Translations under genes and position numbers: made by a program
In this document: one piece after another, positions 1-46,171 of the stretch
Layout: each line of letters begins with the position of its first letter
Numbering within the stretch: position 1 is the stretch's first letter
Virus record (IMG/VR): IMGVR_UViG_3300045051_000154
Location: 1-46,171 of that record
Length of the DNA: 46,171 nt
Direction: 5' to 3' (one strand)
DNA from: a virus
Notes under the pieces: model-generated
Seen by the model: only the letters and a program-made list of their open reading frames with translations
Told to the model about the DNA's origin: nothing
The model's database searches: none

Positions 1-1
1 A

Positions 2-331
2 CTGAAGCAACTCGCAGTGACACTAGGATTGCCGGTCATGGCTATCTCCCACACATCAAGAAAAGACAAAGAGAACCGCATCCCTACAATCAACGACCTG
101 AAAGGTTCTAGCTCTATCGGTCAGGATGCCGACCAAGTATTAATGATTTGGCGCGACCTCAACCCGATTGACGACCCTGACAAGATTGACGATATGGATC
201 GACAGGAGTATGCGAGAAGACAAAGTGAAATGATTGTAAGAATCCACAAGGATAGGAACGGCCCGGGATACGGAGACTTTGAGCTGAAATACGACCTTCC
301 AAGTGGCAAGATTACGGAGAGGATAATCTAG
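2..331 (+). CDS. dnaB: Replicative DNA helicase, DnaB-like, C-terminal part (5' truncated by window edge)
   Basis: The reading frame is open from base 2, so the true start lies outside the window. The 109 visible codons match the end of the RecA-fold ATPase domain of DnaB helicases: LKQLAVTLGLPVMAISHTSR corresponds to the strand following Walker B, GSSSIGQDADQVLMIWRD to the stretch normally reading GS-IEQDAD, and KDRNGPGYG to the conserved K-RNGP motif near the arginine finger. DnaB hexamers unwind DNA at the replication fork. The next gene starts with GTG immediately after the TAG stop. Walker A and the N-terminal domain cannot be seen, so whether the whole gene is intact is unknown. Confidence 0.9.
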   Translation: MKQLAVTLGLPVMAISHTSRKDKENRIPTINDLKGSSSIGQDADQVLMIWRDLNPIDDPDKIDDMDRQEYARRQSEMIVRIHKDRNGPGYGDFELKYDLPSGKITERII

Positions 332-880
332 GTGAAAATATGGATTACCACGGATACTCATTTTTCTCACGAGAAACTCATTGAGTTTGGTCGACCGGAG
401 GATTTTGAGTGCAGAATTAAGAATGGTTTAAGGAGAAATGTTAAGCCTGAAGATCTCCTCATTCACCTCGGCGATATATGTGTCGGGGATGACGAGGAGA
501 ATAGCAGGTGGTTCAAGGAGGAATTAGGTTGTCGCACCATTTTGGTCAAAGGCAATCACGACCGGAAAACAAATAACTGGTATATGCACAACGGGTGGGA
601 TATGGTGGTTGATAGGATGCAGTTCGAGCTTTATGGCAAGAAGATTGCATTTACCCATATACCGCTAAAGTGGGACGGGTCATTTGACATCAACATTCAT
701 GGTCACATGCACGATTTCACTGGACATCACCCAAACATCGTCACCAGAGCATTCAATAAACTTGTATCGCTTGAATGGCGCGACTATCAACCGACATTAT
801 TAAAAACATTAATTGAGGAGGCAAACGATGCCAACAGCAACAAAAAAGAAACCCGCAGTAAAGAAGACTGCAAAGCCTGA
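332..880 (+). CDS. Calcineurin-like metallophosphoesterase
   Basis: A 182-residue protein of the metallophosphoesterase superfamily. The metal-binding motifs are in order: DTHFSH (D-x-H, residues 8-13), LGDI (about 46-49), KGNHD (about 73-77), THIP (about 108-111) and the terminal GHMHD (about 124-128). The superfamily hydrolyses phosphomono- or diesters with two metal ions; phage members of this size often carry an N-terminal DTHFGH motif, but their substrate is unclear. The GTG start directly follows the dnaB stop and has GGAGAGG about 9 bases upstream. The last 53 bases overlap the next gene in another frame, and the C-terminal tail after residue 160 is low-complexity. Confidence 0.85.
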   Translation: MKIWITTDTHFSHEKLIEFGRPEDFECRIKNGLRRNVKPEDLLIHLGDICVGDDEENSRWFKEELGCRTILVKGNHDRKTNNWYMHNGWDMVVDRMQFELYGKKIAFTHIPLKWDGSFDINIHGHMHDFTGHHPNIVTRAFNKLVSLEWRDYQPTLLKTLIEEANDANSNKKETRSKEDCKA

Positions 881-1199
881 TAAAAGAGACCGAAGGATTG
901 AAGATCTTGAGTCTCTATTAAAAGACGCTAACTATATCATAGAATCACAAGAACGAGAGCTCATTGACTTGAAATTCAAGCTATCTGATGCGAATGCGTT
1001 CATTAAGAGACACGAGGGCATAAAAGATGCGCTTGTTACGGCTAAAGAAGACGAAGGCCGAAGAATGTATCACCTATTAAGAGTCTTCGCAAAAGATCCA
1101 TTGATTAACTTCAGTGACGGACATCCTACCGAATTTGACAAGGAGATGGCCTTTCGCCATGCGAGCTATGATGGACCAAATTCGCCAAGATTTATTTAG
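828..1199 (+). CDS. Hypothetical protein with Lys-rich N-terminus and coiled coil
   Basis: A 123-residue protein not recognised as a named family. The first 20 residues are very basic (KKKPAVKKTAKPDKRDRR) and could bind nucleic acid. Residues about 22-60 (EDLESLLKDANYIIESQERE) have coiled-coil spacing. ATG at 828 is preferred over an upstream in-frame ATG at 813 because GAGGAG lies 8 bases before it. The gene begins inside the 3' end of the phosphoesterase gene, so the two are probably translationally coupled. Confidence 0.6.
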   Translation: MPTATKKKPAVKKTAKPDKRDRRIEDLESLLKDANYIIESQERELIDLKFKLSDANAFIKRHEGIKDALVTAKEDEGRRMYHLLRVFAKDPLINFSDGHPTEFDKEMAFRHASYDGPNSPRFI

Positions 1200-1219
1200 T
1201 TAACCCGAAAGGATTATAT

Positions 1220-1363
1220 ATGAGCACTTATGTAGAATCTGGAGTTCTAGTATGTGTAGTATGTGCAAAGAGGGTTGAAGAGGAGGACTTAGGCGAAATC
1301 AATCGCCACCAAGTTCAAATCTGTAAGAAGTGTCTTGGTCAGGAGACTAAGGCCAAAAAGTGA
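1220..1363 (+). CDS. Small zinc-ribbon protein (47 aa)
   Basis: A short frame of 47 codons starting at ATG 1220 with AAAGGA about 8 bases upstream. It contains two Cys pairs, CVVC at residues 12-15 and CKKC near residue 38, the pattern of a small zinc ribbon. No family is recognised. It sits between two other tiny genes in the recA operon. The close fit between neighbouring stop and start codons, plus the Shine-Dalgarno site, supports it as a real gene despite its size. Confidence 0.6.
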   Translation: MSTYVESGVLVCVVCAKRVEEEDLGEINRHQVQICKKCLGQETKAKK

Positions 1364-1373
1364 GGGGGAAGAA

Positions 1374-1565
1374 ATGCTCGACTTCTATCTCGAACTGGCA
1401 AATGACTGGCAAAAGATAGCCGAACGAGGAGAAGTAGCACGCGAATACCTGATTCACCTCCGGGACGAGACAATCTCGGAAGACCCCGAAAGGGTTCAAT
1501 TGGCAGAAGAAAATGTGCCAGACCCGGAGGGATTTCAGGAGTTCATATCGGGAGCTTCGGCTTAG
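1374..1565 (+). CDS. Hypothetical acidic protein (63 aa)
   Basis: A 63-residue acidic, helix-rich protein (MLDFYLELANDWQKIAERGE...) with no recognised family. ATG 1374 is chosen over an upstream in-frame start because the strong ribosome site GAGGGGGAAGA lies just before it, overlapping the stop of the zinc-ribbon gene. Its TAG stop lies in the loop of a strong predicted RNA hairpin, described separately. Confidence 0.55.
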   Translation: MLDFYLELANDWQKIAERGEVAREYLIHLRDETISEDPERVQLAEENVPDPEGFQEFISGASA

Positions 1566-1577
1566 GCCGGGGCTCCC
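1550..1577 (+). promoter_or_regulatory. RNA hairpin with the upstream gene's stop codon in its loop
   Basis: Bases 1550-1561 (GGGAGCTTCGGC) and 1566-1577 (GCCGGGGCTCCC) pair over 12 positions in RNA, ten Watson-Crick and two adjacent G-U pairs, around the loop TTAG. The loop contains most of the TAG stop (1563-1565) of the preceding gene. No T-run follows, so it is not an ordinary intrinsic terminator. It may affect termination of translation, mRNA stability or coupling to the gene at 1599. Confidence 0.55.
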
Positions 1578-1598
1578 ACCCCACTCGGAAAGGGTCAA

Positions 1599-1769
1599 AT
1601 GGAAAGAATAAGAAAATGGTTACACGATAAGTTGGGATGGGGATATTATAACGGCGAAATTGTGGGAGGTGATTCATTTCAGCCGACATACGGATGCCGG
1701 TTCTGTGATGGAGAGCTGACCTATGATAGTCAGGGAAATCTGTTTCACTTATCAGGGAGAAAGAAATGA
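1599..1769 (+). CDS. Small hypothetical protein with one CxxC (56 aa)
   Basis: A 56-codon frame from ATG 1599, with GGAAAGGG upstream as ribosome site. The protein is rich in aromatic residues (KLGWGYYNG) and contains CRFC near residue 35 and a later His; two more ligands for a full zinc site are not obvious, so metal binding may require dimerisation. The stop overlaps the recA start as ATGA (1766-1769), a classic coupling arrangement. No family recognised. Confidence 0.5.
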   Translation: MERIRKWLHDKLGWGYYNGEIVGGDSFQPTYGCRFCDGELTYDSQGNLFHLSGRKK

Positions 1770-2716
1770 ATGAACTCACAAAATCACTTGAAGACGCCAT
1801 CAAAGGAGTCGAAAAGAAATTCGGAAAAGGTTCAATCATGGCATTTGGAGCCAAGGATTCAATGGATGTTAGTTACATCTCAACTGGTTCACTTGCCTTG
1901 GATGACGCGATTGGAGGCGGATTCCCTCAGGGAAGAATTGTGGAAATATATGGACCGCAAAGCTCCGCGAAAACAACCCTTGCTTATCATGCGATGGCCG
2001 AAGCCCAAAAGCTTGGCCAAGGTGTGTTACTGGTTGACGCAGAACAAAGCTTCGATCCTAGCTACGCTGCCAAGGTCGGGCTCAACACTGATAATATGCT
2101 CATTTCCCAACCTGACTCCGGAGAGCAAGCTCTTCAGATCGTTGAGGACATACTTAAATCAGGAGAAGTTGGTGTCATTGTTGTCGACTCAGTTGCCGCT
2201 CTTACTCCGCGAGCTGAGCTAGAAGGCGCTATCGGCGATAGCCACATGGGATTACTGGCCAGATTAATGGGTCAGGCCATGAGAAAGCTACTAGCAATCA
2301 TTCACAAGACCAACACTGTTGTTATCTTTATTAATCAGACCAGAATGAATATTGGTGGCTACGGCTCTCCTATAGTTACTCCCGGCGGTCAGGCGTTAAA
2401 GTTTGCGGCTTCTGTCAGGATTGAACTACGAGCAAGAAAGATTGACGATGGCGCAAATGGTATCAGAGTTTACGCCAAAATCGTAAAGAATAAAGTTGCG
2501 CCTCCATTCAAAGAGGCCGAGTTCGATGTTATGTATAATGAAGGAATCTCTAAGGAGGGTGAACTTTTAGACATCGCACTGAAAAAAGGAATATTAATTA
2601 TGGCCGGCTCATGGGTTAGATATAACAATGAAGCGGTCGCTCAGGGTAAAGAGGGAGCTAAAGAATGGCTCAAAAAGAACCCTGAAATTGTTGAAGAAAT
2701 TAAGGAGAAATTATGA
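1766..2716 (+). CDS. recA: RecA-like recombinase
   Basis: A 316-residue RecA homologue. Visible landmarks: N-terminal helix with KKFGKGSIM (residues 18-26), Walker A region GPQSSAKTT (about 63-71), DAEQSFDP with the catalytic Glu (about 92-99), Walker B region VGVIVVDSVAAL (about 135-146), the L1-like stretch GDSHMGLLARLM, and loop 2 near GGYGSPIVTPGGQALKF. RecA forms filaments on single-stranded DNA and catalyses strand exchange. Two things differ from bacterial RecA (GPESSGKTT): Glu to Gln, and the Gly before the catalytic Lys is Ala. The protein is also shorter than the usual ~350 residues and lacks the acidic tail. The start overlaps the previous stop (ATGA). Confidence 0.9.
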   Translation: MNELTKSLEDAIKGVEKKFGKGSIMAFGAKDSMDVSYISTGSLALDDAIGGGFPQGRIVEIYGPQSSAKTTLAYHAMAEAQKLGQGVLLVDAEQSFDPSYAAKVGLNTDNMLISQPDSGEQALQIVEDILKSGEVGVIVVDSVAALTPRAELEGAIGDSHMGLLARLMGQAMRKLLAIIHKTNTVVIFINQTRMNIGGYGSPIVTPGGQALKFAASVRIELRARKIDDGANGIRVYAKIVKNKVAPPFKEAEFDVMYNEGISKEGELLDIALKKGILIMAGSWVRYNNEAVAQGKEGAKEWLKKNPEIVEEIKEKL

Positions 2717-3063
2717 AACCTGAAACAAAAAAACACAAAGAGCATGTAAAAGCTCACATGAACTTTATCAACGAAGCTATTGCTGAGTGGGAACTCAAAA
2801 GAAACCTCTATCAAGACGGAGACGAAATCTATGAAGAAGAAGTCCCTCGAATTATGTGGAACTGGCCCAAGAGGGTTGTTAAGTTCTTTACTAAGCTTGA
2901 AATGAGAATTGAATGTCTTCATGACGAGAAGGATAATCACATCGGTAATACTCTAGTCGCGGTTAAAAGGGGTCGAGAGATCGCAAGAATTGACTATAAA
3001 CTAGCTGACTTTATGCCTAAGCCAGCTCCTAAAACTCGTAAAAAGACTGTTAAAGCGGTATAA
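2713..3063 (+). CDS. Hypothetical protein (116 aa), RecA-linked
   Basis: A 116-residue protein, helical and charged at the N-terminus (KKHKEHVKAHMNFINEAIAEWELKR) with a Lys-rich tail (KPAPKTRKKTVKAV). No family recognised. Its ATG overlaps the recA TGA (ATGA) and AAGGAG lies at 2702-2707, so it is co-translated with recA; a role in recombination or replication is inference from position only. The stop codon lies within a possible -10 promoter sequence. Confidence 0.6.
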   Translation: MKPETKKHKEHVKAHMNFINEAIAEWELKRNLYQDGDEIYEEEVPRIMWNWPKRVVKFFTKLEMRIECLHDEKDNHIGNTLVAVKRGREIARIDYKLADFMPKPAPKTRKKTVKAV

Positions 3064-3064
3064 T
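3059..3064 (+). promoter_or_regulatory. Possible -10 box (TATAAT) downstream of the recA pair
   Basis: GCGGTATAATAGATATA spans the stop codon of the preceding gene. It resembles the extended -10 family found elsewhere in this genome, except that the TG dinucleotide is CG. It lies about 60 bases before the lysozyme-like gene. No clear -35 box is visible. Weak candidate. Confidence 0.3.
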
Positions 3065-3117
3065 AGATATACAGTCTTAGGCAAAAAGAGCAGTCAGGGG
3101 GAAACCTTTGGCGATTA

Positions 3118-3672
3118 TTGCTAAAGAAAGGGGATAAGACGAAGATACAACTAAAGTGGTTCATGCTTGTTGCACTTCTGACACTATTCACCACGATAGT
3201 CTACTCTGGATCTGAAGCCATATTAAAACAAAAACCCACGGTTGTTGAAGCAGCCAAGGAAATAAAAAAGGAAGAGCCAGCAACTCCTCCAAAGGAAGAG
3301 CCAAAAACTCCTCCTCCGGCCCCAAAGCCGGTAACGCCACCCGCTCCAAAGGTTTATGCGGCCGGAGTGGAACAGTGGAGACCTCTTGTTGCGAAATACT
3401 TTCCTGCTAATCAGGTTGAGAATGCTATGATTATTCTCAAGAACGAATCAGGAGGGGATCCGTATCAAATTTCACCAACTGACGACCATGGACTCATGCA
3501 GCTAAATTGTAGCTTCATAGGTTCAAAAGGAGCCGGTGGTTGGTGCACATGGTTCGGCGTAACTAGAGAGCAACTAAAAGACCCGGAGCTCAATGTGAGA
3601 CTTGCTTCTGAAGTTTGGAAGCGCTCAGGTTGGGGAAAATGGACTACCTCAAAATATTTATACTCTGGATAG
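3118..3672 (+). CDS. Membrane-anchored lytic transglycosylase/lysozyme-fold protein
   Basis: A 184-residue protein with a hydrophobic segment at residues 14-32 (signal anchor), a Pro/Glu/Lys-rich spacer (about 45-78) and a C-terminal lysozyme-superfamily domain. That domain carries ILKNESGG, with the probable catalytic Glu, and DDHGLMQLN, typical of SLT-type transglycosylases that cut the glycan strand of peptidoglycan. Most of it would lie outside the membrane. The start is uncertain: TTG 3118 is weakly placed relative to AGGGGG at 3096-3101, and ATG 3163 would remove part of the anchor. It lies in the + strand early region, apart from the amidase/holin module, so a role in entry or remodelling rather than final lysis is possible. 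Confidence 0.7.
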   Translation: MLKKGDKTKIQLKWFMLVALLTLFTTIVYSGSEAILKQKPTVVEAAKEIKKEEPATPPKEEPKTPPPAPKPVTPPAPKVYAAGVEQWRPLVAKYFPANQVENAMIILKNESGGDPYQISPTDDHGLMQLNCSFIGSKGAGGWCTWFGVTREQLKDPELNVRLASEVWKRSGWGKWTTSKYLYSG

Positions 3673-3713
3673 GTGCGTTCATATTCGCTTACAAGGTCAT
3701 AACGCATAAATAG
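3639..3713 (+). CDS. Possible overlapping mini membrane protein (24 aa)
   Basis: A 24-codon frame starting at ATG 3639 inside the 3' end of the lysozyme-like gene, in another frame, and running past its stop. The product is one continuous hydrophobic helix with basic residues at the end (FILWIGAFIFAYKVITHK). GGGGA lies just upstream, closer than ideal. Phage lysis genes often nest small membrane proteins this way, but size makes this uncertain. Confidence 0.35.
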   Translation: MDYLKIFILWIGAFIFAYKVITHK

Positions 3714-3796
3714 CTGGTGCTGAAAGGTTAAACGGCGAGAGCAAGGCCAGCTTCTCAATTCTGCTCCCCGGTGAGTGTTCTTAGCTTGCCGGGGGC
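3712..3796 (+). other. Structured intergenic RNA upstream of tRNA-Trp
   Basis: AGCTGG (3712-3717) pairs with CCAGCT (3747-3752), with TGCT/AGCA extending inward. A second stem, CCCCGG (3766-3771) with CCGGGG (3789-3794), closes just before the tRNA. The interior GAAAGGTTAAAC resembles a tRNA D-arm, but no acceptor stem, U33 or TTC T-loop can be assigned. It could be a decayed tRNA or a processing/leader structure. No T-run follows either stem. Confidence 0.35.
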
Positions 3797-3800
3797 TTAT

Positions 3801-3874
3801 AGGGATTTAGTTAAATGGTATAACAGGAGATTCCAAACCTTCTATTGTGGGTTCGATTCCTACAATCCCTGCCA
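3801..3874 (+). tRNA. tRNA-Trp (anticodon CCA)
   Basis: All four arms can be drawn. The acceptor AGGGATT (3801-3807) pairs fully with AATCCCT (3864-3870). The D-stem is GTTA/TAAC. The anticodon stem GGAGA/CCTTC has one G-U pair and one A-C mismatch at its inner end. The loop TTCCAAA has U33 and anticodon CCA. The T-stem GTGGG/CCTAC encloses TTCGATT. Discriminator G and an encoded CCA end follow. The length is 74 with CCA and the variable loop has 4 bases. CCA reads UGG, so this is not a UGA suppressor. The inner mismatch may be tolerated or reflect relaxed selection. Confidence 0.85.
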
Positions 3875-3900
3875 AATATAAAATAAAGAGGGGACGGAAA

Positions 3901-4038
3901 ATGAAAACAAAAAAACTACCCAAGAAAACGCTTATCATTGGCGGAGTTATTCTTGGGGTCTTTATCTTATGGCCCTTAATCGAGAAAATCATTCTCGGAT
4001 GGGCTTTCATTATCTGGGTAATGATTAATTTTAGCTAG
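3901..4038 (+). CDS. Small membrane protein (45 aa)
   Basis: A 45-residue protein with a basic N-terminus (MKTKKLPKKT) followed by two closely spaced hydrophobic stretches (IIGGVILGVFILWPLIEK and WAFIIWVMINF). ATG 3901 is used because GAGGGGACGG precedes it; an earlier in-frame ATG lies inside the tRNA. The TAG stop sits just before the extended -10 promoter at 4045. No family recognised. Confidence 0.6.
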   Translation: MKTKKLPKKTLIIGGVILGVFILWPLIEKIILGWAFIIWVMINFS

Positions 4039-4040
4039 AA

Positions 4041-4060
4041 AAAATGGTATAATATATATA
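4041..4060 (+). promoter_or_regulatory. Extended -10 promoter, + strand copy of the genome's repeated motif
   Basis: CTAGAAAAAATGGTATAAT starts at the stop codon of the previous gene; TG is at 4045-4046 and TATAAT at 4048-4053, followed by ATATATA. It matches the - strand copies at 7647, 15307, 20284, 32097 and 35013. No good -35 box lies 16-18 bases upstream. Transcription would start near 4060 and cover the two Cys-rich genes. Confidence 0.6.
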
Positions 4061-4070
4061 GTGCCATTTG

Positions 4071-4096
4071 CTTATGATACGGGGAGAACTCATAAG
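4071..4096 (+). promoter_or_regulatory. Leader hairpin of the G+C-rich unit
   Basis: CTTATGA (4071-4077) and TCATAAG (4090-4096) form a 7-bp stem around TACGGGGAGAAC, which contains a Shine-Dalgarno-like GGGGAG. It lies in the short leader between the promoter and the first gene and could control access or message stability. Confidence 0.4.
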
Positions 4097-4113
4097 CTTG
4101 AACTCTAAGGGGG

Positions 4114-4374
4114 GTGGCGTGGTTGACCAGCAAAAAGCATCAGAAGCTGCTCAAAGACGGGACCGACAAACACCATTTCTGGTGGCCCAAGAAGCTCTAC
4201 GGCAAGAACCTTATCTTGGAACTGAGCTATGCGGTTCACCACGCCTACCACGGCTACTTCATGGCTCAGTGTAAGAAGCCGCACATCCGTGCGTGCCGTG
4301 TTCACTACTGTCGTTATCAGGAGATCTGCTGCTATTGCGGATCCGATGTCGAGTATGGAAAGAGGGTGATTTAG
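4114..4374 (+). CDS. His/Cys-rich putative metal-binding protein
   Basis: An 86-residue protein with dense His and Cys motifs: DKHHFWWP (residues 18-25), AVHHAYHGYF (about 40-49), and CRVHYCRYQEICCYCG near the C-terminus. The HH...H-x3-H arrangement recalls small HNH/treble-clef zinc proteins of phages, and the end looks like a zinc ribbon. I cannot assign an activity. GTG 4114 overlaps the ribosome site AAGGGGGG; TTG 4123 has better spacing and may be the real start. The G+C content is visibly higher than in flanking genes, suggesting a separate origin. Confidence 0.55.
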   Translation: MAWLTSKKHQKLLKDGTDKHHFWWPKKLYGKNLILELSYAVHHAYHGYFMAQCKKPHIRACRVHYCRYQEICCYCGSDVEYGKRVI

Positions 4375-4590
4375 ATGCAGTTTCAGATTCCGCTCAAGGA
4401 AGAGAACCCGGTTTGCTCCGAGTGTAGGAACAACTTCCCGCAGGTATATCATTCCTGCATGGAAGCTTGTGGCCAGCTCGTCAACTGGGCCTCTCAGAAC
4501 GCTCAGGCTTCAGTCAACGCCGAAGCCGCTCGCTCTGCCAACTCGATTCGGGAGCTCAACGCTCAGCGCGAAGCTCTTCGCACCGACTAG
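4375..4590 (+). CDS. Small Cys-rich protein (71 aa)
   Basis: A 71-residue protein starting one base after the previous stop. The N-terminal half holds CSEC (residues 14-17) and two further Cys (HSCMEAC), a likely zinc-binding unit. The C-terminal half (ASQNAQASVNAEAARSAN...) is Ala/Asn-rich and helical. GAAAGAGG lies upstream. It shares the high G+C composition of its partner. No family recognised. Confidence 0.55.
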   Translation: MQFQIPLKEENPVCSECRNNFPQVYHSCMEACGQLVNWASQNAQASVNAEAARSANSIRELNAQREALRTD

Positions 4591-4597
4591 GTGACAC

Positions 4598-4820
4598 CGG
4601 CCTGTCCTAAGGGACTCGGGTAACATCCTTGTCCAGTGGGGTTGCAGGCCGACCAGTTTAGGGGAGTCCCGATATTCACGCCAAATGATTGGCAAGGAAC
4701 CGGGACTCCCCTCCCACAATAAGAAAAAGCGCTCTTGTGACAGGGGGGATCACACGAACGCTTCTTCAGCCGCTAACCCTATGCGGTGGGTCGCCGAACC
4801 CTAAAAAGACATTTTTTAGG
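4598..4820 (+). ncRNA. Highly structured non-coding segment downstream of the G+C-rich gene pair
   Basis: There is no convincing frame in about 300 bases (4591-4890). Successive inverted repeats are: CGGCCTG/CAGGCCG (4598-4604, 4645-4651); an 11-bp perfect stem GGGGAGTCCCG/CGGGACTCCCC (4661-4671, 4701-4711) with an inner hairpin GCCAA-ATGA-TTGGC; AAGCG/CGCTT enclosing TGTGA/TCACA (4727-4763); CCGC/GCGG (4770-4786); and CCTAAAAA/TTTTTAGG (4800-4820). No known RNA family was recognised. It may be a small RNA co-transcribed from the 4045 promoter, or a complex 3' end. Confidence 0.45.
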
Positions 4821-4890
4821 ATTACATAGACAGCCTAGCATACTAGAACATATTTGTCAAGTCCAAAATTTACATATAAGAAGGGGGAGT

Positions 4891-5025
4891 ATGGAAAACC
4901 AAAGAACTAAGTGTGAAATTTACGCCAGAGTGGTCGGATATATCCGGCCTATTAATCTATGGAATGACGGTAAAAAAGCTGAATACGATGATAGGGTAGT
5001 CTTCGAGGTGAAGGATGAACTATAA
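4891..5025 (+). CDS. NrdD-like C-terminal mini-protein
   Basis: A 44-residue protein whose core CEIYARVVGYIRPINLWNDG, followed by KKAEYDDRVVF, resembles the C-terminal end of anaerobic (class III) ribonucleotide reductase, where a Gly in R-V-x-G-Y carries the radical (E. coli reads RRVCGYLG). Here it stands alone, without the catalytic barrel. ATG 4891 follows AAGGGGGAG. The last 11 bases overlap the HNH gene. By analogy with GrcA/YfiD, which replaces a damaged pyruvate formate-lyase end, it could serve as a spare glycyl-radical piece for host NrdD. That role is inference; the resemblance is what is seen. Confidence 0.6.
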   Translation: MENQRTKCEIYARVVGYIRPINLWNDGKKAEYDDRVVFEVKDEL

Positions 5026-5350
5026 ACCATGCGTTATAGACCACTGCGGAGAACTCTGGGGAGATGAACATCATATTAAACAAAGGAGTGAAGGCGGCTC
5101 TGATCGTGAAGCGAACAAAGTCTACCTTTGCCGCCGTCATCATCAGTGGGTCCACGAGCACATCACCTATGCGCACGACCTCGGACTCATTGTCTTCGGA
5201 TATGAAGACGAACATAAAAAACCGATCAAATCCGTCAGGATAAGACCGGTTAAAGATAAGCCACTACGGGTTAAGGACAAGGCGGTTGAAGACGAATTAT
5301 CTAAAATTCTTCTATCTCAATCTGAAGACCGTCCTTCTCTCCGTGTATAA
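5015..5350 (+). CDS. HNH endonuclease-like protein
   Basis: A 111-residue protein with an HNH/McrA-type core: two zinc Cys candidates at the N-terminus (CVIDHC), then EHHIKQRSEGGSD with the paired His, Asn at N34 and LCRRHHQWVHEH as the last motif. Such small HNH proteins nick or cut DNA; in phages some act near packaging and others are free-standing selfish nucleases. It starts inside the NrdD-like gene (ATG 5015, AAGG close upstream). Its 3' end overlaps the convergent resolvase gene by 50 bases. The C-terminal 40 residues are charged and lack a recognised domain. Confidence 0.75.
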   Translation: MNYKPCVIDHCGELWGDEHHIKQRSEGGSDREANKVYLCRRHHQWVHEHITYAHDLGLIVFGYEDEHKKPIKSVRIRPVKDKPLRVKDKAVEDELSKILLSQSEDRPSLRV

Positions 5351-5681
5351 AGATATGATTTAGGGCAGCGATTTCTCGTCCCGTGTCATTAGGTAAACAA
5401 CCAGACTTCACAAGGCCGTCTAAAACAAACTTTTGGGCGGCCATCATGTTATCTGGGTCGCGATTGATATTTCTATAGAACCAAGTGAAAGTAATTGATA
5501 CCGGCTTATCGAATTTTGGAAAGTTAGCCGTGGCGACCTGAAACAATTCAGTATTTTCTTTCTTCATTTTTGCATAAACAGCATAGTGAGTTTTGGAAGC
5601 GGCAACGATATTATTCATTCCCGGGAATTTTCCTTCAACATAACAGGCTGCAGTCTTTTCTAGCGTGTCTATATTTGACAT
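5301..5681 (-). CDS. rusA: RusA-like Holliday junction resolvase
   Basis: A 126-residue protein with the RusA signature: a beta strand leading to RDPDNMMAAQKFVLDGLV (D-x-D-N, residues about 73-90) and GCLPNDTGREI with the ND pair. These acidic residues bind metal. RusA dimers cut Holliday junctions made during recombination, and in phages may also resolve branched DNA before packaging. GAGGGG precedes the ATG. It is the last gene of the long leftward late operon and converges with the + strand replication block. Confidence 0.85.
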   Translation of the reverse strand: MSNIDTLEKTAACYVEGKFPGMNNIVAASKTHYAVYAKMKKENTELFQVATANFPKFDKPVSITFTWFYRNINRDPDNMMAAQKFVLDGLVKSGCLPNDTGREIAALNHIFIHGEKDGLQIEIEEF

Positions 5682-5711
5682 ATTCCCCTCTCAGTTTATT
5701 TTGATTTTATT

Positions 5712-5741
5712 AGAGCGCCGTGTAGGTCCTCACAGCGCTCT
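5712..5741 (-). terminator. Strong hairpin between holin and resolvase genes
   Basis: AGAGCGC (5712-5718) pairs with GCGCTCT (5735-5741), with GTG/CAC pairing inside the loop. Read leftward, AATAAAATC follows, so there is no U-run. Read rightward, TTGTTGATTATTT follows, moderately T-rich. It may be a weak terminator for rightward readthrough or a processing hairpin. Confidence 0.4.
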
Positions 5742-5752
5742 TGTTGATTATT

Positions 5753-5778
5753 TACGATAGATTTATCGTATTATCGTA
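5753..5778. repeat. Three copies of TATCGTA, possible operator
   Basis: TACGATA (5753-5759) and TATCGTA (5764-5770) form a 7-bp inverted repeat with a 4-base spacer, and a third direct copy lies at 5772-5778. The spacing is compact, as in a binding site for a dimeric regulator, and lies upstream of the resolvase gene. No cognate regulator is evident. Confidence 0.4.
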
Positions 5779-5800
5779 GATATTTTCTGGAGAAATATCT
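5778..5800 (-). promoter_or_regulatory. Hairpin just downstream of the holin gene
   Basis: AGATATTT (5778-5785) pairs with AAATATCT (5793-5800) around TCTGGAG. It starts 9 bases after the holin stop. It is A+T-rich and has no terminal U-run, so it more likely protects a 3' end than terminates. Confidence 0.35.
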
Positions 5801-5808
5801 AGTGATTG

Positions 5809-6111
5809 TTATCTTCTAAATTTGGCATTAAATTTAGCGACTACAGTCTTGGCAAACCCGTAGGCTCCAAGGCCTACACCAAAAGTAACAACGATGCTCT
5901 CGGCGAGTATGGCTGCATTTTGTGTCGTCAGACCACCTCCTAACCAAGCAGGGCCTAATATTGCTATTGTCGCCAGAACTAAAACAACGACCGTAGCGTT
6001 GTCCGAGTTAACTGGAACTTTTGGTAATCTTTTTAGAACCTCAGTCAATGCTGAGATTGTTGGCCCTGCGGCCAAGATAAGGGCTACGATCGCGTTGATG
6101 TTAATTTCCAT
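5809..6111 (-). CDS. Putative holin
   Basis: A 100-residue membrane protein with hydrophobic segments at about 5-17, 41-60 and 68-92 and a basic tail (KFNAKFRR). Size, topology and position directly after the endolysin gene fit a holin, which forms lesions in the inner membrane so that the endolysin reaches the wall. AAAGGGG precedes the ATG. The assignment rests on context, since holins share little sequence. Confidence 0.6.
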   Translation of the reverse strand: MEININAIVALILAAGPTISALTEVLKRLPKVPVNSDNATVVVLVLATIAILGPAWLGGGLTTQNAAILAESIVVTFGVGLGAYGFAKTVVAKFNAKFRR

Positions 6112-6129
6112 GTTTCCCCTTTCTTCTTT

Positions 6130-6939
6130 CTATTTCTTATTTAATAGACTTAATATTGCATTCCACAATTCTTGAAGACGCATCCAAATACCGATAAGGT
6201 CAAGTTGTGGACCCGGAGTTAATACTACCGGCTTATTACCTGTTTGACCTGAAGTATCAACTGGAGTGTAATCTTTGAGCTCGTCAGGAGTTACTGCAGG
6301 GACTGGAGTTGTAGGAGTTGTAACCTCGATAGGAGGAGTTGGAATAGGAGGAGTTACAACCGGAGGAACAACTACCGGCGCAGGAGTAACTACAACCGGA
6401 GCAGGCTTACCATTAATCACCCAATCCTTATTCACATCGCAAGGGCAAGCAGTTGATTGAAGCTCACGATGGAATTTAACGCAGGCAGGGCCCTTAATAC
6501 CCGGGAATCTGCTATCTGCAACGAACTCTCTATAAAGAGCGTTAACCGCTTTATATTGAGCGTCAGAAGGAACATTACCGAATCTGAAGTCACCGATAAG
6601 GTTAACTCCGATTACGCAGTCATTCATTCCGGCTACGCTAGCTCTCCATGTTCCAAGATCGCCAACATAGTGAATAACGCCATCTCTAGTGATGACGAAA
6701 TGGTATCCGATACCATCCCAACCCCGGTTGAGGTGCATTTGAGCAATGTCCTCTGGAGTCGCATCATTTTTAGTAACTGAGTGATGAACAACGAAGTATT
6801 TGAGCCTACTTAGGTTCTCGTCAACTTGATACCAGTAGTAGCTATCACCTGAAATTGACATTCGGTCGTCAACTAGGCGAGCTTCCTTCTCTCGTCCATT
6901 CTCTAGGTAAAAAACTATACCCTGTGGATGTCTGGCCAT
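6130..6939 (-). CDS. N-acetylmuramoyl-L-alanine amidase endolysin
   Basis: A 269-residue protein. Residues about 47-175 form an Amidase_2/PGRP-type domain: FVVHHSVT (zinc His), GIGYHFVITRDG, GVNLIGDF, and a final zinc pair around KFHRELQSTACPC. It cleaves the bond between MurNAc and the stem peptide. Next comes a repetitive Pro/Val/Thr linker (about 180-240), then a short amphipathic helix rich in Trp and Leu (LIGIWMRLQELWNAILSLL) that may contact membrane or wall. The first 45 residues precede the enzyme core. There is no signal peptide, consistent with holin-dependent release. Confidence 0.9.
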   Translation of the reverse strand: MARHPQGIVFYLENGREKEARLVDDRMSISGDSYYWYQVDENLSRLKYFVVHHSVTKNDATPEDIAQMHLNRGWDGIGYHFVITRDGVIHYVGDLGTWRASVAGMNDCVIGVNLIGDFRFGNVPSDAQYKAVNALYREFVADSRFPGIKGPACVKFHRELQSTACPCDVNKDWVINGKPAPVVVTPAPVVVPPVVTPPIPTPPIEVTTPTTPVPAVTPDELKDYTPVDTSGQTGNKPVVLTPGPQLDLIGIWMRLQELWNAILSLLNKK

Positions 6940-6995
6940 TAGTGCCTCCCCTCTTATGTTAATTTAATTATGCGCTTCTTTTTCCTATGCGTCAA

Positions 6996-7445
6996 CTATT
7001 TTTCTTGTGCTAATACCTTAAATTCTTCAGTTTCATTCACAATCTCAATCTGACGAAGAGGATTCATATCATAGACCGCTATAATCCTCATTTTATACTC
7101 TCCCGGAGGAAGTGTTTCTGGTATATTAATTTGTCTATGAACATGGCCACATCCCTTATCAAGGACGGTTGCGATGTCCTCTGATTGGAATGTGAGCCCG
7201 TCCACAAACTGCTTTGAAACCGTAGCTTGCTTGTCAGTATATTTACAATAACTATATTCATAGGAAATAACGCCACCTTGAGTAGTGACATTGCTACCAA
7301 CCAACTTGAAGGGCTTAGGCTCCTGAGTGATGGTCTTGTATGGATAGAACATCCAAAAAGCTACCAAAAGGAGAGCGGCACTGGCCAATGTGAGAACTAT
7401 GTAGACGAAATAAATTGATAATTTTTCTTTTTTTAATCGTTTCAT
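6996..7445 (-). CDS. Membrane-anchored protein with Ig-like ectodomain, lysis module
   Basis: A 149-residue protein with a basic start (MKRLKKEK), one transmembrane helix (about 10-33) and an extracytoplasmic beta-rich domain containing two Cys (SYCKY and KGCGH) that could form a disulphide. LPPGEYKMRIIAVYD resembles the last strands of an Ig/FN3-like fold. It overlaps the upstream gene by 4 bases (ATGA). A spanin-like or host-surface role is possible from position only. Confidence 0.55.
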   Translation of the reverse strand: MKRLKKEKLSIYFVYIVLTLASAALLLVAFWMFYPYKTITQEPKPFKLVGSNVTTQGGVISYEYSYCKYTDKQATVSKQFVDGLTFQSEDIATVLDKGCGHVHRQINIPETLPPGEYKMRIIAVYDMNPLRQIEIVNETEEFKVLAQEK

Positions 7446-7624
7446 TTTATAATCAGCTTAGCAATTGCCATTAAAATAGCTGCTCCAAAAATTGCGCCAA
7501 CCCAAATTAAAATCTTTTCGACCTCTTTTCGTGCATAAGTCTTATCAGAACATTCTCTTTCAGCTTTATTGCTTTTCAAAATCATATTCTCGACCTCTAT
7601 CATGTCTGTTTCTTTTTTTGCCAT
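7442..7624 (-). CDS. XhlA-like small membrane protein
   Basis: A 60-residue protein with a charged helical N-terminal half (IEVENMILKSNKAERECSDK) and a single C-terminal transmembrane helix (VEKILIWVGAIFGAAILMAIAKLII). This layout matches the XhlA/haemolysin family found beside phage holins and amidases. It is the first gene after the promoter at 7647 and so opens the lysis transcript. GGGGAGAATA precedes the ATG. Confidence 0.6.
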   Translation of the reverse strand: MAKKETDMIEVENMILKSNKAERECSDKTYARKEVEKILIWVGAIFGAAILMAIAKLIIK

Positions 7625-7642
7625 TATTCTCCCCTGCTATAC

Positions 7643-7661
7643 ATATATTATAACATTTTTT
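7643..7661 (-). promoter_or_regulatory. Extended -10 promoter for the lysis module
   Basis: On the - strand: CTAAAAAATGTTATAATATAT, with TGTTATAAT at 7655-7647. It starts 3 bases after the stop of the 1727-residue protein gene. No -35 box is visible. Start of transcription is expected near 7640, giving a leader of about 15 bases to ATG 7624. Confidence 0.6.
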
Positions 7662-7664
7662 AGC

Positions 7665-10600
7665 CTAGCGGAGAAGATTCTCTAGCATTCTTACTCTTTC
7701 AGCTTTTGCCTTCTTATCCGTCTTATATCTAGGATTTGGCTTTTGATTTTTGGACGGATCACCTTTTATTTCCTTTTGAGCATTCTCAGTATAATATTGC
7801 TCTAAAAGTGCCTTAATCTGGTCGTCAGTTGCACCACGCTTCTTCATGGTCTCAATGACTGTCTTTGACTCCTCTGGATTATCAGTCTTATCAAGGAGGT
7901 TATATACTGAACCCGGTTCAATCTCACTGGCTGCACCATAAGTGTTTACGGCAATACCAAGGCCGTCAGCTATCATGCTGAGTAACCATGGAGCTGAATT
8001 TGGGTCTTCACCGGCCTGCATCGCATTCTTGATAGGGAATGGAGTAATAGAACCGACTAAAACTTCGCCAACATTAGGTTTACCACCCCCGAACTTCTCA
8101 CCGCGTAACCAAAGGTCACGAGCGATTCCGAAGAGAGGAGATAGTTTATTTCCAGTGTAATTGACTAGAGTATCTTCGATTGTAGGAGCACCAAACTCAC
8201 CGCTATTTAGAGTTGAGACAAGTCCGGTAGTTGAGCTCTTTGTTCGACCAATGCCCCAGTTTCCTTCTGAATCAGGTGAAGGGACAACAGTTCTAGCGGC
8301 TAGGGTTAGGATTGAACCCATGCCGGCCGTAATATCAAATCTGGTATTTCCAATCTTAATCTTGCCAAAGTCAGCGCTTCTAGGGTCTAGGTCAACGGCA
8401 TCAGGATTGATGACGGCGACTGTGCCAAGGACTGCTCCAACTGAGCCGATAATCTTGAGAGTGTTCTTAGCGGCAATTTCTTTTGCTAAATCAAGCGCAC
8501 TATCTCGAGGCCCGCCCTTAATCATATTTTTGGCCATTGTGCCGGTATGACGAACATCTGTAAGTGTATCGATGTTGGCTTTAAGGTTTCTAGCTGAGAA
8601 GAAGACATTATTGAACCAGTCGGCAGCCATCTCAAATTTGCCAAGATCTCCTCGACCAGTGAGGGAGTTGGCCATTTTACCCATTTTCTTCATAGCTTCT
8701 TTAGTAACTTCTCCACCACCGTCAGCGAAGTTTCTCTCAGCTTGGTCTAGGAAGTTATCAAAGGCAGATATTCTTAACCTCTTCTGAAGACCAGTGAAGG
8801 CAGCTTCTGAAGCTTGGAAAGCTTTACCGGCAACACCCGGAAGTTTCTCTGGAAGAGATGAAGGGAATGCTTCTTCAACTACTTCAACAGCTAGACCGGC
8901 TTTCTTATATGTGCCGTCTAGGTATTTAGGACGAGAAACAATCCAAGCGTCAAGCTCGTCTAGTGGATTTAATCCGTTTTTCTTGAAGGTCATGAAAATG
9001 TCTTCCCATGACTTCTTGACCGCGCTTAACCATTCTTTAGGCTGAACAACGAGTGATTTTAGACCCGGACGGAAGATACCGGAATCGTCCAAAGAAGCGG
9101 TGAGAGATTTCATAACTCCACCAATTTCTTTAATAGATGTTAATGGATGTTTAACTTTATCCATCCAATCAGTATTCTTCAGAGTATCAACCATGTTCAT
9201 ATCAAGTTTTGGATCTTGAAGGAGTTTAACATAGTTGTTCATTTCAATCTGAGCTCGACCGTATGCAAGTCTTAGTTCTTCAGCCTCATCTGAGAAATCC
9301 TTAGCATCTAAGCCGTCAAGCTGAGTCAATTTCTCTTTAGCAACTCCAGATAGGTCAAGAACCCTCTTTGACTCCTCGTCAGTAAGAGGTAGGTCTTTGA
9401 GATATTTAGAAGTAGCTTTAGCTCTGGAATTAAGAACTCGTTTAAGAGCGGCAACCGGGTCAGTCGGGTCAATCTCGGCCATCATCCTAAGTTCCTGCGC
9501 GTGTCTTGATGTCTCAGAGGTTAGGCTTGAGGTAGCAAGCTTCATTGCTAGCTTGGCGTCTCCGGTCTCCTGAGCCTTCTGAGAAACTGCGGCCCATAGC
9601 GAAGCTCCCCTGATGTTATCAGGAATCATATTTGGATTATCAAGCATCATCATTAACTGGTCAGAACTGCTTGATTCAACAAGGTCAGCCGCCATTTTGG
9701 CCTGATCTTTAACATGAATAATATCGTAATCAGCAGTCTCACCAAGAGCCAATCCCATTTTCTTCTCAATATCTTTACCGAGCTTAGATAGGCCTTTTTC
9801 AGTTCCAGAAAGAACTTCGTCCACTGTATTGGTAATTCCGGCCTTAGGGATTTCAACACCGCTCTTCTTGACGGCTTCAGCCACCTGCTCAGGTAATTTG
9901 CCTTCGCCATACATCTCTCCGATAATACTCTTTAATAGAGGATTGCCGTCCAAAGCTGCGCTGATTGATTTACCGTCAACGCTCTTTGATACTCCGTCAA
10001 AGATAGCATCGACTGCGTTATCAAGGTTTTTACCCTTGAGGTCGTCCATAAGTTTAGGAGCGACATTTCCAACGACAAGACCGAGAGCAGCATTCTTCGC
10101 GTTAAACTTAACATTGCCATTCTCGTCAGTCTCAACACCACCGATTGCTCCAAAAGCGTTCATATTCTGGAACATCTTAGCAGCTTCTTTTTGAGTGCCA
10201 GTAGCTATCTTAGCTGGTTGACTCATTCTCCAAGCATCTAATTCTTCTAAGAAGGAAGTAACGCTACCGTCACCAATGTGGTATTCATCAGCAAATTGTT
10301 GAGCGAACTCATCGATAGCGCTCTTTGAACCGCTTCGGCCAAAGAAAGTCGGTTCAACATTCTCGTCCAGTTCACGCATTGTTTTTCTGATACGAGAGTC
10401 CTTCTTCATTAAGTCGTAGAATGGGGAATCCTTCCAAGCGTCTCTTGAGATGTTGGCTTGGTCTTTATTGAATTTCACCAATCCTTTGGCCGTGTCAGCT
10501 AGCTTCTTCATGAATTTACCGTGACCTTCAGGGTCAATGGCAGCCGATCTAGCCAAGGCGTCCTGATTAATTTCGTCTTCTAAGAAATATCTCAAATCAT

Positions 10601-12848
10601 CGACACTATTAATTTCACCTGCATTGAATCTCTCTTCAAGCATGTCGTTTATAAATCCTCTGATACCCTGAGCTTCTGATTTAGAGGCAACCCCGGCGAC
10701 CTCTTCAGCGCTAGGTTGAATAGCCTCAAGGTCAACATTCTTCATTCTGCCATCTTTAAGCGCAGTTTCATAAATATCCTGAACTTTAGAAGGACTTGCC
10801 TTATCTAATCCTTCAGTGCTAACACCGGCCTCTTGAAGCGCTTTGATTTGAGTGCTCTTTGATAGTTCGGCAGTTGCTCCGCCAGTCTCTTCAACAAACT
10901 GGTTAATATATTTAGCTCTGATTTCTTCAGTGGCGTTCTTGATAAACTTAGAACGAGCGCTTTTACCATTGATATTTAGAGCCTCTGAATTAATTGAGTT
11001 CAGCTCCTGAGCAGCTTCCTTATTCTTCCACATCCAAGCATCAAGCTCTGATTGCTTGGCTTTACTGCTACCAATTTCCTTAGCAAGTAAATCACGGTCT
11101 CCGCCGTTACCCATAGTGTTTCTAGCTGGAGTTCTAAGCTGATTTGAGTTAGCATTTTCTGGATTAAAAATATCTAGGCCGTTAACCGAGCCACCACGAG
11201 AGGCAATCTCTCTAGCCTGTTCAGGGGTTGCGACCCTAGTTCCGCCGGTAATGTCCTCAGCAATACTATCTCTAAACGCTTGAGTTGGTGCGGAAAGCAT
11301 TCTTGGTCCATTAGCTGTCTCAATAGCGGCTCTTGATCCCGGAGTAGGAGCTGGAAGGGTAAAGTCAACCAATCTCTTCTTGGCTTGACCGGCGATGTTT
11401 GTCATATCGTCAGCGCCTTGTCTTAGACCGGCTAGGCTATTATCCTGTTTGCTCATAACTGTTTCAAGTGCAGCATTAATCTCACCCTCGTTCATGCCAA
11501 GAGCACGAAGGGTTTTTTTCGCACCTTCAATTTGAGCGTCATTTGCGCCCAAGAATTGCATCATATTTAGATTTCTTTGAGTTTGATTCAATCTTGCAAG
11601 GTCAGTAACCGCTCCGGCTCCCTCGGCAATGATATTGTTACCCGAACGAGAAGCTTTCTCAAAGTTCTTCATTCCTCCTCGTAGGATACGAGAGGTATTT
11701 AGAATATCACCGGCAACTGGAAATGCTGAACCGTATATGATGTCATTCTTATAAGCCTCTCCTAGTGATTGACCCTCAGCTTCTTCACCACCGAATCCGA
11801 CTGTAGTTTCGGCCATGTTACCTAGAGAGTTTATAAATGCCCTAGTTCCGGTTGAAGCAAGTCCCTTGACGAGTGTTGGAGCTGATTCAAGATATTTACT
11901 ACCAGTGACGGCTTTAGAAGCTAAATCTGGAAGTTCAGTTGTTCCAAGTAGCTTAGCAATTGTTGCATATTTAAGGATGTTGCCACCGATTGTTCCGATA
12001 GTTCCACCAACTGCAGCCGGTCCTTGTCGAGAAGCAAGCTCATCTTGGAGAGACTTTACCTCTTTATCGTAGTCAGCAAGCGTCTTCCCGAGGTTCTTAT
12101 ACTCTCGAGATTGCTTATCTTTCATATTGGCTTTTAGCTCTTCACCCTGTTTCCATTGAGAGTAAAGTTTGGCTTCGGCTGCATTGTTGAACGACCCGTC
12201 TGGATTTGGTAGAACGGGAGCTTCCTTTGGCATTAAGGCAACAACCTTGGCTTGCTCCTCCTTAGACATGGCCTTGAACTTCTCGACATCTTTTTTATAA
12301 ACGCTTTCATATAACTGGTCAAAACGCTGAACCCGATTTTCTCCAGTCAACTCCTTCTGAGCAGTCTCAAATTTTTCATTACCGGCTTTTATTTCTTCAG
12401 TAAACTTATTGTTTGTTTTTCTAGCCTCATCAAGAGATTTTGCGTATTTGAAGAGACCCTCGGTATCACCGGGATGTTCTTTCATATATTGCTCAATCTT
12501 AGCTTGCTGATCTCTCATCTCTTCTGGAGATTTAACACCTGCACCGACCCAATTCTTGAACTTGTTACCCATATCTCGGAAAACATCCCAAGCATTAAGG
12601 ACGGTTGAGCCAAGGCCTGATTCGGTAGCTTGCCCCATATCAATCTGAGTTACATCGTCTAGGTTGCTTCTAAGTTTTACATATTCAGGTTTACGACCGG
12701 CCTCAGCGATATTGGTCATGCCTTGACCAGCATCGGTTAAAGGACCCATATCCGGTTCGGTTGGGTCTTTATATCCGCCTCCTGACTCTTGAATCTTCTT
12801 CTTATCTTCGTCAGTGAGGTCGCTGGTGAGCCAAGACACTAGGTTCAT
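7665..12848 (-). CDS. Very large internal virion/ejection protein candidate (1727 aa)
   Basis: The largest gene in the window, mostly helical and charged with little recognisable sequence. Three copies of ELDAW lie near residues 601, 871 and 1298 (SELDAWMWKN, EELDAWRMSQP, DELDAWIVSRP). Near residues 1460-1510, a hydrophobic stretch and DLDPRSADFGKIKIGNTRFD match a C-terminal region often seen in giant phage polyvalent or internal virion proteins. No protease, polymerase or transglycosylase motif was found by eye. Position at the end of the structural block with three co-oriented partners suggests a protein ejected with the DNA. GGAGATAAGAAT precedes the ATG. Confidence 0.6.
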   Translation of the reverse strand: MNLVSWLTSDLTDEDKKKIQESGGGYKDPTEPDMGPLTDAGQGMTNIAEAGRKPEYVKLRSNLDDVTQIDMGQATESGLGSTVLNAWDVFRDMGNKFKNWVGAGVKSPEEMRDQQAKIEQYMKEHPGDTEGLFKYAKSLDEARKTNNKFTEEIKAGNEKFETAQKELTGENRVQRFDQLYESVYKKDVEKFKAMSKEEQAKVVALMPKEAPVLPNPDGSFNNAAEAKLYSQWKQGEELKANMKDKQSREYKNLGKTLADYDKEVKSLQDELASRQGPAAVGGTIGTIGGNILKYATIAKLLGTTELPDLASKAVTGSKYLESAPTLVKGLASTGTRAFINSLGNMAETTVGFGGEEAEGQSLGEAYKNDIIYGSAFPVAGDILNTSRILRGGMKNFEKASRSGNNIIAEGAGAVTDLARLNQTQRNLNMMQFLGANDAQIEGAKKTLRALGMNEGEINAALETVMSKQDNSLAGLRQGADDMTNIAGQAKKRLVDFTLPAPTPGSRAAIETANGPRMLSAPTQAFRDSIAEDITGGTRVATPEQAREIASRGGSVNGLDIFNPENANSNQLRTPARNTMGNGGDRDLLAKEIGSSKAKQSELDAWMWKNKEAAQELNSINSEALNINGKSARSKFIKNATEEIRAKYINQFVEETGGATAELSKSTQIKALQEAGVSTEGLDKASPSKVQDIYETALKDGRMKNVDLEAIQPSAEEVAGVASKSEAQGIRGFINDMLEERFNAGEINSVDDLRYFLEDEINQDALARSAAIDPEGHGKFMKKLADTAKGLVKFNKDQANISRDAWKDSPFYDLMKKDSRIRKTMRELDENVEPTFFGRSGSKSAIDEFAQQFADEYHIGDGSVTSFLEELDAWRMSQPAKIATGTQKEAAKMFQNMNAFGAIGGVETDENGNVKFNAKNAALGLVVGNVAPKLMDDLKGKNLDNAVDAIFDGVSKSVDGKSISAALDGNPLLKSIIGEMYGEGKLPEQVAEAVKKSGVEIPKAGITNTVDEVLSGTEKGLSKLGKDIEKKMGLALGETADYDIIHVKDQAKMAADLVESSSSDQLMMMLDNPNMIPDNIRGASLWAAVSQKAQETGDAKLAMKLATSSLTSETSRHAQELRMMAEIDPTDPVAALKRVLNSRAKATSKYLKDLPLTDEESKRVLDLSGVAKEKLTQLDGLDAKDFSDEAEELRLAYGRAQIEMNNYVKLLQDPKLDMNMVDTLKNTDWMDKVKHPLTSIKEIGGVMKSLTASLDDSGIFRPGLKSLVVQPKEWLSAVKKSWEDIFMTFKKNGLNPLDELDAWIVSRPKYLDGTYKKAGLAVEVVEEAFPSSLPEKLPGVAGKAFQASEAAFTGLQKRLRISAFDNFLDQAERNFADGGGEVTKEAMKKMGKMANSLTGRGDLGKFEMAADWFNNVFFSARNLKANIDTLTDVRHTGTMAKNMIKGGPRDSALDLAKEIAAKNTLKIIGSVGAVLGTVAVINPDAVDLDPRSADFGKIKIGNTRFDITAGMGSILTLAARTVVPSPDSEGNWGIGRTKSSTTGLVSTLNSGEFGAPTIEDTLVNYTGNKLSPLFGIARDLWLRGEKFGGGKPNVGEVLVGSITPFPIKNAMQAGEDPNSAPWLLSMIADGLGIAVNTYGAASEIEPGSVYNLLDKTDNPEESKTVIETMKKRGATDDQIKALLEQYYTENAQKEIKGDPSKNQKPNPRYKTDKKAKAERVRMLENLLR

Positions 12849-12852
12849 ATTC

Positions 12853-13626
12853 TTATCTCCAGTCGATTAATTTATTGATAGCCCGGGTTGCTTTTTCCTT
12901 GTTTATATCGTCTATAGGACGACCGATTGAGTCATAATATCCTTGGACACTACCGCTAAAGCCTGCAGGCATGCCAAGCATTAGGTTTATTTTATCATCA
13001 TTTGCGTCTGGAACATTAGACTTAATTATGCCGAAAGCAGCTTCAGGAGTGATTTTTCCTTCACCCATTTGCTGAATAGCATAGTTAGTAACATCCTCAA
13101 CATATTTTGCATATTTAGCGTCATAATCGCCTTTGGCCTTGATATTTCTAGCTTCAGCGTCAGCCGCTCTGTCTGCAGCCGCATTATCCATTTTAGATTG
13201 AAGATCGTCTTTAGATTGACGCATTTCACCAAGATTGATTCCTCCTGTAGTTTTGGCCTTAGCGCCTTCAGCATCTCTGGAAAGATTAGAGTTAACAAAT
13301 GCAAGCGCCTGAAGTGGAGTTAATGTCCTTTCGGCTAGATTTAATCCGGCCTTAGTGGCGTCTAATCTATCAGGCATTGTAGCTGATTCACGACCAAGCA
13401 TTCTCTCAGCAATGGTCATGCCGTTTGGCTGAGAATAATCCATCCAAGCATTCTCTGTATTATTGATATTCTCTTTAAGACCGGCAATTCTATCGACAAT
13501 CGGTTGAACTTCGGCCTTATTTGCATTAATCATATCTAAAAATTGTTGGCCAGTATTTGCATTGGCCACATTGTTTGCATCAGTAGTTGCGCTTCCGAGC
13601 AGGGCTAAGATTTCTTCACTTGTCAT
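12853..13626 (-). CDS. Putative internal virion protein (257 aa)
   Basis: A 257-residue Ala/Asn/Asp-rich, helical protein (TTDANNVANANTGQQFLDMI...) without a recognised domain. The ATG overlaps the upstream TGA (ATGA at 13626), and the gene ends 4 bases before the start of the 1727-residue protein, so all four genes from 15268 leftward are one operon. Ejection-protein role is inferred from context and composition. Confidence 0.5.
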   Translation of the reverse strand: MTSEEILALLGSATTDANNVANANTGQQFLDMINANKAEVQPIVDRIAGLKENINNTENAWMDYSQPNGMTIAERMLGRESATMPDRLDATKAGLNLAERTLTPLQALAFVNSNLSRDAEGAKAKTTGGINLGEMRQSKDDLQSKMDNAAADRAADAEARNIKAKGDYDAKYAKYVEDVTNYAIQQMGEGKITPEAAFGIIKSNVPDANDDKINLMLGMPAGFSGSVQGYYDSIGRPIDDINKEKATRAINKLIDWR

Positions 13627-14336
13627 GCTATATACCTATTCTCAAACCCGTTAGGTAGGTAAGCTTTAATTTTAGCTTCAAGCGCTGGATCTCCACCACC
13701 AAGGGCAGCAACGATTTGTTCCCTAACATTGTGATTCCATTTGCCTTGACCAGAGGCAACATACTTATCAAGCATTGTCTGAGCCAGTGAGTCGATATTC
13801 TTATATAAGTCATTACCGAATGTAGGGGCAGCCGCAGCTTGGATTTTAGCAGCCGATAAGGTAGCAGCTCTATTGGCAGCAGCATTGGCATTTTCAGCGT
13901 CAAGCTTCTCTTTGCCGAACTGCATATCGAATAGTCCCTTTTTACCTTCTGCGCCAATTTTAGCAGCGTCAACTCTGGTCTGCCATTGCTCTTTAAGCTT
14001 CTCAACCATCTTGGCTATGTCTTGAACTCTGGCGGTATACATATCAGATAGGTTAGTAGCGTCTTGACCTTCTTTTGCTAGGTCCATGCCACGAAGTCCC
14101 ATGATCTGCTTAATATTCATATTCTTGATATAAGGATTGCTTGGGTCCATATAGCTATTTAGAACGGCTCTTTGTTTGATAATGTTTTCAGCTTGAGCGT
14201 CAGTAATTCCTCGGTGATTATCAACCGCGTTATTTAGGCCTACGGTTTCTTTACCCTCATCCCAAGAATTAATAATAGCGCCCACATTATCCATGGCCGT
14301 CCTGTAATCATTCATGTATGTATCTGATAAAGGCAT
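13623..14336 (-). CDS. Putative internal virion protein (237 aa)
   Basis: A 237-residue Ala-rich helical protein (NAAANRAATLSAAKIQAAAA). ATG 14336 is chosen over ATG 14357 because AGGAGG lies 5-10 bases before it and right after the stop of the LysM gene; the longer form would start within that gene. No recognised family. It shares composition with its downstream neighbour, and both may be minor core or ejection proteins. Confidence 0.5.
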   Translation of the reverse strand: MPLSDTYMNDYRTAMDNVGAIINSWDEGKETVGLNNAVDNHRGITDAQAENIIKQRAVLNSYMDPSNPYIKNMNIKQIMGLRGMDLAKEGQDATNLSDMYTARVQDIAKMVEKLKEQWQTRVDAAKIGAEGKKGLFDMQFGKEKLDAENANAAANRAATLSAAKIQAAAAPTFGNDLYKNIDSLAQTMLDKYVASGQGKWNHNVREQIVAALGGGDPALEAKIKAYLPNGFENRYIA

Positions 14337-14344
14337 ATTTCCTC

Positions 14345-15268
14345 CTAAGTCGTCCAATTAGATGATGCGTAATTCAAGAACTTATCCTTGAGTCCAGCAT
14401 TTTTAATACCTGATTGAGACCAAAGCGTAGCCCAATCGTTCTTCGCCATATCATTTCTATAGCTCTGAGCATATCCGGTGATAGAAGCTGAATTTCCAGC
14501 CTTATAACCTCTCCTCCAGTCTTCCTCAGTAGCATTCATATTCTGAGTAGCGCCAGCCGCTTTGTCTTCAACATCATTAATAGCGGCATTTCTCATCCCG
14601 CCACGAATACCATTCTCAGCAAAACTTCTCTGGGTTTCATCGAGAGTGTTCATTGTTGAGCTTGCTAGGTCTCTAGCTTGCCCGAGTTGGTCTCTAGCAT
14701 GAGCTGCAGCACTATAGTTAAAATCATTCTCATTCTGGAGATTAGCTGAGGTAACAAGCGCTTCAAGCCACTTTGTGCCGAATCTTGAGGTCATAGCAGG
14801 GTCGGCTAGCATCTCCTGAAGGATGTTTTCAGTAGAGTTAGGGTCAACAACACCGTCAGCAACTCTCTGAGCATAATAAGGGTCTAGCATTGGATTGTCT
14901 GCTAGACGAGTTAAAAATGAGTCCAAAATGGCTTTACCCTCTAAATCTGTAGGGTCAAGAAGATACTTCCAGTCATTTTGTATTTGACTGTAATCCCCAA
15001 TAACTTTATTATATTTGGCTTCTTCTTCTTTGGCAGCTATTTGTTCAGGAGTTAGAGGAGCAGGACCAGCAGCAGCGCCACCGCCACCACTAGAAGGAGC
15101 TTTGTATCCGGGAAGCGAAATAATAGTTCCAACTGGCATCCTCTTAGGATCACCCGCGAAACCACCAAGCTCGCCCCAACGACTGCCATTACCAAGGTAT
15201 TTTTGAGCAATCCCCCAAAGCGTATCTCCTGCCTGAACTTGTATTCTGCCATCTGGCAACTGAATCAT
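14345..15268 (-). CDS. LysM-domain virion protein
   Basis: A 307-residue protein. Residues about 9-53 are a LysM domain (QAGDTLWGIAQKYLGNGSRW ... IISLPGY), which binds peptidoglycan GlcNAc. A Gly/Ala/Pro linker (SSGGGGAAAGPAP) follows, then a long helical region without recognised motifs. It is the first gene after the promoter at 15307 and heads the ejection block, so it may anchor the channel to the wall during DNA entry; LysM in phages also occurs in baseplate proteins. AGGATTAAAGC before the ATG is a modest ribosome site. Confidence 0.7.
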   Translation of the reverse strand: MIQLPDGRIQVQAGDTLWGIAQKYLGNGSRWGELGGFAGDPKRMPVGTIISLPGYKAPSSGGGGAAAGPAPLTPEQIAAKEEEAKYNKVIGDYSQIQNDWKYLLDPTDLEGKAILDSFLTRLADNPMLDPYYAQRVADGVVDPNSTENILQEMLADPAMTSRFGTKWLEALVTSANLQNENDFNYSAAAHARDQLGQARDLASSTMNTLDETQRSFAENGIRGGMRNAAINDVEDKAAGATQNMNATEEDWRRGYKAGNSASITGYAQSYRNDMAKNDWATLWSQSGIKNAGLKDKFLNYASSNWTT

Positions 15269-15300
15269 GCTTTAATCCTGCTTCTGCCGAACCCGATTAT

Positions 15301-15320
15301 ATATATATTATAACATTTTT
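15301..15320 (-). promoter_or_regulatory. Extended -10 promoter for the ejection-protein block
   Basis: On the - strand: CAGTAAAAATGTTATAAT, TGTTATAAT at 15315-15307, then ATATATATA. It begins at the TAA stop of the gene at 15319. No -35 box. The short leader contains GGGTTCGGC (about 15286-15294), an element also present in the scaffold leader. Confidence 0.6.
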
Positions 15321-15654
15321 ACTGCAACAAATCGATAAGCAAGTCCACTTTTTCCTTATCGGATAGCTTTGGATCTTTAACTTTATCAATCTTAGCTTTT
15401 CTTTCTTCCAGAATCTTCTTAGCGGCTTCTTTAGCTTCTTTTCTGGAGCGCTTAATTGCGTTAATCTCCTCCGGGTCCTTCTTGAGTAGCTTTCCAGCGA
15501 CCACTTTGTGCTCATCTGGACTATCAATTGAACCGCTTGGAGCTTCCATTTGCTCGATTTCACGCCCTTCGATATGAAGAGACGGATTGGCCTCGATTGG
15601 GCCATCCATTGTCCCTAGAACATCTCCCGTATTTTTGTCATAGAACACTATCAT
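15319..15654 (-). CDS. Hypothetical charged structural-block protein (111 aa)
   Basis: A 111-residue protein. The N-terminal 35 residues (MIVFYDKNTGDVLGTMDGPI) look like a small beta unit, and the rest is a highly charged helix (RSRKEAKEAAKKILEERKAK). AGGAGG lies just before the ATG. Found between the small tail-tip paralogues and the ejection block; no family recognised. Confidence 0.55.
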   Translation of the reverse strand: MIVFYDKNTGDVLGTMDGPIEANPSLHIEGREIEQMEAPSGSIDSPDEHKVVAGKLLKKDPEEINAIKRSRKEAKEAAKKILEERKAKIDKVKDPKLSDKEKVDLLIDLLQ

Positions 15655-15662
15655 ATTGCCTC

Positions 15663-16040
15663 CTACTTTAATTGATCTTTCATTATGACGACAAGGTAGT
15701 TATTCGCGGCTCCGTATGTTACGAAAATTCCACCTACCTTCATTTTAACAACTAATTGGGTATTATTAACATAATAAGTTTCAGTAATATAGTCAGTTCC
15801 GCCTCCCATAGTCGGTAACATTGTGTTTCTCGGGATAACAACATGAGCCACCGGAGTATATCCAAGGTTGTGATTAATTGTCAGTGTCCCCACAGATGAA
15901 CCGGCCGGGATGACAATCTCTCCGAATACGGCCATTTTTACTCTGGAAGATGCTGATTTTGAAGAATATGAAAAGTCTTGAGGGTTTTTACTCTTCACAT
16001 CCAGTCCCGGTTTTGATACTTTTACTCCGAAATGTCCCAT
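15663..16040 (-). CDS. Tail-tip paralogue A with GVKVSK start (125 aa)
   Basis: A 125-residue beta-rich protein. Its N-terminus (FGVKVSKPGLDV) is shared with the two genes upstream, while the remainder differs. Phage tail proteins beginning G-[IV]-K-[VI]-SKPG-DV and followed by a variable beta-sandwich are common in uncultivated phages. NHNLGYTPVAHVVIP looks like a strand-turn-strand motif typical of fibre tips. ATG follows AGGATTTAAG and lies 1 base after the preceding stop. Confidence 0.55.
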   Translation of the reverse strand: MGHFGVKVSKPGLDVKSKNPQDFSYSSKSASSRVKMAVFGEIVIPAGSSVGTLTINHNLGYTPVAHVVIPRNTMLPTMGGGTDYITETYYVNNTQLVVKMKVGGIFVTYGAANNYLVVIMKDQLK

Positions 16041-16041
16041 C

Positions 16042-16515
16042 TTAAATCCTATCGTAGAATATTATTGCTCTAATATACACCCTTGAAGCCGGTGAATTGG
16101 CCTGAGTCCAGTCCATAGCGAAAAACTCTAGCTCTCCCGGCCTAGAATATGCGGCGACTCCCAAAATTGGATTTGGGCTAGCAGGGCCACGGTCGTCAAT
16201 TGGATACCAGTTCGTATTATCTAAACTCCAAAACGCCTTGATATTGACCACATCGGCCTCACCAGTGGATATTACCAACGAATTTGACATGCCGTAGCCA
16301 TATTGGCTAAATGGAATATCAACATATCCGCTAATAATGCTCTTTACCTTCAATAAGAAGTCATTACTGCTGAAAATAAGGTCGTCAGAGCGAGTTGGAT
16401 AATAATACCACTCCTCTTCTTCTGGAGCCCAATATGGGGCCTGATTATACTTAAATACACCGTTCCTAACGGGATGCCCGTCTTTGGATATTTTAATACC
16501 AAAATTCTGTCCCAT
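16042..16515 (-). CDS. Tail-tip paralogue B with GIKISK start (157 aa)
   Basis: A 157-residue beta-rich protein beginning MGQNFGIKISKDGHPV, paralogous at its start to the genes on both sides. The distal part (WYYYPTRSDDLIFSS...; FWSLDNTNWYPI) is unique. ATG 16515 is preferred because it overlaps the previous stop as TAATG; a GTG at 16524 would add three residues. Probably a minor tail component. Confidence 0.55.
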   Translation of the reverse strand: MGQNFGIKISKDGHPVRNGVFKYNQAPYWAPEEEEWYYYPTRSDDLIFSSNDFLLKVKSIISGYVDIPFSQYGYGMSNSLVISTGEADVVNIKAFWSLDNTNWYPIDDRGPASPNPILGVAAYSRPGELEFFAMDWTQANSPASRVYIRAIIFYDRI

Positions 16516-17006
16516 TACACCCACGCTTCCTTCGCGCTAGCCACGAGTAGATAATATCTGAAAGTAACATCGTAAGGGTTTGGATAAGTTCCTCCCCACT
16601 GATCAGCCGTGTTAGTAGTCCTTTTGGCGCTAAAAGACATATTGCCTCCGAATGGGGCCGCCATTGGCCAAAACCCAAAATAACCTCCGATGTATTTTGT
16701 CAAAAAGCTACCGATAAATGGAACGGCATAAGGACCATCTCCGAAATCAGCAAAAGCAATGACCATTAGGGTTGATGTTGGAAAGCTCTCTCCGTAGTTT
16801 GGGTAGTAATTCTTTCCGTCCATAATGCCGAACTGAACCGTAGCAATATCACTATCGGTCTCATTGGCGTTAAAATGAACAACAACCGACCCCTTATTTA
16901 CGACACGAAGGCTATTCTCACCCGAGGTGAAGCTCATATCGTCAATAAAAGAACGGCGCACATCCTTATTATCTTTAGAGACTTTGATACCATAACTCTG
17001 AGACAT
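16515..17006 (-). CDS. Tail-tip paralogue C with GIKVSK start (163 aa)
   Basis: A 163-residue beta-rich protein starting MSQSYGIKVSKDNKDV, with FIDDMSFTSGENSLRVV similar to the known follow-on of this tail family (loosely, D-x-x-F-x-SS). The C-terminal part is rich in Gly, Phe and Tyr (YIGGYFGFWPMAAPFGG). Both of its ends are TAATG overlaps, so it is translated in series with its neighbours. Confidence 0.55.
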   Translation of the reverse strand: MSQSYGIKVSKDNKDVRRSFIDDMSFTSGENSLRVVNKGSVVVHFNANETDSDIATVQFGIMDGKNYYPNYGESFPTSTLMVIAFADFGDGPYAVPFIGSFLTKYIGGYFGFWPMAAPFGGNMSFSAKRTTNTADQWGGTYPNPYDVTFRYYLLVASAKEAWV

Positions 17007-17347
17007 TAGAACCCATCTTTCTGGTATCCTATCAGCACTCGATCGTTAGACCCATCATTCATGATAATACCAAATCTATCAATCGTAATCATGCCAGAGT
17101 TAATATTTATGCCTTGATTATTGATAACGATTGCCTCGCCGCCGGTATCGTCACGAATGATAATACGACCTGATGATAGATATAAATCACCGGTAATATC
17201 ACCACCAGAGAGAACGGCCGGGCTTAATCCTGCAAAGTTCATTGCCGAGTCAGCGCTAAAAGAGGTCGCCCCCTTTTGGTCGCTCTTCATCATCTTATTA
17301 TCATATCCGTAATCTTCGTATGTTTGAGGGGCTTTTTCTTCCGCCAT
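17006..17347 (-). CDS. Small beta-rich tail protein (113 aa)
   Basis: A 113-residue protein with a charged N-terminus and a regular series of short strands (GDLYLSSGRIIIRDDTGGEA, then IVINNQGININSGMITIDRF), suggesting a beta-helix or triple-stranded fibre segment. It overlaps the next gene as TAATG. No family recognised. Confidence 0.5.
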   Translation of the reverse strand: MAEEKAPQTYEDYGYDNKMMKSDQKGATSFSADSAMNFAGLSPAVLSGGDITGDLYLSSGRIIIRDDTGGEAIVINNQGININSGMITIDRFGIIMNDGSNDRVLIGYQKDGF

Positions 17348-17348
17348 T

Positions 17349-19190
17349 TTAAGCCTCCTGATCTATCTCACCTTTAAGAATATACCCTTCGTAGCCCGGG
17401 AATGAGTTTCCTGAGACTTCAGTTAATATAAATGAGATTGTTACGCCCCGTGGGACTGATGTTAAATCAAAACTCGTAACCTGACCGCTAATCTCTCCTA
17501 GAGAAACAGGGTCGCCACCATCGACTGAGTAGGCAACATTTAGAAGAGTGCCCGGAACAGTTAAGAATGTTACCCATTTCCAGAGCTTAATCTTGTCTGG
17601 CTCTTCCATTTCGTCATCTTTAGTTACGGCCACCCAAGCAATATCTTTACCGGCGTCACTTGTGCCTGAATCAATCTTATAGATTTTACCGCTTGAATCA
17701 CCGATATACATATCTCTGGAGCCGTCTATGACTAATTGGCTATAGCAGGTAATATCACGGCCTGAGGCAGTGTCACATTTGAAGTTATTCGTATCAGCGA
17801 TAATTTCAACATCGGTCATATTCTCTTCTGAGGTATCACCTATAAAGACCCGGTATAAACCGCTCTCTTCGTTAGCTCCCGCGCACATTCCTGCAATTCC
17901 TGAAGCATCCATGCCTAGAAGATATGGCTCAACCTTATTTGAGATAGGATAACCGCCATTACCGTCAATAGCGATAATGTTCTTCTCGTTTGCGAATAGG
18001 ACCATTTTACCCATATTAGCGATTGTTTTAGGAGAACGAGTGCCATATCCGCATATTCTGTCTAATCTATTATCTGAATAACGATGACATTCAGTTTCGC
18101 CGACAATCAGGAGTGTTCCCATTTGATCGGCTGCACCAACAACATTCTCAACTAAGAAGAAGTCACCGTAGTTATCATCGATATTCCACATGATTTGCTC
18201 GGTTGTATGATAGTTCTGGTAAAAAAGCTCATCACCATTCACTAAACGGCCCGGAGTTTGATACCAAGACCATTTATTACCAGCCGTATGTCCGGTAACG
18301 GCCGTCCACTTAATCTTAACGCCTAGTTCTATGGTCGTATCAGTGGTCGCCATATTTAGATTTGCGGACCAAGCTCCTCCATTTACTCTCCATCTGAAGG
18401 TATTTGGATTAGTTGCCCCCCCGGCAACAACTTCCACTTCATAGAAGCGCCTATCAGTCCCCGTATATGCTGAACCGGTAACGACCTCATCATCAAGGCC
18501 AGCACCGGTGAAGGTTACGGCCGACATCATTGCAATCGCATTAACGGTAAATGAGGTTAATCCCGTAATTGCATTAATCTGGAATAAATATTTCATATTA
18601 GTGGCTTTTGGCTCATAAACTTCAATCCAATCGCCAACACGGAGGTATTTAGTCGATGTTACATTAATTGTAACCGCTCCTGCTTCGTGGTCTCCGACAA
18701 CTTTAGCGGCAATTCTAGCTAAGGCTGAAGATCGATAAACTCTATTCTTTGCTTTATCGATTGCGTATAAAACATTCTTAGATTTCTTAATAAAATCGCA
18801 AACCGGAGCGCCCTTAGAGTTTACTCCAGCGTCATAGGTTGAACCTAAAACAGATTTAATCGTTCTATTATTATCAACGACCATCAAATAATCGTCTATA
18901 TTCTGAGGTTCGGCATCGGCAATAACGGCAGAACCTGAGATTTTACCGGTTCCCTTGAGGTGAAGTTCACCACCGACAATCGCATAGATGTTGCTTCCAA
19001 CCTGTTTAATATGCTGAACTGCTCCATTTTTACCAGTATCCCAGAAAAGAGTCATTCCTTTTCGTTTGCCAAGAACACCGACCTTCTTAAAGTCAGTGTT
19101 GGTGGAGTGTTTTAGCTCTCCCGGCTTCATTAAATGCTTGGAGGCACTTCTATTAATGCCTTCAGTCTGGTTTAGATACTGTTTATTCAT
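17349..19190 (-). CDS. Putative tail hub/stabilisation protein, beta-propeller-like (613 aa)
   Basis: A 613-residue protein opening with QTEGINRSASKHLMKPGEL and TDFKKVGVLGKRKGMTLF, a pattern seen in phage proteins that carry repeated beta blades after a short leader (compare packaged-DNA stabilisation/tail hub proteins of P22-like phages). Later strand repeats such as GSNIYAIVGGELHLKG and DNRTIKSVLGS fit propeller blades. It lies directly downstream of the adaptor (TAATG overlap at 19190). The exact counterpart is uncertain. Confidence 0.55.
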   Translation of the reverse strand: MNKQYLNQTEGINRSASKHLMKPGELKHSTNTDFKKVGVLGKRKGMTLFWDTGKNGAVQHIKQVGSNIYAIVGGELHLKGTGKISGSAVIADAEPQNIDDYLMVVDNNRTIKSVLGSTYDAGVNSKGAPVCDFIKKSKNVLYAIDKAKNRVYRSSALARIAAKVVGDHEAGAVTINVTSTKYLRVGDWIEVYEPKATNMKYLFQINAITGLTSFTVNAIAMMSAVTFTGAGLDDEVVTGSAYTGTDRRFYEVEVVAGGATNPNTFRWRVNGGAWSANLNMATTDTTIELGVKIKWTAVTGHTAGNKWSWYQTPGRLVNGDELFYQNYHTTEQIMWNIDDNYGDFFLVENVVGAADQMGTLLIVGETECHRYSDNRLDRICGYGTRSPKTIANMGKMVLFANEKNIIAIDGNGGYPISNKVEPYLLGMDASGIAGMCAGANEESGLYRVFIGDTSEENMTDVEIIADTNNFKCDTASGRDITCYSQLVIDGSRDMYIGDSSGKIYKIDSGTSDAGKDIAWVAVTKDDEMEEPDKIKLWKWVTFLTVPGTLLNVAYSVDGGDPVSLGEISGQVTSFDLTSVPRGVTISFILTEVSGNSFPGYEGYILKGEIDQEA

Positions 19191-20266
19191 TACGCCACCC
19201 CGAATGACTGGTTGCCGCTATAGCGCTTGTTTCCTAGACTCCTTAATGCGTCTTGTGATTCATTCCAGTAAAGTTTACCCTGAGTTTCATTCTTCTTAGA
19301 TACCTCGATCTTAGAAGCGGCAAAGAAAACATGGAATCTGGTAGAAGGAACTTTAGTGCAGTCAGTATAAGTTAATAATGTAGATGGACCAGCCCAATAG
19401 CCAAATTCAACCGTTCCAGCGTTAGTCTTTGGAGTCGGATTAAAGATAACTTCTTCGCTTCCCTCATCAATAGTATAGATGCCAAGATCGTCAGAAGGTG
19501 CAGCAAGGTAATAATCCTTCATGTAGGCATTGTAATCTCTTCTGAGAAGAGGATTAACTGTATTGGCGTCCTTGATATGGTAAACCTCTCTTGAACTCAT
19601 CTTAAAGTCATTTGGAAGAGGATAGCGCGCCTGATCTGCAACGATGTTATATACTTTACGCTCCTTAGCAAAATACCATTTATCCCTATAATCATAGATT
19701 GCGGCTTCAGCAAGATTGAGCATTGAGATGATTTCTTCATCGGATGGCTGTTCACCAACAAGAACCCTAACTCCTTCAATCATTTTAGCCACTGACTGAG
19801 GAGAATATCCTGAGCCAAGTAGCGGGTCTGATTTAATTGATTCAGCGTCATCATTTTGATTGTAGTAAGCGACTCTATAATATTCAGTAGCAACACCATC
19901 TGGATAATCATATTCGGTATCGGTATCGTCAATATCGATGTCGACTGTCTGAATGAGAGTATATGTTCCGTCAATCGTATCAGATTTATAAAATCTAACC
20001 TGATTGTATTTAATCATAGCAACTGGAGCGTCAACTGAGTGAGAGAACTTGAGTGCTAGATGTGAGATTGAGTTTTCTGAAGAATTAACACTGGAAATCA
20101 AAACAATTTCGGTCTTCTCAGAACCGGGAAGGCCTAAAACAACATATTTACCAGTTGCAAATCCTGCGACTGATTTTAGATATGTTTTTGTGGCTCCTGC
20201 AGCCACTGACTGAGATAGATATGCCTTTTCATAGGCTAGGCTTGGATGTTTGGCCGTTAATATCAT
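19190..20266 (-). CDS. Head-tail adaptor-like protein with N-terminal beta domains (358 aa)
   Basis: A 358-residue protein of three parts. Residues 1-95 form a beta domain (GATKTYLKSVAGFATGKYVV ... EIVLISSV) of the kind used as a virion attachment unit. Residues about 100-150 look FN3-like (RFYKSDTIDGTYTLIQTV ... YYRVAYYN). From about 165 on, helices with MLNLAEAAIYDYRDKWYF and YPLPNDFKM match phage adaptor/connector proteins that close the portal. AAGGAG lies before the ATG, right after the promoter at 20284. Confidence 0.6.
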   Translation of the reverse strand: MILTAKHPSLAYEKAYLSQSVAAGATKTYLKSVAGFATGKYVVLGLPGSEKTEIVLISSVNSSENSISHLALKFSHSVDAPVAMIKYNQVRFYKSDTIDGTYTLIQTVDIDIDDTDTEYDYPDGVATEYYRVAYYNQNDDAESIKSDPLLGSGYSPQSVAKMIEGVRVLVGEQPSDEEIISMLNLAEAAIYDYRDKWYFAKERKVYNIVADQARYPLPNDFKMSSREVYHIKDANTVNPLLRRDYNAYMKDYYLAAPSDDLGIYTIDEGSEEVIFNPTPKTNAGTVEFGYWAGPSTLLTYTDCTKVPSTRFHVFFAASKIEVSKKNETQGKLYWNESQDALRSLGNKRYSGNQSFGVA

Positions 20267-20279
20267 AAAAACTCCTTAT

Positions 20280-20297
20280 ATATATTATACCAATTTT
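20280..20297 (-). promoter_or_regulatory. Extended -10 promoter for the adaptor/tail block
   Basis: On the - strand: CTAAAAATTGGTATAATATA, TGGTATAAT at 20292-20284. It begins at the TAA stop of the tail-collar gene. The ribosome site AAGGAG follows within 15 bases, so the leader is very short. No -35 box. Confidence 0.6.
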
Positions 20298-21310
20298 TAG
20301 GTCTTAATTATATAGTTATCAGCTTCGTAAGGGTCAACAACGCTCTGAGTTGTCGATAATTGTGAGTCAGTTCCCGGAGCAGCATTTCCAGTTCCACCAC
20401 CATGGCTATGTGAGTTAACAGTATGAGAATATGATCCCTGAGAGTCGCAGTTGTGACCAGCATATCTTGATGCAGCTAAATAGGCCGGGGTTGAGTCGCT
20501 TCCTGAATATACTGAGTTACCAGCGTGACCTACCGTATGGGAATGACCGCCGGCAGAGTTTGTCCCCGGTGCTTCTGCACCAACTGAGTGATTGTGGTTA
20601 GCAACTGTATGTGAATGTTGAAGACTAATAGTTGCATTGCCACCTTTTGAGCCAACGGCCTTAGTCCCAGAAGCACCGACCAAAGAACGGTCTCTTTTGT
20701 CTGGCAACCTAAAGTTATCAGCATCCCCAGTGCCATATTTATCGCCAATCTGAGAGTAAAGAGTTGGATAAGTTGCCTTTGAAGCCAAGCCACCTTGACA
20801 CCATAGGTATCCTTCAGGAAGCACATCACCTCCGAATGGGAGAATTGCACCGGTGGGGATGCTTGAACCGATATTGATTAATCCACCTTCATCTGCTGAG
20901 GTATGATTATGCTGCATATTTGTTAAATCTGCGATTGTAGGGAGAACTAAGGTCTTGTTTTCAAGCTGCTCAACGCCGGTAAGCGTAGCCACGAGTGCCA
21001 TTGCGCTCTCTAAAGCGTTGATAGCCGCCTCAATATCAGTCATGTGCTTAGTAGTGATTCTAAGCTCGATAGTATCTCCCTGTTCGTGATCCTGAGCTTC
21101 AGTATCATTCTGACCCCGTAAAACAGTTAAAACATCACCACTAATACCGGTAACAAGCATAATTTCGCGACCGGCAGAGATTTCAAAGTTACCAGAATCA
21201 GGAAATCTAGCGCCATCTCCGTCCATCATTGTAATCTCAGTCTCAGATGCGTTTACATTACCGGCAAAATTGCCGTAGGCATTATTCTTTTTCTTTAGAA
21301 ATTCCGTCAT
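20297..21310 (-). CDS. Tail fibre with tail-collar domain and HxH tip
   Basis: A 337-residue fibre. Residues 1-95 are an attachment domain paralogous to that of the 432-residue fibre (NNAYGNFAGNVNASETEITM ... DVLTVLRGQNDTEAQDH). Then comes a helical neck, and from about 150 a Phage_Tail_Collar domain: PTGAILPFGG, LPEGYLWCQGG, YPTLYSQIGDKYG, FRLPDKRDR. The tip has HSHTVANHNHS and GGHSHTVGH, the HxH pattern that binds metal in T4 short-fibre-type needles. It probably contacts the host receptor. Confidence 0.8.
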   Translation of the reverse strand: MTEFLKKKNNAYGNFAGNVNASETEITMMDGDGARFPDSGNFEISAGREIMLVTGISGDVLTVLRGQNDTEAQDHEQGDTIELRITTKHMTDIEAAINALESAMALVATLTGVEQLENKTLVLPTIADLTNMQHNHTSADEGGLINIGSSIPTGAILPFGGDVLPEGYLWCQGGLASKATYPTLYSQIGDKYGTGDADNFRLPDKRDRSLVGASGTKAVGSKGGNATISLQHSHTVANHNHSVGAEAPGTNSAGGHSHTVGHAGNSVYSGSDSTPAYLAASRYAGHNCDSQGSYSHTVNSHSHGGGTGNAAPGTDSQLSTTQSVVDPYEADNYIIKT

Positions 21311-21549
21311 AGTAACTCAACCTCCTCCTTCTTAATTCCTCCTGAGACTTTCTCTTTGCCTGTATTGGCAGAAACACGCTCAATCTCAATACTAGAAGAG
21401 ACACTCTCACTTCCAATAGCCTGAACAACTCCTTTAGGAATAATCATTTCGCCACCTTCAGCTATATCTGGAAGAATAACTGTTTGGCCACCACTCCCGC
21501 CGGCCTGTCCGTTATATATAAATCCGTTAAATACGCCTGAATTAAACAT
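21307..21549 (-). CDS. Small fibre-associated protein (80 aa)
   Basis: An 80-residue protein starting MFNSGVFNGFIYNGQ, with IIPKGVVQAIGS and a charged C-terminal tail. ATG 21549 is used because it overlaps the upstream stop (TAATG), and its own stop overlaps the next start (ATGA at 21310). An upstream in-frame start at 21582 is unlikely. Function unknown; it sits between fibre genes. Confidence 0.5.
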   Translation of the reverse strand: MFNSGVFNGFIYNGQAGGSGGQTVILPDIAEGGEMIIPKGVVQAIGSESVSSSIEIERVSANTGKEKVSGGIKKEEVELL

Positions 21550-21977
21550 TATGGTGCAATCTCCATTACCCTCATAATACAAGGGCCGTAAGTTTCACAG
21601 CCTCCACCATCTACTCTCCACTGGAATTTATATGTATGGTTCCCGGCAGTTTCACTGTTTTGAACGGCCATCATTACGAACGGGCTATACAAGGCCACCC
21701 CAGTTACTGTAAGCCCTTGGTTACAAAGATCCATCGCGGCATTATCACGAAGAATCTGACCATAAGTGAAGTTACCAGCACCATTTTTGTGCAACATAAC
21801 ACCAACAAGGTCTACCACAATCTTAGATCCAGCCCTAACATTATTAAGAGTAATTGATATTCCTGAGTCTACAAATGATGTGCTCGTAGTAGAAACCGCA
21901 TGACCAATGGAGGTCGTAGCACATTGTAATACTGCACCTGACTTTAATACTTGTTTTGAAACTTTATTTATAGCCAT
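21549..21977 (-). CDS. Beta-sandwich fibre/tip protein (142 aa)
   Basis: A 142-residue protein of regular strands (TTSTSFVDSGISITLNNVRA, GSKIVVDLVGVMLH, NHTYKFQWRVDGGG) typical of jelly-roll tip domains of tail fibres. Four Cys are present. GAGGTAATT before the ATG. No family name is assigned. Confidence 0.5.
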   Translation of the reverse strand: MAINKVSKQVLKSGAVLQCATTSIGHAVSTTSTSFVDSGISITLNNVRAGSKIVVDLVGVMLHKNGAGNFTYGQILRDNAAMDLCNQGLTVTGVALYSPFVMMAVQNSETAGNHTYKFQWRVDGGGCETYGPCIMRVMEIAP

Positions 21978-21979
21978 AA

Positions 21980-22444
21980 TTACCTCGGTAAAATTATTAC
22001 TCTTAAACCCGCACCGTTTATTGTGAATGTCCCAGTCCCAGAACCGAGACCTATTCTAAATTCATATTGAGTTCCACCATTAAGGCTAAGACAGTTTGTC
22101 CCATTCTGAAACCTATATGCGAACTGTCCTGACGCCATAATATTGTTTACTCCACCGCCAACTTCAAGATTTGAACTCCAAGCAGACCACGATCCAGCCC
22201 CAACCTTGCTCCTATACGCCACTCCAGTATCTATTTCTCCGGCCCCATTCTGAATACAGATATTAAAGTCAAACAATGCCTTACAATCAACTTGAGGAGA
22301 AAAAGAAATAGTGGTATTTGGAACTGCCGTATTGGGAACACTCCACTCAGTCCCAGAGTTACTAACAGATCCACTACCGCTAGCAGTTAATACTTTGAAA
22401 TAATCTGGATGAAATTCTGATTTGTTTACTTTTGTTTCAGCCAT
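21980..22444 (-). CDS. Beta-sandwich fibre/tip protein (154 aa)
   Basis: A 154-residue beta-rich protein (TWSVPNT-like strands, ALFDFNICIQNG, TQYEFRIGLGSGTGTFTING). Its fold pattern resembles the 142-residue neighbour, suggesting exchangeable tip modules. ATG 22444 overlaps the stop of the 432-residue fibre as TAATG; the longer in-frame start at 22468 lies within that gene. Confidence 0.5.
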   Translation of the reverse strand: MAETKVNKSEFHPDYFKVLTASGSGSVSNSGTEWSVPNTAVPNTTISFSPQVDCKALFDFNICIQNGAGEIDTGVAYRSKVGAGSWSAWSSNLEVGGGVNNIMASGQFAYRFQNGTNCLSLNGGTQYEFRIGLGSGTGTFTINGAGLRVIILPR

Positions 22445-23742
22445 TATGCCGCTCCTATCACTATCCACCCTACATTAAGTGGATTTCCTGTGTATAACTG
22501 TTTCATTGCTATTGTAGTTAGGCCCGGACTGGTTATCCAAGCCGTCTGATTATTTGTATCATGAACAGTGGCAACTGCAGAATATACGGCTGAGATTGGA
22601 ATTGCATAAGTAGTGGATGTTCCAGAACTTGCTACTGCCGTTACTCCGAAATTAATTACCAAATTTCCTATTCTAATACCTCTATTTCCATTGGCAGTAA
22701 CAATAGCCACATCGGTTAGTTTCAATAATTCAGATAGATGAGCTCCGTCAAGCATATCGGCAATTAATCCACCGCCTGCTCCTGCATGGAATCCGTCCAA
22801 TGTATCAGCATTACCCGCCGCACTAACTGCCTTCTGGTAATCAATCAATATCTCAGAACCGGTAGCTGGAGCTGAGGAGAAAGTTATTTGTTGAGCAGCC
22901 GATTCGGTATAATCAACGCCTCTCCTCATCCTAATCCCATCGAGGAATACTACTGTTGATAAGGGCACATAAGAAAATGCTGTGGTAAATGCCGTGACAA
23001 TACCATCGGGAGTGCCACCGCACAACTCGCTATATATAAAGCTAGTAGAACCAGTATTAAATACGCTAGGTTTAGTAGCATAGTCAACCAATAAGACTGC
23101 ATTCGCTGCAGGCGCTGTAACCATTGTGAACCCTTGTCCAACCTCCGTGTAGTCATTCCCTCCTCCTTTTAATCTTATGCCATTTCTAAATACTCTAAGT
23201 GATCCGGGGAGGTATGCTGCGGCCGTTGTGAAGTCCTGATTTGAACCATTTATAAGTCCTCCGGGGATTTCATTGGAAACAATACTAGAGGCGCTTAGAT
23301 TGCCTCCTTGTGAGCCCGGGCCCATGTGGTCATGCTCATGAAAATGAGTAGCGCCATAGGCTGCGTGGTCATCAAGATTGGTCTGAACCTGCTCTCTGGC
23401 GGTTATTTCATCACTAAGTCCAGTTGCTAATTCTTCAATATCTGCAGTATTTAGATCAACTTGGTCACGGATTTCTGTAATATGCTCACCGATAACGCGT
23501 AATTGTATTTTAGTTCCACCGATGTGGTCAGCCGCCTCAGTCCCGTCATATCCTCTGGTAACAGTAAGGACATCTCCAGTCCTTGCTGAACAGTGCATTT
23601 TCTCATTATCGGTAGTGACAACAAAGTTACCTGTTGGAAATTTCTCTCCCTGACCGGTTTGAAGAGGGATTTCAGTAGCAATGACATCGATGTTATTGGC
23701 TAAGTTCCCCTCGGCGTTATCTTTGATCTGTAACCATTCCAT
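22444..23742 (-). CDS. Tail fibre with shared attachment domain and repeated strand units (432 aa)
   Basis: A 432-residue fibre. Residues 1-95 (KDNAEGNLANNIDVIATEIP ... TGDVLTVTRGYDGTEAADH) are paralogous to the start of the collar fibre, so both likely plug into the same virion site. A short coiled coil (about 95-120) follows, then two related repeats (LPGSLRVFRNGIRLKGGGND, then YTEV; LSTVVFLDGIRMRRGVDYTE) and a distal beta domain. The ATG has no Shine-Dalgarno site; it sits 8 bases after the previous stop and within the expected start region of a degenerate extended -10 promoter. Confidence 0.65.
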   Translation of the reverse strand: MEWLQIKDNAEGNLANNIDVIATEIPLQTGQGEKFPTGNFVVTTDNEKMHCSARTGDVLTVTRGYDGTEAADHIGGTKIQLRVIGEHITEIRDQVDLNTADIEELATGLSDEITAREQVQTNLDDHAAYGATHFHEHDHMGPGSQGGNLSASSIVSNEIPGGLINGSNQDFTTAAAYLPGSLRVFRNGIRLKGGGNDYTEVGQGFTMVTAPAANAVLLVDYATKPSVFNTGSTSFIYSELCGGTPDGIVTAFTTAFSYVPLSTVVFLDGIRMRRGVDYTESAAQQITFSSAPATGSEILIDYQKAVSAAGNADTLDGFHAGAGGGLIADMLDGAHLSELLKLTDVAIVTANGNRGIRIGNLVINFGVTAVASSGTSTTYAIPISAVYSAVATVHDTNNQTAWITSPGLTTIAMKQLYTGNPLNVGWIVIGAA

Positions 23743-23760
23743 ATATATATTATCCCATTA
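23743..23760 (-). promoter_or_regulatory. Degenerate extended -10 promoter at the fibre gene start
   Basis: On the - strand: ATAATGGGATAATATATAT, with TGGGATAAT at 23757-23749 (TATAAT changed to GATAAT) followed by ATATATATGG, where ATG is the start codon of the 432-residue fibre. If used, transcription would begin at or next to the ATG, giving a leaderless message. Confidence 0.4.
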
Positions 23761-26071
23761 TTTCGTAATTATCTCCATACATTCGTATGGCCATTTCGCC
23801 GTCAACATAGACAATTGAGTAGGCTCCGCCAACAACTTGACCACCATGGAAGGCGTCTTGAACGCGGAGCACAATTGCGTCTTGTCTAACGATTGGAGTA
23901 TCTGAATCAACAACATGACCGGCGTCATCGACCGAGACGACCTGATTCAATATTGTAACTGCATTTTCTGAGGAAACATTATGTAATGAATTTGCCGGGA
24001 CAACCCCAATATTAAGCGCTATATCTGGATTTTCAGAGGTAAGAACATGAGTCGCGCCGTTGACTGTAACTTGGATTCCAGTTGATAGCTCTGGTGAAGC
24101 GGCTGAATGAGCGTGAACTCCGTCCTGAACAGACAAAACTCCAAGCGTAGTGATACCAAGTGATACATTCTCAGCCGTTTGAAGGTGATTTGAGTCATTT
24201 ACAACGAGAGATAGTTTAAGCGTTACCGAGATTTCTGCATTATCAGCAGTATGAGCACTAGCAGCGTCATGAACATTCAAGTTATTTCTAGCCGTTAAGG
24301 CGCTATTTTCAGCCGTATGTGGATGAGTTGCCGCCTGAACTGCCAAAAGCCTGTCAGAAGTAAGCTCTGGGCTCTCAGATGAGACAGAATGAGTGCTATC
24401 CTGAGCAACAACGGATAGTTTTGATGTAATTGACACATTTTCAGCAGAATGAGCGTGAATACCGTCTTGAACTACCAAAGGATTGAAGGTTGTGATTGCC
24501 AAAACTGCATTCTCGGCCGTGTGAGCGTGAGAGGCATCGGCAACTGTTAGCGGAGTGAATGTCGTGACCGCCAAGATAGGAGCTTCAGAGACATGTGCAT
24601 GAAGGCCGTCTTGAGCTACTAGAGCATAGCGGTTTGTATATGACAAAACCGGAGCTTCTGCTGTATGAGAGTGTAAAGCGTCCTGAGTAACTAATGTATA
24701 AAATATCTGGAATGACAAAGTTGGAGCTTCTGCCGAATGAGTATGTGAAGCATCTTGAACTGTTAAGGCCGTATCAACGGCTGCCTGATTATATGTAACA
24801 CTCGGTTGATCTGCAGTGTGGGCGTGGATTCCGTTTTGGGCCTCCAATGTATAGTAATTTGTGTATGAAAGAGTAGGGACACCTGCGGTATGCGCATGAG
24901 AGGCGTCCTGCACTGTCAAATTAGTATTTCCACCTGCTGCATCTGAATAATCAATATAGAGATAAGGTTTATTATTATCGGTTGTAGCATTTTCTGATGA
25001 ATAGAAGTAAGTAAATAGAGCAGCACTATCTTGTGTTGGGATGATACCATAGTCACAAAATCCACCCTTGTGAGTATCTACATGTGTCTTGACATTGATT
25101 GACCTTAAGCCATTTGTTCCTGCAACAAAACTACCAATTGCCGAACCACTTCCAGCAGAACCATAAACAGTTGCTGCATTTCCAGTTTCAGGGTCAACTT
25201 CACCTGCACCACTGATTGCCCAAAACTGATAACCAGTTTGTGAGTTGTAAGCAGTGATATTGAAGGTTGCAGAGTTGATTGTCTTACCTGCCAAACTTGA
25301 AAGGTCAAATCTAATGTAAGACCTATTGTATGCAGTCCAACTTGTGCCACAACCATCATTGAAAGAGTTGAAATATACACAAAGAACACCACTGTCTGTT
25401 CTTGTAAAACCAGTTGTTGTGTGACTGTTGATATAGGCATCAGATGATGCGATAGGGGATATAGTAGGGTCAAGAACTATCGGATATTTATAGGTATATA
25501 AATGCTGAACCTTGAGGCCCTTGCGGTCAGGTTTACTATAAACTGGTAAATGGCGGTAATCAGCAGAAAGCGCCCAAGGCTCTTTTTCTTTGCCCTTAGC
25601 TGATTTCTTGTATTTAACATATAGATATTCACCTGATTGACCAGTCCCGGTTAGTGGATTACTCCTGAAGATAAACTCTTCTTGAACCATATGTGGAGTA
25701 ATCGTATATTTAAGGTCCACTCCAGTAAAGAAATCTTCAAATATGATGGTCTGACCGTCAATGACCGGTTCTAAGTTTTGAGGAGCTTGAATTAACTCGT
25801 CATCAACATAAAGACCGAGAATATCATTAACATAATTCTTCCCGTCATATCTGAAGGTGATGCGATTCTTCTTAATCCTGACAGTAAAATCGTCAGAATC
25901 AGTAAAGATTTCATCACCATCTTTTTGTAGCTTAAACTCACTATTGTGCTTAATTTTGCCATTACTTTTATAGTAAATTGGCGCACCATAGATCTTGGCA
26001 TATTTGGAGCCATCAGGTCGCTGAAAATGCTCCTCATTTAATCTTTCTATAGGAAGTAGCTTATCAGCCAT
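23750..26071 (-). CDS. Histidine-rich tandem-repeat virion protein (773 aa)
   Basis: A 773-residue protein in three parts. Residues 1-200 are beta-rich with an alternating charged pattern. Residues about 205-375 contain SYIRFDLSSLAGKTINSATF, which matches DNRLRE-type beta domains of surface proteins. From about residue 384, at least 15 repeats of 22-27 residues follow the pattern L-x-VQDASHAHTAExPxL, degenerating towards the C-terminus, and end in a short cap. Such repeats form extended fibres in phage virions, and the paired His could bind metal along the shaft. It overlaps the PP-loop gene as TAATG. Confidence 0.7.
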   Translation of the reverse strand: MADKLLPIERLNEEHFQRPDGSKYAKIYGAPIYYKSNGKIKHNSEFKLQKDGDEIFTDSDDFTVRIKKNRITFRYDGKNYVNDILGLYVDDELIQAPQNLEPVIDGQTIIFEDFFTGVDLKYTITPHMVQEEFIFRSNPLTGTGQSGEYLYVKYKKSAKGKEKEPWALSADYRHLPVYSKPDRKGLKVQHLYTYKYPIVLDPTISPIASSDAYINSHTTTGFTRTDSGVLCVYFNSFNDGCGTSWTAYNRSYIRFDLSSLAGKTINSATFNITAYNSQTGYQFWAISGAGEVDPETGNAATVYGSAGSGSAIGSFVAGTNGLRSINVKTHVDTHKGGFCDYGIIPTQDSAALFTYFYSSENATTDNNKPYLYIDYSDAAGGNTNLTVQDASHAHTAGVPTLSYTNYYTLEAQNGIHAHTADQPSVTYNQAAVDTALTVQDASHTHSAEAPTLSFQIFYTLVTQDALHSHTAEAPVLSYTNRYALVAQDGLHAHVSEAPILAVTTFTPLTVADASHAHTAENAVLAITTFNPLVVQDGIHAHSAENVSITSKLSVVAQDSTHSVSSESPELTSDRLLAVQAATHPHTAENSALTARNNLNVHDAASAHTADNAEISVTLKLSLVVNDSNHLQTAENVSLGITTLGVLSVQDGVHAHSAASPELSTGIQVTVNGATHVLTSENPDIALNIGVVPANSLHNVSSENAVTILNQVVSVDDAGHVVDSDTPIVRQDAIVLRVQDAFHGGQVVGGAYSIVYVDGEMAIRMYGDNYEIMG
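23876..24922 (-). repeat. About 15 coding repeats, QDxxHxHTAE motif
   Basis: The unit is 22-27 codons. The best copies are N-terminal (VQDASHAHTA, AQNGIHAHTA, VQDASHTHSAE, TQDALHSHTAE, AQDGLHAHVSE, VADASHAHTAE, VQDGIHAHSAE). Later copies lose the second His (QDSTHSVSSE, NDSNHLQTAE, NSLHNVSSE). The His pair marks the conserved turn of each repeat. Confidence 0.8.
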
Positions 26072-26646
26072 TATACCCTCCCGGGGACTGACTTAACTAC
26101 CCAAGGAAATTCTTCCTCGGAGTAACCAGTAAAAGCAAGTGCCTCCTCTGTATTCATTGACCCGTATGGAGCAATATATTTTGGTCTCCAGCGAAGATTT
26201 AGGTTCGCATCGGCTGACTGATTGTATATATCATACATCTCAGGACTTCTTCGGCCGGCGAATCCGCCACAAACCTCATTAATCCCGAGAGTCTTTGCAT
26301 AAGAGACGGCCATTGACATTATAATCATCCCCATATTAGCTGGACCTGACCATAAAAATGGCAAAGTTGCAGTGTCTAAATCTTGAGCAACTGCATCGTC
26401 ATACATAATAAATGTGTTTTCGTCCTCATAGTGATTCGGCGTGTAGCCCCAATTGACTTCAATGACATGATGTCGTCCACCGCAGAACTCTTCTGCAGTC
26501 TTCTTGGCTGAGAGCATTGACTGCTCCCAACCAAGTGAATGACTGTTTATATAGACTGAATAGACTTCATAACCGTCTTCCATCAACTTGCGGCAAATCA
26601 TCGCAGAGTCGAGACCACCACTGTTTGCTACAAGTATCTTTTTCAT
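26071..26646 (-). CDS. QueC-like PP-loop ATPase, zinc motif missing
   Basis: A 191-residue enzyme of the N-type ATP pyrophosphatase (PP-loop) class: ANSGGLDSAM at residues 7-16 binds ATP. The central part (LPFLWSGPANMGMIIMSMAV, then SYAKTLGINEVCGGF) aligns by eye with the P-x-RN...A-x-x-A...G...GG region of QueC (7-cyano-7-deazaguanine synthase). It is shorter than QueC and lacks the C-terminal four-Cys zinc site. PP-loop enzymes adenylate a carbonyl or carboxyl group; the substrate here is unknown. It sits between a membrane protein gene and a fibre gene in the structural operon. No queD, queE, folE or transglycosylase gene is visible. Confidence 0.7.
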   Translation of the reverse strand: MKKILVANSGGLDSAMICRKLMEDGYEVYSVYINSHSLGWEQSMLSAKKTAEEFCGGRHHVIEVNWGYTPNHYEDENTFIMYDDAVAQDLDTATLPFLWSGPANMGMIIMSMAVSYAKTLGINEVCGGFAGRRSPEMYDIYNQSADANLNLRWRPKYIAPYGSMNTEEALAFTGYSEEEFPWVVKSVPGRV

Positions 26647-26647
26647 G

Positions 26648-27196
26648 TTATCCCCTAAGTTTCTTGAATAAAGGGTATCCTAGCATTGGAACGAAGACAT
26701 GAGTTGCGATCTTCCATAGAGCGGCTGCCTTGAGAAGTTTGCTCCAAGCAGTGCCACTTGTTAAAGCTGCAACGGTTGTGAGGTTAGCGGTTACTACGAT
26801 GCCGGTCATAAGGCCTGCAAATCCGATTAGGGTTAAATCTTTCAGTGCAGATTGTCCCCACTTCTTAGATAGGCTCTGGACGAATAACCAGATACCAAAG
26901 ATTATAATCGGCATAACTGGATAACCACCATGAGTGACTTTACCAGTATAGACATTGTAGTAGTGAGCACCAAAGGCAACTCCGGCTGCAACGCCCGGTG
27001 AATAAAGAGCGCCTGCTCTTAATATATCAGCTACTCTAACTAAGCCAAAAGTTGTGATTGATGTTAGTGCTACCAATGATTGTGCCGGGTTAATAACGCA
27101 GAGCACGAAGTAACTGACCCCTATTGCTAAAGCGATTACAACTTCTCTAATGGCACTTAATGAAATATCCTTAGCTCTATTAATTGCTAGTTCCAT
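26648..27196 (-). CDS. Polytopic membrane protein, possible transporter subunit (182 aa)
   Basis: A 182-residue protein with about five hydrophobic helices (VVIALAIGVSYFVLCVI; VALTSITTFGLV; MPIIIFGIWLFVQSL; LIGFAGLMTGIVVTANL; a weaker last one). LVRVADILRAGALYSPGVAA, followed by GVAFGAHYYNVYTG, recalls the conserved part of small ECF S-component or QueT-type uptake proteins, but this is a weak resemblance. It ends 2 bases before the QueC-like gene, so the pair is co-translated. A holin-like role is an alternative, though a lysis module exists elsewhere. Confidence 0.45.
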   Translation of the reverse strand: MELAINRAKDISLSAIREVVIALAIGVSYFVLCVINPAQSLVALTSITTFGLVRVADILRAGALYSPGVAAGVAFGAHYYNVYTGKVTHGGYPVMPIIIFGIWLFVQSLSKKWGQSALKDLTLIGFAGLMTGIVVTANLTTVAALTSGTAWSKLLKAAALWKIATHVFVPMLGYPLFKKLRG

Positions 27197-27278
27197 TACT
27201 TTCCTCCACAGTTATGTTTGATTCTTGACCAACGGTGCTGTCTTGAACCTCAAGAACAGTATTAGTAGTTTCTTCCAT
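27180..27278 (-). CDS. Possible 32-aa peptide gene overlapping the membrane protein gene
   Basis: A 32-codon frame with a strong ribosome site (GGAGG, 6 bases before ATG 27278) that runs 17 bases into the next gene. The product is acidic and polar (MEETTNTVLEVQDSTVGQES). It may be a real small protein, or a leader that couples translation to the membrane protein gene. Confidence 0.4.
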   Translation of the reverse strand: MEETTNTVLEVQDSTVGQESNITVEESNGTSN

Positions 27279-27298
27279 TTTAGCCTCCTAAGCTATGA

Positions 27299-27676
27299 TT
27301 AAGATGGATCAGCTACAGAAATCTTGAATGTTGGGATGGTAACTGTGTTTGAACCATTTGCTGTTAATGCCTGAGATGTGCAAGTAGTAACATAAAGTAG
27401 TTTGGAGTTTGAAACATCCAAAAGAGCGATATGTTGAGCAGTTCCAGAAGCATCGATTAACACATTTGATTTGCCACCAAAGGTTACTTTTCTTCCAGAT
27501 GTATCGTCAGCAACCGTAAAATCAGTTGCAGCAACTGTTACATCGGCTAGCGCATAAGTTGCGTTACCTTCAGTAAAAGTGGTAGGTTGAGTTGAACAAA
27601 CTACTACTCTGGTGCAGTTGTTTTTAAGAACATTTAACATTCCGTCTAATACATCATCGTGAACTATTTTACCCAT
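27299..27676 (-). CDS. Phage head/tail structural protein (125 aa)
   Basis: A 125-residue protein starting GKIVHDDVLDGMLNVLKNNC, then VVVCSTQPTTFTEG...YALADV, a pattern I recognise as recurring in phage structural operons next to capsid genes, without a defined role. Strand-rich, Thr/Ser/Val-rich body (TANGSNTVTIPTFKISV). AAAGGAGAAAGA precedes the ATG. May be a minor head or neck protein. Confidence 0.55.
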   Translation of the reverse strand: MGKIVHDDVLDGMLNVLKNNCTRVVVCSTQPTTFTEGNATYALADVTVAATDFTVADDTSGRKVTFGGKSNVLIDASGTAQHIALLDVSNSKLLYVTTCTSQALTANGSNTVTIPTFKISVADPS

Positions 27677-27687
27677 TTCTTTCTCCT

Positions 27688-27957
27688 TTAATTATAGGTT
27701 AATGTTGTTCTATCGACCCAAGCGCCGGTTGCTTGCTTGATGCTAGCGGACTCGATATGGACGATATTCCATACTTCCTCGCTCTCATCAGAGCCAGTAG
27801 GAGCCGATCCAACATAGACCGGAGCTTCTCTATCTGGGTCAAAGCGGAAGGTTTTTTTAACCTTTGCAACATTGACCTTAATGCCGCCATCTTCGATAAC
27901 GACATCCTGCTCTGACTCCGGGTCCCATATTCCTACTTTAGCATTACCTACACTCAT
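27688..27957 (-). CDS. Hypothetical structural-block protein (89 aa)
   Basis: An 89-residue acidic protein (GNAKVGIWDPESEQDVVIED), beta-rich by pattern. Its start overlaps the previous stop by 4 bases. No family recognised. Context suggests a small virion component. Confidence 0.5.
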   Translation of the reverse strand: MSVGNAKVGIWDPESEQDVVIEDGGIKVNVAKVKKTFRFDPDREAPVYVGSAPTGSDESEEVWNIVHIESASIKQATGAWVDRTTLTYN

Positions 27958-28811
27958 TCAATTATCCCTAGATCCTCTAGCTTGGCTCTTCTGATTTCTT
28001 CTTTGAGTCTAGCCTTAGCCAAGATTATCTCTTCTTCTTTTTGTTTTACTGACGCTTCTCTATCAGAGATTGATTTTTCTCTGGTATCAAGTTCGTCTTT
28101 CTTAACAAGTAGCTCAGCTTCTCTATCGCCAAACTCAGCAAGAAGACTCTTGTTGCGCTCAATATCTCTATCAATAGCATCCTTCTTCTCTTTTAGCTCT
28201 TTTTCGCCATTAACGAGCTTCTCTTCACGAGGTTCAAGCTCTTTGCCTCTGGCTTCAACGAAAGCTTTAGCTACTTCAAGCTTCTTCTCTTCAGCTTCGA
28301 CAAGAGTTTTGACGGCCTTGAGTTTTTTCTCTTCTGCTTGACGCTTAGCGCAAGTTTCTTCAAGTTCAGCCATAGCCTCACCATCAACCGTCTTCTTAAT
28401 ATCGATAGCCTCAACAAGTTCAGCTTCTTTTTTCTTCAATTCGTCTAAACGAATCTGAGTTTTTTCAATTCTGGAATCTAAAGATTTGAGTTCACTCTCT
28501 CTCTTTGGGAGATCTTTAACAATTTTCGCTATTTTAGCGTCAATTTCCTTGAGTTCTGCTCTTTTTGCAACTAATTCAGCTTCAACCCTGACAATCTCGG
28601 CCTGCTTAGCTTCAACTTCTTTAGTATATCCCTCTAAATCTTGCTTAGTTCGCTTGATTTCGCCCTTCATTTTATCCGTATATTCTTCAATATCGGCTTC
28701 CAGAGACGATTTCTGCTCTTCTAGCTCACGAACTACCGGGACGAGCTGACTCTCACGATACGCAAGATCCTCGATGCTCTCTTGGACCTCTTGAGTAGTT
28801 CTCTTTTTCAT
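27954..28811 (-). CDS. Long coiled-coil protein (285 aa)
   Basis: A 285-residue, almost wholly charged helical protein with heptad-like spacing throughout (ELEEQKSSLEADIEEYTDKM; KKKEAELVEAIDIKK; AEEKKLEVAKAF). Five or six related segments (LEAREKELxxRE-like) suggest internal duplication. No globular domain is apparent. It could be a rod-shaped virion component, a tail-length or assembly factor, or a host-interaction protein. Its size is too small for a typical tape measure with membrane helices. Confidence 0.6.
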   Translation of the reverse strand: MKKRTTQEVQESIEDLAYRESQLVPVVRELEEQKSSLEADIEEYTDKMKGEIKRTKQDLEGYTKEVEAKQAEIVRVEAELVAKRAELKEIDAKIAKIVKDLPKRESELKSLDSRIEKTQIRLDELKKKEAELVEAIDIKKTVDGEAMAELEETCAKRQAEEKKLKAVKTLVEAEEKKLEVAKAFVEARGKELEPREEKLVNGEKELKEKKDAIDRDIERNKSLLAEFGDREAELLVKKDELDTREKSISDREASVKQKEEEIILAKARLKEEIRRAKLEDLGIIE

Positions 28812-28819
28812 GTTGCCCC

Positions 28820-29158
28820 CTAACCTGCGATTACGATTTTAACCGTAGCCGGATTTCCTGAAGCGTTACTGATAAATAGGTTCTCTACCTGAGCCCAATC
28901 GATAATATATGGGGAATCTGCAGCCAGAATGTCGATAGCGGCATTCGTAGTTGCATTGATTTTTACTGAGATAGGTTGATTTGTTCTGATTTCGCAATAT
29001 AATGCAGTTTCAATCTTCGCAAAAAGACCGCCAGTAACCTTAGTGTTATAATCTTCAGCCGCATTAGCAACTGTTAGAGTTTTAGCTTCATAGTTTCTGG
29101 ATGCAATACCTGCAGTCAGAACAACATCCTGACCATCCTTCTTAAAAGTTCTGCTCAT
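28820..29158 (-). CDS. Hypothetical beta-rich head-block protein (112 aa)
   Basis: A 112-residue protein of short strands (DVVLTAGIASRNYEAKTLTV; QPISVKINATTNAAIDIL; NPATVKIVIAG). It lies in the head operon between the zinc-finger and coiled-coil genes. Perhaps a decoration or fibre-base protein; no family recognised. Confidence 0.5.
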   Translation of the reverse strand: MSRTFKKDGQDVVLTAGIASRNYEAKTLTVANAAEDYNTKVTGGLFAKIETALYCEIRTNQPISVKINATTNAAIDILAADSPYIIDWAQVENLFISNASGNPATVKIVIAG

Positions 29159-29160
29159 GA

Positions 29161-29439
29161 TTACTCCTGTTCTGCGTTAGCAACAATCTCAGCAGTTTCA
29201 GCTACATTTTTAGCCATAGCTTCAGTATGAGCCTTGCTCTTTACATGAGGATTGATGCCGAATTTGCCTTTGATAACTTTGTCGCAAACAACACAATGAA
29301 ATGAACCATCGGCTAGCGCCTTGATTCCGTCAGGGTAAACCACATCGGCTTCTTCAGCCACATTGTATTTGTTTGGGTCAGTTGGACCGCACATTGCGCG
29401 ATCTTGTGTTCTAACATTTTTAGCTGGATAACAAGACAT
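29161..29439 (-). CDS. C2H2-type zinc-finger protein in the capsid operon (92 aa)
   Basis: A 92-residue protein containing FHCVVCDKVIKGKFGINPH and a second His in SKAHTEAM: C-x2-C-x11-H-x5-H, a C2H2/U1-like zinc finger. Flanks are acidic. Two more Cys lie in the N-terminal 20 residues. Such fingers are rare between phage capsid genes; it could bind DNA or RNA or act in assembly. GGAGG precedes the ATG. Confidence 0.6.
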   Translation of the reverse strand: MSCYPAKNVRTQDRAMCGPTDPNKYNVAEEADVVYPDGIKALADGSFHCVVCDKVIKGKFGINPHVKSKAHTEAMAKNVAETAEIVANAEQE

Positions 29440-29464
29440 AATGTCCTCCTTTAGATATTATTAG

Positions 29465-29484
29465 GGGCCCTATATCCCGGGCCC
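29465..29484 (-). terminator. G+C-rich hairpin after the major capsid gene
   Basis: GGGCCC at 29465-29470 and 29479-29484 form a 6-bp stem around TATATCCC, 20 bases after the capsid stop. Read leftward it is followed by CTAATAATATC rather than a U-run, so it is at most a partial terminator; a stabilising 3' hairpin giving excess capsid message is more likely. Confidence 0.45.
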
Positions 29485-29504
29485 AAGGGTTACTCAATCT
29501 AAGA

Positions 29505-30407
29505 TTAAGAAGTAGTTCCGTCAGAACCGTATACACCATGCCAGTCAGAGAAACCGACAGAGAAACGACATCTGGCTTTGAATTTTCGAGAATCTGTGTC
29601 GAAACTGTTCTCTTCAGTGAATGAAGGTTTTTCTCTCCAGAAGAAGTTCAATTCATTCATAGTTGAGTCAATAAGGAACCAGAACTCTTTATTAGCGGCA
29701 GTAATCCAGTCGTAAACAACTAGGCTTAGAGCGCCTTTAACTGGGTTGATGTCGTTGTTAGCTGTGGCAGTTCTTTGAGTAGACTCAAGAAGGATACGAG
29801 CTTTAGCCTCATTATAAGGCGCAACAACAAGCTTATCAGGCTTAACCATGATCTTTTGACCTTGGTCATCAACTAGATCTCGCATAGCGAGGATACCGGC
29901 AAGAAGGTTAGCTTCAGTAAGTTTGCCAGTGCCTTTGTTTGACTGAGCTGTTCCACCATCCAAACGAGGATGATCTGTAGCACAAAGGGCTTTACCGTCA
30001 CCACCAGTTACAACAGTTGTGCCGAAAGCACCGTTTATAACCTTAGCAGCTTCTGTTTCAACAGTTCTGCGGACGGCTCGAGCTAGACCAGCAGCCTTTT
30101 TCTTCATGACATTATATTGGTCGTCATCCAACATTTCTTTGGTAACAGTGAAGCCACCTTTGAAAGTGTCATGTTTGTAGGTTACGCTGTAGCCCGGTAG
30201 AGCATCTTGATAATTTACTGGCTCAGCTTCACTAGCCTTATCAAGAAGTTTGAAACCAGTTACGCTGTAATCGGTTTCTTCTGATTGTTCTGAAGTTAGA
30301 ACATTGAAGATCTGTGAGAATTGTTCTGGCCACTCTTTGTAGACATCATCGTAAACTTTACGAAGGCCTTTGAATAAAAGTGGACCAAATTGATTTCGGT
30401 TCATCAT
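29505..30407 (-). CDS. Major capsid protein, Mu gpT-like (HK97 fold)
   Basis: A 300-residue protein matching the Mu gpT-type major head protein: KGLRKVYDDVYKEWPEQFSQ at the start (residues about 13-32), GYSVTYKHDTFKGGFTVTKE with MLDDDQY (E-loop to spine helix region), GGDGKALCATDHPRLDGG (the hallmark dGk-LF-x-x-H block), and LVVAPYNEAKARILLESTQR. It forms the icosahedral shell. There is no long N-terminal delta domain, consistent with the separate scaffold gene. GGAGGACTAGGAA precedes the start. Confidence 0.85.
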   Translation of the reverse strand: MMNRNQFGPLLFKGLRKVYDDVYKEWPEQFSQIFNVLTSEQSEETDYSVTGFKLLDKASEAEPVNYQDALPGYSVTYKHDTFKGGFTVTKEMLDDDQYNVMKKKAAGLARAVRRTVETEAAKVINGAFGTTVVTGGDGKALCATDHPRLDGGTAQSNKGTGKLTEANLLAGILAMRDLVDDQGQKIMVKPDKLVVAPYNEAKARILLESTQRTATANNDINPVKGALSLVVYDWITAANKEFWFLIDSTMNELNFFWREKPSFTEENSFDTDSRKFKARCRFSVGFSDWHGVYGSDGTTS

Positions 30408-30420
30408 TTCCTAGTCCTCC

Positions 30421-30810
30421 TTAGATGACTCTCTCGAAGAAAGTGAAAACACCTTCTGTGGCCGAGATGAATTTAATTAATGTTAACTGAGCTGTAGTAG
30501 CAGCGTGGGTGCTACCGTCAGCAGTTTGAGCACCAGTTGTTCCTTCAAGGTCCATGTGCTCACCTTCCATAGCAACTGTTAAATCAGAAGCTGGAAGGAT
30601 AACTTTTTGAAGGGGATCGATATTAACAAGAATCTTGTCGCCATCTTTACCGCCGTTAACTGCAGTGCCTAGAATTACTTCACCAGCAGCAGCAGGAGCA
30701 ACAACACCTTCAGCGATTGTTAGGACATCACCTTTAGTAATGTCTTCACCAGCTTCGTATTCTTGCAAAGCGCCTTCAAAGTTTCCACTTAGAGATCCAT
30801 AAGCTCTCAT
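30421..30810 (-). CDS. Capsid decoration-like protein (129 aa)
   Basis: A 129-residue beta-barrel-like protein (EAGEDITKGDVLTIAEG; GEVILGTAVNGGKDGDKI; LVNIDPLQKVIL) located between scaffold and capsid genes. The sequence pattern resembles small capsid cement proteins of the DUF2190 kind, which stabilise the shell at three-fold sites. No direct motif proves it; position supports it. Confidence 0.6.
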   Translation of the reverse strand: MRAYGSLSGNFEGALQEYEAGEDITKGDVLTIAEGVVAPAAAGEVILGTAVNGGKDGDKILVNIDPLQKVILPASDLTVAMEGEHMDLEGTTGAQTADGSTHAATTAQLTLIKFISATEGVFTFFERVI

Positions 30811-30838
30811 ATTAGTAGTCTCCTTTAAGAATTAATTA

Positions 30839-31873
30839 CTATTCAGCAACCGCATCCTCAGGACTTAGCCCAAAAGCTTTCGCCATCTTGAGCTGTTTCG
30901 CGGTCAATTGAGGAGCAGCCGGTTTTGAACCGGTTGAAATTGACGCACCGGTAGTTACAACTTTGGCATTTTCCTTCTTAGCAGCGCGGACACGAGCCTC
31001 TTCTTCAAGTTTTTTACGCTCTTCTTCAAGGGCTCTCTCTGGGAAAGTTGCCTTATACGAACGCTCCATGGCTTCCGCAAGTGGCAATTTCAGAGTTGCT
31101 TCTAAGATTGAAGTTTGAGTAGCGATTATCCCGCGCTCTTCTCTCGTTAAGCCGGGGTGCTTTGTCTCGAACTCGGTTATTGTGGCCATTCGTTCTCGTT
31201 CAGTTTTCTCCTTGGTGTCTTGGATCATTCTCAGACCGTCCTCACCAATCGTTTTCTTGACCGCTTCGTCTATGGTCTTTTGGTCGAGCTCAGGTTTCTT
31301 CGTAACAGGAGGAACATCCGCTCCTTCCACTGGCGTATAAACTTCGGACTGTGCCAAAAATGCTTTTAACAATTCTGGGTTAGACCTAAGAATGCCACGG
31401 ATTTCGTTTCGTTCCTTACCCCAATCTTCCTTTTCAGCAAGCAGGGCGTCACGCTCATTCTTCGCTGGAAGTAATACCTCGTTTACTTCACGGGTGGAAT
31501 CCGCATAATTCTTCTTATAAGGATTTGCATCTGATTCCCAATCAATTTGTGCAGGTTCTTTTTTCTCTTCTACCTTAGGTTCTTCTTCCTTGGTCTCCTT
31601 CTCCTCTGGAGTTTCAGTTTCCTTGGTTTCGGTCTCTTTGGTTTCCGAATCGGGTTGAACCTCTTCTTCCTTCTCTTCCTCGAGTTCGATTCCGAATGCC
31701 TCCGCAATCTTTTCAGCCTTCTCATCGTCTTCGATTGGCTCTCCGTTAAAGAGATCAATCTCGTCCTCAGTGTGGTTGACAGTTACCTCAGGCATTCCTC
31801 CGACTTCTGGGCCGTCCAAATTTACCTCGGTAACATTCTCTTGGATTTCCGGTTGGTTTGGTTTCATAGACAT
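30839..31873 (-). CDS. Scaffolding protein (344 aa)
   Basis: A 344-residue, very acidic protein with a Glu/Lys/Thr repeat tract (residues about 65-110, TETKETETPEEKETKEEE), a middle helical region and a Lys/Arg-rich C-terminal half ending LTAKQLKMAKAFGLSPEDAV. Charge asymmetry, helix content and location just before the capsid genes fit a scaffolding protein that guides procapsid assembly and exits before DNA packaging. ATG 31873 follows AAAGGGACAGTAAG. It is the first gene after the regulated leader. Confidence 0.75.
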   Translation of the reverse strand: MSMKPNQPEIQENVTEVNLDGPEVGGMPEVTVNHTEDEIDLFNGEPIEDDEKAEKIAEAFGIELEEEKEEEVQPDSETKETETKETETPEEKETKEEEPKVEEKKEPAQIDWESDANPYKKNYADSTREVNEVLLPAKNERDALLAEKEDWGKERNEIRGILRSNPELLKAFLAQSEVYTPVEGADVPPVTKKPELDQKTIDEAVKKTIGEDGLRMIQDTKEKTERERMATITEFETKHPGLTREERGIIATQTSILEATLKLPLAEAMERSYKATFPERALEEERKKLEEEARVRAAKKENAKVVTTGASISTGSKPAAPQLTAKQLKMAKAFGLSPEDAVAE

Positions 31874-31890
31874 CTTACTGTCCCTTTCTG

Positions 31891-31952
31891 CCTTCTCTTT
31901 CGAGCTTGGGCGATTTTTTACTATTTTATTTACCTTCCCTTTCGGGCTTGGG
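31891..31952 (-). promoter_or_regulatory. Tandem GAAA-loop hairpins in the scaffold leader
   Basis: Two 20-base direct repeats, 31952-31933 and 31910-31891 on the - strand, share CCCAAG...GAAA...AAGG. The only differences are in the arms: CCC-GAAA-GGG in the first and CTC-GAAA-GAG in the second, a compensatory C-G to T-A change. This supports selection on RNA pairing. They lie between the terminator and the scaffold ATG. Confidence 0.55.
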
Positions 31953-31962
31953 TTTATAAACT

Positions 31963-31987
31963 AAAAAAGACTTCCTATCTGGAAGTC
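31963..31987 (-). terminator. Intrinsic terminator/attenuator in the scaffold leader
   Basis: On the - strand GACTTCC (31987-31981), loop AGATA, GGAAGTC (31975-31969), then TTTTTT (31968-31963). An A-U and a G-U pair can extend the 7-bp stem. It lies about 90 bases before the scaffold ATG, so it can stop capsid-operon transcription early. Confidence 0.65.
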
Positions 31988-32062
31988 CTACTAACTTCTA
32001 AAGAGGGGTTCGGCGTCTCCTTAGAAGCTAATAACGCTTCCAGATAGTTTGCCGAACCCTCT
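31969..32062 (-). promoter_or_regulatory. Attenuator leader with competing antiterminator stem and pseudoknot-like pairing
   Basis: Order on the transcript: P1 AGAGGGTTCGGC (32062-32051), P2 CTATCTGGAAG (32047-32037), P3 AGCTTCTAA (32029-32021), P1' GCCGAACCCCTCT (32014-32002), P3' TTAGAAGTT (32001-31993), P2' CTTCCAGATAG (31985-31975). P2/P2' is an 11-bp perfect stem and P3/P3' is 9 bp with one G-U. P1/P1' is 12 bp with one bulge and reaches into the apical loop of P3. P2' includes one whole arm of the terminator hairpin apart from two bases, so P2 and the terminator exclude each other. No known riboswitch or ribosomal-protein leader was recognised. Confidence 0.65.
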
Positions 32063-32090
32063 GATTTCAAGCTACATATTATTTTGCTAT

Positions 32091-32110
32091 ATATATATTA
32101 TAGCATTTAT
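32091..32110 (-). promoter_or_regulatory. Extended -10 promoter for the scaffold/capsid operon
   Basis: On the - strand: CTAAATAAATGCTATAATATA, TGCTATAAT at 32105-32097, starting at the stop of the 86-residue protein gene. Start of transcription is expected near 32090, giving about 215 bases of leader to the scaffold ATG. Confidence 0.65.
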
Positions 32111-32367
32111 TTAGATACAATAGTATCTTTTTCCACTTTCAAAGCCTCTGCGAGGATTTTCTTGTGTTCTGCATATTGAGCTTTTTGCTCTTCTGTCAAT
32201 GGCTGATATGAAATCATTGGAATAAGTCCGTTGATTGTAACATCGATATAGGCGTCAATTCTGATACCGTTATCAAGACCCCACTCAACAAGTTCGTCCA
32301 CCTTAGCTTTGAACTTTAGACCCAACTCTGGGCTAACCGTTGTAGGTTGTGATGTTTTCTTTGACAT
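32107..32367 (-). CDS. Hypothetical protein (86 aa) downstream of portal
   Basis: An 86-residue protein with a helical start (LGLKFKAKVDELVEWGLDNG), a short beta unit (DAYIDVTINGLIPMI) and a charged C-terminal helix. No family recognised. ATG has AAGGAGAAGAAG directly upstream and starts within the previous gene (35-base overlap). Its stop codon TAA is embedded in the capsid-operon promoter. Confidence 0.5.
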   Translation of the reverse strand: MSKKTSQPTTVSPELGLKFKAKVDELVEWGLDNGIRIDAYIDVTINGLIPMISYQPLTEEQKAQYAEHKKILAEALKVEKDTIVSK

Positions 32368-32614
32368 CTTCTTCTCCTTCGCGCTCCATGCTTCTACCGC
32401 ATTCCTGAACGCCCTTAATTAATTTTTTAACTCCAGCGATTTGGCCTTGATCGAAGATAATATCTTCCATCTTCGTGGCCGATTCCATACTACGATGAAG
32501 AACCTCGCGCTCGTTTTCTCCGAATACCCTAACTACGACCTCCCACTCTGGTAAGTGGTAAAGTCGTGCTAGAGCCGCGCGGTCTTCATATTTGATTTTC
32601 CCAAGAACAATCAT
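32333..32614 (-). CDS. Hypothetical protein (93 aa) downstream of portal
   Basis: A 93-residue protein, helical and charged (YEDRAALARLYHLPEWEVVV; MESATKMEDIIFDQGQIAGV). Small proteins of this kind, starting with a short domain and a helical pair, often follow phage portal genes, but none is characterised here. GGAGGTTCGG precedes the ATG. Confidence 0.5.
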   Translation of the reverse strand: MIVLGKIKYEDRAALARLYHLPEWEVVVRVFGENEREVLHRSMESATKMEDIIFDQGQIAGVKKLIKGVQECGRSMEREGEEDVKENITTYNG

Positions 32615-32627
32615 CCGAACCTCCTTA

Positions 32628-34814
32628 TTATGCTATTGATTGATTAACTCCCATTTGCTGTTGGTCAAAACTCATGTCAGGTGATAGTGGGCTACCGCCT
32701 TGAGGTTGACCCGGGACTCCGGCTGCGGCCGGTAATGGTGCGCCACCTTCAGGACCGGTAGCTTGACCCGGCATTGGAGCTGCCCCTGCAGGTCCTCCGA
32801 TGCTCATTGGTGAGCCATTTCCGTTCACTGGAGCGGCTAATTGTCCAACGCCCTTAGGCATTGTTGGATTCAACTCTGCATTGATGTGATCTGTAAATAG
32901 TCTATCAATATTTGGAGTAATAGTCCATGCGTTTGCTTCAACGAAAGCCAAATGTTTCGCAGTATGCTCAGGAGTAGCTCCGATTGTGCCCGGTAATTGT
33001 GCTCCCTGCATCATTCTAGCGTTCTCTTCCTCAGCAAGTTCAGGACCAGCCGTATCAATATTGTCCATAAGCACTGCGTATGGGTCTTCATTGTGTTTAT
33101 CCATAAGCCATTTAGTAGCTTTTACTGGGTCAGTAGTAGGTAACTGGATTAATCGGTCAAAAAGCATCTCAGAACGCTGTTCTTCAAGGGCTTTTGATAG
33201 AGGAATTGAGCTCATAGACTGAGTTCTGAAGTGATATTCACCACGAATATCGTCTGGAGAGATAGTAATTGAGCTTAAAGCGCCAGTTTTAGGATCTTCA
33301 ACCTGAATTTGGCGGTAAATAGCGTTAGATTTAATCTCACCATCCTTACCAGTAACCTGATTTACCCTCACTGGGTCACGATACCAAGACAAAATATTGG
33401 CTAATCTTAGTCTTCCGAGACGATTTGTATATGTAATTCGGAAGATATTCATACCGGCACGGATTCTCTTGAGTGTAGACTCCTTCACAATAGCTGATTC
33501 TGTAGCTGTAGCACCGGTTGTAGATGCCATAGAAGGGTTTGAGATACCAGAACCGAGTCTGGAGTCTTCAAGAAGGGCCTCTTCTTCCTTATATGCGCTC
33601 ATTCCGGTGTCTGAGAAGTCCAAAGTCTTAACAGAATTGTTCGGATCTTGAACATTTATGCGCAATCCCGGCTTCACAAGCAATTCATCATCGTCAATAT
33701 CGGCTCTTTCAGAGATTAAGAAGACCTTAGCAATGTTTAATTTCGCTCTATCCATCCTTAATCGGCGAAGAGTATTAAGTTCTGACTGAGTTCCAGCGAT
33801 AATTTCTGGGATTGAAAGTCCCCAGAAGTGATTTAGACGCTTAATATAGCAACCCTCGGCAAAAGGTAGCATCTTATGTTCGTCTGGAAGGGCTGATTCA
33901 AACTCATTTAGAAGGACGCCATTGGCCACAATCCAATAAATATCCTGAGGTTTGTTGTAATAGTGAAGAACTTCGACCATTTCCTTGCCAGAAGCGCCTT
34001 CTGGACGAGGATTTGCCTCTTTTTGTTCGGTTTCACCACCGGCTGTAACATCTGCAGCCTTCTTATATCTCTTATAAATATCCTTAAAGACATGAAGCTC
34101 AAAGGTTTCACGGCGAATACAGTCAATCATGTTGCCTGCAGTGGTAGCAGCTTCATGTGGATAGAAGTCCCAAGGTGAAATTACCTTGCGATAAGGGTCA
34201 TTAAACTCTGTTGTTTCATAAATATCCCAAGTCTTAACGCCATCTTCGGCCACTGACTTGAGTTCTTTTAGGATTACTGGATCTTCACGGTAGTATTCCC
34301 ATGCAATCGCAGTTCCATAAATACCCATCGAACGATAAGCGATGTTGTCTTCAAGGTCAGCATCACCTTTCATCAAGGTATATTTCTCAATATCTTTAAT
34401 TATCTTAGCGCCTTCATCGTAAGCTTCCTGACCAGCGTCAATGAATGATTTAGGCTGGGAATCAGCATATTCAGCCACGGCAGTTTCAACCATGCCATGA
34501 GTAAGAGGAACGCTCATTGTAGAACGCCATTCTTCGCCAACTATAGTAGCGCCTTGTTTTACGAGATAAGCATCTTCATTTTTGCGCCAGATTTCTTCAT
34601 AAGCCTGACGCGCAGCCGCCATTGATTTTCTTCGTTCATCAACCCAATTGGCTGCCTTAGTTTCATCATCACCGTCAGCTTCTTTATCAAGGAAGGACGG
34701 ATACCATGAGTCAACTAATGTCTTTTCAACAACTTCATTATCGGGCGTAACCCCTTCAGGTTTTACTTCTTCGGCTACTTCTTCAGCCGGCCCCACTGTT
34801 TTTGGTGTCGCCAT
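32628..34814 (-). CDS. Portal protein, P22-like (728 aa)
   Basis: A 728-residue portal candidate, longer than the ~400-550 of siphophages and like P22-type portals. Visible: helical N-terminal region (ARQAYEEIWRKNEDAYLVKQ), wing segments (VISPWDFYPHEAAT; MVEVLHYYNKPQDIYWIV), the crown/stem part (LNHFWGLSIPEIIAGTQSEL, then NTLRRLRMD) and the TATESAIVKESTLKRIRAGM helix. The last 80 residues are a disordered Gly/Pro/Ala/Gln tail. A ring of 12 forms the DNA channel. It lies directly after the large terminase gene. Confidence 0.85.
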   Translation of the reverse strand: MATPKTVGPAEEVAEEVKPEGVTPDNEVVEKTLVDSWYPSFLDKEADGDDETKAANWVDERRKSMAAARQAYEEIWRKNEDAYLVKQGATIVGEEWRSTMSVPLTHGMVETAVAEYADSQPKSFIDAGQEAYDEGAKIIKDIEKYTLMKGDADLEDNIAYRSMGIYGTAIAWEYYREDPVILKELKSVAEDGVKTWDIYETTEFNDPYRKVISPWDFYPHEAATTAGNMIDCIRRETFELHVFKDIYKRYKKAADVTAGGETEQKEANPRPEGASGKEMVEVLHYYNKPQDIYWIVANGVLLNEFESALPDEHKMLPFAEGCYIKRLNHFWGLSIPEIIAGTQSELNTLRRLRMDRAKLNIAKVFLISERADIDDDELLVKPGLRINVQDPNNSVKTLDFSDTGMSAYKEEEALLEDSRLGSGISNPSMASTTGATATESAIVKESTLKRIRAGMNIFRITYTNRLGRLRLANILSWYRDPVRVNQVTGKDGEIKSNAIYRQIQVEDPKTGALSSITISPDDIRGEYHFRTQSMSSIPLSKALEEQRSEMLFDRLIQLPTTDPVKATKWLMDKHNEDPYAVLMDNIDTAGPELAEEENARMMQGAQLPGTIGATPEHTAKHLAFVEANAWTITPNIDRLFTDHINAELNPTMPKGVGQLAAPVNGNGSPMSIGGPAGAAPMPGQATGPEGGAPLPAAAGVPGQPQGGSPLSPDMSFDQQQMGVNQSIA

Positions 34815-34825
34815 TTTTTCTCCCT

Positions 34826-36373
34826 CTAGTAATTCGTTATACTATCCATTGGCCTACGCTTAGCTTTACGCTCACGATCCTTCCTACGAGGTGGATACGC
34901 GATGTCTAGCATATATGCAAGCGCATCGATCATGTCGTCATGCTTACCGGTTGGGAACCTCAAAAGCTGGTCGACAAATTTATCGGTGTTCTTATCATTA
35001 CGCCTTATATATATTATACCATTTTCAAATCTAGGTTGTAATCCCCTTATGCGATTTACCTTGCTTCTAGCGTTTGGCTTCAGCTCGGTAATAGGTATAT
35101 AGTTATTGTCCTCTCGAGACTTGGCCTGAACCATATATTGTAGAACCTTCTGGAAGGCAACTCCTTCAATCCCTGTGGTCTTTGGCTGGATCTCTTCATC
35201 ATGTTCAAAAATCTTATCCACAATCTTGCCCGGGGTGAGTTTACCAACGGTCGGGAATCTGACAAACCAGTTGTTATCTTCATCAACTGCAACATGACAA
35301 AAGACGGAATCATCGTTCCGGTCGTCCTGACCAATGGCCGGGTCAAGCGTCACGAAGTGATTTAACCGGAGACTCTTGAGGTCATCGTCATCATAATATT
35401 GAATTTGCTCCTTGCGGAACATTGCGTCTTCGTCTGAGATCGGGTCGTTATAATACTGACAAGAAAAAGTATATGCGCTTTGATTGGCGCGGATGTCGGC
35501 GATGTGATCATCGTTGAACTTATAGGGCCAGAGGGGTTTCCCGTCCTCTATAACCTGACGGATATAGATGTAATAAGGCTTCGGCGAAGAATCGTTTTTC
35601 TCGATGATTTCTCCGTATAGGTCATTGTCATGGTAACGAGTTCCTACGATACGCCAATCCGTATTCTCGCCGTCACCAAGTGACTGTGATAAGCCCCACC
35701 ACTCCTTAACTTTGTCTATCTGTTCTTTCGTGGTCACATTCGTTTCGTTGACCACATCGTCCGGGATAATCAAATCATAGTGCTGTGATACCAGAGACGC
35801 CCCCACGCCCGCGCACTTGATTGTATTTTCCTTGAGTGCGAGGTTGGTGCGTTTAGACACTACTATCTCACCCTCATTCCACTTCTTCCCAACGAAGTCT
35901 CCATAATACATTCTGAGTTTCTGGTTTCCCTCAAAATGCCCCTTAATCGCTGTAAGGAAGGCTTCGGCATTGTCCCCCTTGGCGTTAGCAATTAATATTC
36001 TAATGTTGGGATCTCTAATTATTCTCCACACTGAGTAACCGATTGTCAAGATTTGGGATTTCAAATGACCACGAGGAATCAAGTCCATTTGGCGGTGAGG
36101 GCCATACTGAGCCAGCTCACACATCTCGTGGTGAACATCTGCTAAATTACCGCAACCTAAAATGAACTCATTAAAAAAATCAAAGTTCAGGAGTCCCAGT
36201 TTCGCTTCCGTCTCGGAGAACAATTTCATCAAGGAGGCTACTCTCTCGGGATTCTTCCCCTCCTTCAATGACATTTCCCTCTCCAACGAGGATAGCAAAC
36301 TGTTTCTCAAGCTCTTCAGTCGATTGACCTCCGATAACTCCGACTCCGATATTAAGTTGAGTCTTGTTCCCAT
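34826..36373 (-). CDS. terL: Terminase large subunit
   Basis: A 515-residue packaging motor. ATPase part: IPRGHLKSQILT (variant Walker A, residues about 98-109), then ILIANAKGDNAEAFLTAI, with DLIIPDDVVN as Walker B (about 205-214). Nuclease part: TLDPAIGQDDRND (first Asp cluster, about 345) and KHDDMIDALAYMLD (last Asp cluster, about 490). It translocates and cuts DNA. ATG 36373 has AGGGGAG 9 bases upstream but overlaps terS by 194 bases; ATG 36274 with GGAGAGGG is an alternative. The 3' part holds a promoter (35013). Confidence 0.9.
   Translation of the reverse strand: MGTRLNLISESELSEVNRLKSLRNSLLSSLEREMSLKEGKNPERVASLMKLFSETEAKLGLLNFDFFNEFILGCGNLADVHHEMCELAQYGPHRQMDLIPRGHLKSQILTIGYSVWRIIRDPNIRILIANAKGDNAEAFLTAIKGHFEGNQKLRMYYGDFVGKKWNEGEIVVSKRTNLALKENTIKCAGVGASLVSQHYDLIIPDDVVNETNVTTKEQIDKVKEWWGLSQSLGDGENTDWRIVGTRYHDNDLYGEIIEKNDSSPKPYYIYIRQVIEDGKPLWPYKFNDDHIADIRANQSAYTFSCQYYNDPISDEDAMFRKEQIQYYDDDDLKSLRLNHFVTLDPAIGQDDRNDDSVFCHVAVDEDNNWFVRFPTVGKLTPGKIVDKIFEHDEEIQPKTTGIEGVAFQKVLQYMVQAKSREDNNYIPITELKPNARSKVNRIRGLQPRFENGIIYIRRNDKNTDKFVDQLLRFPTGKHDDMIDALAYMLDIAYPPRRKDRERKAKRRPMDSITNY
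35009..35027 (-). promoter_or_regulatory. Extended -10 promoter inside terL
   Basis: On the - strand: GAAAATGGTATAATATATAT, TGGTATAAT at 35021-35013, coding for ENGIIYIR within the nuclease domain. The match to the intergenic copies is complete over the core. It would start transcription about 200 bases before the portal ATG, providing portal without new terminase. Confidence 0.55.
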
Positions 36374-36812
36374 CGTTATATTCTCCCCTTGTTTTAGCTA
36401 CAAATTCAGCAACCTTCACGACATCATTAACCGTGACGGCCTCATCAAAAACATCAGCCACCTTCTTGGCAATCTTATCTGGAGCCAAACGGTTCTCGCC
36501 TTCTAGTGCCTTCCTAATTGTAGATTGAACTAATGAATTTTCCAACTGTCTCATCCCCCAGTTTCTTGCAACTGATTTACTTTTTATTCTTGTGTTGGCC
36601 ACGAGGGCCGCTCTCTCTGGATCTCCTGTGGATAAATACTTATCGATAAATACCATCTGTTGATAATTGATTTTCTTTAAGCATTTGATGCCGGTCTCTT
36701 TATGTATCCTATCAATCCCGGCGTTAATTGATGATACCATCTCAAAGACTACTGGATTAACCGGGGAGCTTGATGAAAGGTCTTGGATACCATCTTTGAG
36801 ATTTTTCGTCAT
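36180..36812 (-). CDS. terS: Terminase small subunit
   Basis: A 210-residue protein with KINYQQMVFIDKYLSTGDPE, followed by RAALVANTRIKSK, a helix-turn-helix of the Terminase_2 type (residues about 50-85). An oligomerisation helix set follows (KIAKKVADVFDEAVTVNDVV ... EFVAKTRGEYNDG), and then an acidic tail that likely contacts TerL. It recognises phage DNA to start packaging. AAAGGGAGTG precedes ATG 36812. It overlaps its neighbours at both ends. Confidence 0.8.
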   Translation of the reverse strand: MTKNLKDGIQDLSSSSPVNPVVFEMVSSINAGIDRIHKETGIKCLKKINYQQMVFIDKYLSTGDPERAALVANTRIKSKSVARNWGMRQLENSLVQSTIRKALEGENRLAPDKIAKKVADVFDEAVTVNDVVKVAEFVAKTRGEYNDGNKTQLNIGVGVIGGQSTEELEKQFAILVGEGNVIEGGEESRESSLLDEIVLRDGSETGTPEL

Positions 36813-37128
36813 AATACACTCCCTTTAATGCTCCGATTACTATTCTTGGTCGCGGGTCGATAATCGGACCCGTAGGGCATGAGAAGGCCAATCGTAGCCA
36901 GATCTTCTCAGCCTCAACTAACTTCCGTGGCGGTAATTTGGAGAGGTCATCGAACCGCTTTGGGTTAACATGTTTAAGAACCTCCTCAAGATATACTGGT
37001 GAAATCGCAATCCCTCTCTTTGCAAGCTCATCATATTCGGTCCCTTTTTTCACCCAATTGTAGATACTCTGTCTTGAGATGTCATAAACCCTCGCCAGTA
37101 GAGAGTAATCTAAATCAGGTTTTTTCAT
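36757..37128 (-). CDS. Helix-turn-helix protein upstream of terminase (123 aa)
   Basis: A 123-residue protein whose start (YSLLARVYDISRQSIYNWVK) is a clear helix-turn-helix, followed by a helical middle and a beta-rich end (RIVIGALKGVYYDEKSQRWY). It could be a second DNA-recognition part of the packaging machinery or a regulator. It overlaps terS by 56 bases and the previous gene by ATGA. Confidence 0.55.
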   Translation of the reverse strand: MKKPDLDYSLLARVYDISRQSIYNWVKKGTEYDELAKRGIAISPVYLEEVLKHVNPKRFDDLSKLPPRKLVEAEKIWLRLAFSCPTGPIIDPRPRIVIGALKGVYYDEKSQRWYPRPFIKLPG

Positions 37129-37310
37129 GATATGTTCTCCCGAATACCGGTTGATGTTTGAGGGGCAGGCCTACTCACCGTTGGCGGCACTGGAGGCGTA
37201 TATCTTTGTCTCCAAGCGTTTGGATCTTCGTGAGCCGGAATCTCTTCCATACCAAAGACAACCTTGTCGCCAGCCTCAACTACATAAGTGCCATCATCTA
37301 ATTTCTTCAT
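37125..37310 (-). CDS. Hypothetical protein (61 aa)
   Basis: A 61-residue protein: short beta unit (DDGTYVVEAGDKVVFGMEEI) then a Pro/Thr/Ser tail. GGAGGTTCG precedes ATG 37310, and the start overlaps the stop of the 44-residue gene as ATGA. No family recognised. Confidence 0.5.
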   Translation of the reverse strand: MKKLDDGTYVVEAGDKVVFGMEEIPAHEDPNAWRQRYTPPVPPTVSRPAPQTSTGIRENIS

Positions 37311-37441
37311 TTTTCGAACCTCCTACTAATATTCCTTAAAAAAGGATTAATCTTCCAATACCAAAATCGAAAAGCTCTCAGCCCCAGATATTTCTGAATC
37401 CCATAATAGAGTTTCCCATTAGTATCTGAGTAGAGCTTCAT
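37307..37441 (-). CDS. Small basic aromatic protein (44 aa)
   Basis: A 44-codon frame from ATG 37441, 1 base after the preceding stop, ending as ATGA with the next start. The product is basic and aromatic (YYGIQKYLGLRAFRFWYWK), with a C-terminal KINPFLRNISRRFEK. It could bind membrane or nucleic acid. Tight packing supports it. Confidence 0.5.
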   Translation of the reverse strand: MKLYSDTNGKLYYGIQKYLGLRAFRFWYWKINPFLRNISRRFEK

Positions 37442-37442
37442 T

Positions 37443-37733
37443 CTATAGCCCCCCAGTCATTGCATCGATTTCTTCTTGTGTAGGCTCATTCGGGTCTGCC
37501 ACCGGAATCACCTGACCGGGTTTAACTTTAGAGACATCAAGTTCTGACTTAATGATCTCGCCAGTCTTCCCGTCAATAATGCGGTCTTTTACCACCGGCT
37601 TCGGTTCTGCTTTGACCGAGCCGTTCACATCTAAATCTGCGAGTCGCGATAGATGTTTACCAATACCATTTCCATGCTTCTGAACTAACTTCATATAGGT
37701 ATTGTTATTCAGATAAACTCCTACTGTAGGCAT
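37443..37733 (-). CDS. Hypothetical protein (96 aa)
   Basis: A 96-residue protein. GVYLNNNTYMKLVQKHGNGI at the start resembles a beta strand and helix of a ribbon-helix-helix-like unit, and the rest is Lys/Pro/Asp-rich and probably flexible. AAAGGAACGGAAG before ATG. It overlaps the previous gene by 13 bases. Function unknown. Confidence 0.5.
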   Translation of the reverse strand: MPTVGVYLNNNTYMKLVQKHGNGIGKHLSRLADLDVNGSVKAEPKPVVKDRIIDGKTGEIIKSELDVSKVKPGQVIPVADPNEPTQEEIDAMTGGL

Positions 37734-37888
37734 TCTTCCGTTCCTTTCTCTACTGGGGCTAATTTATTAATTTCAATCCATGCTTCTTCGGCTTCACGAA
37801 CTGTCGTCTTGCCTTCTAATCCGCCTCTATTAGCTAGAGCGCGGCGCAAGGTATATTCTACTAGAAACCATCTGTGATCTTCGTTCAT
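37721..37888 (-). CDS. Hypothetical protein (55 aa)
   Basis: A 55-residue mostly helical protein (HRWFLVEYTLRRALANRGGL; VREAEEAWIEINKLA). ATG 37888 with GGAGG 6 bases upstream is chosen; a longer in-frame start at 38002 would run through the structured leader. First gene after that leader. Confidence 0.5.
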   Translation of the reverse strand: MNEDHRWFLVEYTLRRALANRGGLEGKTTVREAEEAWIEINKLAPVEKGTEECLQ

Positions 37889-37909
37889 TCCGAACCTCCA
37901 AAATATTAT

Positions 37910-37985
37910 AAAAAAATTATTTTTTAGGGTGAAGAGCGAAGGACCCTCCCCTCCGGTCGGTCGTAAATGCCTACGCCTGCTCTTC
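37910..37985 (-). promoter_or_regulatory. Structured leader with three-way junction and A/T hairpin
   Basis: On the - strand: GAAGAGC (37985-37979) pairs with GCTCTTC (37937-37931), enclosing CGTA/TACG and GACC/GGTC hairpins, the latter with a GGAGGGGAG loop. Directly after comes an A6/T7 inverted repeat (37925-37910). The second hairpin ends in a U-run and could terminate weakly. It lies between promoter 38046 and ATG 37888. Confidence 0.45.
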
Positions 37986-38045
37986 ATAAGGTGGAGCATC
38001 ACTGAGTAGAAGGGGGTCTAACTACCAAGAAAATGCTCTATATAT

Positions 38046-38075
38046 ATTATAGATTATATACTATATATTAGTCAA
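38046..38075 (-). promoter_or_regulatory. Sigma-70-like promoter for the terminase-side operon
   Basis: On the - strand TTGACT (38075-38070), 18-base spacer, TATAAT (38051-38046). The -35 box includes the TAA stop of the 51-residue gene. Start expected near 38039, before the structured leader. Confidence 0.65.
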
Positions 38076-38223
38076 CAGGTATTTCCGTCTGGACGAGATA
38101 CAAATTAGTATCAACCCCGATCTCCTTTAATACCTCATCTAAATGCTCTGTCACAATTAGCTTATTACCGTTAGTAGCACCCATATAAGTATCTAATAGG
38201 AACTCTATATCATCTTTAAGCAT
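38068..38223 (-). CDS. Small acidic protein (51 aa), first gene of the leftward strand
   Basis: A 51-codon frame from ATG 38223 with AAAGGGTTCGGT as ribosome site. The product is acidic and helical (LKDDIEFLLDTYMGATNGNK; LDEVLKEIGVDTNLYLV). No family recognised. It lies alone between two promoters on the same strand, and so may be expressed early and separately. Confidence 0.5.
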   Translation of the reverse strand: MLKDDIEFLLDTYMGATNGNKLIVTEHLDEVLKEIGVDTNLYLVQTEIPVD

Positions 38224-38248
38224 ACCGAACCCTTTCTCTTATATCTAT

Positions 38249-38277
38249 AGTATATATTATATATATAAGAAAGTCAA
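38249..38277 (-). promoter_or_regulatory. Sigma-70-like promoter, leftward
   Basis: On the - strand TTGACT (38277-38272), 17-base spacer, TATACT (38254-38249). It stands about 25 bases before ATG 38223. The spacer and surroundings are very A+T-rich. Confidence 0.65.
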
Positions 38278-38602
38278 ATTTAGTGGAAAAATTATAGGGA
38301 CAAGGTATACCTGCGGGACGGGGGGTGGGTCATCTGCCTCCCCTGCATACGGGTGCGGGGTTGCTTGGGCGGTCGCTTGCGCTTGGCTTGCCGTTGCTTC
38401 TTCTAGTTATTTTTTGGCCTATTATTGAACGCGTGCGCGCGCGTAGATCGGCGCTCTGTCTATTTTAGGCGCTAGCGGATAGCATGGCGGGGCGTGAGAC
38501 AGTCAGGCAACCGCCGGCCGTGTTTTTGTCTCTTCTCGGGGCTCTTCTATCTTCTATAATACAGACCGCGCGGGGCTTTTGTGCTTGTTTTTTATTTCTT
38601 TA
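38278..38602. other. Divergent intergenic core, G+C-rich, no genes
   Basis: No convincing gene in either strand. The first half is G+C-rich (GGGACGGGGGGTGGGTC near 38310; alternating CGCGTGCGCGCGCGT near 38429-38443). A TATAAT at about 38557 on the + strand has no suitable -35 box. The region separates the two main transcription directions and is a natural place for an origin or regulator sites; neither is proven. The composition differs sharply from the flanking A+T-rich promoters. Confidence 0.4.
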
Positions 38603-38631
38603 TTGACATATATTTGCTAATGTGCTAAGCT
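38603..38631 (+). promoter_or_regulatory. Strong rightward early promoter
   Basis: TTGACA (38603-38608), 17-base spacer, TAAGCT (38626-38631) preceded by TGC, an extended -10. The consensus -35 box stands out in the window. It drives the early gene block from 38936. Confidence 0.65.
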
Positions 38632-38935
38632 CTTATCATACCAACAGGGCACAACGAGACACGGCACAACCGCCAACGCTAAGCCACCGAGCTAGCAAAT
38701 GCCTCCGAGCTCCTAGCGGGATTGAGAACAAAAGCACCTTTACAACTGAATAACTAAGCTAGCACGGGCTTGCGAAATATAGCGGGGAGCGTAACACACC
38801 GCAACCACCAACGGGCAACCGCATGGGGTCGCATGAGACGGCAAAGCTAGCGACAACGGGGCTTTTATAGTCTCACGGGGGGGCTTCGGCTTCTCCGCGA
38901 GCGTATAAATTAAAACATGGGAGGAGGTAAAAACC
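38632..38935 (+). promoter_or_regulatory. Long untranslated leader of the early operon
   Basis: About 300 bases between the promoter and the first good gene. It holds no supported frame longer than 15 codons, a GAGAC/GTCTC inverted pair (near 38834 and 38870), G-runs and three GCTAGC hexamers. It might carry a structured or regulatory RNA, but no single clear fold emerges by eye. Confidence 0.4.
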
Positions 38936-39025
38936 ATGACAATCCGCGAAATCTTACAACTAACCGCGCCTGAAGTGCTTGAGGCACTTGAGGCAATCAC
39001 TGGGGGCAATAATGCTAGCGCGTAA
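38936..39025 (+). CDS. Early leader peptide/mini-protein (29 aa)
   Basis: A 29-codon frame with the strongest ribosome site in the window (GGAGGAGG before AAAAACC and the ATG). The product is helical and acidic (REILQLTAPEVLEALEAITG). It overlaps the next gene by 14 bases. It could be a functional micro-protein or a translational leader. Confidence 0.5.
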   Translation: MTIREILQLTAPEVLEALEAITGGNNASA

Positions 39026-39185
39026 TTTGCCACGGTTAACCGTTATTGAACGGGCGCGCTTGTTGCTACATCCAAGGCAACGCGCAACGCTAAAAAAGAC
39101 GCTTTATTTTTGGGCGCTTCTACTAGCGGGCTATATCGGTTATATCCTATTAATCGACCAAGTATTAAAATCTAACGGGCTTTAG
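39012..39185 (+). CDS. Small single-span membrane protein (57 aa)
   Basis: A 57-residue protein with a basic N-terminal half (RARLLLHPRQRATLKK) and one transmembrane helix (LYFWALLLAGYIGYILLI). ATG 39012 has GGGGG upstream within the overlapping gene. An early membrane protein could modify host entry or exclusion; that is inference. Confidence 0.55.
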   Translation: MLARNLPRLTVIERARLLLHPRQRATLKKTLYFWALLLAGYIGYILLIDQVLKSNGL

Positions 39186-39210
39186 AGCCTAAACGGGAGA
39201 ATTGAGAACC

Positions 39211-39675
39211 ATGAAGAGAGTATTTTCATCACAAAAAGAGACGGCGCAAGTATTTGCCAAGCAATCACAAAACAGCGGGCAATCTAGCACGGGCACGCTA
39301 TACTTCAACAACAACGCCATTTATAGCTACGGCTATCATTTCCCAATTGCCTACATTATCGGCGATAATCTAGCAATCTTTAACCACCGAGGCTATTCAA
39401 ACACCACGGCCAAGCACAAAAGCAATGTTTTGAGCGCTTTGATTGAAGCGGGCTACACTGTTTTAACATTCCCAATCTATTCCAAGGGTTACGGCCATGA
39501 CCAAGTAGACATCGAAAAATGGTATTTGGACGAAATAGCCGTCAACATAAAACGGCTTGAACGCGCTCGCACAACATGGACAAAAGAGAACGCGACCGAG
39601 AACATCGAGAAGCTGAAGAGAGAAGTCAACATTTACAAGGCCAACAAGGTTATTGTAGACCGAGAATTGAGCTAA
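39211..39675 (+). CDS. Early phage protein with SYGxHFPIA motif (154 aa)
   Basis: A 154-residue protein of a family I recognise from large and uncultivated phages: SSQKETAQVFAKQSQNSG, then IYSYGYHFPIAYI and FNHRGYSNTTAKHKSNVLSA, with conserved His, Tyr and Lys. The role is undefined. The C-terminal part is a charged helix (KRLERARTTWTKENATENIE). ATG 39211 is preferred over TTG 39202. Confidence 0.6.
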   Translation: MKRVFSSQKETAQVFAKQSQNSGQSSTGTLYFNNNAIYSYGYHFPIAYIIGDNLAIFNHRGYSNTTAKHKSNVLSALIEAGYTVLTFPIYSKGYGHDQVDIEKWYLDEIAVNIKRLERARTTWTKENATENIEKLKREVNIYKANKVIVDRELS

Positions 39676-39678
39676 GCC

Positions 39679-39804
39679 ATGACGGGGCGATTTAGGGTAA
39701 CATTGACCAAGGCGGGGCGCTATTGGACGCGCCTCGACTTTGGGACATGGGACGAATTAAAAACTAAATACGGCAAGCTAGCCGTGAGAATTGAGGAGAT
39801 TTAG
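39679..39804 (+). CDS. Small basic protein (41 aa)
   Basis: A 41-codon frame starting 3 bases after the previous stop. The product has beta-like alternation (GRFRVTLTKAGRYWTRLDFG) and a short helix. It lacks a strong ribosome site, so it may rely on coupling. No family recognised. Confidence 0.45.
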   Translation: MTGRFRVTLTKAGRYWTRLDFGTWDELKTKYGKLAVRIEEI

Positions 39805-39806
39805 AC

Positions 39807-40208
39807 ATGACGAAAAAAGAGCTAACAGCTATAAAAACCATTGTCGATTATCTTTGGGAGGACGAAGAGCGCCATTTTGAAGAGAATGACAAGCCAAAAA
39901 ATCACATCTTCAGACAATTGAAGACGCTGAAGAACCTGAAGCCGTCAGACCATGACGCGCTAGCTGAATTAAAAGAGAACTTGCACAACACCGCTAAAGA
40001 GGCACGGGAGAACTGGCACGACCGACTAAAAAATGATGTTGGATTTGAAGACGAACAGCTAACAGTTACCGCGATTGAAGAGGGCGGATTAATGGATGTT
40101 GAAGCACTGAATGACTTCGAGAATATCCAATTTGACGCGGGCTATATTTGCGGACTTCGGGAAGCAATTAGACAGATTGAAATTGAGAGAGGAGAACGGG
40201 CATGCTAA
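39807..40208 (+). CDS. Early hypothetical protein (133 aa)
   Basis: A 133-residue helical, acidic protein (AIKTIVDYLWEDEERHFEEN; ALAELKENLHNTAKEARENW). GAGGAG lies before the ATG, 2 bases after the previous stop. No family recognised. First gene after the G+C-rich part of the early region; composition now returns to A+T-rich. Confidence 0.5.
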   Translation: MTKKELTAIKTIVDYLWEDEERHFEENDKPKNHIFRQLKTLKNLKPSDHDALAELKENLHNTAKEARENWHDRLKNDVGFEDEQLTVTAIEEGGLMDVEALNDFENIQFDAGYICGLREAIRQIEIERGERAC

Positions 40209-40612
40209 AACCTAAAATTTACTCCATGGATTATGACGAATTGAATGAACACATCGGGCACACTATAGTTTGCAATGATGTTTGGGACTGGCAGACGAAC
40301 CGACAGACTGGAATTGAAATTAGATGTTTGGACTGCGACACCGAACCGCTATTTGAAGCCGTTGCAATACCGAACGGAGGCGGGGAGAGAATTAGCCGAG
40401 AGCGCGCCATTGAAATGCTGAAGACGAAGACAATACCTGAAGACTGCTATCTTATGAGCTACGAATACGGCAAAGACAATATCAATATTGTTGACGAGGA
40501 GACCGAAGAGACGGACGAAGAATATTGGACTGGCCTCGAATATGACGATTTGGAGACCATTGAAGAAGACGAAGAATATCAAAACTTTGAACTATGGAGC
40601 AAGCAATCATGA
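40202..40612 (+). CDS. Early acidic protein with Cys pair (136 aa)
   Basis: A 136-residue protein with CNDVWDW, IRCLDCDTEP (a CxxC in the middle) and a very acidic tail (DEETEETDEEYWTGLEYDDL). The acidic end is like that of DNA-mimic or chaperone-type early proteins, but this is composition only. It overlaps both neighbours. Confidence 0.5.
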   Translation: MLKPKIYSMDYDELNEHIGHTIVCNDVWDWQTNRQTGIEIRCLDCDTEPLFEAVAIPNGGGERISRERAIEMLKTKTIPEDCYLMSYEYGKDNINIVDEETEETDEEYWTGLEYDDLETIEEDEEYQNFELWSKQS

Positions 40613-40815
40613 GTATTGAGAATGACAGAAAAAAAGCCAAGTATATTGTTACTACAATTTGCGAACTGAAGACGAATTATTTTATCGAAGCTAACAGCAG
40701 AGAGGAGGCTGAAGAAAAATATCACGACCAAGACTGGATTGAGCCATTTGAAGAGGTAAGTTACGACAATGAGCACATCATTGAGATAAAGGAGAATGAA
40801 GACCATGAGGACTGA
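40609..40815 (+). CDS. Early hypothetical protein (68 aa)
   Basis: A 68-residue protein (AKYIVTTICELKTNYFIEAN, then EAEEKYHDQ), a beta-strand and helix alternation seen in small phage proteins with a 'sensitive to env' type fold; no name is assigned. ATG 40609 overlaps the previous stop as ATGA. Confidence 0.5.
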   Translation: MSIENDRKKAKYIVTTICELKTNYFIEANSREEAEEKYHDQDWIEPFEEVSYDNEHIIEIKENEDHED

Positions 40816-41377
40816 AAAAATAAAACTATACACCTTTGACGAACTGGACGAAGAAGCCAAGCAAAAAGTGATTGAGAAGTTTAGCGACATCAATGTTGAT
40901 TATGAATGGCACGACTGGATATTAGAAGAAGAGACCGCACGACTTGCAACGCTCGGCTATGAGGGAGCTGAAATAGCCTATAGCGGATTTTACAGTCAGG
41001 GAGACGGGGCAAGCTTTACGGCTCAGATCGATTTGGACAAGTGGTTGCGCGGGCGCAAGATTAGAACAAAATACAAAAAGATTGCCGAGAATAATGAAGA
41101 GATTGACGCGAATGTCTTCAGAAATTCTAGTCATTATGTTCACGAATATACAGTCGATGTTGAATTATCACCGAACTACTACTCGGAGATTGAATTTGAC
41201 CAAAACAAACTGAATGAATTGACGGAGCTGATTAGAGAAGATGTTCGGGATAATTGCAATCAGATATACCGAAGACTGCAAAAAGAATACGAATATCAAA
41301 CATCTGAAGACGCCATTGTTGAGACGATTAGAGCTAACGACTATGAATTTTTGGCCGGAGGTCAATTATGGCGCTAG
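40805..41377 (+). CDS. Early phage protein with SGFYSQGDGASF motif (190 aa)
   Basis: A 190-residue protein of a widely distributed phage family: KLYTFDELDEEAKQKVIEKF at the start (residues about 6-25), then AEIAYSGFYSQGDGASFTAQ (about 57-76). The function is not established in what I can recall. ATG 40805 is chosen over 40796 because AAAGGAG is 9 bases before it. It overlaps the next gene. Confidence 0.65.
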   Translation: MRTEKIKLYTFDELDEEAKQKVIEKFSDINVDYEWHDWILEEETARLATLGYEGAEIAYSGFYSQGDGASFTAQIDLDKWLRGRKIRTKYKKIAENNEEIDANVFRNSSHYVHEYTVDVELSPNYYSEIEFDQNKLNELTELIREDVRDNCNQIYRRLQKEYEYQTSEDAIVETIRANDYEFLAGGQLWR

Positions 41378-41607
41378 ATACCAAGTGGAGAGACAACGCG
41401 AAGCACATCATTGAATTATGTTGGGACGCATACGAAGACGAAAGTTATGATATTGAAAAGGTAGACGCGTGGACGGAGGAGCGCGCAAAAGACTTTTGCC
41501 GAGAGCACATCGAAGATGTTTATGCTCGGGGAGACGGCAATTTTATCTTCAGGGAAGAAAAAAGAATTGAGAATGAATTAAACGCGGAAGGAGTTTATTG
41601 TGAATAA
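41368..41607 (+). CDS. Early hypothetical protein (79 aa)
   Basis: A 79-residue acidic helical protein (HIIELCWDAYEDESYDIEKV; REEKRIENELNAEGVYCE). It starts inside the previous gene after GGAGG. No family recognised. Confidence 0.5.
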   Translation: MALDTKWRDNAKHIIELCWDAYEDESYDIEKVDAWTEERAKDFCREHIEDVYARGDGNFIFREEKRIENELNAEGVYCE

Positions 41608-41971
41608 ACGAGCGGAACTATTAAGAAATATTGTTACCGAGGTTGTCGGTTACAACGGAGCGCTAGAGGGCTATGAAGCGCATATCTTTGACGAGGAGTT
41701 TTTTGATGTATACTTCTCAGAAAAAATGGAGATCGCGAGAGCGGTATTCTTCGGCAATATCGAATCATGGTCGGACGACTATATCAGGTTTAACGGCTAC
41801 GGCAATCTCGAGTCATTGAGTGATTGGGCTTATGAGGCTGAATTACTTGAGGGTGAAAAAGAAATTGTCAGTGAGGCTGAAGATCTACTAGAAGAGAACA
41901 GCGACAACGATTATCTAAAGGGACTACTGGACGAATTAAAAGAACTGGACAAGGAGGAAGACAATGAGTAA
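41600..41971 (+). CDS. Early hypothetical protein with RFNGYGNLESL motif (123 aa)
   Basis: A 123-residue protein with YEAHIFDEEFFDVYFSEKME, ARAVFFGNIESWSDDYIRFN and GYGNLESLSDW, a pattern shared by phage proteins of unknown function. GTG start overlapping the previous gene by 8 bases; GGAAGGAG precedes it. Acidic tail. Confidence 0.6.
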   Translation: MNKRAELLRNIVTEVVGYNGALEGYEAHIFDEEFFDVYFSEKMEIARAVFFGNIESWSDDYIRFNGYGNLESLSDWAYEAELLEGEKEIVSEAEDLLEENSDNDYLKGLLDELKELDKEEDNE

Positions 41972-42131
41972 TGACGAACTATCAGTGCTCAGAGCCATGA
42001 ATAATAAAAGACTTGTTCAGCACTATAAAGACTACTTATACGAATTTAAGCATGTTTTATCAATTGGACGCTACGAAAATTGGTATTTAGGATTAGTCGA
42101 GGGTGAAATGGAGAGGAGAGGACTACTATGA
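41964..42131 (+). CDS. Small hypothetical protein (55 aa)
   Basis: A 55-codon frame from ATG 41964 with AAGGAGG just upstream and an ATGA overlap with the next gene. The product is helical (NNKRLVQHYKDYLYEFKHVL; LVEGEMERRGLL). No family recognised, but the signals are good. Confidence 0.55.
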   Translation: MSNDELSVLRAMNNKRLVQHYKDYLYEFKHVLSIGRYENWYLGLVEGEMERRGLL

Positions 42132-42490
42132 AGCAGTGCGAATTTTGCAGAATAGATATTGAGGACGAGCGATATTGCTCGGTGAAGACCAACGGAGTTG
42201 AGGGAAGCCGGCACTATCACAATCAGTGCTTTGATACGATGTTTTTTGACGCGCTATGGAAGCACTATCCTATTAGGACTGAAGCTGAGGGCTATGAAAT
42301 GCCGGAGGATTATCAAAATAAAATTGAGATTGTTTGGGGCATTGACGATGTTCAATCAGTTGCTTCAGATCTAACGGACGAACAGTGCCGTGAGGTGCTA
42401 AGACTAGCCAAGAAGAACCATGACGCCAATGAGGGCATAAACTGGATTGTATTAGAGACAATAGCAGATATTGTGAGGAGACAATCATGA
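42128..42490 (+). CDS. Early zinc-binding protein (120 aa)
   Basis: A 120-residue protein starting with CEFCRIDIEDERYCS (C-x2-C) and SRHYHNQCFD (His and Cys), a zinc-ribbon-like unit, followed by a helical acidic part. Overlaps both neighbours by ATGA. Function unknown. Confidence 0.55.
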   Translation: MKQCEFCRIDIEDERYCSVKTNGVEGSRHYHNQCFDTMFFDALWKHYPIRTEAEGYEMPEDYQNKIEIVWGIDDVQSVASDLTDEQCREVLRLAKKNHDANEGINWIVLETIADIVRRQS

Positions 42491-42768
42491 CAATTAGAGA
42501 GTTTATCAAAATCCTGAAAAAATACGGTGAAGACCGCGAGTTGCTTTACGCGAATGACGAGGAGCTAAATCAAATCTATACCGGCTTCGAGGTTGCAGAC
42601 CTAGACACGACCGGTAAAGTGATTATGTTCCCGCTATCCGGTGCAGAATACGAAGTGGAATACTCACACGGAGACACCTTTTGTCCGAATTTCGGAGAGC
42701 CGGTGCTACCAAATGAGGCGGGTCGATGTTCACTTTGCAACGCCAAATTAGAACCGGAGGAAGAATGA
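42487..42768 (+). CDS. Early protein with degenerate zinc ribbon (93 aa)
   Basis: A 93-residue protein. N-terminal TIREFIKILKKYGEDRELLY resembles a helix-turn segment, then a beta region. The end FCPNFGEPV ... RCSLC looks like a zinc ribbon (CPNCGxPV...CxxC) in which the second Cys is replaced by Phe. ATGA overlaps at both ends. Confidence 0.5.
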   Translation: MTIREFIKILKKYGEDRELLYANDEELNQIYTGFEVADLDTTGKVIMFPLSGAEYEVEYSHGDTFCPNFGEPVLPNEAGRCSLCNAKLEPEEE

Positions 42769-42956
42769 CTTATATTGACGATGCCGGTAAAGAATGTTTT
42801 GACGATCAGGACTTAGACGCGCTCGAAGAGCTAGGCTATGACACCGAGAATATGTCAGACGAAGAATTAACGAACGCCTACAATCAGGCACTGGGAGACA
42901 GAATGCCTGAGGATTACGAGGAAAGGAGCGACCATGAGTGTGAGACAGATGTATAA
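42765..42956 (+). CDS. Small acidic protein (63 aa)
   Basis: A 63-residue, strongly acidic protein (YDTENMSDEELTNAYNQAL; EDYEERSDHECETDV). ATG 42765 overlaps the previous stop as ATGA and has GGAGGAAG upstream; earlier in-frame starts lie in the preceding gene. No family recognised. Confidence 0.5.
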   Translation: MTYIDDAGKECFDDQDLDALEELGYDTENMSDEELTNAYNQALGDRMPEDYEERSDHECETDV

Positions 42957-43149
42957 AAAGTTTAGAATTAAGTTCAGATATGAAGAGACCGGAGAGGCAA
43001 TTGTTTGGGGAGATACCAAAGACGATGCCGTAAAATCTCTATCGACTCACCTGAAGAATATCGGGACTGAAGAGCTAAACTATCAATTCATTGACAACGA
43101 TTGTGTTATCAAAGAAGTTGCAGAGCTTGAGGTGAAAAATGTGGAGTAA
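42934..43149 (+). CDS. Small hypothetical protein (71 aa)
   Basis: A 71-residue protein with alternating strands and a helix (KKFRIKFRYEETGEAIVWGD, DAVKSLSTHLKNIG). AAAGGAG precedes ATG 42934, which lies within the previous gene. Similar in fold pattern to the 68-residue protein at 40609. Confidence 0.5.
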   Translation: MSVRQMYKKFRIKFRYEETGEAIVWGDTKDDAVKSLSTHLKNIGTEELNYQFIDNDCVIKEVAELEVKNVE

Positions 43150-43246
43150 CCGAAAATTATTTACAGTAGTTATTATCACAATATTAGCTTGGGCTTTCAC
43201 GATGTATTACACTGGACAAGCATTAAGATTCATTTTAGGAGGATAA
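43139..43246 (+). CDS. Mini membrane protein (35 aa)
   Basis: A 35-codon frame overlapping the previous gene by 11 bases. The product is one hydrophobic helix (LFTVVIITILAWAFTMYYTG) with a short tail. GAGGTG lies upstream, and its own end carries AGGAGG, the ribosome site of the next gene. Confidence 0.5.
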   Translation: MWSNRKLFTVVIITILAWAFTMYYTGQALRFILGG

Positions 43247-43486
43247 ATGAAGTTTAGATTATTCAAACGAAAACAAAAAGAAGCAAAACCATTCGTCCCT
43301 TCTCAGGATGTTGAGCAATTCTTCACTGACAAGGGAGTCAAGGTAAAAAACCGAAGTGGGCTTTATCCACTGGCAATCTATATTGGTAACACCTTAGTTG
43401 CCGGTGCATTGTGGGTAGAGGTCGGCGCTCATGAAGATGGTAAAAGAAAAATAGTTACTTACGGAGTATATAAAGACAGGAGCTAG
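43247..43486 (+). CDS. Small basic protein (79 aa)
   Basis: A 79-residue protein with a very basic start (MKFRLFKRKQKEAKPF) and a beta-rich remainder (YPLAIYIGNTLVAGALWVEV). Begins directly after the previous stop with AGGAGG in that gene's last codons. No family recognised. Confidence 0.55.
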   Translation: MKFRLFKRKQKEAKPFVPSQDVEQFFTDKGVKVKNRSGLYPLAIYIGNTLVAGALWVEVGAHEDGKRKIVTYGVYKDRS

Positions 43487-43487
43487 A

Positions 43488-43877
43488 ATGCCACGCGCCA
43501 AACAAAAGATAAAATTTGTCGCACATCTTAACCCCGATCAATATTGGCAGGTTCAATACTTGATAACGGTAACGAAGAGAGACATTTCAGAATTGATTGA
43601 AGAAGCAGTTAAATCTGCCGTCCGGTATATGGACGAAAATCCTAACAAGAACTATCACAAGATCGAAAGACAAAAGAACTATAAAGACCAAACGGCTTAT
43701 ATCACTAGAGACAGCGACATCGCTTTGAAGCTTGTTAAAATCAACAATGATATGGACGGTTGGAGTCGCAACGCTTTTGTCAGATATGGATTAAGAAAAG
43801 TATTAGCTAGCTACGCGGTCAGATACCCGGAGTTAAATAAAATAGCAAGAAAATACGAGGAGAAAAATGAGAATTAA
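43488..43877 (+). CDS. Ribbon-helix-helix-like protein (129 aa)
   Basis: A 129-residue basic protein with two segments that each look like a ribbon-helix-helix unit: KIKFVAHLNPDQYWQVQYLI, then TKRDISELIEEAVKSAV; and QTAYITRDSDIALKLVKINN, then WSRNAFVRYGLRKVL. RHH proteins bind DNA as dimers; two copies in tandem could form a pseudo-dimer. It may regulate early genes or bind DNA during replication. GACAGGAG precedes the ATG. It overlaps the ATPase gene. Confidence 0.55.
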   Translation: MPRAKQKIKFVAHLNPDQYWQVQYLITVTKRDISELIEEAVKSAVRYMDENPNKNYHKIERQKNYKDQTAYITRDSDIALKLVKINNDMDGWSRNAFVRYGLRKVLASYAVRYPELNKIARKYEEKNEN

Positions 43878-45117
43878 AAAACTAACATTAAAAAACTTTA
43901 GACGCTTTGCAGAAGCTGAGTTTGAGTTCGGAGAGACTAACTATCTTACCGGCCAAAACGGTGCGGGCAAAACGACTATCAAGGAAGCCATTATATTCTG
44001 CCTATACGGGCTAGACCATAACGGCACAAACAAAGGCTTAGACGACCTGATAAAAAATGGTGAGAAGGTCATGGAAGTTTGGTGCGAATTTGAAAACTTT
44101 ACCATTAAAAGAGTTCGCTCTTCTAACAAGACCCGAATCCTATACATTGACGGAAGCCAAGCTGAAATAACATCTGATGTTACTCAGAAGAACTTGGAAA
44201 ATGTTTTACCGGATGTCAACTTATTCCTAACAGTGTTTGACTCAGGAAGCTTTTTCAAACTGGACGAGAAGACTCAGAGACAATTAATCCTAGACAATAC
44301 GCCGGCCGTAGATCAGAAGAAGCTATTCTTACAGCATCACCCGGCTGAATTGGCCGAGAAATATAATATTATATTCGGCGACTACAAAATGGAACGCGCA
44401 AGGTTCATGGGAATTAAACGAAATTTAGAGGCTGAAATGAATCAGCTCAGAACGGTTATTACCACGAAACCATATACCAAAGAAGAGCTTGAAGCTCAGG
44501 CTTATCAGGTATTAAAACTGAAGAAGCAATTTGAAGCTGAGACTCCACCTGAGAAATGTGACAAATGTGGACAATCAATTCCAAGACCGGCTTCAGTGAA
44601 ACCACAATACGACCAAGCGCTTGCGAAGTTTGAAGCAATGAAGGGAGTCGCCCTTGAGATTGCAGAGAAGGCCAAAGAAGCGCAAAAAGAACTGGACGCT
44701 AAGGCTGAGAAGTTGAAAGATATTCAGAAGATTATCGACATCTTCGCACCTAACGGATTACCGGCAATTGAGCTTGACATGAAGCTAGAACCTATTGTAA
44801 AATATTTACAAGGATTAAATAGCGGAATTGAGGTAAAAACACTAAGAGAAGTCAAGACAACACTAGAGTGGGTAGAGTGCTTTGAAGTCTATGTCAACGG
44901 AGTGATTTACAAGCGCTTATCAACGGGGGAGCAAAAGAAAATTGATCTTGCATTCTCCAAACTACTCGACCAACTGACCGAGGGTCAAGTGAATATGTTC
45001 TTCATTGACCACAAGGAATCAATCACTGGAGACTTAGGTAAAATTGACGGACAAGTGTTTTATGCTCAGGTCGCTGAGGATAGTAGCTTGACAATTAAAG
45101 ACGCATTAAAAAAATAA
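43867..45117 (+). CDS. SbcC/Rad50-like ATPase
   Basis: A 416-residue SMC-type ATPase. N-terminal lobe: KLTLKNFRRF and Walker A GQNGAGKTT (residues about 30-38). Middle: coiled coil with a zinc-hook CDKCGQ (about 234-239), then the returning coil. C-terminal lobe: ABC signature LSTGEQKKIDLAFSKLL (about 352-368) and Walker B MFFIDHKES (about 376-384). In Walker B the residue after Asp is His, not the usual Glu. Length is short, like phage members (T4 gp46 is larger). It pairs with a nuclease in other phages to process ends; the metallophosphoesterase at 332 has no SbcD features. Confidence 0.8.
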   Translation: MRIKKLTLKNFRRFAEAEFEFGETNYLTGQNGAGKTTIKEAIIFCLYGLDHNGTNKGLDDLIKNGEKVMEVWCEFENFTIKRVRSSNKTRILYIDGSQAEITSDVTQKNLENVLPDVNLFLTVFDSGSFFKLDEKTQRQLILDNTPAVDQKKLFLQHHPAELAEKYNIIFGDYKMERARFMGIKRNLEAEMNQLRTVITTKPYTKEELEAQAYQVLKLKKQFEAETPPEKCDKCGQSIPRPASVKPQYDQALAKFEAMKGVALEIAEKAKEAQKELDAKAEKLKDIQKIIDIFAPNGLPAIELDMKLEPIVKYLQGLNSGIEVKTLREVKTTLEWVECFEVYVNGVIYKRLSTGEQKKIDLAFSKLLDQLTEGQVNMFFIDHKESITGDLGKIDGQVFYAQVAEDSSLTIKDALKK

Positions 45118-45132
45118 TTAAAGGAGACAATT

Positions 45133-45996
45133 ATGTCTGAAGAATCAAAAGACATGACTATCTATGTCACGGATAGTGGAGTCCCAATGGGGCTCGAGGG
45201 TTTTCAACCAAAGCAATCTTTTGGAAACCTAAAGCGTGACAGCATCACCGGGGAGATTGAATATACTTCTAACGGTGAAAGACGCGAAGAGTGGGATGTT
45301 ATCTTCACTAACGCATGGTATGAAAAAGCATTATTCACTGGCGGATTCGGTGACGGTGCTAAACCTGAATGTAAAACTCATAACAAGACCTTGAACAAAA
45401 GCGCTCTTGAGGGCACTGTTTACGGGCCTTGCGAGTTTTGTCCGAACAATCAATGGGCTGACGGCCCTGACGGTAAAAGAATACCGCCTAAATGTAAAGA
45501 CAGCTTGGCTTTAGCCGGTTGGCTTGATTCTGGACGAACACAACCATTCGTTCTTAGATTATCCGGTAAAAGCATGAAGGTCGGTGAAGCTATCCTTCAG
45601 GATATGTTTGACCACATGCAACCATTATTCCAATTCGCTTACAAGATTAGACTTGGTGAGCTTCAAGGAACTGGAATCAAATGGAGAGACTGGATTATTG
45701 AAAAAGGAACTAACCTTGAAGAAGTAAATAAAGATTTGATGTCAGAACTCGGATGCGAATATGTTGAGAGAACTGCTAAATTAAATTCACTTCTTCCGGG
45801 TCAAGACGCTGCTGAGTCTTTAGCTGATGGAGTATCTGCTGAAGAGGTAGCTGAATTGATGGGTGGAGAGATCATTGAAGAAGGTGAAGTAGTCACTGGA
45901 AAAGAAATGCCAAAAGAAATGCCTGCTGACTTTGGTAAAAAAGAACTTAGCCAAGAAGAACAGGTGAAAAACGGCACTATTCCGTTCGCCTCTTAA
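45133..45996 (+). CDS. Putative single-stranded DNA-binding protein with zinc site (287 aa)
   Basis: A 287-residue protein. Residues about 30-200 are mixed beta with a Cys/His cluster (PECKTHNKTLN ... GPCEFCPNNQW ... PPKCKDS) that fits a zinc site inserted in an OB-type fold. A flexible acidic region follows, then the end KNGTIPFAS, close to the D-x-IPF tip by which SSBs recruit partners. Together with its place after the SbcC-like gene and before replication genes, this suggests a T4 gp32-like role. Evidence is by pattern only. AAGGAG precedes the ATG. Confidence 0.55.
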   Translation: MSEESKDMTIYVTDSGVPMGLEGFQPKQSFGNLKRDSITGEIEYTSNGERREEWDVIFTNAWYEKALFTGGFGDGAKPECKTHNKTLNKSALEGTVYGPCEFCPNNQWADGPDGKRIPPKCKDSLALAGWLDSGRTQPFVLRLSGKSMKVGEAILQDMFDHMQPLFQFAYKIRLGELQGTGIKWRDWIIEKGTNLEEVNKDLMSELGCEYVERTAKLNSLLPGQDAAESLADGVSAEEVAELMGGEIIEEGEVVTGKEMPKEMPADFGKKELSQEEQVKNGTIPFAS

Positions 45997-46004
45997 TTAA
46001 ATAA

Positions 46005-46038
46005 AAGAGAGAGATTGATTAATTTCTTTCTCTCTCTT
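46005..46038 (+). terminator. Hairpin after the SSB-like gene
   Basis: AAGAGAGAGA (46005-46014) pairs with TCTCTCTCTT (46029-46038), a 10-bp purine/pyrimidine stem. The T-run after it is poor (ACTAAAAATTATTTT), so termination may be partial. It marks the end of the early operon or an attenuation point. Confidence 0.5.
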
Positions 46039-46083
46039 ACTAAAAATTATTTTATGCTTAACTAGATTTAGTCGCAGGAAATT

Positions 46084-46099
46084 CCCCCCCTACCCCCCC
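46084..46099 (+). other. Paired C7 tracts
   Basis: CCCCCCC TA CCCCCCC lies in the gap before the last partial gene, followed by the palindrome AAGAAAATTTCTT. On the other strand it is two G7 runs. Two runs alone do not make a canonical quadruplex, but they may matter for polymerase slippage or sequencing errors. Confidence 0.4.
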
Positions 46100-46128
46100 A
46101 AGAAAATTTCTTGAAGAGATAGGACGGA

Positions 46129-46171
46129 ATGAATATGCTTCAACTGAGTTTAGCGCTATCACTCCCCCTGC
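46129..46171 (+). CDS. Start of a further gene cut by the window end (partial)
   Basis: An open frame from ATG 46129 (MNMLQLSLALSLPL...) to the window edge, with AGGACGG just upstream. Too short to assign; it may be the next gene of the replication block. Confidence 0.3.
   Translation, partial: MNMLQLSLALSLPL

Follow-up and report, generated by a model that had tools for sequence, protein, structure and literature searches.

The minus strand of this phage carries a leader at about 32062-31963, after the portal module and before the first of the head-assembly genes. It is probably a phage-encoded attenuator of transcription that controls whether RNA polymerase reads on into those genes, likely scaffold and capsid. 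Two competing structures are predicted for it, and since two related viruses keep both folds, a real gene switch is probable. The original prediction had read the layout as that of a transcriptional switch, and comparison of the sequences supports it: the pairings are kept in two independent relatives, and a repeated phage promoter lies upstream at 32105-32097. Phages need hundreds of capsid and scaffold copies per portal, and the usual explanations for this dosing are promoter strength, translation and processive antitermination. If our reading is true, an intrinsic RNA attenuator in this position would add a compact means of adjusting the dose of the head genes or their timing.

Genes around the Leader

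The window, by which we mean the whole stretch of DNA analysed (46,171 nt), is a 46-kb virus record. Read along its minus strand, terminase (34826-36373) and portal (32628-34814) are followed by two small genes and then the leader, behind which come a 344-aa gene, a 129-aa gene and the major capsid gene. The leader occupies a gap of 233 nt, with a small gene at 32107-32367 before it and the 344-aa gene behind it. The genes behind it were the following:

30839-31873, minus strand: first gene behind the candidate switch, 344 aa, acidic, 62% identical in both relatives
30421-30810, minus strand: 129-aa gene with a weak head-scaffold match (phrog_673, E = 2e-4)
29505-30407, minus strand: major capsid protein (phrog_371, E = 2e-33)

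The 344-aa gene has no PHROGs or Pfam match and is likely the scaffold, judged by position and acidic composition only. The scaffold label first given to the leader agrees with these two properties, but the weak scaffold match belongs to the next gene. Elsewhere in the window, a gene within the structural module (26071-26646, minus strand) has a weak QueC-like (queuosine biosynthesis) match, and a 1727-aa late protein (7665-12848, minus strand) has no PHROGs or Pfam match. The sole tRNA is a tRNA-Trp at 3801-3874 (plus strand); seven tRNA matches were found in the related record G001 and none in the incomplete record G002 or in G003.

A Repeated Late Promoter Upstream of the Leader

The promoter sites relevant to the leader were as follows:

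32097-32105, minus strand: promoter core TGCTATAAT (extended -10), with the fuller repeat A(A)AAATGNTATAATATATATA
35021, 32105, 20292, 15315 and 7655 on the minus strand and 4045 on the plus strand: AAAAATGNTATAATATATATA promoter sites before late genes in the window
15286-15315, minus strand: another late leader, in which this promoter precedes GGGUUCGGCA, before the LysM-domain gene at 14345-15268

The window contains seven copies of the motif TGNTATAAT, where 2.2 would be expected, and five minus-strand copies and one plus-strand copy lie in the longer repeat AAAAATGNTATAATATATATA. Across three phages (window, G001 and G002), this longer repeat was found at 15 sites at late-gene starts; in G001 and G002 it stands at matching places, the terminase end and before the LysM-domain gene. 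At the capsid leader it is present in the window and G002; in the relative L003 an inserted ORF lies directly upstream of the leader and a plain TATAAT is left. This ORF (L003 3860-4267, 135 aa) looks HNH endonuclease-like by eye and has no Pfam match. Of the 15 promoter sites, 14 have a T at a distance of 20 nt on the upstream side of the TG; no clear -35 box was found among them. With the repeated promoter at 32105-32097, a start of the leader RNA is predicted near 32090, and the sequence gives good evidence for it.

Two Predicted Folds of the Leader

Every pairing listed in the original prediction was found in place on the minus strand. The parts of the leader were the following:

32062-32051, minus strand: 5' strand of P1 (P1a), AGAGGGTTCGGC = AGAGGGUUCGGC, core GGGUUCGGC at 32059-32051
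32014-32002, minus strand: 3' strand of P1 (P1b), GCCGAACCCCTCT = GCCGAACCCCUCU, core within the apical loop of the ON hairpin
32047-32037, minus strand: 5' strand of P2 (P2a, antiterminator), CTATCTGGAAG = CUAUCUGGAAG, complement of 31985-31975
31985-31975, minus strand: 3' strand of P2 (P2b), CTTCCAGATAG = CUUCCAGAUAG, also the source of the terminator loop and of most of its 5' arm
32034-32017, minus strand: 5' strand of P3, 18 bp with 32005-31988
32005-31988, minus strand: 3' strand of P3, partner of 32034-32017
32023-32041, minus strand: P4, inner hairpin GGAAGC/GCUUCU, inside P1 in the OFF state and present in minimum-energy prefix folds of all three phages
31989-31963, minus strand: intrinsic terminator AGGACTTCC-AGATA-GGAAGTCTT (RNA AGGACUUCC-AGAUA-GGAAGUCUU), stem 31989-31967 and U6 31968-31963
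31932-31953, minus strand: downstream leader hairpin 1 with a GAAA tetraloop, with counterparts in L003, L005 and the switch-less L387
31890-31911, minus strand: downstream leader hairpin 2 with a GAAA tetraloop, directly 5' of the ribosome site AAGGGACAG

P1 consists of 9-12 bp, that is, 12 bp with one bulged C, of which an uninterrupted 9 bp join 32059-32051 with 32014-32006. As had been proposed, it links the 5' flank to the apical loop of the long hairpin, where the P1b core sits. An intrinsic terminator, stem and U6, lies inside the 233-nt gap before the 344-aa gene, and the reported overlap of P2 with one terminator arm was confirmed: in three phages the P2 3' strand holds CUUCC of the terminator 5' arm together with the loop. 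P2 and the terminator are mutually exclusive because CUUCC is common to both. P4 likewise shares strands with P2/P3. The idea of directly competing folds therefore holds for P2 and the terminator, which share a strand, but not for P1 and P2, since the core helices of P1 and P2/P3 have zero nucleotides in common. P1 excludes P3 for another reason, the zero-length linker between P1b and P3b, which adjoin without a spacer just as originally described. A pseudoknot of P1 and P2 without P3 is sterically possible. The three mutually exclusive folds suggested at first reduce to two main states: OFF, made of P1, P4 and the terminator, and ON, made of P2/P3. The ON state is a long hairpin of 11 bp, a 2x2 internal loop, 18 bp and an 11-nt apical loop displaying GCCGAACCC.

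The folding energy of the 121-nt element was -45.6 kcal/mol, compared with a shuffle mean of -27.8 (z -5.3). When each state was enforced, the OFF/ON energies were -45.4/-44.1 kcal/mol in the window (minimum of 2000 shuffles -43.8), -44.9/-46.5 in L005 (-41.3) and -38.1/-44.2 in L003 (-37.2). In all three phages, none of the 2000 dinucleotide shuffles reached an energy as low as that of either fold, the poorer one included, so the two folds are not due to chance. In L003 the ON fold is better by 6 kcal/mol, and bistability may therefore be weak there.

In growing transcripts, P1 was predicted to form once its 3' strand exists and to keep a probability near 1.0 until P2b is nearly complete. This stable prefix fold of P1 and P4 leaves the terminator free. 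After P2b synthesis, the equilibrium fold in prefix folding of the three phages was P2/P3; once the terminator 3' arm was complete, the window returned to OFF (92%), and L005 and L003 remained ON at equilibrium. Before completion of the terminator arm, direct-path barriers for leaving the P1 state were about 24-28 kcal/mol, values that are upper bounds because pseudoknotted strand exchange was disallowed.

From these predictions the following mechanism can be proposed. The leader transcript would begin near 32090, from the repeated promoter at 32105-32097, and during transcription P1 with P4 (the anti-antiterminator) would be the most stable fold until P2b is made. If P1/P4 persisted, the terminator hairpin could form before the U6, and this OFF state would end transcription near 31963. 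If P1 were absent or opened, P3 and P2 (the antiterminator) would zip up and consume the terminator 5' arm, leaving no terminator, and the ON state would admit RNA polymerase to the head genes. We infer that a factor (a phage or host protein, a small molecule or a trans RNA) acting on the strongly conserved P1 sequence GUUCGGCA chooses the state. Termination would be the likely default, since P1 has a head start and, once formed, is a deep kinetic trap. The proposed gain is that head genes could be dosed or timed apart from late genes that have the same promoter without an attenuator. The two hairpins at 31890-31953 (minus strand) have asymmetric internal loops and places kept in L003, L005 and L387, and they are possible translational operators.

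Conservation and Distribution of the Element

A capsid-protein scan recovered three close relatives, L003, L004 and L005, whose capsid proteins are 82-85% identical. They have the same gene order with the element in the same gap. The leaders of L004 and L005 are identical in sequence, leaving the window, L003 and L005 as the distinct leaders that carry the element. Homologous leaders were the test named for the original prediction, and at the same genomic position in L003 and in L005 (identical to L004) the P1, P2 and terminator pairings were all kept. The 9 bp of P1 persist in L005 and in L003 (with G-C changed to U-A), P2 is conserved in L005 and, with one mismatch, in L003, and P3 shows compensatory changes across the three phages. 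The terminator arms (GGACUUCC/GGAAGUCU, CGGCUUC/GGAGCCG and AGGCUUCC/GGAGGCCU) differ in the three phages, and all pair. Conservation of the P1 core and of AUCUG/UUAGCUUCU was seen across these three closely related phages only.

In P2/P3, four pairs were changed on both sides, a count matched by 24 of 500 shuffles. For the OFF pairs (P1/P4/terminator) on MAFFT columns, two-sided changes were in no excess over shuffles (91 of 500), partly because one loop base missing in L005 shifts the register. As only three distinct sequences carry the element, the covariation is thin and is suggestive, not conclusive.

Two covariance models of the leader, R1 and R2, were built and scanned on 448 kb of related loci (45 loci). 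The three known leaders scored at E of about 1e-20 or better, and no other locus in the 448 kb fell below E 3, so that this check returned the expected members and no new ones. The opposite strands of the leaders match R1/R2 weakly because the element is palindromic. R2 had no match in 842 kb of other phage DNA, and the models had no member in three terminase-relative loci, L387 among them. Strict DNA patterns for P1 plus P2 and for the P2 arms, searched in 2.9 million viral contigs, gave only the same three phages among the matches listed; the other matches that were inspected are unrelated sequence. Scans of the viral collection with capsid, portal, terminase and scaffold proteins and with two DNA patterns likewise gave no further carrier among the matches listed, and BLAST of the element against plasmids and phages gave nothing beyond a chance match of 29 bases to Vibrio phages.

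The phage of L387 (record G003) has the same gene order, and its terminase and capsid are 56% and 52% identical to those of the window phage. It has a TATAAT where the upstream gene ends, a pair of small hairpins and an AAAGGACAG ribosome site; its gap is well under 100 nt compared with 233, and no P1, P2/P3 or terminator was found in it. The candidate switch is therefore not general to the capsid operon, since L387 has the same gene order and is switchless. The absence in L387 makes the candidate switch a lineage-specific module. On sequence comparison, either one lineage acquired this module or the others lost it, and it sits between a promoter and a 5' UTR that are both older. Close relatives with and without the switch make the question directly testable.

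A Word Shared with the LysM-Gene Leader

The P1 sequence GUUCGGCA recurs in the LysM-gene leader of all three switch phages and not in that of the switch-less one; GUUCGGCAG of this leader is kept in G001 and G002 and absent from G003. The word GGTTCGGC occurs seven times in the window, with 0.7-1.3 expected. On the sense strands of the window and G002, the ten-mer G[GT]GTTCGGCA is confined to the capsid and LysM leaders, in both cases right behind the promoter; G001 has it in both leaders and in other copies. One phage factor, or the terminated attenuator RNA, may act through this one word in two late leaders behind the same promoter, which would couple head assembly to the expression of a cell-wall-binding late gene. 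We consider such coupling speculative and rather unlikely. The link between the two leaders was drawn post hoc from the sequences of four genomes.

The LysM-gene 5' UTR itself is conserved, as AAUCG[GU]GUUCGGCAGAA[AG]CAGGAUUAA, at 15269-15300 (minus strand) in the window, in L434 (G001:11662-11695) and in L435 (G002:25778-25818). It is a small hairpin, with the likely ribosome site inside, that has GUUCGGCA in common with P1. Another conserved non-coding stretch, at about 4700-4800 (minus strand) in the window and L438 1617-1700 (G001), carries GGTTCGGC/GTGTTCGGCA and then ACCCACCGCATAGGGT[TC]AGCGGCT.

Alternative Explanations

The arrangement could also be a plain intergenic terminator next to a long RNase III-type hairpin, so that transcripts would be processed and partly terminated after the portal and before the head genes, and no switching would occur. 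Interrupted hairpins of near 30 bp, like the one at this locus, are classic processing substrates, and distant relatives such as L006, L267 and L254 have portal/scaffold terminators. We regard this explanation as unlikely, since it accounts neither for a conserved P1 in the flank and apical loop nor for a hairpin that consumes the terminator arm in all three phages. A pseudoknot riboswitch, in which P1 and P2 form together, P3 stays open and a ligand-binding H-type-like pseudoknot blocks the terminator as in the fluoride riboswitch, is quite unlikely. P1 and P2 have no common bases, the linkers are long enough (20 nt from P1b to P2b and 22 nt from P2a to P1b), the energies of P1 (-17.1) and P2 (-15.7) can be set against those of P1, P4 and the terminator (-17.1, -7.7 and -11.4), and P1 is nearly invariant, as expected of an aptamer. 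However, such a fold has no need of P3, whose pairing compensatory changes preserve in all three phages, and apart from P1 the linker bases show no aptamer-like conservation.

The terminated leader might instead be a trans-acting small RNA that pairs through its loop GCCGAAC, for example with the LysM-gene leader and its P1a word GUUCGGCA. G[GU]GUUCGGCA follows right after the same promoter in the LysM leader of all three switch phages, GUUCGGC is missing from that of the switch-less G003, and the duplexes reach -19.7, -21.5 and -12.8 kcal/mol. A phage precedent exists in IsrK of Gifsy-1, a short terminated leader acting in trans (PMC4825925). Yet among gene leaders the LysM leader was only 4th of 70, 2nd of 65 and outside the top six of 35 in duplex energy, the match in G002 is only 7 bp, and the common word could equally be a protein site. 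Since the LysM leader does not stand out by duplex energy, recognition by a common binding factor is no less likely than RNA-RNA pairing. Pairing in trans with this leader was rejected as the sole explanation, the energy ranking not being decisive, and we consider a trans-acting role highly unlikely. The attenuator thus remains our preferred reading.

Comparison with Known Systems

The leader matches no Rfam family; the best scores were chance matches to microRNA models and Phe_leader with 20.2 bits against 55. A leader-peptide attenuator was rejected, as the AUG of the window is directly followed by UAG and is absent from L005, and inspection of the three leaders gave frames and spacers across P1-P2 that differ by one base, and no conserved peptide. 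A T-box riboswitch was rejected likewise, with no RF00230 match in the window or relatives, and the T-box idea for the L006/L267 leader (CACGGGUGGUUCCGC) was not supported. In L006 4430-4640 (also L250) and L267 3380-3640, the last from a Prevotella metagenome assembly, a strong terminator stands no more than about 30 nt behind TGNTATAAT; a conserved CACGGGUGGUUCCGCAAAAGACCG lies after the terminator and before the scaffold gene in L006, L250 and L267.

The int-alpA RNA (RF02996) was found in the distant relative L245 at 2135-2198 (44.1 bits, gathering 35.8) and not in the window. It is likewise located behind the same kind of promoter right after the portal gene, but its structure and sequence are unlike those of our leader; there it lies behind an extended -10, outside its usual naming context. 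Considering this RNA and the promoter-terminators of L006/L250 and L267, the portal-scaffold gap holds differing terminators or RNAs in several relatives with this type of capsid.

In the P4/P1 satellite and prophage immunity leaders (CI RNA and c4 RNA), repeated complementary words set premature termination, and these RNAs act in lysogeny and replication control. The capsid leader differs in preceding head genes, in its cis pairing and in its intrinsic terminator.

The original prediction knew of no such leader in a phage capsid operon, and we found no description of a capsid-operon attenuator of this kind in the open-access papers searched, most subscription journals being outside the search. 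The logic of anti-antiterminator, antiterminator and terminator is proven for the Bacillus subtilis rplJL leader in autogenous attenuation by L10(L12)4 (PMC4538822). There too, three overlapping leader structures play the same roles, and the first one formed decides the outcome (PMC4538822). In contrast, P1 of the phage leader excludes the antiterminator by topology and P4, not by strand sharing, and it stands in a phage head operon; the two leaders have no known sequence relation. IsrK of Gifsy-1 is likewise a phage leader with its own promoter, a partly read-through terminator and two near-equal folds, at -85.7 and -84.2 kcal/mol (PMC4825925). It switches translation of a read-through mRNA, whereas the folds of our leader would compete with the terminator, and there is no known sequence relation here either. 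In fluoride and other pseudoknotted transcriptional riboswitches, an upstream pairing that is kept or lost also decides the fate of a downstream terminator (PMC11077080), but the phage leader has no Rfam match or recognised aptamer. Compared with these systems, the leader is a new lineage-specific RNA that would follow a known principle in an unusual place.
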